64,000 bases of DNA from Methanosarcina sp. KYL-1. GTDB lineage: Archaea; Halobacteriota; Methanosarcinia; Methanosarcinales; Methanosarcinaceae. The notes under the pieces were generated by a model. It saw only the letters and a program-made list of their open reading frames with translations. It searched no databases and was not told where the DNA came from. The stretch covers positions 124,001 through 188,000 of the forward strand of contig NZ_VOUA01000002.1 in NCBI RefSeq assembly GCF_024372725.1, read 5' to 3'. The first letter of the stretch is position 1. Every line of letters begins with the position of its first letter. The position numbers and the translations under genes were made by a program. This document shows, piece after piece, positions 1 to 64,000 of this stretch.

Positions 1-257
1 GCCTTGAAACGCCGACCAGGAATTATGCGGCCGTGAATCTGAGCAAGATCAACAGGCATACCGCCGAAAATGATGTCCTGCTTATCCCCGGAAAAGTTCT
101 GGGTGCGGGCCTTCTGGACCACCCGGTGACTGTTGCGGCTGTAAACTTCAGCGAGTCTGCAGTAGACAAAATCACTGAAGCCGGTGGCGTGTGCCTGAGT
201 ATCGAAGAGATCATGGAATCAAATCCGAAAGGGTCCGGTATCCGGATTTTCCTCTGA
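1..257 (+). CDS. rpl18e: 50S ribosomal protein L18e, 5'-truncated by window edge
   Basis: C-terminal part of archaeal/eukaryal-type ribosomal protein L18e, a component of the large ribosomal subunit. The frame is open from base 3 and the gene starts before the window. The visible part includes [11 protein letters not shown] and the typical ending IRIFL. The GTG at 33 is internal and should not be read as the start, because the upstream residues [11 protein letters not shown] belong to the family. It is the first visible gene of the rpl18e-rpl13-rps9-rpoN-rpoK-rps2 operon, an order conserved in Euryarchaeota, and sits 10 nt before rpl13. Confidence 0.95.
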
Positions 258-267
258 GGTGTAGAAG

Positions 268-690
268 ATGACGGTTATCGATGCAAATGGGCTTATTCTG
301 GGGCGTCTTGCAAGCGTGGTTGCTAAACAGCTGCTTTCCGGTGACGAAAATATCTTTATCGTGAATGCCGAAAAAGCCGTGATTTCAGGCTCAAGAGCAG
401 CAACCCTCAAAGAGTACCGGGAAACCCGGGTGAGGGGTGCAACAGAGTTTGGGCCTTACTTCCCAAAGCGTCCGGAACGTATCCTGAAGAGGACGGTCCG
501 TGGTATGCTGCCCTACAAGCGGGCAAGAGGCAAGGATGCAATGTCAAGGCTCAAAGTTTATGTGGGTATTCCCGCAGAGCTTAAGGGTGCCGATATGATC
601 ACCCTTGATGACGCCGACATGAGGCACCTGAGTTCCAACCGTTACGTGGAACTTGGCGAAGTAAGTCAAAAGCTAGGTTCAAAGTTCTAA
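268..690 (+). CDS. rpl13: 50S ribosomal protein L13
   Basis: Large-subunit ribosomal protein L13 (uL13), 140 aa, a normal length for archaea. It begins [16 protein letters not shown], the usual L13 start, and carries the central [17 protein letters not shown] segment that contacts 23S rRNA. Start ATG 268 is preceded by a GAGGTG Shine-Dalgarno. It lies between rpl18e and rps9 with gaps of 10-13 nt, so it is certainly cotranscribed. Nothing unusual is seen. Confidence 0.98.
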
Positions 691-703
691 TGGGTGAGTC
701 TTC

Positions 704-1108
704 ATGGTCAAAGTAGTCAATTCATCTGGAAAGCACAAGACCGCAACTGCACGTGCAACAGTCAAGAAAGGATCCGGTAGGGTCAGGATCAACAAAATTC
801 CTCTCGAGCTCTACGCTCCTGAGCTTGTAAAGCTTAAAATTTCCGAACCCCTCATTATTGCAGGGGATGAGATTGTTTCCGGGCTTGACATCAATGTGGA
901 TGTCCGCGGAGGCGGAATCGTCGGGCAGGCTAATGCGGTTCGGACCGCAGTTGCAAGAGGTATCGTGGAATGGACCAACGATACTGCCCTCAGGGATAAC
1001 TATGCAACCTACGACCGCAGTTTACTTGTAAGCGATTCCAGGCAGAAAGAATCCAAGAACTTTGGTGGGCCTGGAGCAAGAGCTAAATACCAGAAGTCTT
1101 ACAGGTAA
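704..1108 (+). CDS. rps9: 30S ribosomal protein S9
   Basis: Small-subunit ribosomal protein S9 (uS9), 134 aa. It has the N-terminal [19 protein letters not shown] segment, the central [12 protein letters not shown] motif and the basic C-terminal tail ending KYQKSYR, whose final residues reach the P-site tRNA in S9 proteins. Start ATG 704 follows a GGGTGAG ribosome-binding site. It is cotranscribed with rpl13 upstream and rpoN 8 nt downstream. Confidence 0.98.
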
Positions 1109-1116
1109 GGACAACC

Positions 1117-1305
1117 ATGATCCCAGTCCGATGTTTCTCGTGTGGAAAGGTAATCTCTAACTATTGGGATGAGTACAAGAAGCGCGTCGACGATGGCGAA
1201 GATCGGGCGGTAGTGCTGGATGATCTCGGGATCACCCGCTACTGCTGCCGCAGGATGTTCTTAAGCCATGTTGAACTTGTTGACGTGCTTTCCCCGTACC
1301 AGTAA
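1117..1305 (+). CDS. rpoN: DNA-directed RNA polymerase subunit N
   Basis: Small zinc-binding subunit N of archaeal RNA polymerase (homolog of eukaryotic Rpb10), 62 aa. It shows the atypical zinc motif: CFSCGK near the N-terminus and the paired cysteines of RYCCRRM. It helps assemble the D/L platform of the polymerase. This is the archaeal RpoN, not bacterial sigma-54. Its TAA stop (1303-1305) is immediately followed by the first base of the tRNA-Pro gene, leaving no 3' untranslated spacer. Confidence 0.97.
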
Positions 1306-1380
1306 GGGACCGTAGGGTAGCCTGGCCCATCCTTCGGCGTTCGGGACGCCGGAACCTGAGTTCAAATCTCAGCGGTCCCA
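1306..1380 (+). tRNA. tRNA-Pro (anticodon CGG)
   Basis: A cloverleaf can be folded. The acceptor arms GGGACCG (1306-1312) and CGGTCCC (1373-1379) pair fully, with discriminator A at 1380. The anticodon stem CGGCG/CGCCG encloses the loop TTCGGGA, giving anticodon CGG, and there is a TTCAAAT T-loop. CCA is not encoded, as is usual in archaea. No intron is seen. The gene sits inside the ribosomal operon, abutting the rpoN stop codon, so RNase P cleavage would also define the 3' end of the rpoN message. Confidence 0.95.
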
Positions 1381-1491
1381 TTCCCTATTTTTTAGGGTGC
1401 TGGTTTTACGGCCTGTACTGAAACATCGAATTTATCATGCTTCTTGATTATCAGAATTCATCGGAGCGTTTTTAAGTCTCAGGGTGATCAG

Positions 1492-1674
1492 TTGGGCAAG
1501 GAAAAGTATACCCGGTTTGAGCGTGCACGAATTATCGGTGCAAGGTCATTGCAGATTGCGATGGGAGCTCCTGTCCTGGTCGAAGATGACGGGCGGCTGG
1601 ATCCTCTTGGCGTCGCAATTGAAGAGTTGAAAGCCGGAGTTATTCCTATCACAGTTAAACGGAAAGTCAATTGA
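1492..1674 (+). CDS. rpoK: DNA-directed RNA polymerase subunit K
   Basis: RNA polymerase subunit K (Rpb6/omega homolog), 60 aa from the chosen start. It contains [23 protein letters not shown], the hallmark of the family, and ends PITVKRKVN. The frame is open from TTG 1444, but I chose TTG 1492: a GGTGATC Shine-Dalgarno at 1483-1489 precedes it, and the resulting [10 protein letters not shown] start matches family length. In many archaea an enolase gene follows rpoK; here rps2 follows directly. Confidence 0.95.
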
Positions 1675-1744
1675 AAACGTCATGGGATACATTTTCAGAT
1701 GCTGAATATGTTTTATTGTTGATTCTATATTATGAGGTGACTTT

Positions 1745-2488
1745 ATGGAGGAAATTGAGCAAACAGGGCAGGAGGAAACCGAAGCACAGCCTGTTCCTGA
1801 AGAGGAAGTCTTGGCTGAAGCAGAACCTGCACCTGAAAAGGAAGCAGCAAAAACCGAGGCCGTGCCTGTAGAAGCGCCCGCAGAGGAGGCAGCTTCTTCC
1901 CGGGAAGAATCTACTTCCCTTGTGTCCATTGATGAATACCTGGCTGCAGGTGTTCACATAGGGACTCAGCAGAAGACCCAGGATATGATGCGTTTCGTAT
2001 ACAGGGTCAGGACCGACGGTTTATACGTGCTTGACATCCAGTCAACAGACCAGAGAATCAAGGTTGCATCAAGGCTGCTGTCCCAGTATGACCCTTCCAG
2101 GATCCTCGTAGTGTCTTCAAGGCAGTACGGGCAGCACCCTGCAAGGATGTTCTCCAGGGCACTCGGCACAAGGGCAATGCTTGGAAGGTTCATCCCCGGT
2201 TCTCTTACAAACCCGCAGATCTATGGTTTCTTTGAACCTGACGTAGTGATCGTAACCGACCCGGCAGGAGATGCCCAGGTCCTGAAAGAGGCTTCAAGCA
2301 TCGGAGTGCCCGTTGTAGCGCTCTGTGATACCAACAACTTGACCTCCAACGTGGACCTTGTGATCCCCACGAACAACAAAGGCAGAAAAGCTCTGTCCCT
2401 TATCTACTGGTTGCTCGCAAGGGAAATCTCCAAATTTAACAATACCCCCTTCAATTACGAGATGGGCGATTTCGAAACCCCGCTCTGA
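1745..2488 (+). CDS. rps2: 30S ribosomal protein S2
   Basis: Small-subunit ribosomal protein S2 (uS2), 247 aa. The conserved domain begins near residue 58 with [20 protein letters not shown] and contains [10 protein letters not shown] and the [10 protein letters not shown] motif. The first ~55 residues form a very acidic, Glu/Ala/Pro-rich extension that is absent from most S2 proteins and is probably disordered. ATG 1745 follows the ribosome-binding site GAGGTGAC. It closes the ribosomal/polymerase operon; MEMO follows after 71 nt. Confidence 0.97.
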
Positions 2489-2559
2489 TCCCGGAATACC
2501 CGTCCTGCACTGCAAGGGTTTTATTAAAAGACCCATATCTTAAGTATGGGTGATCAGTA

Positions 2560-3357
2560 ATGAGACAGCCAGCAGTTGCAGGGCAGTTCTATCCCCTGCG
2601 TCCTGAATATCTGGAGAAAGAACTGAAAAGGTGTTTCGAAGGTCTGGAGGTCCGGGAACGAAGTGTCCTCGGGGCTGTTTGCCCGCATGCCGGGTACGTT
2701 TATTCCGGGAAGGTGGCTGCGCATGCCTATGCAGCCCTCCCTAAAGCCGATACCTATGTCCTGTTTGGCCCCAACCATACGGGGTACGGCTCTCCCGTTT
2801 CTGTGTCAAGGGACACGTGGGAGACTCCTCTCGGGACCATTGAGGCTGATGTTGACCTCGCCGAAGGGTTCCTTGGGAGCATTGCCGACGTTGACGAACT
2901 GGGGCACAGGTACGAGCATTCTATAGAAGTTCAGCTTCCTTTCCTTCAGTACCGTTTCGGACAGGATTTCAGGATCCTCCCCATTTGTATGGGCATGCAG
3001 GACGAAGAGACTGCATTTGAGGTGGGAAACCTCGCTGCAGACCTTGTTTCCGATAGCGGAAAAAAAGTGGTCTTTATCGCATCCAGTGATTTTACACACT
3101 ACCAGCCCGCAGAACTTGCAAGGGAAACGGACCTGGATGTTATAGGTGCCGTCCTGGACCTGGACGTGTCCTTAATGTACGACCGCCTCCGCCGCAGGAA
3201 TGCTTCCGTATGCGGTTACGGGCCCATCGCTGCAATGCTTACCGCATCCAAAAAACTCGGAGGAACCCACGCCACTCTGCTCAAATATGCTAACAGCGGA
3301 GATGTTTCCGGGGATACGGACGCAGTTGTCGGGTACGCTGCAATCATCGTGGAATAA
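2560..3357 (+). CDS. MEMO1 family protein (AmmeMemoRadiSam system protein B-like)
   Basis: A 265-aa member of the MEMO1 family, relatives of LigB-type extradiol dioxygenases. Visible marks are MRQPAVAGQFYP at the N-terminus, CPHAGYVYSG near residue 45, GPNHTGYG, and the SSDFTHY segment; the histidines correspond to the copper/iron-binding positions of the family. The biochemical role in archaea is not settled. Start ATG 2560 follows GGTGATC. Its place between rps2 and mvk is conserved in many Euryarchaeota. Confidence 0.92.
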   Translation: MRQPAVAGQFYPLRPEYLEKELKRCFEGLEVRERSVLGAVCPHAGYVYSGKVAAHAYAALPKADTYVLFGPNHTGYGSPVSVSRDTWETPLGTIEADVDLAEGFLGSIADVDELGHRYEHSIEVQLPFLQYRFGQDFRILPICMGMQDEETAFEVGNLAADLVSDSGKKVVFIASSDFTHYQPAELARETDLDVIGAVLDLDVSLMYDRLRRRNASVCGYGPIAAMLTASKKLGGTHATLLKYANSGDVSGDTDAVVGYAAIIVE

Positions 3358-3644
3358 TGGGATTTCGCAAGTGAGCGATATTTCGCAGGTAATTTAGTGG
3401 GTAAATAATATTTCGCGGATAAATGATATTTCGATCGTTTTTGATTATAGGAAAATGAAGGGGTATATCGATCCGGGATAAGTTTTTTGCGGATTTTGCT
3501 TTTATTTTATAAATTTACGTTCACCAATTCATAAATTTACGTTCACCAATTCATAAATTTACATTTACCATTTCGTAAATTTACATTCACTCATTCATTA
3601 GAATCGCATTCAATGGAACTTGGAGAATTTAAGAGGAGATTAAT
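3358..3644 (+). other. Intergenic region before mvk with short repeats
   Basis: AT-rich spacer of 287 nt. It starts with three loose copies of a TATTTCGC-type phrase (3357-3435) and continues into the 22-bp tandem array described separately. A GAGGAGATTA ribosome-binding site just upstream of 3645 belongs to mvk. I see no open frame or tRNA. Confidence 0.6.
3509..3596. repeat. 22-bp tandem repeat, 4 units
   Basis: Four consecutive 22-bp units at 3509-3530, 3531-3552, 3553-3574 and 3575-3596. Units 1 and 2 are identical; units 3 and 4 carry a few substitutions. The core is ATAAATTTAC followed by a TTCACCA-like segment. It ends 48 nt before the mvk start, so it lies in the promoter/leader of that gene. 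Confidence 0.9.
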
Positions 3645-4550
3645 ATGGTTTCATGTTCTGCACCCGGGAAAATCTACCTTTTCGGAGAGCATGCGGTTGT
3701 TTACGGAGAACCCGCTATAGCGTGTGCGGTCGAGCTCAGGACCCGGGTCCGGGCAGAATTTGGCGATTCCATTCTTATCCAGTCCCAGATAGGCAAAACA
3801 GGGATTGATTTTGAAAAACACCCTTATGTTTCCGCTGTCATTGAGAAGATGAGGGAACTTGTTCCCATAGAAGGCGTTTTTTTAACCGTTGACTCCGAAA
3901 TCCCGGTGGGTTCAGGGCTCGGGTCATCCGCAGCCGTGACAATTGCAAGCATAGGGGCTCTCAATGAACTTTTCGGCTGCGGCCTTTCCCTTGAAGAGAT
4001 TGCAAAACTCGGGCACGAAATCGAGATCGGGGTCCAGGGCGCTGCAAGCCCTACGGATACCTACGTTTCCACTTTTGGTGGGCTTGTCCTCATTCCGGAA
4101 AGGAGAAAGCTGAAAACACCAGACTGCGGAATCGTTATAGGTGATACCGGCGTTTTTTCTTCCACAAAGGAACTTGTTGCCAGTGTCCGGAGGCTTCGTG
4201 AGACTTATCCCGAATTAATCGGACCTCTCATGTCCTCCATCGGCCGCATCTCCGGGCTTGGGGAGGCTCTGGTCCTTGCAGGGGACTATCCTTCTATCGG
4301 CAGGCTGATGAATGTGAACCAGGGCTTGCTAGATGCCCTTGGGGTAAACTGCCTTGAACTTTCACAGCTCATTTACTCTGCCCGGACAGCAGGGGCTTTC
4401 GGGGCAAAAATTACGGGAGCCGGAGGTGGGGGTTGCATGGTCGCTCTTGCAGCCGCTGATTCCTGCACACAGGTCGCCGAGGCCATCGAAAATGCTGGCG
4501 GCAGGGTTATTATTACAAGGCCTACGGAGCAGGGCCTGAAGGTGGACTGA
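3645..4550 (+). CDS. mvk: Mevalonate kinase
   Basis: Phosphorylates mevalonate to 5-phosphomevalonate in the archaeal mevalonate pathway that supplies ether-lipid isoprenoids. At 301 aa it has the three GHMP-kinase motifs: APGKIYLFGEHAVVYG at residues 6-21, the ATP loop GSGLGSSAA at 89-97, and the C-terminal ITGAGGGGCM. The substrate-region segment TDTYVSTFGG is present. ATG 3645 follows GAGGAGATT. It heads the isoprenoid cluster (ipk, idi2, idsA); phosphomevalonate-processing enzymes are not in this window. Confidence 0.96.
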   Translation: MVSCSAPGKIYLFGEHAVVYGEPAIACAVELRTRVRAEFGDSILIQSQIGKTGIDFEKHPYVSAVIEKMRELVPIEGVFLTVDSEIPVGSGLGSSAAVTIASIGALNELFGCGLSLEEIAKLGHEIEIGVQGAASPTDTYVSTFGGLVLIPERRKLKTPDCGIVIGDTGVFSSTKELVASVRRLRETYPELIGPLMSSIGRISGLGEALVLAGDYPSIGRLMNVNQGLLDALGVNCLELSQLIYSARTAGAFGAKITGAGGGGCMVALAAADSCTQVAEAIENAGGRVIITRPTEQGLKVD

Positions 4551-4874
4551 TCTGAGGGGAATGGTGGTAGTAGTAGTTTAAGGGGTTCTCAGGGCGGGAA
4601 TCTTTAATGGCTTTCTTAATGTTCCTCTAAACAACTCCGTAGCTCCCTAAATAGCTCCCCGGTTGACTCCGTAGCTCCTGAATATCTCTCCAATACCTCT
4701 CCAATACTCTCCAGTAGCACTCTAAATACTCCTTGAATGGCTCAGGGCTCTCTATTGGAAGCACCTGGTTTTTCTATAGGGGCCAGTTCCGGGAGTTCAT
4801 TCCGGAAATTTATTCATGATTATTCTTTCAGAATTGGAATTGCAATCGATTTAAAAAAAGACAAGTGATAAGGC
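4551..4874 (+). other. Intergenic region between mvk and ipk
   Basis: A 324-nt gap without a credible gene. It contains degenerate pyrimidine-rich repeats of CTCC, such as GTAGCTCC and TCTCCAATA phrases between 4630 and 4745, that look like decayed tandem units. An AT-rich segment (4810-4860) before the ipk start is a possible promoter. Nothing else was recognised. Confidence 0.5.
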
Positions 4875-5657
4875 ATGAACACATCAACCGAAACGGTTAT
4901 CCTGAAACTGGGCGGCAGCGTCATTACCGACAAGGGCGCGGATGAAGGTGTAGTAAGGGAAGCAGATCTCCTTCGGATTGCCCGGGAAGTTTCGGGGTAC
5001 CGGGGAAAAATGATCGTTGTCCATGGGGCCGGTTCCTTCGGGCATACCTACGCCAAAAAATACGGGCTTGACCGGCAGTTTGACCCTGAAGGGGCTATTG
5101 TTACTCACGAGTCCGTAAAAAAACTTGCAGCCACTGTGGTAAACTCCCTGAACCGTTTCGGGGTAAGGGCTATAGCAGTACATCCCATGGGCTGTACGGT
5201 TTGTAAAAACGGGCGGATTGAGAGCATGTACCTTGACAACATAAAACTCATGCTCGAGAAGGGCTTTGTCCCGGTGCTGCACGGGGACGTTGTAATGGAC
5301 ACTGAGCTTGGGGCCTGCATTCTCTCGGGAGACCAGATCGTGCCCTACCTTGCAAAGAAACTGGGCGTCACCAGGCTGGGACTGGGCTCGGCTGAGGACG
5401 GAGTTCTGGATAAGGATGGAAAGCCTGTGCCGGAGATAACGCCTGGAAACTTTGAGGAGTTCAGGGGCTGCATCGGGGCTTCGGGCAACACCGACGTTAC
5501 TGGTGGCATGCTCGGGAAGGTCCGGGAACTTCTCGATCTTAGCAAAACGTCATGTATTACTTCATATATATTCAATGCAGGAAAAGCGGATAATGTACAT
5601 CGGTTCTTAAGTGGGGAACCCATAGGGACCAGGATCAGTCCGGACAAAGGGAATTAA
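4875..5657 (+). CDS. ipk: Isopentenyl phosphate kinase
   Basis: Converts isopentenyl phosphate plus ATP to isopentenyl diphosphate, the last ATP step of the archaeal (modified) mevalonate pathway. It is an amino-acid-kinase-fold protein of 260 aa with KLGGSVITDK at residues 11-20, the diagnostic HGAGSFGH motif at 50-57 (its last histidine is the substrate-specific residue of IPKs), and GDQIVPYLAKKLG. It lies 2 nt upstream of idi2, so the two are cotranscribed and supply consecutive steps. Confidence 0.96.
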   Translation: MNTSTETVILKLGGSVITDKGADEGVVREADLLRIAREVSGYRGKMIVVHGAGSFGHTYAKKYGLDRQFDPEGAIVTHESVKKLAATVVNSLNRFGVRAIAVHPMGCTVCKNGRIESMYLDNIKLMLEKGFVPVLHGDVVMDTELGACILSGDQIVPYLAKKLGVTRLGLGSAEDGVLDKDGKPVPEITPGNFEEFRGCIGASGNTDVTGGMLGKVRELLDLSKTSCITSYIFNAGKADNVHRFLSGEPIGTRISPDKGN

Positions 5658-5659
5658 GC

Positions 5660-6757
5660 ATGATCAATACCACCTCAAAGCGAAAGATCGAACACCTTAA
5701 ACTGTGCGCTGAAAGCCACGTGGAGGCCCGGAACGTCAGTGCGGGCTTTGAGGACGTGACCCTGATCCACAGGGCGCTTCCCGAGCTCAACATGGATGAG
5801 CTTGACCTCTCGGTGGAGTTCCTGGGAAAACGCCTTCAAGCTCCCTTTTTGATCGCGTCAATTACCGGCGGGCACCCGGACACCGTCCCCGTAAATGCTG
5901 CCCTTGCGGCTGCAGCCGAGGAGCTGGGGGTCGGGATAGGGGTCGGCAGCCAGAGGGCTGCAATCGATGACCCTGTACAGGAAGCGTCTTTCAGAGTTGT
6001 CCGGGACGAGGCCCCACACGCCTTTGTTTACGGGAATGTGGGTGCGGCCCAGATCCGGGAGTACGGTGTCGAAGGGGTGGAAAAGCTTATTGAAATGATC
6101 GATGCCGACGCCATTGCCATTCATCTTAACTTTTTACAGGAAGCCATCCAGCCCGAAGGGGACAGGGATGCCTCAGGCTGCCTGGATATGATTGCCGAGA
6201 TCTGTCCTCTTCTGGACGTTCCCGTGATCGTCAAGGAAACAGGGGCAGGGATCTCCCGGGAAGATGCCCTCCTCCTCCAGAAAGCCGGGGTTTCGGCCAT
6301 TGATGTGGGAGGTGCGGGAGGCACGAGCTGGGCCGGAGTTGAGGTCTACAGGGCCCGGGAACGCGAGGACTCACTTTCGGAGCACCTGGGTGAACTTTTC
6401 TGGGACTTCGGGATCCCCACCGTTGCCAGCATAATCGAGTCCAGGGTTTCCCTCCCGACCATAGCAACAGGAGGGGTCAGGACAGGACTGGACATCGCAA
6501 AATCCATTGCTCTCGGAGCCAGTGCGGCAAGTTCGGCCCTTCCTTTTGTCGGGCCTGCCCTTGAGGGCAAAACAGCCGTTGCCGGAGTCCTTTCCCGCAT
6601 GCTGGCCGAGTTCAGGGCTGCAATGTTCCTCTGCGGGTGTGGCTCCATCCGGGACCTGCACAATGCGCCCGTGGTTATAACTGGCTGGACCCTGGAGTAT
6701 TTGACCCAGCGCGGTTTCAATGTAAAAGACTATGCCGTGCCGCAGGATATTGTATAA
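5660..6757 (+). CDS. fni: Type 2 isopentenyl-diphosphate delta-isomerase
   Basis: FMN- and NAD(P)H-dependent isomerase interconverting IPP and DMAPP. At 365 aa it is a TIM-barrel protein with the opening RKIEHLKLC, the ITGGHPDT loop, GVGSQRAAI, IHLNFLQEAIQPEGD, the VGGAGGTSWAGVE phosphate loop and the FMN-binding ATGGVRTGLD followed by IALGAS. The type 2 enzyme is the usual archaeal form and is unrelated to the Nudix-type Idi1. It starts 2 nt after the ipk stop. Confidence 0.96.
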   Translation: MINTTSKRKIEHLKLCAESHVEARNVSAGFEDVTLIHRALPELNMDELDLSVEFLGKRLQAPFLIASITGGHPDTVPVNAALAAAAEELGVGIGVGSQRAAIDDPVQEASFRVVRDEAPHAFVYGNVGAAQIREYGVEGVEKLIEMIDADAIAIHLNFLQEAIQPEGDRDASGCLDMIAEICPLLDVPVIVKETGAGISREDALLLQKAGVSAIDVGGAGGTSWAGVEVYRAREREDSLSEHLGELFWDFGIPTVASIIESRVSLPTIATGGVRTGLDIAKSIALGASAASSALPFVGPALEGKTAVAGVLSRMLAEFRAAMFLCGCGSIRDLHNAPVVITGWTLEYLTQRGFNVKDYAVPQDIV

Positions 6758-6907
6758 ACACTTCTGGGAAACATTTGAAGAATAAACATTTCAGGAATAT
6801 AATTCCTGTTTACCTTTCCATATCATCTTATATTATTACCTTATAATAAGGTCCTGTAATAAGCTTGTAACAGGCTTCAAAGAAGAATCTTATATATATC
6901 AAAAGTG

Positions 6908-6927
6908 GGTTCCTGTTATATGGAACC
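6908..6927 (+). other. Stem-loop in the rnj upstream region
   Basis: GGTTCC (6908-6913) pairs perfectly with GGAACC (6922-6927) around an 8-nt loop TGTTATAT. It lies ~15 nt after a TATA-like TTATATATATC, so it would be near the 5' end of any transcript started there, or could be a protein-binding dyad. Confidence 0.5.
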
Positions 6928-7164
6928 AGGGAAAAGATAATTAGCTTATTATCCCTTAGAGGTTAGGGTACAGATAATCAGTCTTTATTATGCTCATTTG
7001 AGGTCTCGAAGCATTTCAAATGTCATTTGAGGTCTTGAAATCACTCTCATACCAGTTCGGTTAGACTATCGGAAATCGGTCTAATATCGGTTCCAGTTAG
7101 CTCAGGAATCGTTTTCGTAGAACCGGTTGAATAGAAAATTGAATGAATAAAGGAACCATTGGAA

Positions 7165-7260
7165 TAAGGAATTGTTTCAGTAAGGAATTGTTTCAGTAAG
7201 GAATTGTTCCATTAAGGAATTGTTCCATTAAGGAATTGTTTCAATAAGGAATTGTTGAAT
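7165..7260. repeat. 16-bp tandem repeat, 6 units
   Basis: Six 16-bp units beginning TAAGGAATTGTT with variable last four bases (TCAG, TCAG, CCAT, CCAT, TCAA, GAAT). Paired identical neighbours (1-2, 3-4) suggest recent unit duplication. It lies within the 1.2-kb gap upstream of rnj. Related single AAGGAATT phrases recur at 7295-7400, suggesting an older, longer array. Confidence 0.9.
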
Positions 7261-7659
7261 AGAATTAGTCAATTGAATGAAAGACCATTGGAATAAGGAA
7301 TTATTTCCTGGCCTGACAAGTTGAATTTAAGGAATTTATTTCCTTAGAAGTTTGCTGGATAGAGAATCAGTCCATAGTAGATTGATGGATAAGGAATTAC
7401 ATTAAATCAAAGATCGGTTTAAAGTCAGTTGAAAACAGAAACCTGACCCGTAATTCAGCCAGTACGTTAAAATCGGACCCTTGGTGGAATCATTCCAGGC
7501 AGAGAAGGTAAGAGCCGGGATAGATGGCTCGGAAATAGTGCCGGAGTTGCCGGAATCCGGTAAGGAACCCGGATGAAGGATGGGAATCTGAGTAGAGGAC
7601 AGGATGGAAGTTTTCCCGAAAACTCCCGAAAGGTACTGAAATATTTGTATAATGAAACA

Positions 7660-7697
7660 AATATATATTATAAGTGATGTAGTCCGTCTCAGGACTA
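7660..7697 (+). promoter_or_regulatory. Probable rnj promoter TATA run plus leader hairpin
   Basis: An AAATATATATTATA run at about 7660-7673 is the best TATA-box candidate upstream of RNase J. It is followed by TAGTCC (7680-7685) and its perfect complement GGACTA (7692-7697) around a 6-nt loop. Transcription would begin near 7695-7700, giving a ~250-nt leader. The assignment rests on sequence pattern alone. Confidence 0.4.
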
Positions 7698-7950
7698 TTA
7701 ACTGAAAATATAAGTGCCGGGGAAGTTTTTTTGCAGGCTCGAGTCTGCAGAGGCTGATTTTGAGGCTGATTCTATATTCACATCTAATATATATTCAGAT
7801 ATATATCCACATTCATGGTCATTGCTTCATGGTCTTTCCCGGAATCGTTTTCTGAGATTCCGGGCTCACTCTCATAAGTATTTAAAGGAATTCCCATTGA
7901 GGAACCAGAATCAAAATAAGAATCAAGGAATTAAATAGAGGTTTTAGGAC

Positions 7951-9294
7951 ATGACTGAAATAGGAATTGTTGCAGTCGGCGGTTACAACGAAATGGGCCG
8001 CAACATGACTGCCGTAATTATTGGTGAAGATATTATCATTCTGGATATGGGGCTTCGGCTTGACAGGGTCCAGATTCATGAGGATGTTGAAATCGATAAG
8101 ATGCACTCCCTCGAACTTATCGAGATGGGTGCGATCCCTGATGACACCATCATGAAGGAGATCAACGGGACAGTCCGGGCAATCGTCTGTACCCACGGGC
8201 ACCTTGACCACGTAGGTGCAATCTCAAAGCTTGCCCACAGGTATAACGCTCCGATTCTGGCCACCCCGTACACAACGGCCATCATCAAGCAGCAGATCGA
8301 AGCTGAGCGCAAGTTTGAGGTCTGCAACAGGGTGATCCCTCTCAACGCAGGCGGGACTTACCAGGTCACGGAAGATGTTTCAATCGAGTTCATTCGCGTC
8401 CAGCACAGCATCATAGACTGTGTTGTTGCAGCTATCCACACCCCTGCAGGTGCGGTCCTCTATGCCTGTGACTTTAAGCTGGACAGGACTCCTACCATGG
8501 GCGAGGCCCCGGACTTCGAACGCCTTAAATCCCTGGGAAAAGAAGGGGTTATTGCAATGATTACGGAGAGCACGAATGCCGGGCGTTCCGGAAAGACCCC
8601 TTCGGAGCAGATTGCAAAGGACATGGTCCGGGATGTGCTGCTCGGGACCGAGGAGTCGGATGTAGGGATGATCGTTACGACTTTTGCCTCCCACATTGCC
8701 AGGCTTAAAGCGATCATTGAGGCTGCAGAAGAGATGGGCAGGGTCCCTGTGCTCATGGGCCGTTCAATGGAACGCTATGTAGGGGCTGCCAGGGACGTTG
8801 GCTACCTTGAGCTGCCGTCCAATGTGGAGGTCTACGGGCTCAGGAAGGATATTGACAGGGCTTTTAGGCGTATCATGCAGGAAGGCAAGGACAAGTACCT
8901 CCCAATCGTTACCGGGCACCAGGGAGAACCGGGTTCCATCCTTGTGCGGATTGCAAACGGGGAAACTCCTTATGCAATTGAGCCGGGAGACAGGGTTATT
9001 TTCTCTGCAAACGTGATCCCCAGCCCCATGACCCAGGCCAACCGCTATGCGCTTGAGACCAAGCTCAGGATGCGGGGCGCCAGGATTTATGACAATGTAC
9101 ACGTTTCCGGACATGCATACAGGGAAGACCACTGGGAGCTTCTGCGTATGGTCAATCCGGAACATGTGATCCCTGCCCACGGCGATATGGAGATGCACGG
9201 CCATTACATCGAGATGGCGGAAGATGCGGGGTATGTGCTTGGAGATACGGTACACCTTCTCCGAAACGGTGAAGTGTTATATATCGAAGAGTAA
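7951..9294 (+). CDS. rnj: Archaeal ribonuclease J (beta-CASP metallo-beta-lactamase)
   Basis: Euryarchaeal RNase J, a 5'-3' exoribonuclease of the beta-CASP family acting in mRNA decay. The 447-aa protein has the metallo-beta-lactamase motif HGHLDH at residues 82-87, the later Asp motif in YACDFKLDRTP, and C-terminal beta-CASP histidine segments (VSGHAYREDHWELL and VIPAHGDMEMH). Placement between idi2 and idsA in the isoprenoid cluster is conserved in methanogens and may allow co-expression with idsA 29 nt downstream. A very long untranslated region precedes it. Confidence 0.95.
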   Translation: MTEIGIVAVGGYNEMGRNMTAVIIGEDIIILDMGLRLDRVQIHEDVEIDKMHSLELIEMGAIPDDTIMKEINGTVRAIVCTHGHLDHVGAISKLAHRYNAPILATPYTTAIIKQQIEAERKFEVCNRVIPLNAGGTYQVTEDVSIEFIRVQHSIIDCVVAAIHTPAGAVLYACDFKLDRTPTMGEAPDFERLKSLGKEGVIAMITESTNAGRSGKTPSEQIAKDMVRDVLLGTEESDVGMIVTTFASHIARLKAIIEAAEEMGRVPVLMGRSMERYVGAARDVGYLELPSNVEVYGLRKDIDRAFRRIMQEGKDKYLPIVTGHQGEPGSILVRIANGETPYAIEPGDRVIFSANVIPSPMTQANRYALETKLRMRGARIYDNVHVSGHAYREDHWELLRMVNPEHVIPAHGDMEMHGHYIEMAEDAGYVLGDTVHLLRNGEVLYIEE

Positions 9295-9326
9295 TTGTAT
9301 AAGGAGCAATATTCCGTATTCTTGTG

Positions 9327-10298
9327 ATGTTTATGACGCTGATTGATGAGATCAAAAAAAGAAGTGTCCATGTGGATGCCGCCATTGCCGAAATGCTTCC
9401 CGTAACCCACCCCGAGGAGCTTTATAAGGCCTCCCGCTATCTTGTGGACGCCGGGGGAAAGCGTCTTCGCCCCGCAGTCCTTATTCTGGCAGCGGAAGCC
9501 GTCGGTTCCGACCTCAAATCTGTTTTGCCTGCAGCGGTGGCCGTGGAACTTGTACATAACTTCACTCTGATCCATGACGACATCATGGACAAGGATGACG
9601 TCCGCCGGGGGATGCCTGCAGTCCATGTGAAGTGGGGTGAAGCAGGTGCAATCCTTGCCGGAGATACCCTTTACTCCAAGGCTTTTGAGATCCTCTCCAG
9701 AATCGATAACGAACCCGAGAGAATTTTGAAATGCATGGACGTCCTTTCGAAGACCTGTACCGAGATCTGCGAAGGCCAGTGGCTCGATATGGACTTTGAA
9801 AGACGGGACACTGTGAAGGATTCCGAATACCTGGAGATGGTTGAAAAGAAGACCTCTGTCCTCTACGCAGCCGCTGCCAAGATCGGGGCTCTCCTGGGCG
9901 GGGCTTCTGATGAAGTTGCTGAGGCTTTGTCCGAGTACGGGCGCCTGATCGGAATTGGTTTCCAGATGTACGACGATGTCCTGGACATGATCACACCCCA
10001 GGAAGTGCTCGGGAAAGTAAGGGGTAGCGACCTTATGGAAGGGAAATATACCCTTATCGTAATCGATGCTTTCAAAAAAGGTGTGAAACTTGACATCTTC
10101 GGAAAGGGTGAAGCTACCCTGGAAGAAACCGAAGCCGCCTTACAGATACTTACCGAATGCGGGTCCATCGATTATGTGAAGGGCCTTGCAATTTCCTACA
10201 TCGAACAGGGAAAGGCAAAACTGGATGTCCTGGCAGACTGTCCTGAAAAAGATCTCCTCCTCCAGATTGCCGACTACATGATTTCAAGGAACCATTGA
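9327..10298 (+). CDS. idsA: Geranylgeranyl diphosphate synthase (bifunctional short-chain prenyltransferase)
   Basis: Condenses IPP with DMAPP, GPP and FPP to make the C15/C20 prenyl diphosphates used for archaeal membrane lipids. At 323 aa it has the GGKRLRP substrate loop at residues 43-49, the first Asp-rich motif DDIMD at 84-88, and the second YDDVLD about residue 213, the two Mg-diphosphate sites of the trans-prenyltransferase fold. The frame is open from GTG 9324; ATG 9327 and ATG 9333 are alternatives. It ends the isoprenoid cluster and is followed by a hairpin/T-run terminator. Confidence 0.95.
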   Translation: MFMTLIDEIKKRSVHVDAAIAEMLPVTHPEELYKASRYLVDAGGKRLRPAVLILAAEAVGSDLKSVLPAAVAVELVHNFTLIHDDIMDKDDVRRGMPAVHVKWGEAGAILAGDTLYSKAFEILSRIDNEPERILKCMDVLSKTCTEICEGQWLDMDFERRDTVKDSEYLEMVEKKTSVLYAAAAKIGALLGGASDEVAEALSEYGRLIGIGFQMYDDVLDMITPQEVLGKVRGSDLMEGKYTLIVIDAFKKGVKLDIFGKGEATLEETEAALQILTECGSIDYVKGLAISYIEQGKAKLDVLADCPEKDLLLQIADYMISRNH

Positions 10299-10299
10299 T

Positions 10300-10330
10300 T
10301 GCCTCTATTTGAGGCATTTCTTTTTTCTTT
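10300..10330 (+). terminator. Hairpin plus T-rich run after idsA
   Basis: TGCCTC (10300-10305) and GAGGCA (10311-10316) form a 6-bp stem with a 5-nt loop. They are followed directly by a T-rich tract TTTCTTTTTTCTTT, two bases after the idsA stop codon. This is a plausible end for the isoprenoid-cluster transcript. Confidence 0.6.
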
Positions 10331-10473
10331 GCCAGCAGAGTTGCGCCAGCAGAGTTGCGGCTCTGCAGTACGCGGTCCGTTTCGGCCGAGTTTCGCATCG
10401 GCAGCACGAAGTCCGTTTCGCTTCGCTCAAGCGGACTTATTATTTTGTTTCAAGAGGGTTAAAATTTGGATCT

Positions 10474-10845
10474 GACTTTCCGCAGATGTTCTCAAAAAAA
10501 TAACATTTTTCCTGCTATCGTTTATGGATAATTTCTCAACAATCTACAATAATTATCTCAACTGAATCTCCGGGGAGCGGGTTTTAGAAGCCTTCAATAA
10601 AGTTAAAGGTCGAAAAGTGTAGGACATTTCAAAAACAAACGTTTGAATAACCTAGGACTTACGCAGTTGAATTGAAAACCACGAGCGGAAAAGACTTAAC
10701 TGTATAAACCCAAATAATGTTGACGAGTCCTCATGTGCCTGATTTTACATTTCAAGTGCGTAAGTCCTATAACCAAAGAAATTTTCAGAAAAAACGATAG
10801 CGGAAAAAATTATGAAAATCGAAGAGACATCTGCGGAAAGTAGGT
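10474..10845. repeat. Large imperfect inverted repeat enclosing a MITE
   Basis: The left arm (about 10474-10523) contains ACTTTCCGCAGATGT and, further in, TGCTATCGTTT. The right arm (about 10790-10845) contains the reverse complements ACATCTGCGGAAAGT and AAACGATAGC in mirrored order. The arms match imperfectly over ~50 bp. The 117-bp MITE sits in the central part near the right arm. This looks like an old, decayed palindromic element invaded by a younger one. Confidence 0.7.
10653..10769. mobile_element. 117-bp MITE with 5-bp target duplication
   Basis: The terminal inverted repeats TAGGACTTACGCAGTTGAA (from 10653) and TTCAAGTGCGTAAGTCCTA (to 10769) differ at one position. The element is bracketed by the direct repeat TAACC at 10648-10652 and 10770-10774, a clean 5-bp target-site duplication. 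There is no coding capacity, so it must have been moved in trans by a transposase recognising these ends. No such full transposase is visible in this window. Confidence 0.85.
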
Positions 10846-11141
10846 TGGATTTGAGCGTTCGGATAAATTCTGACTTAAATCTCCAGTCAGTTTTCGAATT
10901 TAAGGCTTGAAGTGGGGATTTACGCTTGAAATGGAGACTTGCAGTAGTATTTGCTGTAATTTCCTAATTTTTTTGGAAATTTTCAGGATTTTGGGCACTG
11001 ATTTTTTCTTTTTGTGCAAGTTTTTTCCGGGTTGGTGCCTGTTTATCCGCTGCGCTCAGAGGAAGCCGATTTTTTAAAAAAAGAGAGGTTGTGGCAGGAT
11101 GAAAATCCTGCCTGTTTTTTTGAATTTCTGAATTTCCAGGT

Positions 11142-13799
11142 TCAGATTTTGTTTGCGTTTCTGGATGCAAGGGTGCTCTGGGCGGCTACGAGTCTTGCGA
11201 TTGGGACTCTGTAGGGAGAGCAGCTTACATAGTTGAGGCCGATACTGTGGGCGAAGAGGATTGACTTCGGTTCGCCGCCGTGTTCTCCGCAGATTCCCAT
11301 CTTGAGGTCGGGTTTGGCGGAGCGGCCTTTTTGGATTCCGATTTTCATGATCTCGCCTACGCCTTCCTGGTCCAGGACTGCGAAGGGGTCGTGTTCAAGG
11401 ATACCTGCCTTCTGGTAGATGGGTACGAACTTGGATACGTCGTCCCGGCTGAACCCGAAGGTGGTCTGGGTCAGGTCGTTTGTCCCGAAGGAGAAGAAGT
11501 CGGCTTCCTGGGCAATTTTGTCCGCGATGATTGCAGCTCTCGGCAGTTCGATCATTGTCCCTACCTTGTAGTCGATCTTTGTGCCTTTTTCTGCCATTAC
11601 CGCTTCTGCCATCTTGCAGACTTCCTCCCTGGTGAGGGAGAGTTCCTTTACGAGGCCCACGAGTGGGATCATGATCTCAGGGGCGATTTCCATTCCCTCA
11701 GCTGCAAGTTCGCAGGCAGCTTCCATGATTGCCCGCACCTGCATGTCGTAGATTTCCGGGTAGGTAATCCCGAGCCTGCAGCCCCTGTGCCCGAGCATGG
11801 GGTTGAGCTCCTTAAGTGAGACCACCCGCTGGATGACCTTCTTTACCTCATCGATCTTCCCGCAGTCCCCTGATGCTTCAAGTTCCCTGAGTTTCTCGTC
11901 AAGTTCTTCCTTGTCCGGAAGGAACTCGTGGAGAGGCGGGTCAAGCAGCCTGATGGTAACAGGAAGGCCTTCCATTGAGCGGAAAATTCCGAGGAAGTCT
12001 TCTTTCTGCATGGGGAGCAGTCTCTTAAGGGCTTTCTTCCGGGCCTTTTCGTCTTCGGCCATGATCATTTCCCTGACTGCAGGAATCCTGTCTTCTCCGA
12101 AGAACATGTGCTCGGTCCTGCAAAGCCCGATCCCTTCTGCGCCAAGTTCGCGGGCAAGGCTTGCATCGGCCGGGTTGTCGGCGTTTGTCCTGACTCCCAG
12201 GGTCCGGATTTCATCGGCCCAGGTGAGAAGGTTCTTCAGGTCGTCGCTGATCTCGGCGTCAATCAGTTCCACGGAGCCGAGGACCACGCCTCCCGTGCTC
12301 CCGTCAATGGTGAGGTAGTCATGCTCTTTAATCGTGTAACCGTTTACCATGAAGAGGGCATGTTTTGAATCAATTGAGATTTCTCCACAGCCTACCACAC
12401 AGGGTTTGCCCATGCCTCTCCCGACTACGGCAGCGTGAGATGTCATTCCGCCGCGGACGGTCAGGACACCCTGGGCAGCAGCCATTCCGCCGATGTCTTC
12501 AGGGGAAGTTTCGGTCCTGACAAGGATGGTTTTTTCGCCCCTCTCAGCCATTTCTTCGGCAGCTTCGGCAGTAAACACGACTTTCCCGACAGCTGCTCCC
12601 GGAGATGCCGGAAGCCCGCGAGCGATTACTTCGAGTTTGGCTTCAGGGTCAATCCTCGGGTGAAGGAGCAGGTCGATGTGTTCGGCCTGGACCCTTGTGA
12701 CTGCGGTTTCCCTGTCAATCAGCCCTTCTTCGACCATGTCCGTTGCGATTTTCACGGCTGCGGCAGCTGTGCGCTTTCCGGTCCTGGTCTGCAGCATGTA
12801 GAGTTTTCCTTCCTGGATTGTAAACTCAATATCCTGCATGTCCTTGAAGTGGGCTTCGAGTCTCTGGCAGATGTCTACGAGCTGGGTGTAGGCTTCGGGA
12901 ATCTTTTCCCCAAGAGTATTAATAAAGTCCGGGGTCCGGATCCCGGCAACCACGTCTTCGCCCTGGGCATTGATGAGGTATTCTCCGAAGAACTTCTTTT
13001 CTCCGGTAGACGGGTTCCTTGTGAAAGCCACTCCGGTCCCGGAGGTGTTTCCCATGTTTCCGTAAACCATGCTCTGGACATTTACGGCCGTACCCCAGCT
13101 GTCATCAATGGAGTTGAGCTTCCTGTAGGTGATGGCCCTTGGGTTATTCCATGAGTCAAAAACAGCGTCAATTGCCATCTGAAGCTGGACTTTCGGGTCC
13201 TGGGGGAACTCAAACCCTTTCTCGAGCTTGATAAGTTCCTTGAACCTTTCAGCCAGCTCTTTTAAGGCCTGTGCGTCCAGTTCTGTGTCGGATTTTATTT
13301 TCAGTTCCTTTTTCTTGTCCTCGATCAATGAGTCGAATTTCCGGAATTCTACACCGAGCACCACGTCCCCGAACATGGCGATAAACCTTCGGTAGCAGTC
13401 ATAAGCGAACCGTTCATCGTTAACCTTATTGGTAAGTCCGATGACGGATTCATCCGTGAGCCCAAGGTTCAGGACAGTGTCCATCATCCCCGGCATGGAC
13501 ACCCTGGCTCCGGAACGGACCGAGACCAGCAAGGGGTCTTCAGGATCTCCCAGCTTTTTGCCGATTATGTTTTCCAGCTTCTCGATTGACTCGTCGACCT
13601 GTTTTAACACTTCTTCCGGGTACTTTTCCTGTTTAAGGTAAAGTACACAGACTTCGGTTGTTATTGTAAAGCCAGGCGGCACGGGAACACCAAGATTTGC
13701 CATTTCGGCAAGGTTTGCGCCCTTTCCTCCAAGCAGGTCTTTCATACTACTTTTGCCATCAGTTACATCCTTTCCAAAAAAATATACGAATTTGGACAA
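11142..13799 (-). CDS. ppdK: Pyruvate, phosphate dikinase
   Basis: Interconverts pyruvate + ATP + Pi with PEP + AMP + PPi, a key gluconeogenic entry step in methanogens. The protein is 885 aa from the chosen start, close to the usual family length. It has the N-terminal nucleotide-binding start KFVYFFG...LLGGKGANLAEM, the swivelling phosphohistidine loop GGMTSHAAVVGRGMG, and the C-terminal PEP-binding barrel with CGEHGGEP. I chose TTG 13799 because a GGGAGGAGAT Shine-Dalgarno precedes it and the next residues SKFVYFFGK match family starts; ATG 13826 would place that motif inside the gene. It is convergent to idsA. Confidence 0.95.
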   Translation of the reverse strand: MSKFVYFFGKDVTDGKSSMKDLLGGKGANLAEMANLGVPVPPGFTITTEVCVLYLKQEKYPEEVLKQVDESIEKLENIIGKKLGDPEDPLLVSVRSGARVSMPGMMDTVLNLGLTDESVIGLTNKVNDERFAYDCYRRFIAMFGDVVLGVEFRKFDSLIEDKKKELKIKSDTELDAQALKELAERFKELIKLEKGFEFPQDPKVQLQMAIDAVFDSWNNPRAITYRKLNSIDDSWGTAVNVQSMVYGNMGNTSGTGVAFTRNPSTGEKKFFGEYLINAQGEDVVAGIRTPDFINTLGEKIPEAYTQLVDICQRLEAHFKDMQDIEFTIQEGKLYMLQTRTGKRTAAAAVKIATDMVEEGLIDRETAVTRVQAEHIDLLLHPRIDPEAKLEVIARGLPASPGAAVGKVVFTAEAAEEMAERGEKTILVRTETSPEDIGGMAAAQGVLTVRGGMTSHAAVVGRGMGKPCVVGCGEISIDSKHALFMVNGYTIKEHDYLTIDGSTGGVVLGSVELIDAEISDDLKNLLTWADEIRTLGVRTNADNPADASLARELGAEGIGLCRTEHMFFGEDRIPAVREMIMAEDEKARKKALKRLLPMQKEDFLGIFRSMEGLPVTIRLLDPPLHEFLPDKEELDEKLRELEASGDCGKIDEVKKVIQRVVSLKELNPMLGHRGCRLGITYPEIYDMQVRAIMEAACELAAEGMEIAPEIMIPLVGLVKELSLTREEVCKMAEAVMAEKGTKIDYKVGTMIELPRAAIIADKIAQEADFFSFGTNDLTQTTFGFSRDDVSKFVPIYQKAGILEHDPFAVLDQEGVGEIMKIGIQKGRSAKPDLKMGICGEHGGEPKSILFAHSIGLNYVSCSPYRVPIARLVAAQSTLASRNANKI

Positions 13800-13851
13800 T
13801 GAATCTCCTCCCTGGAACGAGATCATTAATCGGAGTTAATATCTGGATAAT

Positions 13852-13870
13852 ACCAAACCTTTGGTTTGGT
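13852..13870. promoter_or_regulatory. Perfect palindrome at the predicted ppdK transcription start
   Basis: ACCAAACC (13852-13859), a 3-nt centre, then GGTTTGGT (13863-13870): perfect 8-bp arms. On the minus strand a TATA-like TTATATATG occurs at about 13889-13899, so transcription would begin near 13866, inside the dyad. An operator or a 5'-end hairpin for ppdK is possible. Confidence 0.5.
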
Positions 13871-14204
13871 TGTTGCCAACAATGTCTATTTCATATATAA
13901 GCTTGTGGTTTCCCCTCCTGTATATTTTAACACATGGCTTACAAAATTATATACAATTTATAACGGAAGTGAAACTAATAAAATCTCTATTTTATGGACA
14001 TTCCCGGCCCCTATCCGAAATGCGTATCTATAGTTATTTATGTAAAGAATTTCGCTTTATATCATAACCATATATTCTATACCCAGAGCGTTATTCCCTG
14101 CCCCGAGCCTCTGTCCTGAAGCCCCAGCAGGGTTCCTTTCCCCAGAACAGGAAAATAATTTAACTGTTCACTGATTATTAATCATTAGAATCGTGGGTTT
14201 TGAA
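13871..14204. other. Divergent intergenic region ppdK / DNA methylase
   Basis: AT-rich spacer holding the ppdK promoter candidate (CATATATAAGC at 13889-13899) and a pyrimidine-rich segment at about 14080-14150. Upstream of the methylase an AATAATTTAAC (about 14153-14163) is a possible TATA box. No RNA gene or credible open frame was recognised. Confidence 0.5.
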
Positions 14205-15521
14205 ATGAATTCTTCTCCGATAAGATTAGGTGATTTTTTTGAAAGTGAAAATATCAATACTACTCCAAAAAATACCACCTCAAGAAATACCACCTCAAAA
14301 AATACCACCTCAAGAAATACCACCTCAAGAAATACCACCTCAAGAAATACCACCTCAAGAAATACCACCTCAAGAAATACCACCTCAAGAAATACCACCT
14401 CAAGAAATACCACCTCAAGAAATATCACTCCAAAAAATACCACTCCAGAAAATATCACTCCAGAAAATATCACTCCAGAAAATATCACTCCAAAAAAAGA
14501 TTGTATTTTTTCTACCAGATATCGGGGTAGTAAACAAAAGATTCTGGATTGGATCTGGGATGAAATAAAAGATTTAGACTTCCATACATTTTTAGATGCT
14601 ATGGGGGGAACCGGTTCTGTTGCTTACAAAGCCAAAAAAGAAGGGAAAAAAGTAACTTACAATGATAAATTAAAATTTAACTTCTTCACCGGATTTGCAC
14701 TTATCGAAAATGACAGTGTAATATTAAATGAATCCGATGTTAGTTTTTTGCTGGAAAAACACGATACTCTGAGATACCCAACTTTTGTTCAGGACACTTT
14801 CAATGAAACATATTTTACGGATGAAGAAAATGCCTGGATTGATATGGTTATTTCCAATATCAATCTGCTGGGAAATAAATATAAAAAAGCTATTGCAATG
14901 CATTGCTTATTTCAAGCCTGTATTATTAAGAGGCCTTATAATTTATTCCACCGGAAAAACCTGTATCTCAGACTTAATGATGTGAAGAGAAGTTTTGGAA
15001 ACAAGGTTACCTGGGACAAGCCCTTCAATGAACATTTCTCTAAATTTGTTAAAGAGGTAAATAATTGCATTTTTTCTAATGGAGAAAAATGTAACGCTCT
15101 GAATTATGATGTTTTTGACATCCCCGGAAGCTATGACCTTGTATACATTGACACCCCTTATCTTCCAGAAAAAGGTGAAATTATAGATTACAGAGATGCA
15201 TATCATTTTTTAGAAGGATTAGCTGGATATGAATGCTGGCCAGGTATGGTTGATGCTGAGAGAAAACACAAACCTCTGATAAGAGAATATTGTGTCTGGA
15301 ATGATGTAAAGAAAATTAATATTGCGTTTGATAAACTATTTGATAAATTCAAGGACAGCATTATAGTCGTATCTTATAGAAGTGATGGAATTCCTTCGGA
15401 AGAACAGCTGGTTCAGTTGTTAAAGAAGTACAAAAAAAATGTAAGGGAAGTAAAAGCTACAGATTTTAAATATGTTTTGAGCAAAAAAGAGTCTAAAGAG
15501 CTATTATTTATTGCCTATTAA
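14205..15521 (+). CDS. D12-class DNA N6-adenine methyltransferase with N-terminal pentapeptide repeat
   Basis: Probable Dam-like (D12 class) adenine-specific DNA methyltransferase. After a short N-terminus come 16 tandem pentapeptides, mainly NTTSR, then the catalytic part. That part begins FSTRYRGSKQKILDWIWDEI, has the SAM-binding FLDAMGGTGS near residue 130, and the catalytic motif IV as YIDTPYL (DTPY for the usual DPPY). Start is GTG 14193 or ATG 14205; neither has a strong ribosome-binding site. The gene is much more AT-rich and Lys/Asn-rich than its neighbours, which suggests horizontal transfer. No restriction endonuclease gene is adjacent, so it may be an orphan methylase. The repeat is not part of known D12 enzymes. 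Confidence 0.85.
   Translation: MNSSPIRLGDFFESENINTTPKNTTSRNTTSKNTTSRNTTSRNTTSRNTTSRNTTSRNTTSRNTTSRNTTSRNITPKNTTPENITPENITPENITPKKDCIFSTRYRGSKQKILDWIWDEIKDLDFHTFLDAMGGTGSVAYKAKKEGKKVTYNDKLKFNFFTGFALIENDSVILNESDVSFLLEKHDTLRYPTFVQDTFNETYFTDEENAWIDMVISNINLLGNKYKKAIAMHCLFQACIIKRPYNLFHRKNLYLRLNDVKRSFGNKVTWDKPFNEHFSKFVKEVNNCIFSNGEKCNALNYDVFDIPGSYDLVYIDTPYLPEKGEIIDYRDAYHFLEGLAGYECWPGMVDAERKHKPLIREYCVWNDVKKINIAFDKLFDKFKDSIIVVSYRSDGIPSEEQLVQLLKKYKKNVREVKATDFKYVLSKKESKELLFIAY
14256..14495 (+). repeat. 15-bp tandem repeat encoding 16 pentapeptides
   Basis: Sixteen 15-bp units code for N-T/I-T-S/P-R/K/E. Units 4 to 11 encode the same NTTSR pentapeptide. The last five units form a diverged block (NITPK, NTTPE, NITPE, NITPE, NITPK). 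Because 15 is a multiple of three, unit loss or gain keeps the gene in frame. All overlapping frames are also open through the array, which explains the long spurious frames on both strands. Confidence 0.95.
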
Positions 15522-16067
15522 TTCTTCAAAGCAAACTTATACTCACGATTTAACTGTTGCCTGGCAGTCAATAATCGTTCGTATCATAGATAGTATCACA
15601 GGTAGTATTCAGGTTAACCTGGATCACAGTTTAATCTGGATCGCAGTTTTAAGGAGTATCATTTCTTCCAAATCAAGTATATACGGTACACTTGGGCTGA
15701 ATTGGAGCAAATTCTTTTTATTATTTTTTCTATTGAAGAGGGTCCCTCTATCGAATGTGCCGGTAAAACTTACTCATATATATACTAATGTATATCTTCG
15801 CAATAATCTTTTTACTTTTGGATGTGTTGGGACATTGCTTTTTTAAAAAATATAGACATTTTTGGATTTTTTGTTTGTAAGGGCCTGTTAATCCTCATTT
15901 TTTTCAGTTCTTTCAAATATAGGTCTTGCGATATGTTTATATATGATTAATGTGAACTATATATGCTTTTCAGTCTACGTTATTTATACTTATTGAGGCT
16001 GGCAGTTAGATTCGCTTGTGGCATGGGATATATGGTTCCCGTGCCTTGAAATATATTTGTGGCTAAT
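15522..16067 (+). other. Intergenic region before gar1
   Basis: AT-rich, 546 nt. A frame open at 15511-15846 overlaps the methylase stop but has no family features. The segment at 15580-15660 has loosely repeated CTGGATC(A/G)CAGTTTTAA phrases. A TATA-like TTTATACTT occurs at about 15985-15993, followed by a stem-loop at 16020-16045, just before gar1. Confidence 0.5.
16020..16045 (+). promoter_or_regulatory. Stem-loop in the gar1 leader
   Basis: GGCATGGG (16020-16027) and CCCGTGCC (16038-16045) form an 8-bp stem (one G-T pair) with a 10-nt loop. It lies 14-23 nt before the possible gar1 starts and ~30 nt after a TATA-like TTTATACTT, so it would be at the 5' end of the gar1-tfb message. Function unknown. 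Confidence 0.5.
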
Positions 16068-16328
16068 ATGAAACGACTCGGTACCGTGCTGCACAGGTCA
16101 GGTAGCAAAAACCTGATTATCAGAGGGGATGAGATTAAATCCGACAATGCCTCAGGTAACCCTCCAAGGTTTAACTCGGTTGTTGTGGACAAGGCTCTGA
16201 AACGGATTGGGACGATTATCAGTGTCTTTGGACCAGTGAATCATCCATATTTTTTAGTGAAGGGCTTCAAGCAGATTCCTGATTCTGAATTTCGGGATCT
16301 GGTCAATGAAAGGGTCTATGTTCGGTGA
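16068..16328 (+). CDS. gar1: H/ACA RNA-protein complex component Gar1
   Basis: Archaeal Gar1, part of the H/ACA ribonucleoprotein that pseudouridylates rRNA. It is 86 aa from ATG 16068 (89 aa from GTG 16059). The beta-barrel core is recognisable: MKRLGTVLHRSGSKNLIIRG, then FNSVVVDKALKRIGTIISVFGPVNHPYFLVK. The pairing gar1 followed by tfb is widespread in archaea and occurs here with a ~200-nt gap. Confidence 0.92.
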   Translation: MKRLGTVLHRSGSKNLIIRGDEIKSDNASGNPPRFNSVVVDKALKRIGTIISVFGPVNHPYFLVKGFKQIPDSEFRDLVNERVYVR

Positions 16329-16525
16329 GATATCTGATATTCGATCCCGGTTTATTTTATTTGTCCGGATCAAACCTTAAACAGTATATTTACTTTTCGC
16401 TGGATATGGTTGTAGATCTCTTGTCCCATTTTTTTATACAACTCCTGTCATTTAATGCGGCGCAGGATCGGAGTTACAGACACTCAGAAAACATATGGTC
16501 ATGTTAACTTATAAGGTGATATGAA

Positions 16526-17539
16526 ATGGTAGAAGTCGAAAGAGTTCGCTATTCGGACACTCTTGAAAGAGAAAAAATACGTGCCATGATCAAAGCTCGC
16601 AAGGAGAAACAAAAGGAGCAAAGTTTTGAGAAAGAAAAGGCCGTGTGTCCGGAATGCGGAAGCAGGAACCTGGTGCACGACTACGAGCGGGCTGAACTCG
16701 TGTGCGGGGACTGCGGACTTGTCGTCGATGCCGACTTTGTTGATGAAGGGCCCGAATGGCGAGCTTTCGATCACGATCAGCGCATGAAGCGTTCCCGTGT
16801 GGGAGCGCCCATGACCTATACAATCCACGACAAAGGGCTTTCCACGATGATTGACTGGAGAAACAGAGACTCCTACGGAAAGTCCATCTCCTCCAAAAAC
16901 CGTGCTCAGTTATATCGTTTAAGAAAATGGCAGAGGAGAATCCGTGTAAGCAACGCAACGGAAAGAAACCTTGCGTTCGCCCTGTCCGAACTGGACCGGA
17001 TGGCTTCGGCTCTGGGTCTTCCCAGGACTGTCAGGGAAACCGCAGCCGTCGTCTACAGGAAAGCTGTGGACAAAAACCTGATCCGTGGGCGGAGCATTGA
17101 AGGCGTGGCAGCAGCAGCACTTTATGCCGCCTGCCGCCAGTGCAGTGTCCCGAGGACCCTTGATGAGATCGAAGAAGTGTCAAGGGTGAGCCGGAAGGAA
17201 ATCGGAAGGACTTACAGGTTCATTTCCAGAGAACTTGCCTTAAAGCTCATGCCGACTTCCCCGATCGACTATGTCCCGAGGTTCTGCTCAGGCCTGAACC
17301 TCAAAGGAGAAGTCCAGTCCAAGAGCGTCGAAATCCTCAGGCAGGCTTCCGAAAAAGAGCTCACAAGCGGAAGGGGCCCCACAGGCGTTGCCGCCGCTGC
17401 GATTTATATCGCTTCCATTCTCTGCGGTGAGCGGAGGACCCAGCGGGAAGTCGCAGATGTTGCAGGGGTCACGGAAGTTACCATCCGGAACAGGTATAAA
17501 GAGCTTGCAGAAGAACTGGATATCGAGATTATCCTCTAA
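16526..17539 (+). CDS. tfb: Transcription initiation factor IIB
   Basis: General transcription factor TFB, which bridges TBP-bound promoter DNA and RNA polymerase. The protein is 337 aa. It has an N-terminal zinc ribbon with C41, C44, C60 and C63 (CPECG...CGDCG), the B-finger/linker segment [29 protein letters not shown], and two cyclin-like repeats (from about 130 and 230, each with GVAAAA-Y-A). It ends with the recognition helix region [32 protein letters not shown] ribosome-binding site precedes ATG 16526. Confidence 0.97.
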
Positions 17540-17732
17540 AGGGTTTTCTTCATTATCCATTTTTTAATTCTTTATTGTATCATCCCCTTTAGCTGTGCGG
17601 ATTGGTACAACCGCCGGGACATGTAAGGTTACAGCCGCAAGTTTATTGCTCAGCCCTCTTCTTCATACATCTTTTCAGTAACTGCTTCATTTTTAAAAAA
17701 AAAATATATATTTATAAAAAATTTTTAGATCA

Positions 17733-18389
17733 ATGATGCTGGCAATTGAAATATCCAAAGCTCTTATCCTGGGTTTCACTGTCGGGCTGACCGGAGCCCT
17801 TGTCCCGGGCCCCATGCTTTTTGCAACTATAGAGACTTCCCTCAAAAAAGGGTGGCTTGCCGGCCCGGAAGTGGTCATCGGGCACATGCTTATCGAGCTT
17901 GTGCTCTGCGTGCTTATCCTCTTTGGGGCAGCCTCGCTTGTCGGGAGCGGCACTATTTCTGCGGTCTCCCTTCTCGGAGGGCTTGCTCTGGTGGTCTTCG
18001 GGCTGCTTACGGTAAAGGGCGCAAAGGCAGCCTCTTCCTCAGGCATGTCTTCAAATAAGGGCGGCATGAACCTTACGTCCAGCCCGGCTGCAGCAGGCCT
18101 TATCACTTCGGTTTCAAATCCCTATTTCTGGATCTGGTGGCTCACTGCAGGCAGTGCGCTCGTACTTAGGGAATATGAACTCGGTATTATTGTTGCAGTT
18201 TCCTACGTAATCGGGCACTGGCTGGCTGACCTGAGCTGGTTCACTGCCGTATCGGGCTCTTTCAGTCGGGGGAAGTCCCTGCTGTCTCAAAAAGCGCATG
18301 AAATAATCATGTATGCCTGCGGGATCTTTTTAGTGTTTTTCGGAGTCTGGTTTGCTATCAACTATAATAACCCTGTCCTTTTTTCCTGA
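17733..18389 (+). CDS. LysE family transporter
   Basis: Membrane exporter of the LysE/RhtB superfamily, 218 aa with about six hydrophobic segments. The N-terminal helix carries the family motif GFTVGLTGALVPGPMLFATIE, and a later VSNPYFWIWWLTAGSAL matches the second conserved region. Substrate is not deducible; family members export amino acids or small metabolites. It appears monocistronic, with AT-rich sequence upstream (17690-17730) as a likely promoter. Confidence 0.85.
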   Translation: MMLAIEISKALILGFTVGLTGALVPGPMLFATIETSLKKGWLAGPEVVIGHMLIELVLCVLILFGAASLVGSGTISAVSLLGGLALVVFGLLTVKGAKAASSSGMSSNKGGMNLTSSPAAAGLITSVSNPYFWIWWLTAGSALVLREYELGIIVAVSYVIGHWLADLSWFTAVSGSFSRGKSLLSQKAHEIIMYACGIFLVFFGVWFAINYNNPVLFS

Positions 18390-18537
18390 TGAAAATATTT
18401 TTTCTTCTTCCCCTCCTCATTCTTTTTTTCCGGAGGATGTTTTTCAGGTTCAGGTGTTTCCGCTTGAGCCGCTCCGGGAAGGTTTATAATAAAAGTGCGA
18501 ATAGATGTGCGAATAGATGTCAGAAGGTCGAAGTCCC

Positions 18538-19548
18538 ATGAAACGGCAGTGCGTAAAAGTCCCCAAAAAGAAAGGAGAGCCTGTAAGGCGAGTGCTCCTT
18601 GAGCTTGATCTCCTTGACAATTCCATGAAAATCGGTTCGGATGAAACTTTTCTTTATCTCCCCCTTTTCAGGGAACCCGCACCCCATGAACTGGAGGCGC
18701 TCTCTGAGGAGGCAGAACTTTCGGATTTCGATTTTACGCCCCAGGAAAAGAAGCCCACCCCGGAAGACCTCCTGGGCTTTTCCCCGAGTTATGAGATCAT
18801 CGGGGACATAGCTCTTCTTGAAGACCCCGAACTGGAGCAGGAAACCGCTTCAAGAATTGCAGACGCCCTGCTTAAGACCCAGCCGAATGTCAAGACAGTG
18901 CTGAGACCCCTGACTCCTGTTATCGGGGAATTCCGGGTAAGGGAATTTGAAGTGGTAGCAGGCGAGCCGAGGACCGAGACGGTCCACAAAGAATACGGCT
19001 GCCGCTACAAGGTTGACCTTGCGCGGGCATACTTCACCCCCCGCCTCTCCACCGAACGCTCGCGGATCCTCTCCATGGTCCGGGAAGGGGACACAATCGT
19101 TGACATGTTTGCCGGGGTCGGCCCCTACAGCGTCCTCCTTGCAAAGAGCAAAAAGCCTGCAAGGGTTATTGCAATCGATAAGAACCCGGATGCAGTCCGC
19201 TACCTGAGGGAAAACATCACTCTTAATTCCGTGAAAAATATCGAGGCAATCGAAGGCGACGCAAGGGAAGAAGCCCTGAGGTTTGCAGGCACTGCCGACC
19301 ATGTTATCATGAACCTCCCCCATAACGCCTGCGAGTTCCTGGACTCTGCCGTCCTCCTCACAAAACCCGGAGGGATCATCCACTACTACGGGATTACTCC
19401 GGAAGATGACCTCTTTGAGGGTTCAATAAAACTTATCCGGGAGGCTGCTGAAAGGGTGGGCCGGGAAATTGAGGTGCTCGAGAAAAGGACTGTGAGGTCG
19501 TATGCTCCGCACCAGTATAATATATGTATTGAGGTGCGGGTGATTTAA
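18538..19548 (+). CDS. trm5: tRNA (guanine37-N1)-methyltransferase Trm5
   Basis: SAM-dependent enzyme making m1G37 in tRNAs that read CNN codons, which keeps the reading frame during translation; the tRNA-Pro(CGG) in this window has the G37 substrate. It has an N-terminal CVKVPKKKGEPVRRVLLELDLLD region, a central RNA-binding domain, SAM motif DMFAGVGPYSVLLAK, and the catalytic-pocket motif NLPH. ATG 18538 gives the typical MKRQCVKVPKK start; ATG 18517 is possible and adds seven residues. It is about 337 aa and stands alone. Confidence 0.92.
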   Translation: MKRQCVKVPKKKGEPVRRVLLELDLLDNSMKIGSDETFLYLPLFREPAPHELEALSEEAELSDFDFTPQEKKPTPEDLLGFSPSYEIIGDIALLEDPELEQETASRIADALLKTQPNVKTVLRPLTPVIGEFRVREFEVVAGEPRTETVHKEYGCRYKVDLARAYFTPRLSTERSRILSMVREGDTIVDMFAGVGPYSVLLAKSKKPARVIAIDKNPDAVRYLRENITLNSVKNIEAIEGDAREEALRFAGTADHVIMNLPHNACEFLDSAVLLTKPGGIIHYYGITPEDDLFEGSIKLIREAAERVGREIEVLEKRTVRSYAPHQYNICIEVRVI

Positions 19549-19667
19549 GTCCCGCTTCCGGAACAAATCCTTTTTTTGATGTGTAAAAAAGAAAATGTTT
19601 AAACATTTAAACCCGCTTAAATCCCTGTACAAAACTCATTTCCAATTCATCTAGGAGTTCGATTCGG

Positions 19668-19766
19668 ATGTCCACCTTTACCTATATCATAATCGCTTTA
19701 TCCGTTTTGATCACTGCCCTGTTCGTATGGTTCTTCCTCAAATATTACAGAAAAACAGGGAGGTGA
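19668..19766 (+). CDS. Predicted 32-aa single-pass membrane microprotein
   Basis: A short open frame from ATG 19668 to TGA 19766, with AGGAG (19653-19657) placed 10 nt upstream as a ribosome-binding site. The product is a single hydrophobic helix (TYIIIALSVLITALFVWFFL) followed by a basic tail KYYRKTGR, giving a clear positive-inside orientation. It lies between trm5 and tRNA-Thr with no partner. I recognise no family. The codons and ribosome-binding site make it a reasonable microprotein, but expression is unproven. Confidence 0.5.
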   Translation: MSTFTYIIIALSVLITALFVWFFLKYYRKTGR

Positions 19767-19871
19767 GCTACCGGCTTTTCTCTTTTCCTTCCAGGGGAAA
19801 CAATTCCCTTTCAGGCGAAATAGTTAAATCCTTGATCGTTATTTTAAGTCTGCTTATTCTCTGACCTGTGC

Positions 19872-19943
19872 GCCGTCGTGGCTTAGCGGTATAGCGGCTG
19901 ATTCGTAATCAGCAGGCCGAGGGTTCAAGTCCCTCCGGCGGCT
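19872..19943 (+). tRNA. tRNA-Thr (anticodon CGT)
   Basis: The acceptor stem GCCGTCG (19872-19878) pairs with CGGCGGC (19936-19942) with one G-U pair, and the discriminator is T 19943. The anticodon stem GCTGA/TCAGC encloses loop TTCGTAA, anticodon CGT. The T arm is GAGGG-TTCAAGT-CCCTC. No encoded CCA and no intron. A poly-T rich TTTATTCTTTTTT follows and can terminate the transcript. Confidence 0.95.
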
Positions 19944-20023
19944 TTATTCTTTTTTGGTTCAAAGCCTACTTTCAGGAACTGTGAAGAAATGGAAGTAGTC
20001 ATCTATAATCATCTAAACACTAA

Positions 20024-20190
20024 GAGGCTGTCTGAATATTCATTTTTCAGTTGTTTAAAGGTTCGATCTTAGCCAGTCTTTTGCTCATGATATGGATCAT
20101 AGCAGCATAAATAAAGGCTTGACTGGACTCTGCCAACTATTCATAATCTTTGCTCACCTGCTTAATTTCTGTGAATTTCTCTCTAAAAAA
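20024..20190 (-). pseudogene. IS5-family transposase C-terminal remnant with element end
   Basis: Read on the minus strand from about 20190 to the stop at 20047, the translation contains KQVSKDYE, then an in-frame TAG, then LAESSQAFIYAAMIHIMSKRL. This matches the SKDYE...SEAFIYxAMIxxMLxRL C-terminus of IS5-family transposases. The sequence GAGGCTGTCTGAATATTC from 20024, preceded by TAA, looks like the element's terminal repeat. The N-terminal and DDE parts are gone, so the copy is dead. Confidence 0.75.
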
Positions 20191-20244
20191 GGAACTGCTC
20201 TTGGGAAAGAAACTTGCCTTGGGAAGGGAAGTTTTTTGCCAGGA

Positions 20245-20345
20245 TCTTCCGGGAGATCTGCCGGCCCCTCGGTCCGGTCAGGCCTTGAGCTTGTAAACTC
20301 ATTTTCATGCCTCTTGCTGTCGTTTGCTGGTTCCCGGTTTTTGGG
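20245..20345. repeat. Diverged ~100-bp dispersed repeat, copy 1
   Basis: Shares an extended match with 21730-21830, including the identical GGGAGATCTGCCGGCCCCTC segment, then GGTCAGGCCT and further blocks down to a CGGTTTTT phrase. Small indels and substitutions separate the copies. Orientation is the same in both copies. Origin unknown; it could be a fragment of a larger duplicated element. Confidence 0.75.
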
Positions 20346-20455
20346 TCTGCGTTTGTCAGTAACATATTCTATTGATTTTCAGGTTTTGATAGATTTTCTA
20401 TAAAAAAGATTCAGGCAACAGCATAAATAAAATAAGTAAAATTACTCGAATCTTC

Positions 20456-20576
20456 TTAGAGCCTATCCGAAAAGTCAGCAATAAATACTTAAAAGTCACA
20501 GATATCGGGTAGCCATCCGGTTTTGTATTGCATATTATGAAAGTTAGCAGGCAACCACTTTTTGGATAGGCTCTAA
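20456..20576. mobile_element. MITE copy A (GAGCCTATCC ends)
   Basis: About 120 bp, with terminal inverted repeats TTAGAGCCTATCCGAAAAGT (20456-20475) and ACTTTTTGGATAGGCTCTAA (20557-20576), which mismatch at one position. The ends are the same as those of copy B at 21281-21413, but the interiors differ. Flanking TTA and TAA fit the TNA targets of the IS1031/IS427 branch of IS5. No coding capacity. Confidence 0.85.
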
Positions 20577-20649
20577 ATTACATAGATATATGTTTTTCAG
20601 AGTCCAGTTTCGTAGGAATTCGCGTTCGAATCGCACATCTCGCATCAAA

Positions 20650-20688
20650 AAAAGACATACTTTCCGCCAAGGGGAAGGTATGTCTTTT
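20650..20688 (+). terminator. Strong 16-bp-stem hairpin, bacterial-type terminator look
   Basis: AAAAGACATACTTTCC (20650-20665) pairs with GGAAGGTATGTCTTTT (20673-20688) with only one G-U pair, around a 7-nt loop. Flanking A and T runs make it a bidirectional intrinsic terminator of bacterial appearance. Just upstream is a T-arm-like GCGTTCGAATCGC phrase, and downstream a TATAAT occurs in CATGGTATAATGTTGG before the NUDIX gene. Confidence 0.65.
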
Positions 20689-20787
20689 CCCATTTGGATA
20701 TACATGGTATAATGTTGGAAGTTATTGCATAATGCAGATAAACAGAAATTTGCCAGTGAGATTATTATATAATCGGGAGAGCAGCTT

Positions 20788-21252
20788 ATGGGTCAATTGA
20801 TAAGAAATTCTGCAAAAGCTTTGATAATTAAAAACGGTAAGATGCTTGCAATAAAATTGCAGGAGAATGGTGAAGTTTGGTATATCATGCCTGGCGGAGG
20901 GCAGGAAACAGAGGAACTGCTCCCTGATGCCGCTTGTCGTGAGGTTTCCGAAGAATTGGGAATCAGTGTTACTCCGAAAGAACTGGTTTTTGCTGTTGAA
21001 GGTGTTCATGGTGAGAGGTTTCATCGAGTGGATTTAGTTTTCCTGTGTGAATATGTCGCCGAGATTCCCAACACAGCCTTACACGGTGACACGAATCAAA
21101 TTGGATCTGATTGGTTGGATATAAAAACGCTCAATACTCAGCCTCTGTATCCTTCAAAGCTGCGTAGGCAGATTATGAACCTTTATGAGGGAAAACCGCA
21201 CAAAGTATATTTGGGAAATGAAGAAGCGGGGGATCCGGAATGTTTAGAATAG
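20788..21252 (+). CDS. NUDIX hydrolase
   Basis: A 154-aa NUDIX-domain protein, which hydrolyses nucleoside diphosphates linked to another moiety; the substrate cannot be deduced. The Nudix box runs from G37 to I59 and fits GX5EX7REUXEEXGU exactly, including REVSEELGI. A GGGAGAGCAG ribosome-binding site precedes ATG 20788. The gene lies between two MITEs with the same ends (20456-20576 and 21281-21413) and after a bacterial-type hairpin. This suggests recent acquisition from a bacterium, possibly as part of a MITE-bounded segment. Confidence 0.9.
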   Translation: MGQLIRNSAKALIIKNGKMLAIKLQENGEVWYIMPGGGQETEELLPDAACREVSEELGISVTPKELVFAVEGVHGERFHRVDLVFLCEYVAEIPNTALHGDTNQIGSDWLDIKTLNTQPLYPSKLRRQIMNLYEGKPHKVYLGNEEAGDPECLE

Positions 21253-21280
21253 ATACTTATTTTAAAGAGCTGATCGACTT

Positions 21281-21413
21281 AGAGCCTATCCGAAAAGTGT
21301 TGTGACCTACTGTAACTTATCATTAGCAATATGCAAAACCAGAAGGGATGCCATGATATTATAGACCTGTTGTAACTTTTCGACTTGCATTACCGACTTT
21401 TCGGATAGGCTCT
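21281..21413. mobile_element. MITE copy B (GAGCCTATCC ends)
   Basis: The terminal inverted repeats AGAGCCTATCCGAAAAGT (21281-21298) and ACTTTTCGGATAGGCTCT (21396-21413) match perfectly over 18 bp. GAGCC...GGCTC is flanked by TTA on both sides, a 3-bp target duplication fitting IS1031-type (IS5 family) targets. Non-coding. It inserted next to, or into, the 3' end of a small membrane-protein frame read on the minus strand. Confidence 0.88.
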
Positions 21414-21580
21414 TAGTACCCGCGTATTTCCTGCCTACTTGCAGCTATTGCTCCAAATAATAATGCTATAAAAATTGAATCGCGAAATGTTGAGAATGTC
21501 AAATTTTTTGTTTTTGAAAAATATACAATTGCTGTTGCAAATGTTATTATAAATATAAAGACTCCCAACATTACATTCAT
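21413..21580 (-). CDS. Predicted 55-aa two-helix membrane protein, probably truncated by MITE B
   Basis: An open frame from ATG 21580 to a TAA whose bases (21413-21415) lie at the MITE B border. The product MNVMLGVFIFIITFATAIVY has a first hydrophobic helix, then a polar loop SKTKNLTFSTFRD, then a second helix SIFIALLFGAIAA. No family is recognised and the ribosome-binding site is weak. The stop codon is supplied by the MITE target/terminal repeat, so the original protein was probably longer. It could also be a chance frame. Confidence 0.35.
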   Translation of the reverse strand: MNVMLGVFIFIITFATAIVYFSKTKNLTFSTFRDSIFIALLFGAIAASRQEIRGY

Positions 21581-22011
21581 CTTGATTCAATATGTTAAAC
21601 ATATAAATTAAAGTTTTTATGAAGCTCCTTTCCTAATTACCTGGATGTTAGGCAGAACTTTTCCGGAAAGATCCTGGAAGGCCTTGTCTTGGTGGAGCCT
21701 TGAAGGTTCATTCCTTGCAGCTGCTTTTCTGGATCCGGGAGATCTGCCGGCCCCTCTGGTCGGTCAGGCCTCAAGCTTGAAAACTTCTTTTCATATATCA
21801 GGCTGTTGTTTGATGGTTCTCGGTTTTTACGGCCGGGATGCCTGTGAGATCCGGCTTGAAGCTTCCCTTTACCAGTCCTCTTAGCCCGCCTTAACTAGTC
21901 AAAATTTTTTCTACCAAGTTATTAATATATTTAAAAAGGTAGATATACTTATTCTAACGAATATTATATAAGTTCTGTATTGAACAAAGTGTATATTTTA
22001 ATAATGTAAAA
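21581..22011. other. Intergenic region upstream of the AIM24 gene
   Basis: Holds copy 2 of the diverged repeat (about 21730-21830) and, before the AIM24 start, an AT-rich stretch (21905-21975) with TATTAATATATTTAAAA as probable promoter. The frame open at 21645-21884 runs through the repeat and has no family features. Confidence 0.5.
21730..21830. repeat. Diverged ~100-bp dispersed repeat, copy 2
   Basis: Partner of 20245-20345, in the same orientation. GGGAGATCTGCCGGCCCCTC is identical in both. Downstream, GGTCAGGCCT, AAGCTTG, TTTTCAT and CGGTTTTT blocks align with small gaps. The two copies bracket the MITE-NUDIX-MITE segment. Confidence 0.75.
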
Positions 22012-22866
22012 ATGGTGATTCGTATAGCGATCGAGCAGCAATTTTATGACAACATCAATGTGCTGGAATGCATTGAGAAAGACGGAATAAAAATCGAGAT
22101 TCTGGAGTATAAGAGCCTCAGGGGGCTTCGGGACGTCTGCTTTGCCGAAAATCTGTATTATCTGGAAAAAGCCGGAATGAGCCTCAAGCAGGTGAAAGTT
22201 ACCCTGAGGAACAGTTCTATAACTACCGAGAGGGGAGCCCTGTACTTCCACAAGGGCCGCATCACTGCAGAGTGCGAGACCGGCAGTGTTAGCGGGCTTG
22301 CCAAGAAGCTGATTAAGAACAAATTGACCAACGAGTCTGCATTCACTCCTACATACTCGGGTACCGGGGAGGTATTCCTTGAGCCCAGTTTCAGCCACTT
22401 TATCCTGCTAGATCTGGACAACGATGCTATTATCGTTGACAAGGGGATGTTTTACTGCTGCGAAAGCGGGGTCAATGTGGAAGTTGCGGTCCAGAAGAAC
22501 CTTTCCTCAGGGCTCTTCGGAGGCGAAGGATGGTTCCAGACCAAAATCAGCGGGACAGGTCTCTGCGTGCTTGCAATCCCCGTGCCTCCGGCCGAGGTCC
22601 TGAAGTACGAACTCAACAATGAAAGGATGCAGGTAGATGGGAACTTTGTGTTCCTCAGGTCGGCTTCAGTCAATTTCACGGTAGAGAGGTCTGCAAAGAA
22701 CCTGGTCGGAAACCTTACCAGCGGAGAAGGTGCCCTCCAGACCTTTGAGGGCACGGGCATTGTCTGGATGGCCCCGACCCAGTTCGTATACGGAGCCCTC
22801 TCAAGTTGCTATTACCCGCCTGTCACAGCAACGAAAAGCAAAAGCAGCAGTAGCAGCGACGACTGA
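22012..22866 (+). CDS. AIM24 family protein
   Basis: A 284-aa protein of the AIM24 (former DUF124) family, a beta-rich fold of unclear biochemical role that is found in bacteria, archaea and mitochondria. It shows the long central beta region with SSITTERGALYFHKGRITAE, GTGEVFLEPSFSHFILLDL, and the repeat-like GGEGWFQTKISGTG and GEGALQTFEGTG turns that mark the family. The C-terminus is a Ser/Lys-rich tail. Probably cytosolic. Monocistronic. Confidence 0.8.
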   Translation: MVIRIAIEQQFYDNINVLECIEKDGIKIEILEYKSLRGLRDVCFAENLYYLEKAGMSLKQVKVTLRNSSITTERGALYFHKGRITAECETGSVSGLAKKLIKNKLTNESAFTPTYSGTGEVFLEPSFSHFILLDLDNDAIIVDKGMFYCCESGVNVEVAVQKNLSSGLFGGEGWFQTKISGTGLCVLAIPVPPAEVLKYELNNERMQVDGNFVFLRSASVNFTVERSAKNLVGNLTSGEGALQTFEGTGIVWMAPTQFVYGALSSCYYPPVTATKSKSSSSSDD

Positions 22867-22974
22867 TTCTTTTTCCGATTCTTCCGGCATTTGATCCGGA
22901 AAAAAGGTGGGGAGTTCTGGATGTAAAATTGAAGGATGTCTCCACTTCACTTCTCTTTTTTCTTCATTACTTCA

Positions 22975-23844
22975 TCAAAATTCCCCCATGTCTGTCCATC
23001 CCAGCTCCTTCATCTTTCCGGCGTCTTTTTCCCTTACTTTTGCCACGTAAAAATACCCGCCGCAGGTGTAGTAGAGATCACATGCCTCAAGCCTTTTGAC
23101 ATCGATTACCTCTATATGATATAAGCTCCCGTAGTACGCGATGATCAGTTCGGCCTGGGTGGGGGCTTTGATAAACTGGATATTTCCTTCGGCATACCAC
23201 TGGTCCCAGGGAGTCGATTCGTTCTCAGGTTCCCTGTATTTAAGTTCTACGAGAGGTTCTTCTCCAGCTTCTCCATTTTGTGCTTCACCTTCTGTCTCTC
23301 TTTCTGTTTCTCCTTCTGTTTCTCCTTCTGTCTCTTCTTCTGTTTCTCCTTCTGTGTCCCCAGGATAGGTAGAAAGTGCGTACTCTCGAAGATCAACCAG
23401 TGCCGCATCGATTTCCTGCAGGCCTTCGGGCATGTATTCGGAATAGTATGGGTCCACGGTTACTTTTTTTGTCAGATCCTTCTGAATCAGGCTGATTTCA
23501 AGGACTCCGGCGTCTGCGACTATCGGCTGCCCTTCCTGTCTTATGTATGATTTTTCCATCTCAAGAAAGCCGTTTTTTTCAAAAAGGTCGATGAGATCAT
23601 CAAAAGAGCTTTCATTGAGCGGTTTTTCATAAGTTTTCAGGAAGTTTCCGTTCCTGTCTGATGTCGTGAAGATGACTGTAGTACGGTTTACGGTAAGTTC
23701 CTGTACCTCTATTTCCTGGTTTATGAAACCGCCGTAGGTTTTGTGGGTTATAGTGGCGTCTTCTGAAATCCCTGCTTCCTTTTCCGAACATCCAGCTCCC
23801 ACAGTCAGGAGCAGTATAAGTAAAATAAGAGTTATTTTTTTCAT
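22975..23844 (-). CDS. Hypothetical lipoprotein with acidic TEGE-repeat linker
   Basis: Starts MKKITLILLILLLTVGAGC, a signal peptide with lipobox VGAGC (C19), so it is predicted to be membrane-anchored outside the cell. ATG 23844 follows GGGAGGGCAG and is preferred to 23871. A first domain (about 30-155) resembles methanogen lipoproteins with an FTTSDRNGNF strand and a KKVTVDPYYSEYMPEGLQ segment. A low-complexity TEGETEGETE linker (about 165-190) follows, then a C-terminal ~90-aa domain with two CY/CG cysteines. No function is known. Minus strand, convergent with AIM24. Confidence 0.7.
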   Translation of the reverse strand: MKKITLILLILLLTVGAGCSEKEAGISEDATITHKTYGGFINQEIEVQELTVNRTTVIFTTSDRNGNFLKTYEKPLNESSFDDLIDLFEKNGFLEMEKSYIRQEGQPIVADAGVLEISLIQKDLTKKVTVDPYYSEYMPEGLQEIDAALVDLREYALSTYPGDTEGETEEETEGETEGETERETEGEAQNGEAGEEPLVELKYREPENESTPWDQWYAEGNIQFIKAPTQAELIIAYYGSLYHIEVIDVKRLEACDLYYTCGGYFYVAKVREKDAGKMKELGWTDMGEF

Positions 23845-24225
23845 TTCTGCCCTCCCTGCTAGCCCTTTCAAAGAAGTTTTTTATAATATCTATCGTCTTC
23901 CCATATCGTCTTTCCGTAACGTGGCTTTTTTGTTCAGGAAGCTGATTTCTTTTCCTAAGTGCTGGTTTTTTTGAATCAAAACTGGGCATCTTTAGCGCTG
24001 GAAGCTTAAGTTTTTCTGGAACCCGGCCCGGGTGGTGGGGTTGTTGCCTTTACCTTTAATTTTTAATGTGTCTCTATTTTATTTTTTCACATTTATATTT
24101 GATATCATCGATAATATTTATATCTATTAACTAATGATTATATGATCAATATATTCTTCTGAGACCAATAAATAAATGATCCTTTATGACAGCAGGGTTC
24201 AATTTACCGGAGAGGATGATATAAG
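23845..24225. other. Divergent promoter region lipoprotein / FilR1 regulator
   Basis: AT-rich, 381 nt. Several TATA-like runs (24090-24130, e.g. ATAATATTTATATC) and a GAGAGGATGATATAAG ribosome-binding site before 24226. No gene recognised. Confidence 0.5.
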
Positions 24226-25017
24226 ATGAGGTTGCAGCTCGTCAATCTTCTTCTTTTTTCCGACAAAAGGAAGAATTTTTTATTGTTGCTGGCGGAAGGC
24301 CCTAAAAGTATTGGTGAGGCGCTTATTGAGCTTCAGGTTCCTCGAATTTCTTTTCTTCCTCAGGTCAAAAAGTTAAAAGAGGAGGGGATAATAGTTCAGG
24401 ACGGGGATATGTATCGCCTGTCCCTTATTGGGGAAATTCTGGTTAATAAGGCGCGGCCTCTTGTTGATGCGGCAGGTGTTTTTGAGAGTGATGAGTTTTT
24501 CTGGAGCCAGCGGAAGCTTGATGTGGTTCCGTTTCACCTTTTAAAACGTATTGGGGAACTAAAAGGCTGCTGCCCTGTCGAACCGGGAATTACTCATGGA
24601 TTTGACTCATTTCCGGATATTGTAGAAAATTTTTCCGAACCTGCAGAAGTTATGATGCTTTTTTCATATTTTCATCCCCATATACCATCTTTCCTTTTGT
24701 CCGTGGCAAAGAAGGGGGTTGAATTAAAGCTTGTCTTTCTCAGGGTGGTTTTTGAGAGGTTCGCAAAGGATTTCCACAATGAAGCGGAGCAAATCCTTAA
24801 GCAGGAAAATTCCTCTGTTTTCGTACTGGATGCATCAGCTCAGGAGACTCCTGCACTTATTGCGGTTTCTGACCACACTCTGATCCTCGGGCTTTTTAAT
24901 AAGAAAGGCAGGTTTGATGGGCAGTACCTCAAAGGCTCCGAGCCCTCAGCCCTGTACTGGGGAAAAGAACTTTTTGATCATTATATGGGTGAGGCAACGG
25001 AAATCTCTTCCATGTAG
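24226..25017 (+). CDS. Winged-helix transcriptional regulator with FilR1-type (DUF1724) domain
   Basis: A 263-aa regulator of the type multiplied in Methanosarcina. The N-terminal winged helix (residues 1-75) includes RKNFLLLLAEGPKSIGEAL and the recognition-helix region LPQVKKLKEEGIIVQDGDMYRLSLIGEI. The C-terminal half (about 115-255) matches the FilR1/DUF1724 effector domain, with MMLFSYFHPHIPSFLL and ALIAVSDHTLILGLFNKKGRFD. Members control methyltransferase or stress genes; the target here is not evident. It is divergent from the lipoprotein gene. Confidence 0.85.
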   Translation: MRLQLVNLLLFSDKRKNFLLLLAEGPKSIGEALIELQVPRISFLPQVKKLKEEGIIVQDGDMYRLSLIGEILVNKARPLVDAAGVFESDEFFWSQRKLDVVPFHLLKRIGELKGCCPVEPGITHGFDSFPDIVENFSEPAEVMMLFSYFHPHIPSFLLSVAKKGVELKLVFLRVVFERFAKDFHNEAEQILKQENSSVFVLDASAQETPALIAVSDHTLILGLFNKKGRFDGQYLKGSEPSALYWGKELFDHYMGEATEISSM

Positions 25018-25258
25018 TCATTTCTCTAAAAAAGTCGGAATTTCGAATTTTTGTATTTTTTCCGGTTTGTAATTCTTCTTCTTTTACTTTCTCCTTATTC
25101 TGTCTTCTTTATATATTTGACTATGTGCATCTTCTTTTGCCTTTGGCCGTAATAGTTTAATTCCACGCCGTCTCTATCATTTCTAAAACCTAAATTGACC
25201 ATTTCATTAATCGTATTATCCTTATCACATCTTCCAGAAGCTTCACCGCGGTATTCAC

Positions 25259-25864
25259 ATGAAACGCAACTCAAAGGAATGGAAGGAAAAAAGGGCCGAA
25301 TTCCTGAAAGGTAAGACCTGTGCCTGGTGCGGCTCTTCCAAACACTTACGTGTCCATAACCCTCAGGCAGCTTCCAGTTCTCCCTCCAGAATACGTTCTG
25401 AGATTTACGGAATCGCCTATGAGCAGTTCAGGGAGATCTACAGGCAGAAATATCAGAAATTTGAAGTCATCCTCACAGGCAAACACCGCCATAAAAGTCA
25501 TCCCAACTGGCACAGGACGTCGACGGTACACAAAATCGAGCCTGACCACGCCGGCCTTGAAGAACAGTACAGAGAGGTCATGGTTGAAGATACCCAGGAG
25601 GGAAATTTCAAAAAGCTCTACAACGAATGGCTTGAAGAGAACAGGGTAAAGGAGCTGATTGAAGAAGAGATTGAAAAAGCCCAGGAAGAATACGAGTCCC
25701 TGGAAAATGCCCTTGTTCTCTGCCGGCGCTGCCATTTCGCTATCCTCAGGGGGATGGAGCTCTGCCCTGTTTGTAAGAAAAAATATAAGTCTGTGCGGTA
25801 TGATACCTGTTTTGACTGCCTGCCTGAGGAGAAGAAGGGAGAGATTCTGGAAAAAAAGCGGTAA
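25259..25864 (+). CDS. Predicted zinc-binding protein with two Cys clusters (HNH-like N-terminus)
   Basis: 201 aa. The N-terminus has CAWCGSSKHLRVHNPQ, the first Cys pair and His of HNH-type zinc modules. The C-terminus has two more clusters, CRRCHFA and CPVCKKKY...TCFDC. A charged helical middle (about 105-150) looks coiled-coil. The catalytic HNH His-Asn-His order is not complete, so nuclease activity is not claimed. It may be a nucleic-acid-binding zinc protein. No operon partner. Confidence 0.6.
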   Translation: MKRNSKEWKEKRAEFLKGKTCAWCGSSKHLRVHNPQAASSSPSRIRSEIYGIAYEQFREIYRQKYQKFEVILTGKHRHKSHPNWHRTSTVHKIEPDHAGLEEQYREVMVEDTQEGNFKKLYNEWLEENRVKELIEEEIEKAQEEYESLENALVLCRRCHFAILRGMELCPVCKKKYKSVRYDTCFDCLPEEKKGEILEKKR

Positions 25865-26278
25865 TTGACAGGTTTGAGCGGGAAAGTGAAGGAAAAGAAG
25901 GCGACATGTAAGTACCCGGGGTATGCTCGAGTCTTGAGTCAGTTTTATGTAAAGTATATCCATGCAGGATATGTTAGCTGGATGGTTATAACCTGATAAT
26001 TGGCTGGATGATTCTTATGAGAAACACTCTCTTTAACTTTGTTTACCTTACTGGATGATTATAACCTGATAATTTATCTCTTTTATCTCGTTTATATTCC
26101 ATTGTCAATTTGTAATAAGCAGCCAGAAGCTCTTCTTTTTGGAACTGGGATTATGAGCCGAATGGGATTGAAGCATACGAGGTTGTAGAGGGTACGGAAA
26201 GTAATTATGGTAGATTCTGATATTGTAATCAAATCTTATTAAAAATAGTTTGGAAACGGTTATTTTATTAGGTTTTGT
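25865..26278. other. Intergenic region with a 24-bp direct repeat
   Basis: A 24-bp phrase CTGGATG(G/A)TTATAACCTGATAATT occurs at 25978-26001 and 26051-26074, 73 bp apart, with one difference. A shorter CTGGATGATT also occurs at about 26004. Otherwise AT-rich; no gene recognised. Confidence 0.6.
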
Positions 26279-26497
26279 TCAAAGTAGAGCCCACCCGCTT
26301 CCACCGCAGGCTCTGCAGATTCCTATTTCAGTGTGTCCTGATCCGTTGCATAGAGGACAGATCCTCGGGGGCTGGGCAACCAGTACGTTTCCACTTCCCC
26401 CGCAGGCTTCACAGGTCTTGCCTTCAGCGTGCCCCGCTCCCTTGCAGAGGAAACATTTTTCCGGGGCATACTCCGTATCCGAGTAGGTATAGAGCAT
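26279..26497 (-). CDS. DnaJ-type zinc finger small protein
   Basis: A 72-aa protein consisting almost only of four CxxCxGxG motifs (CFLCKGAG, CEACGGSG, CPLCNGSG, CRACGGSG), the layout of the DnaJ/Hsp40 cysteine-rich domain that binds two zinc ions. There is no J-domain or substrate-binding domain. ATG 26497 is preceded by a strong GGTGAT ribosome-binding site. Likely a stand-alone zinc module for thiol or protein-folding work, but its partner is unknown. Confidence 0.8.
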   Translation of the reverse strand: MLYTYSDTEYAPEKCFLCKGAGHAEGKTCEACGGSGNVLVAQPPRICPLCNGSGHTEIGICRACGGSGWALL

Positions 26498-26672
26498 CTC
26501 ATCACCTTTAGATTTACAGTCACAGGGGTGCTATTTCAGCAAAGGAAATCTTTCTATGCATATTTCTTTTGTTCTGGGATAAAAGGGCTTTCATCCTGAC
26601 TAAATAGAAAAAATTATAATCTGATTGCCGGATTCCTCATTCTTTACAGGCCTTTTCGTATGCTGCAGGGCC

Positions 26673-27974
26673 TCAATTTGAATCCAGCAGCCACTTCCAC
26701 AGTGGAATATATTTTATTCCATCTTCTTCCTTTTCGGTGTCCTTGGTGATCAAAACCAGTTCCTTCACATCTGCCCCGAAAGCCTTTGAGAAGGCCAAAA
26801 TGGGTTTTATTTCTCCCGGTTCAATCCTGTCTTTATAGATCACACTCAATGCGGTAAGCTTTCCGTCATCATCCTCCATGACAAAATGGGCTCCCTCCTT
26901 TCCGTTTTCCCAATAAAATGCTTCGCATCCTCTTCTCATAAGTTCAATGTATACCAGATTTTCAGCCAGTTTGCTTTCAGACTCAAAAACCTCGGAGGCA
27001 ACTGAATTCCTGAGTCCGTTGTCTATACAATATATTTTTTTATTTTTCCTTCCTCCTGTTTTTCCTGATGGGTTGAAAGCCTGGACTTCGAAGAGCAAGT
27101 TTGCCTGTCCTGAATAGTAAATATATTCTTTAAGGGTGGAAAAATCCAGCTTTAGCAGGTTTCCCAGCTGCCTGTATGAGTAGGAATCTGTGAAATCGGA
27201 AAGGAGGTGACAGACAAGTTCTTGAAGTACACTGGCATTCCTTACTTCACTCCGGAGGACGATGTCCCGATACATGATTCCGTCAAAATGCCCCTGCAAA
27301 TGTTCTTTTTTGAGAATTTCTTCTTTTTCAAGCACAACTCTGGGAAAGCCTCCCTCATGCAGGTAAGTTTTCAGTAAATTCATTATCCTGTATTTGTTTT
27401 CTTTAAGGGCTTCCTCGGTGTTCAGTTTTGTTCCGGGAAGCACCTCCCTAAAAAGGAGGTATTCTGAAAAATCAAGGGGAAATACCTGGATTTTTTGGTA
27501 TCTCCCATACATGAGGGCCATGAGTTTGCAGTCAAGAAGTCTGGATGGAGAAACCGAGAGTATGATCCTGTGTTCATTTATTTTTTGAAGGGCCTGAATC
27601 TCTTCTTCCCACCCCTGAAGGTTCTGGACTTCGTCAAATATAAGGCAGGTCCCTTTTTCGCTGCAGACATCTCTTCTGTACGCTTCAAGGACCTCTTGCA
27701 GGGGGTTTTCAAGAAAAACAAAAGCAGGGTTTTCAAAGTTGACAAAAAGGATTTTCTCCGGAGGTACCTTCTCCGTTTCTATTAGTCCCCGGATCAGCTG
27801 GTACAACAGGGTGGTTTTACCTGAGCGCCTGACCCCGTTTAAGACGGTAAGGTCTCCATTTTCCAGGCACTTTTTTATTTTTATAATATATTTTTCCCTC
27901 TGAATTCCACTTTCAAATCCCCTATTAGCCCACCAGGGGTTTGATTCGGTAAGGATCTCCACCAGTTCAGGCAT
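26673..27974 (-). CDS. AAA ATPase with C-terminal DUF4143
   Basis: A 433-aa P-loop ATPase of the AAA_14/DUF4143 type that is common in methanogens. Walker A is LNGVRRSGKTT (residues 45-55) and Walker B CLIFDEVQNLQGWE (about 105). The C-terminal half (about 200-430) has the DUF4143 winged-helix/nuclease-like part with the SYSYRQLGNLLKLDFSTLKEYI helix-turn-helix and YIELMRRGCEAFYW. The physiological role of the family is unsettled. Monocistronic. Confidence 0.85.
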   Translation of the reverse strand: MPELVEILTESNPWWANRGFESGIQREKYIIKIKKCLENGDLTVLNGVRRSGKTTLLYQLIRGLIETEKVPPEKILFVNFENPAFVFLENPLQEVLEAYRRDVCSEKGTCLIFDEVQNLQGWEEEIQALQKINEHRIILSVSPSRLLDCKLMALMYGRYQKIQVFPLDFSEYLLFREVLPGTKLNTEEALKENKYRIMNLLKTYLHEGGFPRVVLEKEEILKKEHLQGHFDGIMYRDIVLRSEVRNASVLQELVCHLLSDFTDSYSYRQLGNLLKLDFSTLKEYIYYSGQANLLFEVQAFNPSGKTGGRKNKKIYCIDNGLRNSVASEVFESESKLAENLVYIELMRRGCEAFYWENGKEGAHFVMEDDDGKLTALSVIYKDRIEPGEIKPILAFSKAFGADVKELVLITKDTEKEEDGIKYIPLWKWLLDSN

Positions 27975-28421
27975 GATTTTTTTATTATGTCACAATTGTA
28001 CATAAATTTGATGTTGATGGGTTTGTATACATTTCCCGGAAGGACATTATAAATGTGCAGCAGGGTTTGTGATCCTTTTTCCAAGCCTTAAAGGTGAAAC
28101 CTCCGTTCCATGGTTCTGATTCTTGAATAATATCTTCTTTCTCAGTTTATACTATAGAATAGGCTAAATTTGACCGTTATGTTAATTTTGATTAGACATT
28201 CTTTGATTGTAAACCGATTTTGATTAGATATTCTATGATTGTAACCCAATACTAAACCCAAAATATATAGGTAAAAATATCATTTTTTGTAAAGTGGTAT
28301 TGATCACAAAATACAATCGTGGACATTTTCGGTCGCAGGGGTAAGGTATTTACAACACATGAACAGAAAAGTTTCCCGATTTTCCAACTCCTGTAAGTTC
28401 CAGCCTTAAACCCGGAATCAA
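27975..28421. other. Intergenic region with a 28-bp direct repeat
   Basis: 447 nt, AT-rich. A 28-bp unit ATTTTGATTAGA(C/T)ATTCT(T/A)TGATTGTAA occurs at 28185-28212 and 28217-28244, 4 nt apart (32-bp period), with two differences. A TATA-like AAAATATATAGG lies nearby at about 28260. This could be a double operator or decayed tandem repeat. No gene recognised. Confidence 0.55.
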
Positions 28422-29543
28422 TCAAAAGTCGCTGGTCAATAGCTTTGCCAGAAAGGACTTTTTCATCTCCACGGCATTATTCGGGCAGAGTTCACGGCAG
28501 CAGTAACAGAGGATGCACTTTTCAGGGTTGATCCGGAAACTTCCGTCTTCTGCTTGTTCTACGGCATGTGGGGAGCAGTTCAGATAGCAGGCCCCACAGC
28601 GGGTGCATTTTCTCTGGTTTATTTTCGGGTGTATCGTGAAGAATTTGCCGAGATGGCGGGTCAGGACGGGAGGGGCAGTGCTGATCCCTCCATGAGAGGG
28701 TTTGAATTTCATCCTGGCTTCTTTGAACGGGGTCCCCACCACAACAGGACAGTGGTTTCCAAAACCTTTTTTGAGGGCTCCGGCGGTTGTGGGGATTTTC
28801 AGGGGATCAAAGCCTATCAGTTCCGCCGCTACGATGTCAAGGGCCACGCAGTCAGGGCTTGCAAGGATCAAGCCCGAATTTATGGGGTCCCCGTGGGAAG
28901 GGCCTTTTCCCTCCATTCCCATGACCCCGTCCATGACGGCAAACCGGGGCCTGATTACGGAGTAAATGTCAGCGACGGCCTCTCCGAAAAGTTCACGTTT
29001 TCCCAGGTAGTGTGCTTTTTTTCTATAATTGAGAGGAAGGGCTCCGAAAAAATTCTTTACCGCTCCTGTGTAGTAGGTGAGCTCATGGGTTTTTAATTTC
29101 GGGAGGGAGATTACAACATCGGCTTCAAGGACGGGCTTTGCAAGATAGAGTTCCCTGAACTGCAAGGGGTCAGGGACCTTTACTTTAGTAAAACCCGCTG
29201 TTTCAAAATTAACTACCTTTGCTCCGGCTTTTCGAGCAGCTTCTTCTATCCCTGAGGCTTTCAGGGCCTTTGCCGTGGCTCCGGGGTGGGAAATCCCTGC
29301 TCCGTCCCCTACAATCGGTTTACCTCCTGCCTCAAGCACAAATTCGCACATAGCAGCTACCACGGCCGGGTGGGTGGTGGCAGCAGCTTCCGGGGCTGTG
29401 GCTGCAAGGATGTTTGGTTTCAGAAGCACGCAGTCTCCCGGGTTGATTATGTCCTCGAGACCCCCGAGGAGATCCAGAGCTTCAGCTATTGCTTTTTTTG
29501 TATCCGAATAATCAGGGCAGCGGACTATTGAGACTTTGCTCAT
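28422..29543 (-). CDS. DUF362 domain protein with two 4Fe-4S clusters
   Basis: A 373-aa iron-sulfur protein. The N-terminal DUF362 domain (about 1-300) begins MSKVSIVRCPDYSD and contains LLKPNIL, VVISLPKLKTHELTYYTGAVKNFFGALP and the DGVMGMEGKGPSHG loop. The C-terminal ferredoxin domain has CTRCGACYLNC and CILCYCCRELC, two binding motifs for 4Fe-4S clusters. Presumably an electron-transfer protein; the partner is unknown. Single gene on the minus strand. Confidence 0.88.
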   Translation of the reverse strand: MSKVSIVRCPDYSDTKKAIAEALDLLGGLEDIINPGDCVLLKPNILAATAPEAAATTHPAVVAAMCEFVLEAGGKPIVGDGAGISHPGATAKALKASGIEEAARKAGAKVVNFETAGFTKVKVPDPLQFRELYLAKPVLEADVVISLPKLKTHELTYYTGAVKNFFGALPLNYRKKAHYLGKRELFGEAVADIYSVIRPRFAVMDGVMGMEGKGPSHGDPINSGLILASPDCVALDIVAAELIGFDPLKIPTTAGALKKGFGNHCPVVVGTPFKEARMKFKPSHGGISTAPPVLTRHLGKFFTIHPKINQRKCTRCGACYLNCSPHAVEQAEDGSFRINPEKCILCYCCRELCPNNAVEMKKSFLAKLLTSDF

Positions 29544-29674
29544 GCTTACTAAAAGAAATGGGCTTAATTATTGAATTTCTTTCCGGTTCCCATCCTTTTG
29601 TTCCTTTCTAAGGTGTAGTTTTTCTCTTAATTATTCCGCTTTTTCTTTTTCACCTGCCGGACCTTCCTGGCAGT

Positions 29675-30082
29675 TCACCTGTTTTTGAGCCCCATCAGGG
29701 TGTCTATTTCTTCGGCAATGCTTTCCAGTTCTTCCAGGATCCTCTCCGAATCCTTCCGCATTTCCTGGACTGAAGCTTTCAGGCTGCCTCCGCGCAGGTA
29801 AATCAGGCGTTTTTTCCTGTAAAGGAGGCCTGATTCATTAAGGTTTCTAAGGTGGTGGTTAACCCTTGAGGTTTTTATTTCCAGGTCCTCGGCAAGGGAG
29901 TCCGAAGAAATAATTTCCTCATTTGAGAGTTTTTCGAGCAGGTTGAAGATTATCCTTGTGGCGGTGTTTTCGGTGTCCCTTCCCGAAGAAAAGCCAAAGC
30001 TGTCGCAGAACCACTGGAGGTCTTCTTCCAGGCTTTTTATATTGGGTTTCTCAATGTTTTTCAGAGTTATCTGCTGAACCAT
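29675..30082 (-). CDS. Winged-helix transcriptional regulator divergent from groES-groEL
   Basis: A 135-aa protein. A central helix-turn-helix/winged helix (about 40-100) contains ISSDSLAEDLEIKTSRVNHHLRNLNESGLLYRKKRLIYLRGG. A C-terminal helix (about 105-135) is predicted coiled-coil. It is transcribed away from groES with a ~260-nt shared promoter region, so control of the chaperonin operon and itself is a fair guess but not shown. ATG 30082 is preferred to TTG 30085. The exact family was not recognised beyond ArsR-like wHTH. Confidence 0.75.
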   Translation of the reverse strand: MVQQITLKNIEKPNIKSLEEDLQWFCDSFGFSSGRDTENTATRIIFNLLEKLSNEEIISSDSLAEDLEIKTSRVNHHLRNLNESGLLYRKKRLIYLRGGSLKASVQEMRKDSERILEELESIAEEIDTLMGLKNR

Positions 30083-30085
30083 CAA

Positions 30086-30343
30086 GGCTTATTTGGAAGT
30101 ATCTTGTATATATATTTTCTTTATTTTTGTAGATATGATCTCGATTTTTTTAGCATCATGTTTATTTTTTCGGCAATTTTTAAATACAAGTTTTGCATTA
30201 TATGCAGATAGTCGGGCACTCGGCTGCTTAATACGTTCATCAATCCGATACCTAGCTTGCAGGTGTCGGTGTACTTATTCGAAATCAGGTAGCAATATTT
30301 GGCGTTAACATAGCCACTTAAGCATTACAGGAGGAACATTAGA
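30086..30343. promoter_or_regulatory. Divergent promoter region HTH / groES
   Basis: A TATA-like TTTTTAAATACAAG at about 30177-30190 faces groES, and a TATATATATTTTC at about 30105-30117 (ATATATATA on the minus strand) faces the HTH gene. A GGAGGAAC ribosome-binding site precedes GTG 30344. I looked for a bacterial CIRCE element and did not find one, although a lone GGGCACTCGGCTGC phrase occurs at about 30214. Confidence 0.5.
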
Positions 30344-30622
30344 GTGATTATCAGACCCATAGGTGAACGTGTACTACTAAAGCACCAGAAGAAAGAAACA
30401 GTGACGAAAGGCGGGATCTATATCCCGGAGTCTGCACAGAAGGAAAAGAAGGAAGGGCTCGTTGTAGCTGTGGGGACCTTTGAGGATGGGAAGAACCTCC
30501 CCCTGAAAAAGGGCGACCGTGTGATCTACGGGGGGTACCAGGTTGACGAGATCGAAATTGATGAGGAAGAGTACATTTTTGTCGACTTCAAAGACATTCT
30601 GGCAATTGTAGTGGAAGACTGA
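30344..30622 (+). CDS. groES: Co-chaperonin GroES (group I)
   Basis: A 92-aa GroES, lid of the group I chaperonin. It starts MIIRPIGERVLLKHQKKETVTKGGIYIPES, including the mobile-loop region that binds GroEL, and ends FVDFKDILAIVVED. GTG is the start codon, preceded by GGAGGAAC. Group I chaperonins are bacterial. Among archaea they are known from Methanosarcina, which also keeps the group II thermosome. Upstream of groEL, one operon. Confidence 0.96.
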   Translation: MIIRPIGERVLLKHQKKETVTKGGIYIPESAQKEKKEGLVVAVGTFEDGKNLPLKKGDRVIYGGYQVDEIEIDEEEYIFVDFKDILAIVVED

Positions 30623-30632
30623 TGTTTAATAT

Positions 30633-30704
30633 GCTGATTCCGAAGAACCTGCTGATTCCGAAGAACCTGCTGATTCTGAAGAACCTGCCAATTCCGAAGA
30701 ACCC
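30633..30704 (+). repeat. 18-bp tandem repeat, 4 units, between groES and groEL
   Basis: Units of 18 bp at 30633-30650, 30651-30668, 30669-30686 and 30687-30704 with core GCTGATTCCGAAGAACCT. Units 1 and 2 are identical, unit 3 has one change and unit 4 three. It begins 10 nt after the groES stop and is not translated in the groES frame, although one frame would read ADSEEP repeats. Confidence 0.9.
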
Positions 30705-30785
30705 TGTGAATGAATGATAGAAAGGTATATCCAGATTTATTTCTGGAAAATGTTTGATCATAACTGCGATGAAAACTCAAGGTGA

Positions 30786-32402
<1,617 letters not shown>

Positions 32403-32743
32403 TTGCAACCTTTTTTCCTTTATCCCTTTTTTTCATTTTTCTTATCCCTTCTTCCCCATCTTTTCTGATTCTTCTCATCCCCTCTTCCCCATCTTTTCTG
32501 ATTCTTCTCATCTCTTCTTCCCCATCTTTTCTGATTCTTCTCATCCCTTCTTCCCCATCTTTTCTGATTCTTTTCATCACTTCGCGCTTCTTCCCTTCCT
32601 TCACCTTTCCCTCAATCATCACAATATTTTTGTAAGATTATTCTTTATCAATACTCATATACGATCAGTACCCAATTCTCGTGCAATAGTTTGAGTTTAA
32701 TTTCGTCACGGGATTTTTCTTTCAACAAAAGGTGAAAACTAGC
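32403..32743. other. Pyrimidine-rich intergenic region after groEL
   Basis: Begins with T-rich tracts right after the groEL stop, which can serve as an archaeal terminator, then the 33-bp tandem array. Frames open through the array on both strands are low-complexity shadows. A GGTGAAA ribosome-binding site before 32744 belongs to the next gene. Confidence 0.6.
32452..32583. repeat. 33-bp tandem repeat, 4 units
   Basis: TTCCCCATCTTTTCTGATTC starts each unit at 32452, 32485, 32518 and 32551, an exact 33-bp period, with variation mainly in the CATCCCCTC/CATCTCTTC part. It is strongly pyrimidine-rich on the plus strand. The period is a multiple of 3, hence the open shadow frames. Confidence 0.92.
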
Positions 32744-33577
32744 ATGCTTGAAGTCTACTGCGACTCTTCTTACAATGAAAATGAGGACTCATATATCGGC
32801 TGCACGGTGCTCCGGGACAGCAGGCAGATCCACCAGTCCACCACAAAGGTTCCGGCTGACCCCTCCAGCAACCTTGAATGCGAACTTGCAGCCCTTAATT
32901 TTGCCGTAGCCCTGGCTAAGATTTTTTCAGATGGAGAAAAGGAGCTTGTCATTTATAATGATTCCACGGAGGCTGTAAAAGCATTTCAGGCAAAAGGGCC
33001 TGAAATTGAAAAAGAGTTTTCCGAATCCGTAGCAAGGCTGAGTTTTGAATATATCCCAAGAGAAAAGGTGCGCCAGGCAACTGCTGACAGTCTCTCCAAA
33101 AAATTCCCTATCTATTTCCTGGACATACCTACCTTTGAGGTAGAGTCTTTTTCGAGAAGGGAAGATATTCTTTCCGATATTGCCCAAAAAGGAAGCAGTG
33201 TTTTTTATCTGGAAAAAGTAGAGGAAAAATCCACCAACAAAAAGACCTGCTACAGGGTGGTCATCCGCTCATTTGAAAAAATCCTGTCCGATGAGCTGCT
33301 TTACCTCATTAAAAAAGGAGGGGCCGGCACCCAGGTGAAGGCAGCAGAAGAAATAAGAAAAGACCTCGATGACCCCAAAATCCGCTCTTCCCTGGAAGCT
33401 AGGGGAGTCAGGCTTGAAAATTCCTACTTCCTGCTCACAGACGAAACCTGGGGGCTCAGAGGTACGGATTCCCGGGCCCATTCGATTCTGCCTTCCTCTG
33501 TACCCCACAGGGTTATCTGCGATGAAGTGGACAGGTCTCCTGAAAACCTTTTTCGGAGGGTTGAACGCTTCAGGTAA
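32744..33577 (+). CDS. RNase H-fold protein with unknown C-terminal domain
   Basis: 277 aa from ATG 32744 (GGTGA placed 8 nt upstream; GTG 32732 is an alternative). The first ~125 residues look like an RNase HI fold: VYCDSSY with the first acidic residue, LECELAALNFAV with the Glu, and VIYNDSTEAVKAF with the third acidic residue, followed by REKVRQATADSLSK. The remaining ~150 residues match nothing I recognise. It could act on RNA-DNA hybrids, but the second half sets it apart from stand-alone RNase HI. Confidence 0.6.
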   Translation: MLEVYCDSSYNENEDSYIGCTVLRDSRQIHQSTTKVPADPSSNLECELAALNFAVALAKIFSDGEKELVIYNDSTEAVKAFQAKGPEIEKEFSESVARLSFEYIPREKVRQATADSLSKKFPIYFLDIPTFEVESFSRREDILSDIAQKGSSVFYLEKVEEKSTNKKTCYRVVIRSFEKILSDELLYLIKKGGAGTQVKAAEEIRKDLDDPKIRSSLEARGVRLENSYFLLTDETWGLRGTDSRAHSILPSSVPHRVICDEVDRSPENLFRRVERFR

Positions 33578-33824
33578 CCTTCTTTATCGGGCTAATCCTC
33601 TGCCCACAAATTATTTTCCTGTGAATTTATAAATTTCCGGAGCTCCATATCTATAGGACCTACAGAAATCTTAACAAATTGTGAGCCTCAGACCCTCAAG
33701 ATTGCCACTCAGAATTCTTACTTTCAACCCATAACCCATATCTTTACCTCACAACTCTATCTTCAACCCATAACCATACACTTTTCAACCCCATAGTCAT
33801 ACACTTAAAACCCTCTGAGAACCC

Positions 33825-34511
33825 ATGAAAACTGCAGATTACAAGATACAGCTTTTGCTAACGGTATTTATCAGTTCCCTGCTCATAGGAAATCTTCTTG
33901 GCAGCAAGCTGATTAACGTATTCGGTATCGTAACGTCAGTAGGTGTTTTTGGATACCCTCCGACTTTCCTTATTACAGACATAGTGGAAGAGGTCAAGGG
34001 AAGGGAAGTCACCAGAGTCTTTGTGAATGCTGGCTTCCTGTCCCTTTGCATTGCAGTGTTTTTCGTATTTGTAAGTACGGGCTTGCCTCCGGCTTCCGTG
34101 TATCTAAATAATGAAGCATATAACAGCGTCTTTTCAAATTCCATGCGCATTATTTTGGCTAGCATGACTGCTTTTCTCATAAGCCAGTACCATGACCTCT
34201 GGGCCTTTAATTTCTGGAAGCAGAAGACCAACGGCAGACACCTCTGGCTAAGGAACAACCTCTCCACAATCGTTTCCCAGCTTATTGATTCTACCGTGTT
34301 CATGTTTATCGGTTTTTATCACCTGACTCCAGGGCTGGATGCCTTCTATGTCCTTTCTATGGTCCTGCCCCTCTGGGTCCTTAAAGTCTGTTTTGCCCTT
34401 CTTGATACGCCTTTTGTGTATCTTGGAGTCAGGTGGCTTTCCGCCGAAGGCCCGAAAAGAGCGGGCGATGCTGGCATAGAGGACGGGAGGATAAATCCGA
34501 GTAAAGGTTAA
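33825..34511 (+). CDS. Queuosine-precursor-type transporter (VUT/YhhQ family)
   Basis: A 228-aa integral membrane protein with about six helices, of the vitamin-uptake-transporter (YhhQ, QPTR) family that imports deazapurine precursors in bacteria. Seen: LIGNLLGSKLINVFGI, FLITDIVEEVKGREV, the SQYHDLWAFNFWKQKT loop and LRNNLSTIVSQLIDSTVFMFI. In archaea it could supply a precursor for archaeosine-type tRNA modification. The C-terminus has a polar tail. Confidence 0.88.
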   Translation: MKTADYKIQLLLTVFISSLLIGNLLGSKLINVFGIVTSVGVFGYPPTFLITDIVEEVKGREVTRVFVNAGFLSLCIAVFFVFVSTGLPPASVYLNNEAYNSVFSNSMRIILASMTAFLISQYHDLWAFNFWKQKTNGRHLWLRNNLSTIVSQLIDSTVFMFIGFYHLTPGLDAFYVLSMVLPLWVLKVCFALLDTPFVYLGVRWLSAEGPKRAGDAGIEDGRINPSKG

Positions 34512-34650
34512 AACAAAAGTAGCGTCAAAGTAAAAGAGCGCCAAAATAAAAGTAGTGAGTGGAAATAGTTTAAGTTTCCCTGCATCCAGGAGTCGGCTCC
34601 CCAATATTTATGGGCAATCCAGTCCTATACATAATGGGGGTGCTAAAACC

Positions 34651-35286
34651 GTGGTAAAACATCCTGAGATTGAAGAGGGGCAGATATATTCGAAAATTCA
34701 GCCTGATTTAAAAAGGGAGTCCGGAGGAAAAGAAGGTTTGCAGGGAATCTCCGGAGATGAAAAGGGGGCCGATCCCATGCAGTTTTCAGGAACCGAATTC
34801 TGCGGCTCCTGTCTTGAGATGCCAGAAGAGCAGCGCAAAACTATGATCCTGAAAATCCAGCAGGTGGCTGAAAGGGTTCTGAGAGCCCACGGTGTAATCA
34901 GGAGGATTGAAGACCTTCTGAAAGGGGAGTGGTTCCTGAAACTCGGGAAGCCCGGATTTGAAAAGAAATTTGTGATCGCAAGGTCAGGAGAAGAGATTTT
35001 TGTGGGGCTTTACAGTTATTCGGATGATACTCCTATTCCCGACCCCAACCTTGTTTTGCTTTCACAAAACGGGTTCTGGTATCCCCAGCGAATCGAGGAA
35101 CAGTTTGATGAAACGGTCTGTTCCTTTTTCACCGGGGCGTATGGGGATTACGAGTATCTGAATGTGATCCCTGAAAACCTTGAAAAGTTCCAGGTGTTCC
35201 AGAGGGATTTTGCAAGAGTTCTCATGGAACAGGGCTGGGAAGGGCCTGAGGTGGAAGTGATTGAAAAGATCATGCCAAAAAACTGA
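34651..35286 (+). CDS. Hypothetical protein
   Basis: The frame is open from 34555, but GTG 34651 after GGGGGTG is the more likely start, giving 211 aa. The N-terminal ~45 residues are charged. A central region has FCGSCLEMPEEQRKTMILKIQQ. The C-terminal two thirds (KFVIARSGEEIFVGLYSYSDDTPIPDPNLVLLSQNGFWYP) look like a folded alpha/beta domain of soluble type. No family, motif or operon partner was recognised. Confidence 0.65.
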   Translation: MVKHPEIEEGQIYSKIQPDLKRESGGKEGLQGISGDEKGADPMQFSGTEFCGSCLEMPEEQRKTMILKIQQVAERVLRAHGVIRRIEDLLKGEWFLKLGKPGFEKKFVIARSGEEIFVGLYSYSDDTPIPDPNLVLLSQNGFWYPQRIEEQFDETVCSFFTGAYGDYEYLNVIPENLEKFQVFQRDFARVLMEQGWEGPEVEVIEKIMPKN

Positions 35287-35471
35287 TTTCATCTCAGGCA
35301 TGTCCTTTTCGGATTTTTTTCTATTTTTGGGTCCATTTCTTCGTCCAAAATTTTTCCTTTTTCCATTTTCTCCACAGAATATATAAATCTTGAAAGCATA
35401 CGCAAATTCAGGTATATTTATCGCTTCTACATCGATCGCTTTTACGTTAATCACTTTTCAGAAGGTCTTCT

Positions 35472-36656
35472 ATGTTTTCGAAGAAATCCGAATGCATCTT
35501 ATCAAAAAAATCCGAGGATATTCCCCCTTTCTACGTAATGGAGGTGCTGGAAAGTGCCCAGGCCCTGGAAGCTGAGGGGAGAAACATCATCCACCTGGAG
35601 ATAGGGGAACCAGATTTCCCTACGGCCCCTCACATCTGCGAGGCAGCATGCACCGCAATCACCCATGGGTCTACGAAATACACACACAGCCAGGGGATCC
35701 TTCCTCTCAGGGAGGCAATAGTCGAATCCTACCGGAAGAAGTTCGGAGTCGACCTGAGCCCCGAGCAGGTGATCGTTACTTCCGGGACAAGCCCGGGCCT
35801 TCTGATGGTGTTCATGGCCCTGCTTGAGCGGAGGGACGAGGTGATTATGTCCAACCCTTACTACGCCTGCTACCCCAATTTTGTGAAATACCTTGGCGGG
35901 ACCCCGGTCTATGTCTACACAAGTGAAACAAACGGTTTTGCCCTTGACCCTGAGACTGTGCGGCAGTACCTGAGCCCCTACACCAAAGCAATTCTCATCA
36001 ACAGCCCCTCAAACCCAAGCGGCCATGTCATGTCCTCGGAAAGCCTGCAGGGCCTTGCCGAAATAGCGGATGAAAGAGGCATTCCCATCGTCTCCGATGA
36101 GATCTACCAGGGCCTGATCTACAGTGGGGAAGAGCACAGCATCCTGGAATACACGGACAACGCCTTCGTCCTGAATGGCTTTTCCAAACTTTATGCAATG
36201 ACCGGCTGGAGGCTAGGGTATATCATCTGCCCAAGGGAATGCATCCGTGCGCTTCAGAAAATTCACCAGAACTTCTTCATCTGCGCTAATTCTTTTGTCC
36301 AGGAAGCCGGAGTAGCAGCCTTAAAAGGCCCCCAGGACCATGTGGCTGAGATGGTCCAGACCTATAATGTGCGTCGCCAGTACATGCTCAAGAGGCTAAT
36401 AGGCATGGGCCTGGACGTCCGCAGTGAACCCATGGGTGCCTTCTATGTCCTTGCTGACGCCCGCAAGTTCAGCAACGACTCCCTGGAACTGAGCCGCCGC
36501 ATCCTCAACGAAGCCGGAGTCGCAGTAACTCCTGGAATCGACTTCGGAAACGGGGCAGAAGGCTACCTGCGCTTCTCTTATGCCAACAGCCTTGAAAACA
36601 TAAAAGAGGGTATGGACCGGCTCGAAGCCTTCTTAGAAAAAGAGTTTGAGGGTTAA
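35472..36656 (+). CDS. PLP-dependent aminotransferase (AspC/AspB type, class I/II)
   Basis: A 394-aa fold-type I aminotransferase. Key segments are HLEIGEPDFPT, STKYTHSQGILPLREAI, VTSGTSPGLLM, INSPSNPSGHVM, SDEIYQGLIY (the Asp that binds the PLP pyridine N), and NGFSKLYAMTGWRLGY with the Schiff-base lysine K in GFSK. The C-terminal YLRFSYANSLENI supplies the substrate-carboxylate arginine. Likely an aspartate- or broad-specificity amino acid transaminase; the substrate cannot be read. Confidence 0.92.
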   Translation: MFSKKSECILSKKSEDIPPFYVMEVLESAQALEAEGRNIIHLEIGEPDFPTAPHICEAACTAITHGSTKYTHSQGILPLREAIVESYRKKFGVDLSPEQVIVTSGTSPGLLMVFMALLERRDEVIMSNPYYACYPNFVKYLGGTPVYVYTSETNGFALDPETVRQYLSPYTKAILINSPSNPSGHVMSSESLQGLAEIADERGIPIVSDEIYQGLIYSGEEHSILEYTDNAFVLNGFSKLYAMTGWRLGYIICPRECIRALQKIHQNFFICANSFVQEAGVAALKGPQDHVAEMVQTYNVRRQYMLKRLIGMGLDVRSEPMGAFYVLADARKFSNDSLELSRRILNEAGVAVTPGIDFGNGAEGYLRFSYANSLENIKEGMDRLEAFLEKEFEG

Positions 36657-36704
36657 AAGAAAAATAATATTTTTCACTTTTTTTCTTACTCTTTCCAATT
36701 ATTT

Positions 36705-37682
36705 TTAATATTTTTCTCTCTTTTTGACGGTATACCTGAATTCCGGTTCGGGCATTTTTTCCAGTTCAACAAGTTTGATAGGTTCTGCTCCTGCTTCTAC
36801 TTTCACTTTCCCTGGGCTTTCTTCCTCTCTGAAGGAAGAGGTTTCCCGTTTTTTCCCTTTCTCTTTCTTTTCTCTTTTCCCAACTGTCCTGAGTTTCTGT
36901 TCGTATTTTTCCAGTGAGCCGTTCCCAACTGGGAGCTTAATTTCCGGAATCTCCGGCTTCTTTTTTACGAATACGACACCTACAAATAGGATCAGGGCAG
37001 TGGCAAGGTATACGAAAATGCTCGGATGAAGCTCTTCCTTAAGTATGAAAGGCTCATCGTAGGAAACGTTCACTTCTTTTGAAACCGTCCCGTACCCGGT
37101 TTTCTTGATTTTTAACGGGTATGTCCCCTCCTCTGTATGGAAGGCCACAGGTGTGGTTCCTTTGTATTTCCCATCAAAGTAAACTCTTGCCCCGCTGGGC
37201 TTGGAAGAAATGCTGCAGACTCCCTCTTTAAGGCTGAGCTTTTTTGAGATTACTTCCGGTTCTCCGGCTCCTTTAACAAGAACGCGCTCGAAGACGTCGT
37301 TATATCCCTCCTGCTTCAGTACCACTTCATAGAATCCTGATGGTACATCGGTTAGCCGGGCGGGGGTAGTTCCCATTAATACGCCATTTATGTATATTTC
37401 TGAGCCGTTGGGGATAGTTATTATTTCGATTTTCCCTGAATCAGCCGCTTCTTTGACTGCATTTTTGAGCTCTTCATCTGTGGATGTGTTCTGCTGAATG
37501 GTTAAATTCTCCCCACTTCCCATCTGGGCGGGGATGGCTGCAGACGTATCGGCGAGCACATTTACTACTGATAGAGAAGTGAGGATCAGGAGAATGAAAA
37601 TTAAGCTGGCAAGGGGTTTTTTGAAGCCTCTCAGTTTCAGATTAGATTTGCGGTTTATTAAAGATCCCTTCGTTTTGAGCAA
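36705..37682 (-). CDS. PEGA domain surface protein
   Basis: A 325-aa membrane protein. A basic N-terminus and hydrophobic helix (about 25-45) act as signal/anchor. Two PEGA domains follow (about 85-150 and 155-215), each with the S/NGSxxYxxGxxxGTTP pattern (EIYINGVLMGTTPARL and RVYFDGKYKGTTPVAF). Then a transmembrane helix SIFVYLATALILFVGVVFV and a basic cytoplasmic tail of ~85 residues. PEGA repeats are usually extracellular. Convergent with the aminotransferase. Confidence 0.85.
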   Translation of the reverse strand: MLKTKGSLINRKSNLKLRGFKKPLASLIFILLILTSLSVVNVLADTSAAIPAQMGSGENLTIQQNTSTDEELKNAVKEAADSGKIEIITIPNGSEIYINGVLMGTTPARLTDVPSGFYEVVLKQEGYNDVFERVLVKGAGEPEVISKKLSLKEGVCSISSKPSGARVYFDGKYKGTTPVAFHTEEGTYPLKIKKTGYGTVSKEVNVSYDEPFILKEELHPSIFVYLATALILFVGVVFVKKKPEIPEIKLPVGNGSLEKYEQKLRTVGKREKKEKGKKRETSSFREEESPGKVKVEAGAEPIKLVELEKMPEPEFRYTVKKREKY

Positions 37683-37892
37683 TTGATATCCGTAACTATC
37701 TTTATTTGATATTTTCAGTTAATATCCTGGTTGATATGACATCCTGATTGATATCCGATTACTCACTTCTATTAAACATATTCATAATATATTCAGGTCT
37801 ACTACCCGGTTATTTTTTCTTATCTTATATATTTATATCTCCTTCTCTTTTGATCCTGTTTTCAGGATTTGAGATTCTGCAATTCATGTCCC

Positions 37893-38675
37893 CTATTCTG
37901 CTGCAACAGTTTCCATCTTTTCGAAATCATGAAGGCTTCTCTGGTTTATGATATCTTTTTCCGGGCAGAATACCCCCATGACCATCCAGGTCCCGTACCT
38001 GTGGTGTGTCCCCATTATAAAGTATAATTCCTTCTCTTCCAGAAGGCCAAAGAGCTGTTCAAGTATCTTCTTTTCAATCACTCCCCCATCTCTTTCGCTC
38101 CTCATTATCTTACGCACGGTTTCGTTTAGTTCCCAGTCCAGCACGATGACTTTGTGTCCCCTGCAGGCTTCCTCTCCCTCGCACCTGAAAACGTACCTTA
38201 TCTCCACCGGTATTTTGCCTCTTTCCCGCTTTTCCAGGAAATCCCCCATGAGGGAAAAGTACTGCTGCCTGTCGTGGACTTCGGTACTGTTTACCTTTAC
38301 CTCAACATCCAGAATTTCAGGCTTCACAACCCCAAGGCTTGCCCCTTCGATATTCAACCTCTCCACTGACGTTGCCAGCGGCAGGATCAGCTCCCTTACT
38401 TCCCTGTCCTTCAGGGGCTGTTCCAGGTTCACATAGTCAAGCACCTTCCTGCTCTCCCATCTCAGGTCGTGCTCCGGCTTTGTAACCGTGACCTCCAGTC
38501 GATCGTTCTTTCCGAAATCAACCAGCCCTTCGCCATATCTGGATTTAAGGGGATACAGTCTCCTTAGTTCTCCTTCTTTGTTGATGCCGGTAACTCCTAC
38601 AACGTGTCCATGCATTTTGCTTTTTTCCGGGGTTGCTTTGACAAGGACGATAATTTCCTCTTTTTCTCTTTTCAA
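37893..38675 (-). CDS. Conserved protein of unknown function
   Basis: 260 aa. It begins with IIVLVKATPEKSKMHGHVVGVTGI followed by GELRRLYPLK. This resembles an uncharacterised family, met in both bacteria and archaea, whose members start with 'LVK-x-P' and a 'GI...RIYP' segment. The C-terminal part, YFIMGTHHRYGTWMVMGVFCP, is also conserved-looking. A CEGEEACRGH segment holds two cysteines. No catalytic motif is assigned. Isolated gene. Confidence 0.6.
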   Translation of the reverse strand: MKREKEEIIVLVKATPEKSKMHGHVVGVTGINKEGELRRLYPLKSRYGEGLVDFGKNDRLEVTVTKPEHDLRWESRKVLDYVNLEQPLKDREVRELILPLATSVERLNIEGASLGVVKPEILDVEVKVNSTEVHDRQQYFSLMGDFLEKRERGKIPVEIRYVFRCEGEEACRGHKVIVLDWELNETVRKIMRSERDGGVIEKKILEQLFGLLEEKELYFIMGTHHRYGTWMVMGVFCPEKDIINQRSLHDFEKMETVAAE

Positions 38676-38792
38676 GGGGGGACCTCGGTTGTTTTTTAGT
38701 AAGTGGGAAGTAGATTGTTTTTCAGGATATTAACCGTTGAGGAAGCGGGATGAAAGTATTCAAGGAGACGTTATCCTGAGTTTGTTGTTCTG

Positions 38793-39530
38793 ACTTGACT
38801 TTCAAAGAAGAGGTTAAAATCAATATCAAGATACCCAATAAGTATAGTCCCCACCAACTAATATATCCTCTTGATATCGATTTACCTAATTATCCATAAA
38901 TTTCCCCAAATACAGTAAAGAAACCAATCTGGCCTGTTTTGCATTCATCTCTTCCATCATCATCTCGATTTTCTTGCCGGTTTCATGATCTATGTATTTG
39001 TAGTGATTGAGGAAGTTTTGACAGGTAAGTTTGTGTGGAAAATCCCACAATAGCTTCAATGAGGAATTACTGAACCACTTCTGCATAGCATTCTCTGATA
39101 GTGCTCCATCACATCTTCCAATGATGTTTAAAAGGAGATATTCACCGACGGTTAAGCCTTCTATTTTCTCTTTGTTGGTGTGTTTGTTTACGGTTTCAAT
39201 AAAGTTTAAGCCATCAGATATGGAGAGCATGGCTGCAGTTTTTCCATACTGGAAGGATTTTAGTTTGATGTATGGTAATTCTGCAGCCTGTTCATTTAGT
39301 CCCATGATTTTTTCTGCGGTTCCAAGGTAGATTTGCTTGGTACGTTTAACCTTTTCATCAACCAGCTTTCGCTCGGAGATATACCAACATTGTTTACCAT
39401 CTTTATTTTTCCTTTCTAAAAAAACCATACAGTACTAAAGGGGACTATAATTCAAAAAAAATGATGATGGCGATTGATGATGAAAATTTAAAGAAAAATT
39501 TAAATTTTTAGAAATCTTTGAAAGTCAAGT
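38793..39530. mobile_element. Internally deleted IS1634/IS4-type element
   Basis: About 738 bp bounded by the perfect 15-bp inverted repeats ACTTGACTTTCAAAG (38793-38807) and CTTTGAAAGTCAAGT (39516-39530). A second inverted pair, TATAGTCCCC (about 38842-38851) and GGGGACTATA (about 39440-39449), lies inside. It carries only a 180-aa N-terminal transposase fragment, so the catalytic middle has been lost while both ends remain. It could still be moved in trans. No clear target duplication was found. Confidence 0.75.
38886..39428 (-). pseudogene. IS1634-family transposase, N-terminal fragment
   Basis: A 180-aa frame beginning MVFLERKNKDGKQCWYISERK, typical of IS1634-type (IS4-related) transposases: a KRTKQIYLGTAEKI beta-strand region, then SISDGLNFIETVNKHTNKEKIEGLTVGEYLLLNIIGR. 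Full-length members are roughly three times longer and carry the DDE catalytic core; here the frame stops after LLYLGKFMDN. Enclosed by the inverted repeats of the deleted element. Not expected to be active. Confidence 0.8.
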
Positions 39531-39682
39531 TGAAGTAGTAATAGCCGACCGCATGTTTCCGATACAACTGCAAAAAAAGGAATATAAAAAAGGCAAGATG
39601 ATTTAGGAATAAAAAATAATGCCTGTAAGCCCAAAAAAGAAAATACGGCGCATAATATCGCGCCGCTTTTCTGAAACATACC

Positions 39683-42600
39683 TTAAAACTTCTTTTTCCG
39701 CATCCCCAGATAGATTCCTCCTGCTGCTACGAGCACGAACAAAGTGCCCACTGCATCAGCACCTGAGAACGACATGCCACCGGACTCTTTTTCGACAGTC
39801 TCCTTTGTCATCTCATAGCCTTCAACGTAGTCGCTTGCCTGCTCCGAACCCTTTGAAGGTGCTGGAGCCTGCTCAACACTGGTCCCGTAGCCTGCATCAG
39901 ATACGGCAGTCTGGTTGCCGGAATTGCTGCCGGTAGAATCTACCACAGTAGCACTTCCGGTGCTGTGGCTGCTGTGGCTGCTGCTGCTCGTACTGGACTG
40001 CACAGGCTCCCTCTGTGTTGCCTCCTGCATCAGCCTCTCGTATTCTTTTGCAGTATCCGGGTCGACAACACCCGGGACAGACATAACACCCTGTATATAT
40101 TCATCAAGCAGGGCATTGCCGCAGGTATGGTGACAGCAGGTGACGCCGTTTTCGACCACCGATTCCACATACTCACTCACGAGAGTTTGAATGACTTCGT
40201 CGGAAGCATCCCAGTAGCCTTTCCGGGAAACCTCCAGCAATTGTGCGGTGATGGACTGATAGTTATAGGCATTTTCCTTAAAGAACTCCTCAAGTCCGAG
40301 GTTTTGTGAATCCAGTACATAGGTCTCGTATATCTTCTGCCACGCAGAATCCGAAACCGTTTCAGGAGTTGTTACTTCCCACATCCATAGGAATTCAACA
40401 AACCTGTCCATCTCCTGGGCTCCTGCAAAGCCGCTTTCCATCATTCCCTCGATCCAGCTTGGATTGAAGTAACGGGTGGTCAGTTCCCGGGTCAGCACCG
40501 TACTTAATTTTTCCGTTACAAGATCGTTCGAGTCGATGAAATTGTTGACGTACAGATCAGGCGTCGCACCGGACACATCCCTTACTGCAAGTGCAAGTCC
40601 TCCTAGCCAGGATACGAAATCATCATTATCCACAAGACCCATGAGGTTGCTGGCATCTGATTTTACAGCTACATCAACTGTTCCCAGAATCGATTTAAAC
40701 ACATCTGTATTTGATTTGTCCCAAATGTCAACTCCATAGAAGTTGTCCAGATTGTCTATGAAGAGTTCAGCAAGCTTTGATTCGTCATCCCATGTTTCAC
40801 TTGCTCCTATCGAATCCTCAAGCCCGGTTCCGTAAACACCTGACTGGCGGCTGACCACCCTGGATTCTGAAAGCAGCTTTGCTTCTTCCTCCGTATAGTT
40901 CTGCGCGATCAACTGTTGGTACATTGTTTCAGAATGCTGTTTCACATAGTTAGGATATGTGGAGTTTTCCGCATTTGCTGCAAGCCGTACAGCATAATCT
41001 ATCATCTCCAGCTTATCAGGATACATATCCCTGTACAACCCGGATGATACGTAAAGAATGTCTATTCTTGGTCTTCCCAGCTCACTTTCAGGGATCACAG
41101 TAAAACCTTGCAGGTTAATCCTGCCATTTTTATCCCAAGCAGGTTCAACACCAAGCAGATACAAAACTTCAGCTTCTGTTATTCCTCTGTTGCGAATAAG
41201 CTCAGTCGAGAATGCAACAAAAGCTATGGTCTCCGGGTATGCCCCATCATGTTCTCCCTGATATAGCTCAATTGTCTGGTTTGCAATATTCACACCTGCC
41301 AGCCACTCGGCATATCCTGGTACAGTGCGTGAATCAAGTGAATAGAAATTGATACCTGTTGGCAGGGAATTGGGGCTTCTTATAGGATCGTTTCCACTAT
41401 CCGGTTCAATATATCCACCATTCAGTGCACGGAGTATGTTTGGTATTTCCTGTTTACAATCAAGAATATTCTGATAGTATACGGCAGCCTGTTCAAGATA
41501 TGTTGTCACGTTCGGATCTGTAGTTCCAAGTATCCGGTCCTGTGCATCAGTTACAGATGCGTTATTTAAGAGAACTTCTTCTAGCAAGAGGGTAGATACG
41601 TTCGCAGAGCTATTAATGGAATCAACAGTATCGATGTAATCATCTCCGAGCATTAAGCGTATCATGCCTATTGTTTGTTCCTCGGGTGGTTGTTCACCAA
41701 GGACATGCATGCCATATGGCATACTGGCCGTTTCGAGTGATTCCAGATAAGGTTCAAGGGAATCTTCGAGGAACGTATCAAATTCGGTTTCGGTCATATT
41801 GCTCAATGATTCCGTGTCCGTTCCGAGGGCGTCGACTATATTAAGCTCAGTGTATTCCTGAACTATGAGATTCCTGTATTGTGCCTTTATAATTTCATCA
41901 ATGCTTACATCGTTGTACTGTTTGATGTAATCTGACAGGTTTTCGTAACCACCATATAATCTGGCTTCAATAATCGGCGAGGTCAAATGGTCCAAAATAA
42001 GTGCACTTCCACGTCTTTTTGCCTGTATTCCCTCACCTACATCGTCCATTATGTATGGATAGATTATCGGTACTTCTCCTGCCATCACTGCAGGCCAGTC
42101 ATATCTGGACAATGCCACGTCTTTACCTGGTAGCCATTCCTGCGTACCGTGTGTTCCTAAATGCATTATGGCATCAGCTTCATACTCGTGCTGGAGCCAC
42201 AGGTAATAGGCAAGGTACTGGTGATGCGGGGGAAGTGATGCGTTATGATATAAAGCATCTGCATCCTGGTCCCATCCTCTGGTCGGTTGCGGGCCGAGTA
42301 TAATACTACCAAACTCGATGCGCGGGATAACGAAGTAGTTTCCGGATTCATTATTATATACCATTATCTCGCCGGGAGCCGGACCCCACTGGTCAATAAT
42401 ATCTTCCTGATTCTCTTCCGGAAGAGCACTGAACCATTTCATGTATTCCTCAACAGGCCACAGCACTACTTTCCCGGTGGCAACCATATTTTCAAGTTCC
42501 CCGGGTGCCCAGGTACCAATATTCCTTCCCTGAAGGATCATCAGATCCACAAGTTCGGTCTCGTTTGGAATTGGCTCTGTCCCGGTATCATATCCGGAAG

Positions 42601-44230
42601 CATTCATAGCTTCTACAAGATTGCAGAGACTCTCAGGCACATCCAGATACATTGCATTAAAGTTGTTTTTACCTCCGCCGTGGTTGTAATAAAGGATGGC
42701 AACCTTCTTTTCGGAATTAGGGGTTTCTCCAAGCCGCGCGTGATTGATACTGCGGGAAACCAGCCACTCAACATGATCTTCGAGAGGGTCAACATTGTAT
42801 GTTACACCATCATCGTTTCTATTCTTCCAGCTGAGGATAATTGGTTCAAATATGCCTTCAAACTCCTGCAGAACTATATTACGGGCAATATCATCCGAGG
42901 ATAAACCGATACCGGTGTTTTCCCAGTCTTCTTTTGAACCCTGATAGGTAGCACCGTTCGTATCATAAAAACAATTGATTCCGTGCAGTACAGGTACATT
43001 CATCATATTGAAATAATCAATTACCATCTCGGAGGTGATGTCTTTATTGGCCTGCCCAAGGGAATAGCCTCTCAGTGAAATAACAGCATCTACAACAGGA
43101 GTTCCGTTTGGCATGAAATACTCCAGTGAACTCATATCTTGGACATTGAATGAGGCAAACATTGCATTACATCCCCTTGATTCTATCTCACTGATAAGGG
43201 CATCTTCAACTTTAGAGGTGAGTGAGTCCGAAGGAACCTGATAATCCAGTATTCCTACGGTAATGTTATCAGGGTTGTATTTGCCGGTTGAAGCGTACCA
43301 CTCCAGATACTCTTCAGTTGTCTGGTATATTTCAGGTGCGTCGGGATGATAAAAACCATATACGGACCTTGGCACCGGATCAAGTATTTCCAGCGGTGCG
43401 TCTTTGTAGGTGGCAGCAAGGAATATTGTGAGACGGCGCATGTTCTCCTCGCCTTTATACACCCAGTACTCTTCAATAGTTTCAAACTCCGTCGAAGATG
43501 TATTGACATTGCCAAAACCTTCTATTAAACTGGTATGTAGAGTTAGTACGGTAGCATTATTTTGTTCCATAGCCTCCGTCGAAAGGTACGTTGCAGATGA
43601 TATCCAGTCGGAACTTAGCATTTCAAGCATGATGATGTATTCTGTGACCAGACTTGCTGGCATCTCATCTACTGAAGTGACTACATTGACCCGAACATAT
43701 TTGCTTATCAGAGGATCATCATTTACCAGGAGTAAACCTGCTTTTACCCCGCTGGCACCTGTGATATATGTAATATTAATTCTATCTTCAGGTGGCTCTG
43801 GCAGATCATAGGAATTGGTAGAATTACCAAGTAAATAGTGATCCATGTAAAGTACCATGTTAGCAATATTCGAATCTCCGCCATACACCCAGTACTTTGT
43901 GAGATTATTGTCCGGTGTGTTTATAACGGACGAATTTGATAAATTATATCCGCAAACGACTGCACTTGCGTTTAGATTTAAATTCAAAAGAGTGCTGTCA
44001 TTTAGTGAAGCAAGGAATACAACGCTTGCATTTGACAGATCAGGAACGTGTTCATGATCATAGATCTGGAGGTTAACCGAACTATTTGTTTTTGCATTTA
44101 CAAGGAACTGATAATTTTCATCGGTTCCAAGAACAAAAGTCAGCTCATTAGAATTTGCGGATACAACAGTTGTTAATGAAACTAACAACAACAGGCTTAA
44201 GATTAATGTTGGTATGTGTTTATGTTGCAT
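39683..44230 (-). CDS. Surface-exposed CobN/BchH-like chelatase, membrane anchored
   Basis: A 1515-aa CobN/magnesium-chelatase-H-type protein with an export signal: residues 1-25 are a signal peptide (LILSLLLLVSLTTVVSA), and 1494-1510 form a C-terminal transmembrane helix ending RKKKF, after a Ser/Thr-rich stalk (about 1411-1440). The chelatase body has the signature HLGTHGTQEWLPGK (690-703), DVGEGIQAKRRG and the C-terminal CCHHTCG cluster (1365-1371). Many N-x-S/T sequons fit surface glycosylation. Ordinary CobN inserts Co into corrin rings in the cytosol with ATP-dependent CobS/CobT; an external one has no ATP. The genes before it on this strand (DUF2149, ExbB, DUF2162) suggest ion-driven energisation. 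Substrate unproven; corrinoid or other metal-tetrapyrrole inferred. Confidence 0.88.
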   Translation of the reverse strand: MQHKHIPTLILSLLLLVSLTTVVSANSNELTFVLGTDENYQFLVNAKTNSSVNLQIYDHEHVPDLSNASVVFLASLNDSTLLNLNLNASAVVCGYNLSNSSVINTPDNNLTKYWVYGGDSNIANMVLYMDHYLLGNSTNSYDLPEPPEDRINITYITGASGVKAGLLLVNDDPLISKYVRVNVVTSVDEMPASLVTEYIIMLEMLSSDWISSATYLSTEAMEQNNATVLTLHTSLIEGFGNVNTSSTEFETIEEYWVYKGEENMRRLTIFLAATYKDAPLEILDPVPRSVYGFYHPDAPEIYQTTEEYLEWYASTGKYNPDNITVGILDYQVPSDSLTSKVEDALISEIESRGCNAMFASFNVQDMSSLEYFMPNGTPVVDAVISLRGYSLGQANKDITSEMVIDYFNMMNVPVLHGINCFYDTNGATYQGSKEDWENTGIGLSSDDIARNIVLQEFEGIFEPIILSWKNRNDDGVTYNVDPLEDHVEWLVSRSINHARLGETPNSEKKVAILYYNHGGGKNNFNAMYLDVPESLCNLVEAMNASGYDTGTEPIPNETELVDLMILQGRNIGTWAPGELENMVATGKVVLWPVEEYMKWFSALPEENQEDIIDQWGPAPGEIMVYNNESGNYFVIPRIEFGSIILGPQPTRGWDQDADALYHNASLPPHHQYLAYYLWLQHEYEADAIMHLGTHGTQEWLPGKDVALSRYDWPAVMAGEVPIIYPYIMDDVGEGIQAKRRGSALILDHLTSPIIEARLYGGYENLSDYIKQYNDVSIDEIIKAQYRNLIVQEYTELNIVDALGTDTESLSNMTETEFDTFLEDSLEPYLESLETASMPYGMHVLGEQPPEEQTIGMIRLMLGDDYIDTVDSINSSANVSTLLLEEVLLNNASVTDAQDRILGTTDPNVTTYLEQAAVYYQNILDCKQEIPNILRALNGGYIEPDSGNDPIRSPNSLPTGINFYSLDSRTVPGYAEWLAGVNIANQTIELYQGEHDGAYPETIAFVAFSTELIRNRGITEAEVLYLLGVEPAWDKNGRINLQGFTVIPESELGRPRIDILYVSSGLYRDMYPDKLEMIDYAVRLAANAENSTYPNYVKQHSETMYQQLIAQNYTEEEAKLLSESRVVSRQSGVYGTGLEDSIGASETWDDESKLAELFIDNLDNFYGVDIWDKSNTDVFKSILGTVDVAVKSDASNLMGLVDNDDFVSWLGGLALAVRDVSGATPDLYVNNFIDSNDLVTEKLSTVLTRELTTRYFNPSWIEGMMESGFAGAQEMDRFVEFLWMWEVTTPETVSDSAWQKIYETYVLDSQNLGLEEFFKENAYNYQSITAQLLEVSRKGYWDASDEVIQTLVSEYVESVVENGVTCCHHTCGNALLDEYIQGVMSVPGVVDPDTAKEYERLMQEATQREPVQSSTSSSSHSSHSTGSATVVDSTGSNSGNQTAVSDAGYGTSVEQAPAPSKGSEQASDYVEGYEMTKETVEKESGGMSFSGADAVGTLFVLVAAGGIYLGMRKKKF

Positions 44231-44489
44231 GTTATCTCCTCAATAATATGCAGGACATCCACCACTTTGCTTGCTGGCTGCTCGGGGATGCTGCCTTCAA
44301 CTCATATTACCAAAAAATCCATCGTTTGATCATTCGCTTTCCTCGAAAATACCGAAAGCTCTCACTAATCCCATAGAATAAAGAGAACTTCCGGCAGGGG
44401 TTTTTTGTAAATAGAATTTAATTTCAATGCGAGGAACTAAAGTAAAGGTGTTTTAAATCAGATATAGTTGATTTAAATTTTGAAAAAAA
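44231..44489 (-). other. Gap between the ExbD-like gene and the CobN-like gene
   Basis: 259 nt. A perfect inverted repeat TTTAAATCA (44452-44460) / TGATTTAAA (44469-44477) lies just after the DUF2149 stop and may end that transcript or form a processing hairpin. Nearer to the CobN-like start a GGAGATAAC ribosome-binding site is present. I looked for cobalamin-riboswitch motifs and saw none. Confidence 0.5.
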
Positions 44490-44870
44490 TTAATCCGAGG
44501 CAGATGTCTCGTTACCTTCAGCACTTTCAGGCACGTAGATAACCCTGCCGTCAGCCAGTTTATAAGCTGTCCCGAGAGCTTCTCCCGTCCCTCCTCCGAT
44601 GTTATCGGTCATGTTCAGGACTTCAATGGGCCGCCCTTCTTCCTTGATAATGATTTTCATATCCTGAGCTCCCGGATTTTTCACGATTGTAATATCTTCA
44701 TTGGGGTTCAGGAGTTCCGGGAGCTGGTAGGACATTACCAGGGCCACGAGCAGGGCCACGGAAAAGACCATTGCCACGTCGAAAAGGTTGGCAACCCCGG
44801 TAAGGGGGTTTTGCTCTTCAGGGTCTGCAAGGAGGCCCGTCCGGTGGTAGCGTCTTGATTTTCGTCTCAT
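44490..44870 (-). CDS. DUF2149 protein, ExbD-like
   Basis: A 126-aa membrane protein with ExbD/TolR topology: a short basic cytoplasmic N-terminus, one transmembrane helix (about 29-48, NLFDVAMVFSVALLVALVMS) and an exported C-terminal domain. D31 at the start of the helix matches the conserved proton-path aspartate of ExbD/TolR. It lies 2 nt after the ExbB-like gene. In ExbB/ExbD systems this subunit couples ion flow to work outside the membrane. The energised partner here would be the surface CobN-like protein. Confidence 0.82.
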   Translation of the reverse strand: MRRKSRRYHRTGLLADPEEQNPLTGVANLFDVAMVFSVALLVALVMSYQLPELLNPNEDITIVKNPGAQDMKIIIKEEGRPIEVLNMTDNIGGGTGEALGTAYKLADGRVIYVPESAEGNETSASD

Positions 44871-44872
44871 CC

Positions 44873-45499
44873 TTACTCTCCGGCTTTTTCTTCGATTGTG
44901 TCAAGGATGTAATCGATATCTGACATGTCTTCCCAGTACCAGCGCCTCCTGACCTGGGTCAGGACATAGCCGATGATTCCGGCAAACAGGCCGACGACCG
45001 TGGTGGCAAAAGCGATCATCAGGTTGTTTGCAAGTGTGGCAATGTCTCCGCTTGAAAGCCCGATAAGGGCCGGACCGAGAGGGATGAGGGTTCCCATGAG
45101 CCCGAGCATGGGGGAAATAGTTGCAACGATCTTCGTGTGCTCAAGGCGTTTGGCCATTCTGATTTCATAGTCCTCGGCAAGCCTTTCGATAGCCGGGAAG
45201 TTCAGGTCGTTAAGGTACTTCGAAGCTTCTTTTGAAAAGGAAGTTACCATATAGTTCTGTTTTATGTTCTCCAGAATCCCGGAAGCCTCCGAAAAGTTTG
45301 AATTCCGACACGCTTTCCTGAGACCTTTGCAATGTACTTCCAGACCGGCCCTGTCCCTGTGCCGCTTTGCGTACTCCGAGAGAAATTCCCCGATAAGAAT
45401 CAGGGAGGAGAGCACAAGGAGCATCAGAACCAGGATTACCGGATAGAGCAGGGCTGAGGAAAAGGTATACATCATCTCAAAGAGAGGGCCCGTGCTCAT
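44873..45499 (-). CDS. MotA/TolQ/ExbB family proton-channel protein
   Basis: A 208-aa protein with three predicted transmembrane helices: about 14-36 (YPVILVLMLLVLSSLILIGEFL), about 127-145 (ATISPMLGLMGTLIPLGPALIGL) and about 155-180 (LMIAFATTVVGLFAGIIGYVLTQV). The ISPMLGLMGTLIPLG segment is the ExbB/TolQ family hallmark, including the Thr that lines the ion path. It overlaps the DUF2162 gene by 4 bp (ATGA) and is followed after 2 nt by the DUF2149 gene, so the three are translationally coupled. Confidence 0.9.
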   Translation of the reverse strand: MSTGPLFEMMYTFSSALLYPVILVLMLLVLSSLILIGEFLSEYAKRHRDRAGLEVHCKGLRKACRNSNFSEASGILENIKQNYMVTSFSKEASKYLNDLNFPAIERLAEDYEIRMAKRLEHTKIVATISPMLGLMGTLIPLGPALIGLSSGDIATLANNLMIAFATTVVGLFAGIIGYVLTQVRRRWYWEDMSDIDYILDTIEEKAGE

Positions 45500-46173
45500 T
45501 GTTCAGACCTCACATGCCCGAGGAAAAACCCTCCAAGAATAATGAGCCCCAGTATCAGGAGGGGAACCACTCCGGAACTGCCTCCGTCCAGAGCCGTAAG
45601 GTGCAGCTGTTTCGTTTTCATGTAGGCAGGGATAAGCAAAGCACCGAGGAGGTAATAGATCCCGATGAGCATCATGACGGTCCCCAGGGTCTCGGGGGTC
45701 TTGCCCATCTTCCTAAATAGGAGAGAAGAGCCTACAACCGCCACAAAAAAAGCAGTCCCTACAAGAAGTCCGATCTTCAGCCCTCCAATGTCGAGGGTAG
45801 AAGCCAGTAGCATGCAGGAGACTGCAAGAGCCGCAAGGCAGACAGGGCAGGGCATTGAGATAAAGAGGAAGGTGTGCCTTGAAACATCCCTACCGGAGTT
45901 CCATTTTTTCTGGGTGTAAATCCCGGCCCCAATAAGAAGCAGGGACACTAAGACATGAATTCCCATACCCATAGAAGAAATTTTTTCAAAACTATCCATG
46001 TTTATCCGGTCAACAACAGTTCCGAAAACCAGGGCCAAAAAGAAGTAACTGCTTCCGACTGCAAGGATTTCTCTCGTTTTGAGGTTTGAAAATCCGCAAC
46101 CTAATCCAGTTTTAAGCCCGAAGATAAGGATACCTATTAAAATCCCAATAACAGTTAATGCCGCAGAGTCCAT
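45496..46173 (-). CDS. DUF2162 membrane protein with CPVC motif
   Basis: A 225-aa integral membrane protein with about six helices, belonging to the DUF2162 predicted transporter family. Striking cysteines: C26 in the GLGCGFSN helix, and C109/C112 in the motif CPVC followed by C120, within a helix. The pattern recalls CcdA/DsbD-type thiol carriers or a metal path. It is the first gene of the minus-strand unit DUF2162-ExbB-DUF2149, with the 14-bp palindrome 50 nt upstream. Confidence 0.8.
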   Translation of the reverse strand: MDSAALTVIGILIGILIFGLKTGLGCGFSNLKTREILAVGSSYFFLALVFGTVVDRINMDSFEKISSMGMGIHVLVSLLLIGAGIYTQKKWNSGRDVSRHTFLFISMPCPVCLAALAVSCMLLASTLDIGGLKIGLLVGTAFFVAVVGSSLLFRKMGKTPETLGTVMMLIGIYYLLGALLIPAYMKTKQLHLTALDGGSSGVVPLLILGLIILGGFFLGHVRSEQ

Positions 46174-46618
46174 GTTATCTTCTGAGCATTTAGGATGGAA
46201 TTAAATAAAAACTGGTTTTTGGCTAACGATCGTTAGTATTTATGCTAACGACACGTCAGATGACAGTGATTTTTCAGATTATTAACAGTTCACATCCTCC
46301 TACAAACCAGACATAAAGGAGAGAGGGAAGATTTTAAAAATTGTAATTAAAGAGGGGAAAAGAAGAATAAGACCCAATGAAAAAAAATAACAAGCGACTT
46401 GATGTTAAAAATAAATCAAGTTTTAACATAAATTATGCCACAATTAACCCCGTTAACATCCAGGCCATTGGGAGAGAAATGAGGGAACTAAAAACAAAAT
46501 ACAAGTAAATTTGATAAAATATGAAATTAAAAAGTGAATGAAAAGATGAAAAATAAATATTACTTGTGTTTAATTAAAGCAATAATTATAAGTAATGGAG
46601 GTAAAATAGGGACTCATT
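46174..46618. promoter_or_regulatory. Divergent control region of the chelatase cluster
   Basis: 445 nt between the DUF2162 and ArsR genes. It contains the palindrome and half-site at 46223-46251. For the minus-strand unit TTTTTATTTAATTCC (about 46196-46215) or CATAAATAC between the half-sites may be the TATA box. For the plus-strand gene, AATAATTATAAG (about 46581-46592) would place the start of transcription near the ATG, so a leaderless or short-leader message is likely. No gene is seen in the A-rich middle. Confidence 0.6.
46223..46251. promoter_or_regulatory. Operator candidate: 14-bp perfect palindrome plus half-site
   Basis: CTAACGATCGTTAG (46223-46236) is a perfect palindrome. A further GCTAACGA half-site at 46244-46251 repeats its left arm on the same strand. 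The pair straddles a possible TATA element 50-80 nt upstream of the DUF2162 start. The natural candidate to bind it is the divergent ArsR-type regulator. Confidence 0.65.
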
Positions 46619-47164
46619 ATGGTAGTAAGTTCCGTAAGAGATACAGGCATGAATGGAGGTGGTGAGAAGCTCTTCAAAGCGATCTCAAGCGACACCCGAC
46701 TTTCCATTCTGGAACGCCTGAGTGAAGGGGACACACATATATCAGCCCTGGCGAGGGAACTCGGGATTTCCGTACCCGTGGCTGCCAGGCATGTGAAAGT
46801 CCTGGAAGAGGCTGAACTTGTGGAGAGGAAAAAATTAGGGAACCTGCACATGATCGGCATCAAGTTGAGCAACATCTATTCTTTTATGGACCACTTTGCA
46901 GAAAACCGGAAACTTGAGGTTGAACAGGGCACCACTCTCCTTGAAGCCCTGAAAAGCGTTGCCGCCGTTGAGGTAAGGAAAATGGGAGACCGGGTAAAGG
47001 TCGTCTCCACGGACGGGGAAGAAGGTTTTTACGTTTATGAAGTTGATGGGAAGTTCTCGGACAGGACCGTGGACGAATACGTTTTTTGCGAAGATGTGGT
47101 GGTGGAGTGGAAAAAACTGATCCCGATAACCAAAAAAAGGCTTTTTGTGAATATAAAGAGGTGA
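46619..47164 (+). CDS. ArsR-type regulator with C-terminal DUF4430-like domain
   Basis: A 181-aa two-domain protein. Residues 17-95 form an ArsR-type winged helix (LFKAISSDTRLSILERLSEG, then ISALARELGISVPVAARHVKVLEEAELVERKK). Residues 97-181 (VEQGTTLLEALKSVAAV...GFYVYEVDGKFSD) resemble the beta-grasp DUF4430 domain found at the C-terminus of transcobalamin-like proteins; this is a pattern judgement. If correct, the regulator could sense a corrinoid. It is divergent from the chelatase cluster. ATG 46619 is the ORF start; ATG 46649 is an alternative. Confidence 0.75.
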   Translation: MVVSSVRDTGMNGGGEKLFKAISSDTRLSILERLSEGDTHISALARELGISVPVAARHVKVLEEAELVERKKLGNLHMIGIKLSNIYSFMDHFAENRKLEVEQGTTLLEALKSVAAVEVRKMGDRVKVVSTDGEEGFYVYEVDGKFSDRTVDEYVFCEDVVVEWKKLIPITKKRLFVNIKR

Positions 47165-47237
47165 AGAGAGGTGAAGAGAAGAGAGGCTCCTGGCCTTTCA
47201 GGAACCTGTTTCCCAAAAAGAAATACGGAAAATGGGG

Positions 47238-47936
47238 TTATTCTAAATGGGTTTTATTCTTTAACTTTGCCAGGACTCCAAGGTGGTCCTCATGGTAGGG
47301 GGCCAGGTCCCTGGCAGTCAGGATCTCAAACTCCGGTTCAAACGCCTGCTCGAGCTTTTTGACTTCTTCTTTGAAGACCTGTTTCGGGTTTGCTACCGTA
47401 TCGATGCTCCGGGCCTTGATGGCAAGCATGAGATACCCGTCTTTTTTCAAAAAACGTGCCGCATTCCTTGCAGCTATTTCCGCCTGGTTGGGCTGGGCAA
47501 CGTCCTGGAAAATCACATCGACAGGCTCGACAAGGTGAGCGTAACTATCGGGTTTCCCGGCATCGGCAAGGATAGGGTGGATATTTTTCCTCCGGGCTGC
47601 AAGCCCTATGAGGTCCCGCATACTTCTTGCGGAAAACTCAACGGCATACACGGCCCCTTCGGAGACAAGGTCCGATACATGGCTGACCGTTGTGCCTGAG
47701 GCCGCCCCCAGGTAAAGGACTTTTGAGCTGCTTTTCAGAGGGATGTCGAACTTCTTGAGAACCATGGCGCCCAGCTTGCTCCGGCGCGGGTCCCATGCCC
47801 TGTACTCAACCCCTTCTACCGGGATTAACTTTTCCCCGTAGACTGTCCTGCCAGGGTCCAGGTTCCTTGTGGCAAGCTGTTTTTTGTCTTTTATGATTTC
47901 GAAAACCCCTTCCGAAAGCGTCCTGATTTCGGGCAT
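47238..47936 (-). CDS. flpA: Fibrillarin-like rRNA/tRNA 2'-O-methyltransferase
   Basis: Catalytic subunit of the box C/D RNP that 2'-O-methylates rRNA and tRNA. At 232 aa it has EYRAWDPRRSKLGA, the SAM-binding LYLGAASGTTVSHVSD motif, YAVEFS, FQDVAQPNQ and LAIKARSID, all family marks. Its ATG abuts the nop5 stop codon with no gap, matching the physical partnership of fibrillarin and Nop5. Confidence 0.96.
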   Translation of the reverse strand: MPEIRTLSEGVFEIIKDKKQLATRNLDPGRTVYGEKLIPVEGVEYRAWDPRRSKLGAMVLKKFDIPLKSSSKVLYLGAASGTTVSHVSDLVSEGAVYAVEFSARSMRDLIGLAARRKNIHPILADAGKPDSYAHLVEPVDVIFQDVAQPNQAEIAARNAARFLKKDGYLMLAIKARSIDTVANPKQVFKEEVKKLEQAFEPEFEILTARDLAPYHEDHLGVLAKLKNKTHLE

Positions 47937-48953
47937 TTACTTCCTCCTCTTTTTCTTTGCACCGGGTTTTGCCCCGCTTTCCGGCTTCTTTTGCGGGGGG
48001 CGTGAGTTTGACGCCCTGATCTGCCGGACCTTTTCTTCCAGTTTCTCTGCAAGGGCAGGGTCTTTTTTCCCGGAATAAAGGTCAAGGCGAGCAGCCAGGG
48101 AAAGTTTTGCGGCAAGGGCCCGTGCGATCTTGCCCCGCAGCCACCAGGGAGCGGTGTTGATCAGGGGGTGGCTGAAGATGACTCCGTGCTTCGGGGAAGG
48201 AGCCCTGGACCGGAGATGTTTGAAAAGGGCTTTACTGGCCCCGATTACCTGAATAGTGCTGGAGGGGAAAAGAGCAAGCTTTTCCAGGCTTCCGGCGATG
48301 CTTATGAGCCTTGCCCCGAGCATCGGGCCTGCGACCAGGTTAAGGTTGGGAGCAATGCGTTCCATGCTGCTCTCAATGTAGGTTTCGATCTGTCTCCGCC
48401 GTTCGTAGAGGCTGCACACGCTCTCTGCAAACCCCCTGAGCAGGGCTTCATCTTCAGCCTCGAGGTTTGCGCCCATGGAGTCCAGGGCCTTTGCATAAAG
48501 GGGGTTGTCAGGACCCACATTTTCCCGGGAACCGTATTTTGCAACAAAAAAGGCAAGGGCTTCTCCTCCAAGCCCGCTTTCCGGGAAGTAGCCCCCGTAC
48601 CATTCGGAAAGCCTTTCCGAGAGGGAGTTTGCGGTCTCGTTGATATCATCAAGAGCTTCTACGGCCTGGATGATTCGCTGGTCAGGAGTAAGGGAAGCTG
48701 AAACCTGGATCTTTACAGCTTCCAGGGCAACTTCATGTAAAAGGGAATCGTATTCGGCCGGAAATTCGATAAACCCGCACCCAAGCGCGGCAGCTCTCAG
48801 GTCAAAACCTGCCGGGGGGGGGTCCTGCCTGCTCTCCCGAAGAGTAAGGGAACGTTGTGCAAGCTCCCTGACATCCTTTGAAAGAAGATCGGCTGAAAGG
48901 ACTTTTCCGTCCTCCCCGATTTCAAGAATTCCGAACCAGGCATTGAGTTTCAA
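47937..48953 (-). CDS. nop5: Nop5/Nop56-58 C/D RNP core protein
   Basis: A 338-aa scaffold of the box C/D RNP, binding fibrillarin by its N-terminal domain and the L7Ae-k-turn complex by the Nop domain. Seen: LSERLSEWYGGYFPE, the coiled-coil middle, and the Nop domain NLNLVAGPMLGARLISIAGSLEKLALFPSSTIQVIGASKALFKHL followed by KHGVIFSHPLI. The C-terminus is the usual Lys/Arg-rich tail. It overlaps mptG by 4 bp and touches flpA. Confidence 0.96.
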   Translation of the reverse strand: MKLNAWFGILEIGEDGKVLSADLLSKDVRELAQRSLTLRESRQDPPPAGFDLRAAALGCGFIEFPAEYDSLLHEVALEAVKIQVSASLTPDQRIIQAVEALDDINETANSLSERLSEWYGGYFPESGLGGEALAFFVAKYGSRENVGPDNPLYAKALDSMGANLEAEDEALLRGFAESVCSLYERRRQIETYIESSMERIAPNLNLVAGPMLGARLISIAGSLEKLALFPSSTIQVIGASKALFKHLRSRAPSPKHGVIFSHPLINTAPWWLRGKIARALAAKLSLAARLDLYSGKKDPALAEKLEEKVRQIRASNSRPPQKKPESGAKPGAKKKRRK

Positions 48954-49921
48954 TCCGGGCCTCCGGAGATGTCTGCGCCCCTGTTCCTTGCCTTTGTGAG
49001 CAGCACTTCTCCGCCCAGGGACTCGTCAAGCATCCGCTGGACCTCTTTCTGGAGTTTTTCTCCTTCTGCCTTGCTTCCTGCAATCCCGTAGAGCACGGGC
49101 CCGAAGGAACTGACCCCTGCGCCACTTGCCCCGTTGTCCCTCATGTAAGCCATGATATCAAGTACGGGCCTGGGCTGGAGTTCGACCTCCCTCCGTTTGA
49201 AACCTACTGCCTGGATGTGGTTTACCGCTTTTCCGAAATTGTCCATGTCGTTTTCTACAATAGCCGGAAGCATCTGCATGAGAATCACATGAGCAACTTC
49301 CTGGACTTCGGCAAGGGGGATGGGACAGACCTTTTTGAAGATGTCCACTTCTTCCGCATCGTGAGCCCCCTTGATGTCAGGGATTGCAAGGACGATAGGC
49401 CAGTCCGGGAAGTCCTGCCTTAAAAGCACAGGGCCCGGGGGCACATGGCTGGCTGCCGAAGGGGAAAATGCACCTTTATCCTTGAATTTGTGCCCCCCGT
49501 CCAGGATGAAACCTCCCTTTTCAAAGGCAGCAACCCCGATCCCGGAGGTCCCACCCCTCCCGACAGCAACTGCGAGTTCCCGGATGCTTTTCCCAAGCCC
49601 GTAAACTTCATTTACGGCAGCTGCTGCCGAAAGTGCGGCTTGAGTCCCCGAACCGAGCCCCACGTGGTCAGGAATATCCTTTTCAATAGTGATCCTGATC
49701 CCCTGCCCTTCCGGGAGCATGGATTTAGCCGCTTTTCGCATCCTGTCTGCCAGAACGGAATCCCCAACAACTTCGACAGCATCAGCTTTCACTGCCGAAA
49801 GTTCCATTCCCGGGGATTCAAGGGTGATTCCCACCCCTCCATCGACCCTGCCGATCTCCGCATTGAGATCAATAAGGGTAAGATGCAATCTGGATGGAGA
49901 CACTATCTTAATCATAGCCAT
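48950..49921 (-). CDS. mptG: Beta-ribofuranosylaminobenzene 5'-phosphate synthase
   Basis: Condenses 4-hydroxy- or 4-aminobenzoate with PRPP in tetrahydromethanopterin/sarcinapterin biosynthesis, the C1-carrier pathway of methanogens. A GHMP-kinase-fold protein of 323 aa with SPSRLHLTLIDLN at the N-terminus, DHVGLGSGTQAALSAAAAVNE as the phosphate loop, GRGGTSGIGVAAFEKGGFILDGGH, and GASGAGVSSFGPVLYGI near the C-terminus. Its stop overlaps the start of nop5, so pterin and RNP genes are coupled in one unit. Confidence 0.94.
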   Translation of the reverse strand: MAMIKIVSPSRLHLTLIDLNAEIGRVDGGVGITLESPGMELSAVKADAVEVVGDSVLADRMRKAAKSMLPEGQGIRITIEKDIPDHVGLGSGTQAALSAAAAVNEVYGLGKSIRELAVAVGRGGTSGIGVAAFEKGGFILDGGHKFKDKGAFSPSAASHVPPGPVLLRQDFPDWPIVLAIPDIKGAHDAEEVDIFKKVCPIPLAEVQEVAHVILMQMLPAIVENDMDNFGKAVNHIQAVGFKRREVELQPRPVLDIMAYMRDNGASGAGVSSFGPVLYGIAGSKAEGEKLQKEVQRMLDESLGGEVLLTKARNRGADISGGPD

Positions 49922-49940
49922 CTGTATCCTCTTAACTTAT

Positions 49941-50870
49941 TCATAAAGCTTGGGAGCGACCCTTCAGGTGCCCCTTAACTTTTTCCTTTATGATTAAATA
50001 TGTGAAATATAAAGTTCTCCGGTTAATTATAAATTTAATGATTGGAAAAATCAGAGAATATATTTTTATACTGATTTGAGCGTCTCCCCGGAAATCCAGC
50101 ATGGGGTCGAGAAACACCGGCTCTATGCAGACCCTGCATTTCCTGCACCTGCTGTAAATAATTCCTGCAAGCCCGTGCAGGAAGCCGCAAACCATACCTG
50201 TGTCCGCAGGGTCGGGCAAACCGAAAACCATGTAGGCATCCAGGTGCCGGATATTTATCCCCCTCAGCAGGTCAGAAAAGAAGCGGAATAAAGGCTGCCG
50301 GAGAATTCGGAAAGCTCTCAGGCCCCAGTAAAACTTTTCCTTGAATTCCCCATATTTTTTTTCCTTTTTAGCTTCTTTTTTCTCCTTTTTGGCTTCTTTT
50401 TTCTCCTTTTTAATTTCTTTTATGACCCCTTTTTTGTTTCCAAATTCTTTTATTACTTCTTTTTCCCCAAATTCACCCTTCTCTCTCTTTTTAGTCTCCC
50501 TTTCTGCTCCCCTTTCCTCTCCACTTTCAGCTCCCCTTTCAGCTCCCTTTTCTCTTTCCCTCTTATCTTCCCTTTCAATGTCCCTCTCAACGCCCCTTTC
50601 CGCTTCCCGTTCGGCTTCCCTATCCTCTTTTCTTCCTTCTTTCCCTTTCTCTTCTTTTTTTACCCCAGATTCAGGCCAGCCTTCTTTTTCCTCTGGCTCC
50701 CCGAATGAGAAAGTATGGGAAAAAAGAAGCCACTTTACATTGAATTTGCCTATAAACTCATGCTGTGCTTCCCTGCTACTTGCCTTCAGGTCCAGAGTCA
50801 ACCCTATTTTCGTGAGCAGCATAAACAAAATTAAAAGAAGAAAGAAAAAAACAAGGTATACGAGCAGCAT
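49941..50870 (-). CDS. DUF2953 membrane protein with long charged insert
   Basis: 309 aa from ATG 50870 (TTG 50876 adds two residues). An N-terminal hydrophobic helix (LVYLVFFFLLLILFMLL) is followed by a beta region and then a ~115-residue Glu/Lys/Arg-rich insert full of AERE, KKEKK-type repeats. The DUF2953 core returns at about 190: GLPDPADTGMVCGFLHGLAGIIY and LDFRGDAQISIKIYSLIFPI. In Bacillus the relative YtfI is encoded beside YtfJ; here too the next gene upstream is the YtfJ/GerW homolog. 19 nt before mptG. Confidence 0.82.
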   Translation of the reverse strand: MLLVYLVFFFLLLILFMLLTKIGLTLDLKASSREAQHEFIGKFNVKWLLFSHTFSFGEPEEKEGWPESGVKKEEKGKEGRKEDREAEREAERGVERDIEREDKREREKGAERGAESGEERGAERETKKREKGEFGEKEVIKEFGNKKGVIKEIKKEKKEAKKEKKEAKKEKKYGEFKEKFYWGLRAFRILRQPLFRFFSDLLRGINIRHLDAYMVFGLPDPADTGMVCGFLHGLAGIIYSRCRKCRVCIEPVFLDPMLDFRGDAQISIKIYSLIFPIIKFIINRRTLYFTYLIIKEKVKGHLKGRSQAL

Positions 50871-51128
50871 ATTCAATTATTAAATTGATCAGGGAAAAAC
50901 GGGACAGCCCTGCCTGTCCTCATAAATCAAACCTTCCAGTTCCGGGCCTTTTCCCCAGAGTTTCCAGTTATGTCTCCGGCCCTCTATTCTTCAGAGTATC
51001 CGGTTCAGTATCCGGGTATTTTCTTCAGCGAATTACAAGACTTTCTTTTTTCTGGAACTCAAGAATCAGGCGGCTGGATCAGGCGGCTGGATCAGGCGGC
51101 TGGATCAGGCGGCTGGATCAGGCGGCTT
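50871..51128 (-). other. Gap between gerW/ytfJ and DUF2953 genes
   Basis: 258 nt without a credible gene. It contains the 13-bp tandem array next to the ytfJ stop codon. Frames that cross the array on the plus strand are shadows. Confidence 0.5.
51067..51127. repeat. 13-bp tandem repeat, ~4.7 units
   Basis: CAGGCGGCTGGAT repeats perfectly at 51067, 51080, 51093 and 51106, with a partial fifth unit ending at 51127. It begins right after the gerW/ytfJ stop on the minus strand. The period is not a multiple of three, consistent with a non-coding array. Perfect identity implies recent expansion. Confidence 0.95.
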
Positions 51129-51608
51129 TTACTCCGGGCCTGCCGCCGAATCGGTCCCGCACTCCATGCTTTCCTCAGCAGTCCCTTTACCTTCCATTGC
51201 CTCTTTACCTTCCATTTTTCCTGAGGTATTCTCTTCCTTTTTGTGCTTGCTCATTACAGCCTTGAGCTTCTCAGCCATTTCAGGAATGACTTCAGGAATG
51301 ACTTCTAGAAGTTTTCCTACATCGCTTTTTTCAGAAATCCGGAAGATCTTTGTTTCCTCAGCCGAAATCACAATGAAGGCAACTGGTTCGATTTTGGCCC
51401 CGGCCCCGCCGCCTCCGCCGTACCCGGACTCATTGTCTTTTTTGCCTTCCCCACCCCCGGCTCCAAAGCCCATGGAAATTCTCGAGATTGGAATGATCGT
51501 CTTTCCTGAAGCGGCAATAGGGTCTCCAACGACAGTTTTTGTGGTCGCGATTTTCTCAAGTTCACCTGCAATTTCTCTTATGGTTTCTTCCACACCCATT
51601 GATTTCAT
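51129..51608 (-). CDS. GerW/YtfJ family protein
   Basis: A 159-aa member of the GerW (YtfJ) family, first named from Bacillus spore germination but widespread in non-sporulating organisms including methanogens. Family marks are VVGDPIAASGKTIIPISRISMGFGAGGGEG, then a Gly-rich loop and GAKIEPVAFIVIS. The C-terminal ~45 residues are charged and poorly conserved. It is probably cotranscribed with the DUF2953 gene, as in Bacillus. Function in archaea unknown. Confidence 0.9.
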   Translation of the reverse strand: MKSMGVEETIREIAGELEKIATTKTVVGDPIAASGKTIIPISRISMGFGAGGGEGKKDNESGYGGGGGAGAKIEPVAFIVISAEETKIFRISEKSDVGKLLEVIPEVIPEMAEKLKAVMSKHKKEENTSGKMEGKEAMEGKGTAEESMECGTDSAAGPE

Positions 51609-51928
51609 CTCCTCTGATGTTTGCCTTATCTTCCCTTTATGGTTTTATTCTTTAATCAATACCCTATTATTCTTTATCCATACCCCATTAATTTTTTAAT
51701 CAGTACACTATTGAGTGGTTTGTCCATACCCTATTTGTCTGTACCATATTATACCTTCGTAATCCTATATTCCATTTTTCGAATATTCCCGGAAAACCCG
51801 GGAATTTACATTTACAGGCATATAGAGATTCAGAAGTGAAAGACCCTTTAAAGGGAGCATGAAGTCCTTTAAAGAGAGCATGAAGTCCTTTGAAGAGGCC
51901 AGAACACAGCCCTGTTGGTCATTTAAAG
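51609..51928. other. Intergenic region between helicase and gerW genes
   Basis: 320 nt. Degenerate pyrimidine-rich repeats of a CCATACCC(T/C)ATT phrase occupy 51655-51745. A 21-bp unit CCTTTAAAG(G/A)GAGCATGAAGT occurs at 51845-51865 and 51866-51886, with a partial third copy. No gene recognised. Confidence 0.6.
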
Positions 51929-54286
51929 CTACTCTGGAGGATTTTCCGAAAAGAAGCTGCCTGAAGCCCTGACTTCGGACTCCTTATTATCCGGTTCCCG
52001 GGAACCGGAATCCACTTCAGCGGTTTTTGCAAAAAAACTTTCAACAAGACGCCCGACCTCTCCGGGAGTCACATCGAGAAACTCCTTTCTTTCTTCTTCC
52101 GGGAAGTACCCGAAAACTGAAAACTTTCCAAGCTTACGCATCTGGGAACCCTGGTAGCGGGCGTCCAGCAGGATCCTTACCCCGAAATCCTGCGGAGAGC
52201 GGACCACCCTGCCCATGGCCTGCCTGACTTTCCTGATGGTTGGAGCCTGGACTGCAAACTCCCAGCCTTCCCCACAGCCAAAAACAGTATCATACGCCGA
52301 CTCCACGGCTTTTAGCCGGTCGTTTAACGCAGGGTAACCCACCCCGACCACGACCACGGTCCGGCCCCTCTTATCCCTGAAGTCTACCCCTTCGCTCAGG
52401 GTGCCCCAGAGGTAGGTGATGAGCACGGATTTTCCACACTGTTCCCCTATTTTGAAAAATTCCTGCCTGACCTCCTGGGCCGAGACCCCTACCTCATCCA
52501 GGAAAACAGGAATAGAAAGCTCAGGTTCGACAAGCCGGGAATAGCGAAGCGCCTCGGCATAGCTCTGGAAGTAAATAATCACGTTGCCCGGGGATGCGGC
52601 AATTGCAGCCAGGAGGGAGTCCCTTAAACTCTCAAGGGTCTCAGGGCTGTCCCGGTTTTTGGCAAAAAGGGGTGGGATGGAAACTGCAAGGCTCAACCTC
52701 CTGTCAGGAGGAAAAGTGGTACCGTAGGCGATTTCCTCCACTTCCCTGTTGATCCCCAGGGTGGCTTTTATCATCTCAAAGGGACGGAGCGTAGCTGACA
52801 TGAGGACAGCCGAAAAAACGGAATCCAGAAGGGGCTGGGTCACGTTTTTCGGGATGCATGTAAAAAGCTCGAGCCTCCCGTAGACCCTGTCGTTTTTCGG
52901 GTCCTTTCTCACGTTCAGGACCGGATAGTAATTCTGCCTGTCAGAGAGCACCAGGTAAGAGGACAGAAAATCGGCAACGTAGCGTATCTGGGAGCGCTTC
53001 GGGATGGGAAGAAGCCCGTTTTTGTAGTTTTCGGCATAGATTTCTTCCAGCCGGCCCCCGAATTCCCCGATCTCCCGGAGCCTTGTCAGCACACTTTCTT
53101 CGTCCTCAAACCTTTCTTTCTTTGCTTCCCGCAAAAAACGGGCCTTCAGGACATCAAAACGCTCGTAAGGGTCGCTGATCTGGAGGTCCTGCCAGTGCTT
53201 CCCGAGCCTGCCCCGGTCTCCGAACTTCAGCTTCGAGTCGTAAGTTTCCTTCAGGGCGGCCAGGAGGCAGGAGAAGAGCCTTTTTGCATTGAGCCGCTCC
53301 GCATAGTCCTGGTCAAGGGGGATGCCTCCTCCGAACCCCCCTCCAAATCCTCCTTTGCCTCCTGCCCCCGCCCCGAATACCGGTGAGTTGTCGGCTTCCG
53401 GGACCTCCCCGACTTCCGTAAGGGCTTTTTCGATAGAGATTTCCGAAAGCGTAATAGAAGAATGGGAACGGGCCGAAGCCTCGATGTTATGCGCTTCGTC
53501 AAAGATAAGGATAATGTCATCTGGGTCCCGCTCAAGCCATTTCAGGAGGGTCGTAAAGATTTCGGCATTAAGCACGTGATGGAAATTGCAGATCAGGAGC
53601 TCGGTATTTTTAAGCTCTTTTTTAAGAAGCTCATACCCGCACATGTCCCGGGCTTCCGCGAACTCCACAACTTCTTCAGGGCTCCGGACATCCGAAAAGA
53701 GCCAGGAGGAAAACTCACTTCCCTCGAACTTCAGGACCTCATAGAGTTTCTGGCAGGAATTATTCCGCAGGCCCCGGGCTTTCTGGCGGGCTTCTTCAAG
53801 TTCCTTTTCAAGCTCGGTCCGAAGGGAGTAAAGGGCAGGGTCCTTTGTCCGTTTATATTTCTCATAGGCTTCTTTGAGCTCTTTTTCCTTTGAGGCAGCC
53901 TCCCTTTCGAGCTCCAGGAGGTCGTAAGTGTTTTCCCCTTTGAGCCTGCACTCCTCATAGTCGAGGTCTTCGGGGCACATGGAGGTCTTGCCCTTAAAAA
54001 CGATTGTCTTGACGCTGTTGTCTCTGTTGATGTCCCTGGCCTCATGGATAAACTGGACCATCTGCTGGTGGACATTGGTAACTATGACCACGACCTTGCC
54101 GAGCTTTCTCCCCACATGCAGGGCCGGGGCCAGGGAGCTCAGGGTCTTTCCGGTCCCGCAGGCCCCTTCAAAGAGCACGATTTTCTTCTGCAGGAGGGAC
54201 TCATGTATTTTCTCCATGGCTTCCGCCTGGTTAGGGTAACAGCTTTTTTTCGTAAAATATCTCATGTATCCGTTCTTCTGCATCAT
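51929..54286 (-). CDS. XPD/Rad3-family DNA helicase with iron-sulfur domain
   Basis: A 785-aa superfamily 2 helicase of the XPD/Rad3/DinG type, 5'-3' DNA unwinding in repair or replication-fork processing. Walker A is GACGTGKT (41-48). The cysteines in MCPEDLDYEEC, NNSCQKLYEV and DMCGYELL correspond to the Fe-S domain. Walker B/DEAH is ILIFDEAHNIE. Motif III-VI equivalents include VLMSATLRPFEMI and RQAMGRVVRSPQDFG. A Gly-rich GAGAGGKGGFGGGFGG insert (about 315-335) is odd. M8 could be the true start. Single gene. Confidence 0.9.
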   Translation of the reverse strand: MMQKNGYMRYFTKKSCYPNQAEAMEKIHESLLQKKIVLFEGACGTGKTLSSLAPALHVGRKLGKVVVIVTNVHQQMVQFIHEARDINRDNSVKTIVFKGKTSMCPEDLDYEECRLKGENTYDLLELEREAASKEKELKEAYEKYKRTKDPALYSLRTELEKELEEARQKARGLRNNSCQKLYEVLKFEGSEFSSWLFSDVRSPEEVVEFAEARDMCGYELLKKELKNTELLICNFHHVLNAEIFTTLLKWLERDPDDIILIFDEAHNIEASARSHSSITLSEISIEKALTEVGEVPEADNSPVFGAGAGGKGGFGGGFGGGIPLDQDYAERLNAKRLFSCLLAALKETYDSKLKFGDRGRLGKHWQDLQISDPYERFDVLKARFLREAKKERFEDEESVLTRLREIGEFGGRLEEIYAENYKNGLLPIPKRSQIRYVADFLSSYLVLSDRQNYYPVLNVRKDPKNDRVYGRLELFTCIPKNVTQPLLDSVFSAVLMSATLRPFEMIKATLGINREVEEIAYGTTFPPDRRLSLAVSIPPLFAKNRDSPETLESLRDSLLAAIAASPGNVIIYFQSYAEALRYSRLVEPELSIPVFLDEVGVSAQEVRQEFFKIGEQCGKSVLITYLWGTLSEGVDFRDKRGRTVVVVGVGYPALNDRLKAVESAYDTVFGCGEGWEFAVQAPTIRKVRQAMGRVVRSPQDFGVRILLDARYQGSQMRKLGKFSVFGYFPEEERKEFLDVTPGEVGRLVESFFAKTAEVDSGSREPDNKESEVRASGSFFSENPPE

Positions 54287-54453
54287 GAGGCGTTCCTCGG
54301 GACCCGGCGGGTCCGCAACACAATATCTGCCTGCCCCGCCTTTTTAAAGATTGAATCAAAGTTTTTGCTTAACGTTTACCGTTTTATGTACCTGAAAGCT
54401 GGTTAAATAGCTTATGCATACACGGAGTGAAAGTTTTCCGGAAAACTGGAGAG

Positions 54454-54501
54454 AAGGAAAACGAAAAGGAAAACGAAAAGGAAAACGAAAAGGAAAACGA
54501 A
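54454..54501. repeat. 12-bp tandem repeat, 4 units
   Basis: AAGGAAAACGAA repeated at 54454, 54466, 54478 and 54490 without change, followed by a degenerate purine-rich continuation. Non-coding as far as can be seen. Confidence 0.9.
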
Positions 54502-54540
54502 AAGAAGAAAGCAAAAGAGAGAACTTTCCCGCATTATTCT

Positions 54541-54671
54541 AACCTGGAAAAACAAAGGATCCCTTTCCTCAACTGCCAGAGGATAAAAGGATTTCCATTT
54601 ACTCCCTTAAAGTAGAAGGTCGCTTCCACTGGAAAATGATATTGTTAACTGTTATTTTTCTCATTTACCAT
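54541..54671 (-). pseudogene. HxlR regulator pseudogene (N-terminal remnant)
   Basis: Read on the minus strand from the former ATG at 54671, the translation runs MVNEKNNS, an in-frame TAA, then QYHFPVEAT, a diverged stretch, and NPFILWQLRKGILCFS. It aligns with the intact HxlR gene at 56388-56780, which reads KYHCPVEAT...KPLILWQLREDTLRFS, including the position of the start codon and of the promoter beyond it. The copy is truncated and carries a stop, so it is dead. It shows that the MATE gene once had its own divergent HxlR regulator. Confidence 0.8.
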
Positions 54672-54735
54672 AAACTTTCATAATATCCTTTATGTTAGTG
54701 ACTACCCCAACTGTATGTATGAGATATAAGTATAG

Positions 54736-54759
54736 TTGTTGCAAATTGGATAGCAACAA
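54736..54759. promoter_or_regulatory. HxlR-type operator candidate before the MATE gene
   Basis: TTGTTGC (54736-54742) and GCAACAA (54753-54759) form a perfect 7-bp dyad with a 10-nt spacer. It lies directly downstream of a TATA-like GATATAAGTATA (about 54723-54734). The same layout occurs at 56845-56868 before the flavoprotein gene, with overall high similarity of the flanks. Confidence 0.6.
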
Positions 54760-54915
54760 GCATAGATTGCTGAGCGCCAATCATAGACAGCATAAGGCCG
54801 ACAAAACTATATGCTGACTAACTATTGTAGTAGCTTTCAATTCCTATTAAAAGAAATAGAAGCCATAACAAGTGAAAAAACTCAGAGGAATTTTCAGGTG
54901 GACGAAAGGAGCCAG

Positions 54916-56286
54916 ATGCTGGCAAACGAAAACATAGGCAAACTCCTTCTCAAACTCTCGGTACCGGCAACCTTCGGGATGCTGGTGCAGGCATTTTATA
55001 ACCTTGTGGACACAGTGTTTGTTGGCAGAGCCTACGGAATAGAAAGTGTCCAGGCCATAGGAGGAATTGCCGTTGCCTTTCCCATCCAGATGATCGGAAT
55101 GGCCGTTAGCCTGGCCATAGGGATAGGAGGGGCGTCCCTCATCTCCCGGCGCCTGGGAGAAAGAGAGCCGGAAAAAGCCGATAAAACCTTTGCAAACCTG
55201 ATACTCCTTTCCCTGCTTTCGAGCTTCCTGATTACGGGGTTCGGAGTCTTCTACATAGTGCCGCTCCTGAAAATTTTCGGGGCTACGGATACTATCCTCC
55301 CCTATTCCCTCGAATACCTGGAAATAATCCTTTACGGCACGGTCCTGTTCTCCCTTGCAATGGTGACAAACAGCGTGGCCCGTTCCGAAGGGAACGCAAA
55401 AGTTGCCATGAACTCCATGATGATCGGCGGGGGGCTCAATATCGTGCTTGACCCCATCTTCATTTTCACCTTCGGGATGGGAATCCGGGGAGCAGCCATT
55501 GCGACAGTACTCGCACAGGCGATAGGGGTACTGTACATTGCCCGATACTTCCTGAGCGGGAAAAGCACACTCAAGTTCCGCCTCCCAGACCTCAGGCCGG
55601 ATAGGAGAATCATCGAGGAAGTCCTGGCTATCGGGATGTCACCCTTTGCCAGGAACGTCTCAAGCAGCTTCATGGTAATAATCCTGAACAACCTGCTTGC
55701 CTTCTACGGGGGGGACATAGCGATTGCCGTGTTCGGGATTATCAACCGCCTCCTGATGTTCACCTTCATGCCCATGTTCGGGATCATCCAGGGCCTGCAG
55801 CCGATAGTCGGCTTCAACTACGGAGCAAGGAACTTCGAGCGGGTGAGAGAGTCCGTTAAGCTTGCCATCCTTATCACCACAGGCATGTCTGTTGCAGGTT
55901 TCCTGATACTCTACCTGTTCCCGGAACAGCTTTTCGGGATTTTCAGCGGAGACCTCCAGTTGATAGCGGAAGGAAAGAGTGCTGTAAGAATCATAGTGCT
56001 TGCAACCCCGCTTGTAGGGTTCCAGGTAGTGGGAGGGGCCCTTTACCAGGCTCTGGGCAAGGCAAAACCTTCCCTTTTCCTCTCCCTATGCAGGCAGGTG
56101 CTTTTCCTGATCCCCCTGGTGCTGGTGCTCCCGAGATATCTGGAACTTCCGGGGGTCTGGGCAGCCTTCCCGGTTGCCGATACCCTGGCTTTTGCAGTAA
56201 CCCTGATAATGGTTATCCGGGAGTTCAAGCTGCTAGCTGAAGCCCGGGACATGACAGTAATTAATGAGCAAACAGCAGTTAATTGA
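54916..56286 (+). CDS. MATE family efflux transporter
   Basis: A 12-helix multidrug/toxic-compound exporter of the MATE family driven by Na+ or H+. About 456 aa from ATG 54916. The start begins MLANENIGKLLLKLSVPATFGMLVQAFYNLVDTVFVGRAYG, which is the usual MATE first helix. Two related halves follow, with RSEGNAKVAMNSMMIGGGLNIVLDPIFI closing the first. ATG 54811 would add 35 residues of non-MATE sequence; an AGGAG 6 nt upstream supports 54916. Control by an HxlR-type regulator is suggested by the promoter copy upstream. Confidence 0.88.
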   Translation: MLANENIGKLLLKLSVPATFGMLVQAFYNLVDTVFVGRAYGIESVQAIGGIAVAFPIQMIGMAVSLAIGIGGASLISRRLGEREPEKADKTFANLILLSLLSSFLITGFGVFYIVPLLKIFGATDTILPYSLEYLEIILYGTVLFSLAMVTNSVARSEGNAKVAMNSMMIGGGLNIVLDPIFIFTFGMGIRGAAIATVLAQAIGVLYIARYFLSGKSTLKFRLPDLRPDRRIIEEVLAIGMSPFARNVSSSFMVIILNNLLAFYGGDIAIAVFGIINRLLMFTFMPMFGIIQGLQPIVGFNYGARNFERVRESVKLAILITTGMSVAGFLILYLFPEQLFGIFSGDLQLIAEGKSAVRIIVLATPLVGFQVVGGALYQALGKAKPSLFLSLCRQVLFLIPLVLVLPRYLELPGVWAAFPVADTLAFAVTLIMVIREFKLLAEARDMTVINEQTAVN

Positions 56287-56387
56287 CCAGGCTACGGTTG
56301 ATTAATCAAACTACAGTTAACTGGCCCTCCCCTGTTCACCTGACTTATCAGGGTTAATTGGTCAATCCCCGGATTATCACTGGATTA

Positions 56388-56780
56388 TCACTGGATTATC
56401 ACTGGATTATCACTGGTTTTATCCAGGGTACACTGCCTTCCCAGGTATTCCGTCCCCCACCTGCAGAGGGCTTCAAGGACAGGGATAACGGTTTTTCCAA
56501 ATTCCGTAAGGGAATATTCAACTTTGGGAGGAATTTCAGGATAAACTTTCCTTAAGACCAACCCGTCTTTTTCTAGTTCTCGCAGCTGCTTCGTGAGCAT
56601 TTTGGGAGAAATTCCGTGCATATTCTGCTGCAAGCCTGAAAAACGTAAGGTATCTTCCCGGAGCTGCCAGAGGATCAGGGGTTTCCATTTGCCGCCTATC
56701 ACGTCAAGGGTTGCTTCCACTGGGCAATGGTACTTTTTATTGTTATCATTAGAATTATTAGTATGATTCTCACTTTCCAT
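56388..56780 (-). CDS. HxlR family transcriptional regulator
   Basis: A 130-aa winged-helix regulator. HxlR marks are YHCPVEATLDVIGGKWKPLILWQL (with the characteristic C19), then LQQNMHGISPKMLTKQLRELEKDGLVLRKVYPEIPPKVEYSLTEFGKTVIPVLEAL. Family members often sense aldehydes or redox stress through the cysteine. It is divergent from the iron-sulfur flavoprotein gene and shares its promoter. Four GGATTATCACT units lie over its stop codon region (about 56371-56415). Confidence 0.93.
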   Translation of the reverse strand: MESENHTNNSNDNNKKYHCPVEATLDVIGGKWKPLILWQLREDTLRFSGLQQNMHGISPKMLTKQLRELEKDGLVLRKVYPEIPPKVEYSLTEFGKTVIPVLEALCRWGTEYLGRQCTLDKTSDNPVIIQ

Positions 56781-56844
56781 AAGCTCTCATTGTATCCTTT
56801 TTGTTAGTGAGTACCCGGATTGTGTGTATGATATATAAGTATAG

Positions 56845-56868
56845 TTGCTGCAAATTAAATAGCAGAAA
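56845..56868. promoter_or_regulatory. HxlR-type operator candidate before the flavoprotein gene
   Basis: TTGCTGC (56845-56851) and GCAGAAA (56862-56868) form a partial dyad with a 10-nt spacer. It follows a TATA-like GATATATAAGTATAG (about 56830-56844). Sequence and spacing match the copy at 54736-54759, so one regulator may act on both promoters. Confidence 0.55.
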
Positions 56869-56934
56869 GCGTAGATTGCCAGGCGGCAGTCATGAGAAAA
56901 TAATAAAGATAGTTGAGAAACGGAGAGAATCAAA

Positions 56935-57492
56935 ATGAAAGTCATAGCAATCGTAGGAAGCCCGAGAAAGAACGGAAACACGAACACCCTTGTCCAGCAG
57001 GTCCTTGAAGGTGCGGCTGAAGCCGGAGCCGAGACAAAGACCTTCATCCTGAACGATATGAACTACAAAGGCTGCCAGGGCTGCAACTACTGTAAAGCCC
57101 ATGACAAATGCAAGCTTGAAGACGACCTTGCGGAAGTTTTCGAGGAACTCAAAGCAGCCGATGCGATTGTCTTCGGGTCTCCCGTTTACTTTGCCCAGTT
57201 TACAGGGCAGATGCGGCTCTTCCTGGACCGCTGCTACTCCCTTGTAAACCCTGACTATTCCTCACGCATCCCGGCCGGAAAGAAAGCCGTGATCGTTGGA
57301 GCCCAGGGCATGCCTGACCCTGCAGCTTACGCCGGAGTTTTCGGGGAATTCGGAGGAGAAATTTCCCGCTTCCTGGGTATGGAGGTAAAGGACACACTCA
57401 TAGCAGCCGGATGTGCAGCACCCGGAGACGTCAAAGTCAATGCCGATCTGATGGAAAAGGCAAAGAATACAGGCCTGAACCTGTTCAAGTAA
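56935..57492 (+). CDS. Iron-sulfur flavoprotein (Isf-type NADPH-dependent FMN reductase fold)
   Basis: A 185-aa flavodoxin-fold protein. It has the FMN phosphate loop GSPRKNGNTNTLVQQ (8-22) and the compact cysteine motif C47-x2-C50-x2-C53-x5-C59, which binds a 4Fe-4S cluster in Methanosarcina Isf. FGSPVYFAQFTGQMRLFLDRC is the second family motif. Isf proteins reduce oxygen or peroxide species with ferredoxin electrons. It is divergent from hxlR. Confidence 0.9.
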   Translation: MKVIAIVGSPRKNGNTNTLVQQVLEGAAEAGAETKTFILNDMNYKGCQGCNYCKAHDKCKLEDDLAEVFEELKAADAIVFGSPVYFAQFTGQMRLFLDRCYSLVNPDYSSRIPAGKKAVIVGAQGMPDPAAYAGVFGEFGGEISRFLGMEVKDTLIAAGCAAPGDVKVNADLMEKAKNTGLNLFK

Positions 57493-57722
57493 TGGAAAAA
57501 AAATGATATGAAGGAATGAGAGGAAGTCTCCACGGGAGTACTTCCCATTTCCATTCTATTCAATGTAATTCAATTTAGTTTAATTTAATTCAACTCAATT
57601 CAATTAAATTAAATAAATTAAATTCCACCGTTTTACATTTCCGCCGTTCCACCATTCTACCACTCCACCACTCCACTATTCAATTCCACTTCCTGGTCTG
57701 AAAAGAGAAATGAGGCAAGAAT

Positions 57723-58247
57723 ATGGACACCCTTGAAGCAATCCATACCCGCCGAAGTATACGGAAATACACTGACAGGCCCGTGCCTTGGGAACTTGTT
57801 AAAGAACTGCTAAGGGCTGCCATGTGCGCACCCTCTGCGGTCAACGCCCAGCCCTGGGTATTCGTGGTAATCGACGACCGCAAACTGCTCGACGAAATCC
57901 CCACATATAGCCCTTATGCCGGCATGTGCAGGGAAGCTCCCCTTGCAATTATGGTCTGCGGGGACACGACTCAGGAAAAAGCTCCCGGCTTCTGGGTGCA
58001 GGACTGTTCGGCAGCAACCCAGAACCTCCTGCTTGCAGCCCATGCAGTGGGGCTCGGGGCGGTCTGGACCGGGATCTATCCGATGGAAGACAGAGTTGAA
58101 GGCTTCCGGAAAGCATTCGGACTGCCGGAGCATGTAATCCCCCTGGGGCTGGTGCCTATCGGGTATCCTGCCCAGAGCCCGGTGCTGCAGGATCGGTACA
58201 GGGTGGAGAAGGTCCACTGCAACGCATACAGGAAAAGGGAAGAATGA
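57723..58247 (+). CDS. Nitroreductase family protein
   Basis: A 174-aa FMN-dependent nitroreductase-fold oxidoreductase. Signature elements are the N-terminal AIHTRRSIRKYTDRPVP, the FMN contact segment AAMCAPSAVNAQPWVFVVI, WVQDCSAATQNLLLAAHAVGLGAVWTGIYP, and the C-terminal VPLGLVPIGYP. Physiological substrate unknown. It stands in a row of flavin/redox genes but has its own upstream region. Confidence 0.93.
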   Translation: MDTLEAIHTRRSIRKYTDRPVPWELVKELLRAAMCAPSAVNAQPWVFVVIDDRKLLDEIPTYSPYAGMCREAPLAIMVCGDTTQEKAPGFWVQDCSAATQNLLLAAHAVGLGAVWTGIYPMEDRVEGFRKAFGLPEHVIPLGLVPIGYPAQSPVLQDRYRVEKVHCNAYRKREE

Positions 58248-58700
58248 CTCCCTGAGCTCTCCAAACTCAGGGTTTGTGCGGTGCCTGGATGGAGGCTGAA
58301 AAACGGGTGATTCAGAAACAGATCAAGAAACAGACAGCTCGGGCTATGGCACTTTCTTGCCGCCTAGCCGCCTGAATGCCGCTTGCATGCAGCTCACAAT
58401 TGCTTAATCGCTCACAGAAAAAATAAAAGGCTGCCTGAAAAAGGAATATCAGCCTGAAAAGGAATATCAGATACAAGTACCCTATACTATGCTAGCCACA
58501 CTACTCTACTATACTAACCACAAATACTACCCCCAATAATCTATTACAACTAACACTAACTACTCTATTATACTAACCACAATAATCTATTACACTAACA
58601 CTAGCCACACTATTTTACTACAATATTTACTATCCATCTCTTGACACTAACCACACATTTTACTACAACTATTTACCACACTATTATGGGGGACCAGTTC
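58248..58700. other. Gene-free region with degenerate ACTAACCACA repeats
   Basis: A GGAATATCAG doublet at about 58442-58470 is followed by ~190 nt (58490-58680) of low-GC degenerate repeats built from ACTAACCACA, CTATTA(C/T)A and ACTACT phrases, almost free of G on the plus strand. The flavoredoxin gene's ribosome-binding site GGGGGACC follows at 58687. No gene recognised. Confidence 0.55.
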
Positions 58701-59273
58701 ATGGCAGAGAAAATCAAAATCGATAACAACGTATTTGTCTATCCGATGCCCGTTACCCTTCTGGGGGCAAACGTGGAAGGAAAAGCTAATTTCATGGCAC
58801 TTGGATGGGTCAGCCGGGTGAATGCAAACCCTCCCATGCTTGCAGTAGGTGTGCACAAAACCCATTACACACCCGAAGGCATCAGAGAAAACGGGAGCTT
58901 CAGCGTCAATTTTCCCGGTGCCGAAATGATTGTAGAAACCGATTACTGCGGGCTCGTATCCGGGGAAAAGGTTGACAAGTCCGGCCTGTTTGAAGTCTTC
59001 TACGGGGAGCTCGAAACCGCACCCATGATCATGGAGTGCACCCTGAACCTCGAATGCAAGCTTGTAGAAATCCTGGAGTTCCCGACAAACTATCTCTTTG
59101 TGGGGGAAATCATTGCCGCTTATTCCGAAGAGCAATACCTTACGCAGGAGAAACCCGACATCAAGAAGATGGACCCCTTGCTTCTTACCATGCCCGATAA
59201 CAGCTACTGGACCGTGGGGGACTATGCAGGAGCAGCCTGGAAAATAGGGAAGAGCTTGAAGGGAAGCGAATGA
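58701..59273 (+). CDS. Flavin reductase family protein (flavoredoxin type)
   Basis: 190 aa from ATG 58701 (GGGGGA placed 7-8 nt upstream; upstream ATGs at 58641 and 58686 fall in the low-complexity leader). It matches FMN-binding split-barrel flavoredoxins: VFVYPMPVTLLGANVEGKANFMALGWVSRVNANPPMLAVGV, then NGSFSVNFP and YCGLVSGEKVDKS. Carries electrons or binds FMN next to the nitroreductase and Isf genes. Confidence 0.9.
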   Translation: MAEKIKIDNNVFVYPMPVTLLGANVEGKANFMALGWVSRVNANPPMLAVGVHKTHYTPEGIRENGSFSVNFPGAEMIVETDYCGLVSGEKVDKSGLFEVFYGELETAPMIMECTLNLECKLVEILEFPTNYLFVGEIIAAYSEEQYLTQEKPDIKKMDPLLLTMPDNSYWTVGDYAGAAWKIGKSLKGSE

Positions 59274-59634
59274 GAGAAAGTCAACCATTTTCTTTTAGAG
59301 AGATAAGAGCGTGTCTTAATATTAAATTTGATTCTACAACAGGGACAGACTTACGGCATTTGAACTGAAAACGTTAGCATTAAACCGTTAGATGCCTAAA
59401 GTGGAAATTCTAGCTATGATGTCTAATGTATTTGATTTCATACATTGAATGAGTGATTACAATGTAATAAATTTTCAGTCTGAATTTAAAATCAAAAATG
59501 CCCATTATCCAAATGCAGAAATGGTTTGAATTTTAAGACAACCTCTAAGAGAAGAAGAAGAAGAGTAAATCAGGTAAAGAGGATAGGGAAGAGAAGAAAA
59601 GTGGATCAAAGAACGAACTGGAGGAGTGAATAAA
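59274..59634. other. Intergenic region occupied mainly by a MITE
   Basis: Apart from the 239-bp MITE at 59307-59545, there is a purine-rich stretch with AGAAGAAG runs and a GGAGGAG ribosome-binding site before the next gene. No coding sequence. Confidence 0.6.
59307..59545. mobile_element. 239-bp MITE with TAA target duplication
   Basis: The left end GAGCGTGTCTTAATATTAAA (59307-59326) and the right end TTTGAATTTTAAGACAACCTC (59525-59545) are imperfect inverted repeats sharing GTCTTAA. TAA flanks both sides (59304-59306 and 59546-59548). The ends resemble the GAGGCTGTCTGAA end of the IS5 remnant at 20024. Inside is an ACTTACGGCATTTGAACTGAAAAC phrase similar to the ends of the MITE at 10653, cut here to its core. 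Non-coding. Confidence 0.7.
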
Positions 59635-60210
59635 ATGAAAGTCGTAGCATTCAACGGGAGCCCTAGAAAGGATGGAAACACTGCAGCCCTTATAAAGCAC
59701 GTCTTATCCGAGCTTGAAAAGGAAGGAATCGAAACCGAAATCGTGCAGGTAGGAGGAAAAAGCATACACGGATGCACGGCCTGTGCGAAGTGCTTTGAAA
59801 ACAAGGATCAGAAATGCGTCATTGAAAAAGACATCGTTAACGACTGCATCGCAAAAATGGCTGAAGCCGACGGCATAATCCTGGCCACCCCCACCTATTT
59901 TGCAGACCTGACCCCGGAAATTAAAGCCCTGATCGACCGGGCCGGGTTCGTTGCCAAGGCGAACGATGAACTTTTCAGGCGCAAGGTAGGAGCAGCCGTC
60001 GTTGCCGTTCGGAGGGCCGGCTCAATCCATGCCTTTGACTCCATAAACCATTTCTTCACCATCTCCCAGATGATAATCCCGGGGTCCAGCTACTGGAACA
60101 TGGGGATAGGGCTTGCAGAAGGAGACGTGGAGAAGGACGAAGAAGGTGTCTGGACAATGGAGACCCTGGGCCAGAACATGGCGTGGCTGTTGAAGAAGAT
60201 CAATGCATGA
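59635..60210 (+). CDS. Second iron-sulfur flavoprotein (Isf-type)
   Basis: A 191-aa flavodoxin-fold protein from ATG 59635 (GGAGG at about 59619; GTG 59626 is possible). FMN loop [15 protein letters not shown] (8-22). Cysteine motif C47-x2-C50-x2-C53-x7-C61, the classic Isf spacing for a 4Fe-4S cluster. [19 protein letters not shown] is the second motif. Paralogous to the gene at 56935 but of the longer-spaced cysteine type. Probable role in oxidative-stress electron transfer. Confidence 0.9.
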
Positions 60211-60697
60211 AATTTCAGTTCTCAAGAGTTAGATGATCCCTGAATGACCGGTTGATATTATTCGGCGAATCTTAAAAAATGGAATCTCTTTTCCTTTTTT
60301 TCGCACCATATGCGACTGCATCTTACATGCCAGCCAGGAAAGGAAACTGTAAGAGAGATATTTCCCTTGACCCCGAAAATCTTTTTTTTCGCTTGTATTA
60401 GCTTGTATTAACTACACTTCATAGACCTTAAAGGTCATTGGTATGCCCATCACAACCTCAAATCTTCCTTAAATTTTCAGTTCCACTTCAGCTTTTAATT
60501 ATATATCCGGAAAAAGCCAGCCTTCTCCCTCGGGCGGTGAGAACCAGGGAATATGAGATCTAACCGAAAAAAGCCCTGTTAGGGTAAAAGCTGAATCAAC
60601 ATCCTTGAAATGATTTTTTACTCAATAGTCCTTTCTACAATAGTCCTTTCTACAATGCTCTTTTATACCCTCAGGAGAATTTGTATTGGGGGATATA
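60211..60697. other. Gene-free region with a possible small RNA
   Basis: 487 nt. A TATA-like TTAATTATATATCC lies at about 60497-60510. About 20 nt later a GC-richer segment begins (60520-60600) and ends in a TTTTTT run at about 60612-60618, which fits a ~90-nt transcript. I could not match it to a known RNA family. Another tandem phrase TAGTCCTTTCTACAA occurs twice at 60626-60656. The next gene's GGGGGAT ribosome-binding site is at 60688. Confidence 0.4.
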
Positions 60698-61339
60698 ATG
60701 AAAATTCTTTACATTTACGCACAGCAGGAACCGAAGTCCTTTAACGCTGCCCTTAAAGATACTGCCCTTGCTGCCCTTAAGGAAAAGGGTCACGAAGTCA
60801 AACTCTCAGACCTTTACGCAATGAACTTCAATCCCGTGCTCACTGAGGGGGATTTCACGGACCGGAAAAAGCCGGATATTTTCAAGCCTTTCTTCGAAGC
60901 CATCCAGGCTTCCAAGACCGGGGCTTTTGCCCCCGACATCCTGGCCGAGATGGAGAAAGTAAAATGGGCCGACCTTTTGATTTTCCAGTTCCCCATCTAC
61001 TTCACGTCCATGCCCGCCATCCTGAAAGGCTGGATCGACCGGGTCCTGGCTCCGGGTTTTAGCTTCAACCCGATTACAAAAAACACCTATGAAACAGGGC
61101 TCCTGAAAGGAAAATCAGCAATGATTGTTACCACAACCGGGACTCCACAGGAATTGTACGTAGAAGGAGGAGTGCACGGGGACCTGAACAGGCACCTGGA
61201 ATCCGTTACCCACTGCGTGTTTGAGTTCATGGGGATGAAAGTGCTGCCTTCTCACATCATCTATGAAGTGAGCAGCTTTTCAAAGGAAAAAGGAGCAGAA
61301 GAACTCGAAAAGTACAGGAAGAAGCTGATGGATCTGTAA
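60698..61339 (+). CDS. NAD(P)H oxidoreductase, flavodoxin-like fold (NQO/MdaB type)
   Basis: A 213-aa flavodoxin_2 family protein from ATG 60698; TTG 60686 is the other option, but GGGGGAT precedes the ATG well. It shows MKILYIYAQQEPKSFNAALKDTAL, DLYAMNFNPVLTEGDF, FQFPIYFTSMPAILKGWIDRVLAPGFSF and TTTGTPQELY, all hallmarks of NAD(P)H:quinone reductases such as MdaB and YwrO. It likely carries out two-electron reduction of quinones or other small molecules and ends the row of flavin enzymes. Confidence 0.9.
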   Translation: MKILYIYAQQEPKSFNAALKDTALAALKEKGHEVKLSDLYAMNFNPVLTEGDFTDRKKPDIFKPFFEAIQASKTGAFAPDILAEMEKVKWADLLIFQFPIYFTSMPAILKGWIDRVLAPGFSFNPITKNTYETGLLKGKSAMIVTTTGTPQELYVEGGVHGDLNRHLESVTHCVFEFMGMKVLPSHIIYEVSSFSKEKGAEELEKYRKKLMDL

Positions 61340-61344
61340 ATTAA

Positions 61345-61360
61345 CCGTTATTCATAACGG
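61345..61360. promoter_or_regulatory. Perfect 16-bp palindrome after the oxidoreductase gene
   Basis: CCGTTATTCATAACGG is a perfect palindrome beginning 6 nt after the stop codon at 61339. Its GTTAT/ATAAC arms resemble the half-sites of the ModE-like box at 61587-61610, but with a 2-nt spacer. It could be a terminator stem or a second regulator site. Confidence 0.45.
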
Positions 61361-61470
61361 AAAACGCATTTGAACAGGGAAAAGTTTTCCGGAGCAGATG
61401 ACAGAGAGATCAGGAACATTGAGGAGCGTTGAGGTGAATAAAAGGGCATTAAAAAGTGTTTAAAATCGCT

Positions 61471-61491
61471 TAGAAGTATTTAATACTTCTA
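61471..61491. other. Perfect 21-bp palindrome
   Basis: TAGAAGTATT (61471-61480), central T, AATACTTCTA (61482-61491). Followed by an AT-rich, T-containing stretch. It may fold as a hairpin near the end of an upstream transcript or bind a protein. Confidence 0.5.
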
Positions 61492-61586
61492 TTTTCATAC
61501 TCTCCTTAGCCGGAGAACTTAGTTAAATTTTTTATCTTTTTTTATAAATTGTGTGCTCTTTAATTTTTATAAAAACCTTTATTAAC

Positions 61587-61610
61587 CGTTATGTATGTTC
61601 AGACATAACA
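61587..61610. promoter_or_regulatory. ModE-like operator upstream of modA
   Basis: CGTTATGT (61587-61594), an 8-nt spacer, then ACATAACA (61603-61610): a 7-bp dyad GTTATGT/ACATAAC. It resembles the known bacterial ModE box with CGTTAT and ATAACG half-sites. It sits just downstream of a TATA-like TTTTTATAAAA, overlapping the expected transcription start, so binding would repress the transporter when molybdate is plentiful. Confidence 0.6.
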
Positions 61611-61639
61611 GTGAAATTCAATATTGAAGAGGTACCTGG

Positions 61640-62458
61640 ATGAAAAAAGTCTGTTCATTTATTTTAATCTTGCTCCTTATCTCGGTTTTGTCCGGCTCAG
61701 GCTGTGCAGACAAAAGCTCTTCCGAGCCTGTTTCGGAAAACACGGCAAAGGCGTTTGAAGGGAGGGAGCTTACGGTTTGCGCCGGAGCAGGGCTTATGAA
61801 GCCGATGAACGAACTGGTCCAGGAGTTTGAAAACGAAACCGGAGCTGAGATTCAGGTCCACTACGGCGGAAGTGCCGAACTCTTCGGGATCCTGGCTTCA
61901 CAGGAATGCGACGTTTTCATCCCCGGGGCTTACTACTATACGGAACAGGCCATGGGCAAACACTACGTTTTCAATGAAAGTGTGGAAAACCTGACACTGC
62001 ACGTCCCTGTGATTGCAGTGCCTGCGGGCAACCCCGGAAACATCGGGAGGCTTGAAGACCTGGCAAAACCCGGAGTTGAGCTTGCCCTTGGAGACCCTAA
62101 GGGACCTGCGATAGGAAAGGTCTCGGAAACCCTCTGTTCAAAGGCAGGAATCCTGCCCGAAGTTGAGAACAACACAATCGTCCGGACCGCGACGGTAAAC
62201 CAGCTCCTGATCTATATCATTTCGGGGGAAGTTGATGCAACCATTATCTGGGAGGACATGGCAAGCTGGGGAGAAGCCCGGGGAAAACTCGAACTGGTCC
62301 CGATCCCTGAAGGGCAGAATTCCATAAAGACCATCCCGACAGCGGTTTCGATGTACGCAAAAGACCCCGAACTCGCAGAAGCCTTTAACGAATATATTGC
62401 CTCAGAAGGAGCAGAGGATTCCTGGGAAAAATGGGGCTTTGAGCCATGCAGCCCGTAA
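61640..62458 (+). CDS. modA: Molybdate/tungstate ABC transporter substrate-binding lipoprotein
   Basis: Extracytoplasmic oxyanion-binding protein of the ModA/WtpA group, 272 aa. It has a signal peptide with lipobox SGSGC (C22), LTVCAGAGLMKPMNELVQEF at the start of the mature domain, the ligand-region HYGGSAELFGIL and CDVFIPGA, GDPKGPAIGKVSE, and VNQLLIYIISGEVDATIIW. Molybdate or tungstate cannot be told apart; both matter for formylmethanofuran dehydrogenases of methanogens. It overlaps modB by 13 bp. A ModE-like site precedes it. Confidence 0.92.
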   Translation: MKKVCSFILILLLISVLSGSGCADKSSSEPVSENTAKAFEGRELTVCAGAGLMKPMNELVQEFENETGAEIQVHYGGSAELFGILASQECDVFIPGAYYYTEQAMGKHYVFNESVENLTLHVPVIAVPAGNPGNIGRLEDLAKPGVELALGDPKGPAIGKVSETLCSKAGILPEVENNTIVRTATVNQLLIYIISGEVDATIIWEDMASWGEARGKLELVPIPEGQNSIKTIPTAVSMYAKDPELAEAFNEYIASEGAEDSWEKWGFEPCSP

Positions 62459-63267
62459 AATACGTGCAGGTAAAAACCTCCTTTGTGGAACACTCCTGGT
62501 TCAGGAGCGCCACAATAGGCATTGCCTGCTTCTTTACATTTTTACTATTCATGGCGGTAGGGACCCTGCTGCTCGTCCTTAAGCCCTCGGAACTCCTTTC
62601 AGCCCTGCTTTCGGAAGAGATGATCTACTCAATGAAGCTGTCCATGCTGACCTCTTCGGTTTCAACCCTCACGGTCCTGGGCTGCTCGGTCCCGACAGCC
62701 TATGCCCTTTCTCGTTTTGATTTTCCGGGAAAAAGCCTGATAAAAGCCGTACTCGGGCTTCCCATGGCGTTTCCCGAGCTCGTGATGGGGCTTGCACTCC
62801 TGCTCCTTTTCGGGCACGGCTTTCTCGGGCCTGTCCTTGAAGCCCTGGGGATTAAGGTGATTTTCAGCAAGCTGGGGATAGTGGTCGCCCAGTTCTTCGT
62901 CGCCTTTCCTTATGCTGTCAGGATCATCTACTCCACTTTTGAAGACATCAACCCCAGGTACGAACAGGTCTCAAGGAGTTTCGGGTACGGGGAATTCGAG
63001 ACCTTCAGGAACGTAACCCTGCCCATGGCCCGGAGCGGGCTCTTTGCCTCGACCGTGATTACCTTTGCCCGCTGTATAGGGGCATTCGGAGCTGTGCTCA
63101 TCCTTGCGGGAGGCTCGTACATGCACACCGAAGTCCTGCCCGTAACCCTCTACCTGAACATCTCCTACGGGAACCTTGAGATGGCAATCACAAGCGGGGT
63201 CCTGCTTATGGTAATCGCGTTCCTTGCAATCCTCATATTCGAACGTTTCGAAGGAGGGAAGCTGTGA
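62446..63267 (+). CDS. modB: Molybdate/tungstate ABC transporter permease
   Basis: A 273-aa membrane permease with about six helices and the cytoplasmic EAA loop EQVSRSFGYGEFETFRNVTLPMARSG about residue 175, which docks the ATPase. LPMAFPELVMGLALLLLF and FARCIGAFGAVLILAGG are typical ModB/CysT-type segments. ATG 62446 overlaps the end of modA. The stop overlaps the GTG of the ATPase gene (4 bp), so the three are translationally coupled. Confidence 0.92.
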   Translation: MQPVKYVQVKTSFVEHSWFRSATIGIACFFTFLLFMAVGTLLLVLKPSELLSALLSEEMIYSMKLSMLTSSVSTLTVLGCSVPTAYALSRFDFPGKSLIKAVLGLPMAFPELVMGLALLLLFGHGFLGPVLEALGIKVIFSKLGIVVAQFFVAFPYAVRIIYSTFEDINPRYEQVSRSFGYGEFETFRNVTLPMARSGLFASTVITFARCIGAFGAVLILAGGSYMHTEVLPVTLYLNISYGNLEMAITSGVLLMVIAFLAILIFERFEGGKL

Positions 63268-64000
63268 GTTTCCTTGAAGTCCGGGACCTCTGCCTTGACC
63301 TGGGAGAATTCGAACTCAGCGGCATAGGCATGAGGGCCGAAAAAGGAGATTACCTGGCACTGATTGGCCCCTCAGGCAGCGGGAAATCCCTCCTCCTTGA
63401 AACCGTAATAGGCTTTTACGGGCTCGAAAAAGGCAGGATTTTCCTTGAAGGCAGGGACATTACGGACCTTCCCCCCGACAAAAGGCAGATCAGTATCGTG
63501 TACCAGGACCACGTGCTCTTCCCCCACATGGACGTTTTCGAAAACATCGCATACGCCCTCCGGAAAAAGCTGAAAGACAAAACCCTGATCGAAGCCGAAG
63601 TCAGGCAGATTGCAGGGGTCCTGGGCATAGGCGAGCTCCTGCACAGGAAACCCTCCACCCTCAGCGGGGGAGAAAAGCAAAGGGCAGCCCTTGCAAGGAG
63701 CCTTGTGGTCAGGCCCAAACTGCTCCTCTTAGACGAGCCCTTCAGCGCCCTTGACGCAAGGACCAGGGAAAAACTCCGGGACATGCTGAGAAAAGCCATA
63801 AGCGAGTACAGCACCACCGTGCTCCACGTAACCCACGATTTCGAGGACATCTGGGCCCTAGCAAACCGGGTAGTCGTCATAAGAAAAGGGGAAGTAATGC
63901 AGGAAGGAGACCCTGAATCCGTTTTCAGGAAGCCGTCTCCCGATTTTGTAGCCGAATTTCTCGGCACCAACGTGCTGAAAGGAAAGGTAAAGGCACTAGA
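63264..64000 (+). CDS. modC: Molybdate/tungstate ABC transporter ATP-binding protein, 3'-truncated by window edge
   Basis: Starts with GTG 63264 inside the modB stop codon and remains open to the window end (at least 245 codons). Walker A is GPSGSGKS, the Q-loop lies in ISIVYQDHVLFPHMDVFENI, the signature is LSGGEKQRAALARSLV, Walker B LLLLDEPFSALDART, and the H-loop VLHVTHDF. The sequence FLGTNVLKGKVKA near the end marks the beginning of the C-terminal regulatory (TOBE/MOP) region. It powers the ModAB importer. Confidence 0.93.
   Translation, partial: MSFLEVRDLCLDLGEFELSGIGMRAEKGDYLALIGPSGSGKSLLLETVIGFYGLEKGRIFLEGRDITDLPPDKRQISIVYQDHVLFPHMDVFENIAYALRKKLKDKTLIEAEVRQIAGVLGIGELLHRKPSTLSGGEKQRAALARSLVVRPKLLLLDEPFSALDARTREKLRDMLRKAISEYSTTVLHVTHDFEDIWALANRVVVIRKGEVMQEGDPESVFRKPSPDFVAEFLGTNVLKGKVKAL

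Follow-up and report, generated by a model that had tools for sequence, protein, structure and literature searches.

Among the closest described relatives of the operon reported here is hmuYRSTUV of Bacteroidota, which has a known S/U/V core and whose HmuS has a demonstrated metal-removing activity (PMC12583661). In Bacteroides thetaiotaomicron, the HmuS protein is bound to the membrane, acts as a heme de-chelatase and has a cryo-EM structure (PMC12583661). Its reaction requires no ATP, and the recombinant protein without its partners halts after 1-2 turnovers, the cause of which was left open by its authors. In the published scheme HmuU and HmuV are assigned to the TonB receptor. A cobN cluster resembling the archaeal genes, carried by plasmid pSZ77 of the bacterium Trichlorobacter lovleyi (Glov_3671 region), was noted in 2012 (BMC Genomics 2012). 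Regarding archaea, the 2025 HmuS paper calls the function of many CobN-like proteins unclear, and according to two papers the other genes of the operon are missing from archaea, or from Methanosarcina barkeri. No paper describing DUF2149 or DUF2162 with CobN in archaea was found in the literature searched.

Here we report complete T-U-V-S operons across archaea, correcting the statements of those two papers. Within the literature searched these operons are new, as are a non-heme active-site type common to cobalamin- and nickel-linked bacterial operons, a transcobalamin-like domain found both in the regulator R and in S proteins, and the case made against U and V energising a TonB receptor. We propose, with even confidence, that T-U-V-S could be the archaeal non-heme branch of an Hmu-type metal-extraction machine, in which S would demetallate, U and V would drive, T would import and R would sense corrinoid. 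Archaeal CobN-like proteins thereby gain a testable role, and the proposal suggests a route by which methanogens may acquire cobalt or nickel, on both of which methane formation depends.

Operon layout and conservation

The operon lies in a 64,000-nucleotide stretch of the Methanosarcina sp. KYL-1 genome (contig NZ_VOUA01000002.1, positions 124,001 to 188,000), hereafter the window (Table 1).

Table 1. Features of the window operon (positions are those of the window).
Feature	Description	Positions	Strand	Support
S	CobN/HmuS-like class I chelatase of 1515 aa, exported and anchored at its C-terminus	39683..44230	-	CobN-Mg_chel 1056.7 bits; hydropathy; active-site alignment
V	DUF2149, ExbD/TolR-like, single-pass, 126 aa, transmembrane Asp31	44490..44870	-	DUF2149 118.5 bits
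U	MotA/TolQ/ExbB-like channel protein, 208 aa, Thr137 and Thr167	44873..45499	-	MotA_ExbB 48 bits
T	DUF2162 multi-pass membrane protein, 225 aa, intramembrane PCPxC, candidate metal permease	45496..46173	-	DUF2162 233.2 bits
Inverted repeat	TCGTTAG-N8-CTAACGA upstream of T, candidate operator	46230..46251		Repeat recurs in related intergenic regions
R	Divergent ArsR-type regulator, 181 aa, C-terminal DUF4430 (transcobalamin-like)	46619..47164	+	ArsR-type HTH match

Transcription on the minus strand runs in the order T-U-V-S, with S last. A 4-base overlap joins T to U and only 2 bases separate U from V, so that the three form an operon; the gap from V to S is ~260 bases. We found no HmuY or HmuR genes among the ORFs flanking the operon, no TonB or outer-membrane receptor near it, and no credible riboswitch or other known RNA in its vicinity. 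Downstream, a PEGA-domain membrane protein is encoded on the minus strand (window 36705-37682); no connection to the operon was found.

As in hmuYRSTUV (HmuS/BtuS family), an exported, doubly anchored class I chelatase is encoded beside ExbB-like and DUF2149 genes, and the T-U-V order is retained. The window operon differs in lacking HmuY, HmuR and HmuT, in carrying DUF2162 in the T slot, in placing S after V, and in its host, as archaea have, to our knowledge, no outer membrane. The T. lovleyi cluster shares both the T-U-V-S order and a non-heme active site, its S being ~32% identical to the window S over aligned columns, but it is bacterial and its operon is surrounded by TonB receptors, exbB-exbD-tonB and cobalamin riboswitches.

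DUF2149 was detected in 124/186 genomes of the order and in 111/391 genomes sampled from the phylum. Among 80 archaeal V genes, U was adjacent in 77/80 and T in 64/80, while S was found no more than 4.5 kb away and in the same orientation in 48/80, an association that is partly by construction because the archaeal loci were picked by DUF2149. The T-U-V(-S) order recurred in most of the 80 loci, hence the arrangement is not due to chance. When only loci away from contig ends were considered, S was present at 45/69; the remaining third or so, TUV or UV loci without a neighboring S, count against the model. The T-U-V-S order spans Halobacteriota archaea and T. lovleyi. Bacterial forms of the core also occur as hmuSTUV in Bacteroidota, inside the hyp operon in Runella, and on plasmids in Azospirillum, a Comamonadaceae bacterium and Diaphorobacter. 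The Bacteroidota set (picked by HmuS) as well as T. lovleyi and Aureibacter (picked by S) are free of the DUF2149 selection bias. A plasmid search with T gave no match, yet the T. lovleyi plasmid has a DUF2162 gene, so this search was insensitive. The initial annotation of the window had placed the five open reading frames and their domains correctly, as judged by ORF calls and domain matches, and had staked its reading on a conserved neighborhood, which indeed recurs across archaea and bacteria. Conservation, export, the improbability of a TonB role and corrinoid links all stood in its interpretation; the hmuYRSTUV precedent was missed.

Export and active site of S

The export and anchor features expected from that annotation were all present. 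Export was judged by hydropathy and not by a signal-peptide program: the N-terminal hydrophobic segment reaches a Kyte-Doolittle maximum of 2.22 and the C-terminal one, followed by RKKK, a maximum of 1.66. Membrane segments are therefore found at both termini, as in the Hmu-system chelatase. S also carries a Ser/Thr-rich stalk and 27 N-X-S/T sequons, compared to 1 in the cytosolic CobN of the same genome. The CobN-like inventory of this genome comprises the window S, two more exported proteins and one cytosolic CobN, the latter adjoining a ChlI/ChlD-like AAA+/VWA gene. No TUV genes are found near the two further exported CobN-like genes, a tandem pair with FmdE-like and TrmO-like neighbors (L036:10307-19999 and L037, contig C17). 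A fragment of a second DUF2149 gene (L039, contig C4, 167948-168106) is probably a decayed copy.

Active-site residues were compared in an alignment of 77 sequences, including 47 archaeal exported S proteins, using HmuS numbering. In the window S, His662, His694, Glu698 and Glu733 align with catalytic His506, His538, Glu542 and Glu577 of HmuS, which are kept in 47/47, 44/47, 45/47 and 47/47 archaeal exported S proteins, respectively. Asp1204 occupies the position of His1209, leaving the catalytic pair His538/His1209 incomplete with only the His538 equivalent present; this position is Asp in 42/47 archaeal exported S proteins, as in several CobN. The HmuS heme ligands Met79 and His254 are replaced by Leu and Gly in the window S and are absent in archaeal S generally, and none of Met79, His254, His1209 and Glu1212 is kept among the 47 sequences. 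The Met-rich insertion is missing as well, with 0 Met in the matching columns of the window S versus a mean of 14.3 in HmuS. A tree built by a quick method, midpoint-rooted and with SH-aLRT support only, set the exported S, as one group, apart from cytosolic CobN/ChlH. The exported proteins split into HmuS, a bacterial non-heme set from cobalamin or nickel operons, and an archaeal set, the latter two pairing with support 99. With no heme ligands, no second catalytic His and no Met-rich insertion, and grouping as it does in the tree, the window S is, by the sequence criteria applied, a cousin of the heme-type HmuS and not a member. Assignment as a heme de-chelatase by membership was rejected on the active-site residues and the absent insertion.

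S shares the large-subunit family and the catalytic core with CobN of CobN-CobST and ChlH of ChlH-ChlID, and many CobN carry the same Asp at the His1209 position. Those enzymes are cytosolic, work with AAA+ partners and insert metal, whereas S is exported, stands beside an ExbB/ExbD-like pair and has no AAA+ partner, which places it outside the CobNST type. In cytosolic CobN of methanogens (L035:7466-11326 and L148:1021-4650), three Cys occupy HmuS positions 1207-1209, where Asp is usual in CobN. Three TUV-linked archaeal S proteins (L129:2788-7551, L131:4298-8881 and L134:9235-13965) have Phe at HmuS position 538 and have lost the Asp pair. They are possible non-catalytic members, and the lack of the catalytic His in these three counts against metal extraction.

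U and V as a candidate motor

Residues of U and V were aligned with the canonical ExbB and ExbD of T. lovleyi. The channel threonines of U were kept in 134/134 and 130/134 sequences and the transmembrane Asp of V in 133/134; U and V thus possess both hallmarks of ExbB/ExbD-type stators. The likeness extends to TolQ-TolR and MotA-MotB, but U and V have no TonB, TolA or flagellar client, and their conserved partner is a chelatase. AlphaFold2 models gave a confident prediction only for helix 22-49 of V (36 sequences), not for its outer domain, and were of poor quality for T (single sequence).

The T. lovleyi operon reads TonB receptor-T-U-V-S-exbB-exbD-tonB-TonB receptor, with the canonical exbB-exbD-tonB set separate from U and V. 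This separate set and the lack of an outer membrane in archaea imply that U and V should have a non-TonB client. Being the conserved partner, S is the obvious candidate, and we consider that S (or T) is probably the client rather than a TonB receptor. A TonB-type role of U and V was rejected on the basis of the separate T. lovleyi set together with the residue comparison. HmuT, HmuU and HmuV are hereby reframed: since U and V exist in organisms with no outer membrane and, elsewhere, next to a TonB set distinct from them, it is probably the chelatase or permease that they power.

No CobS/CobT or ChlI/ChlD-like gene was found accompanying the archaeal operons. Of 111 classified S proteins, 99 were exported, had U and V no more than 6 kb away and lacked a ChlI/D-like gene, a sampling that is partly by construction. 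Among the non-exported S, a ChlI/D-like gene was nearby in 3/9 and U/V in two. The initial annotation had anticipated both this absence of AAA+ partners and the improbability of a TonB-style role. We propose that U and V act as an ion-driven, ExbB/ExbD-like stator on S or on an S-T complex, forcing or resetting S and substituting for the AAA+ partners (CobST, ChlID) of the cytosolic enzymes. Such an action would fit both the halt of HmuS after 1-2 turnovers and its independence from ATP. On the other hand, recombinant HmuS works without U/V, so that one turnover is not strictly motor-dependent. In its general form, the proposal is that U/V may be a dedicated ion-motive-force motor of an extracytoplasmic chelatase, with an ExbB/ExbD-like stator replacing the AAA+ ATPase, common to archaea and bacteria and paired with a permease that can be exchanged to suit iron, nickel or cobalt. 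On this view, it would be a mistake to have Bacteroides HmuU/HmuV power the TonB receptor. We advance this generalization tentatively, with slightly less than even confidence.

At four loci (L144, L147, L151 and L162), U/V pairs that have neither T nor S with them adjoin giant exported proteins of ~2000-2800 aa. These proteins carry domains of the CARDB, PQQ-type beta-propeller and alpha-alpha toroid kinds; a search of the giant proteins at T-less U/V pairs found no DUF4430. The U/V motor may therefore serve other surface proteins too.

Candidate permease, regulator and the choice of metal

In T, Pro108, Cys109, Pro110 and Cys112 are invariant and Cys26 nearly so. The T slot is occupied by DUF2162 in archaea, including the window, and in T. 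lovleyi, by HmuT in Bacteroidota, and by a NicO/UreH-like protein with a HAFEADH motif in the Runella hyp operon. HmuT sequences gave no credible Pfam match, no DUF2162 match and no PCPxC. A slot whose type changes with the metal fits a permease, and T would carry the released metal inward. Alternatively, T could pass electrons outward via its cysteines, a role consistent with the requirement of HmuS for reduced heme.

DUF4430 is the type of domain found at the transcobalamin C-terminus (PMC4350170). It scores 39.1 bits in the R homologue at L059 (cut-off 23.8). Three Methanosarcina genomes have a match above this threshold, which in two cases was confirmed by position to be R. The window R reaches only 15.8 bits and DUF4430 is no proof of corrinoid binding, both of which count against a corrinoid model. 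PDB searches with R returned ArsR-type HTH folds only, with no match for the C-terminal domain. The inverted repeat upstream of T is found again, as GTTA-N10-TAAC, in 6/8 R-T intergenic regions. The repeat and the DUF4430 of R suggest that the operon may be controlled by corrinoid, which R would sense through this domain.

Several genomic links connect the operon to corrinoids and cobalt, in agreement with the initial annotation. CbiM-CbiN-CbiQ-CbiO precede T-U-V-S in L060 and L143, both with cbiD/cbiE alongside. Behind S, L146 and L153 carry CbiM-CbiQ-CbiO, and L140 a cut-off CbiM; in L137, CbiO with cbiD/cbiE lies ~4 kb from TUVS. Two cobalamin riboswitches directly precede the T. lovleyi operon and in Azospirillum one separates V from an ABC transporter, while in archaeal loci L155 and L156 DUF4430 and a beta-propeller are fused to S. 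As to whether metal is inserted into, removed from or imported from corrinoids, which that annotation had not distinguished, removal is much more likely than insertion because HmuS was shown to remove metal (PMC12583661). The most likely function of S, as a class I chelatase held at the outside of the cytoplasmic membrane, would be to extract cobalt, or less likely nickel, from corrinoid-like rings.

Cobalt is favored over nickel, although some CbiM-type transporters carry nickel. The same machine might instead act on Ni chelates shed by other cells, F430 among them, and take their nickel, in line with the Runella U-V-CobN and NicO/UreH-like permease inside the hyp operon and with nikR beside the Azospirillum set. 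A protein annotated as CobN1, which a hydrogenotrophic methanogen made at high level only when Ni was limiting (PMC12350162), may point the same way. We regard nickel as unlikely in view of the cobalamin riboswitches and cobalamin genes around the operon of T. lovleyi, the closest bacterial T-U-V-S operon, the cbiD/cbiE genes at L060 and L143, and the DUF4430 domains in R and the S fusions. These fusions, the three TUV-linked S proteins without the catalytic His, and BtuF-like genes near some U/V pairs would also suit a scheme without demetallation, in which S binds intact corrinoids outside and a U/V-powered handover to T imports the whole cobamide. This is improbable given the retention of His538 (44/47) and Glu577 (47/47) in archaeal exported S and the de-chelatase activity of HmuS; in addition, T is small and its PCPxC would suit a metal better than a corrinoid.

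Finally, S could be an archaeal heme de-chelatase that frees iron, as proposed for the BtuS proteins of M. barkeri, which change with iron source (PMC10846266). Despite the homology of S to HmuS, we consider this very unlikely, as the window S has neither Met79 and His254 nor the His1209/Glu1212 partners, contains no Met-rich insertion and falls outside the HmuS group in the tree. The iron-from-heme reading of the M. barkeri proteome study thus appears disfavored by the active site, and extraction of cobalt from corrinoids is preferred.
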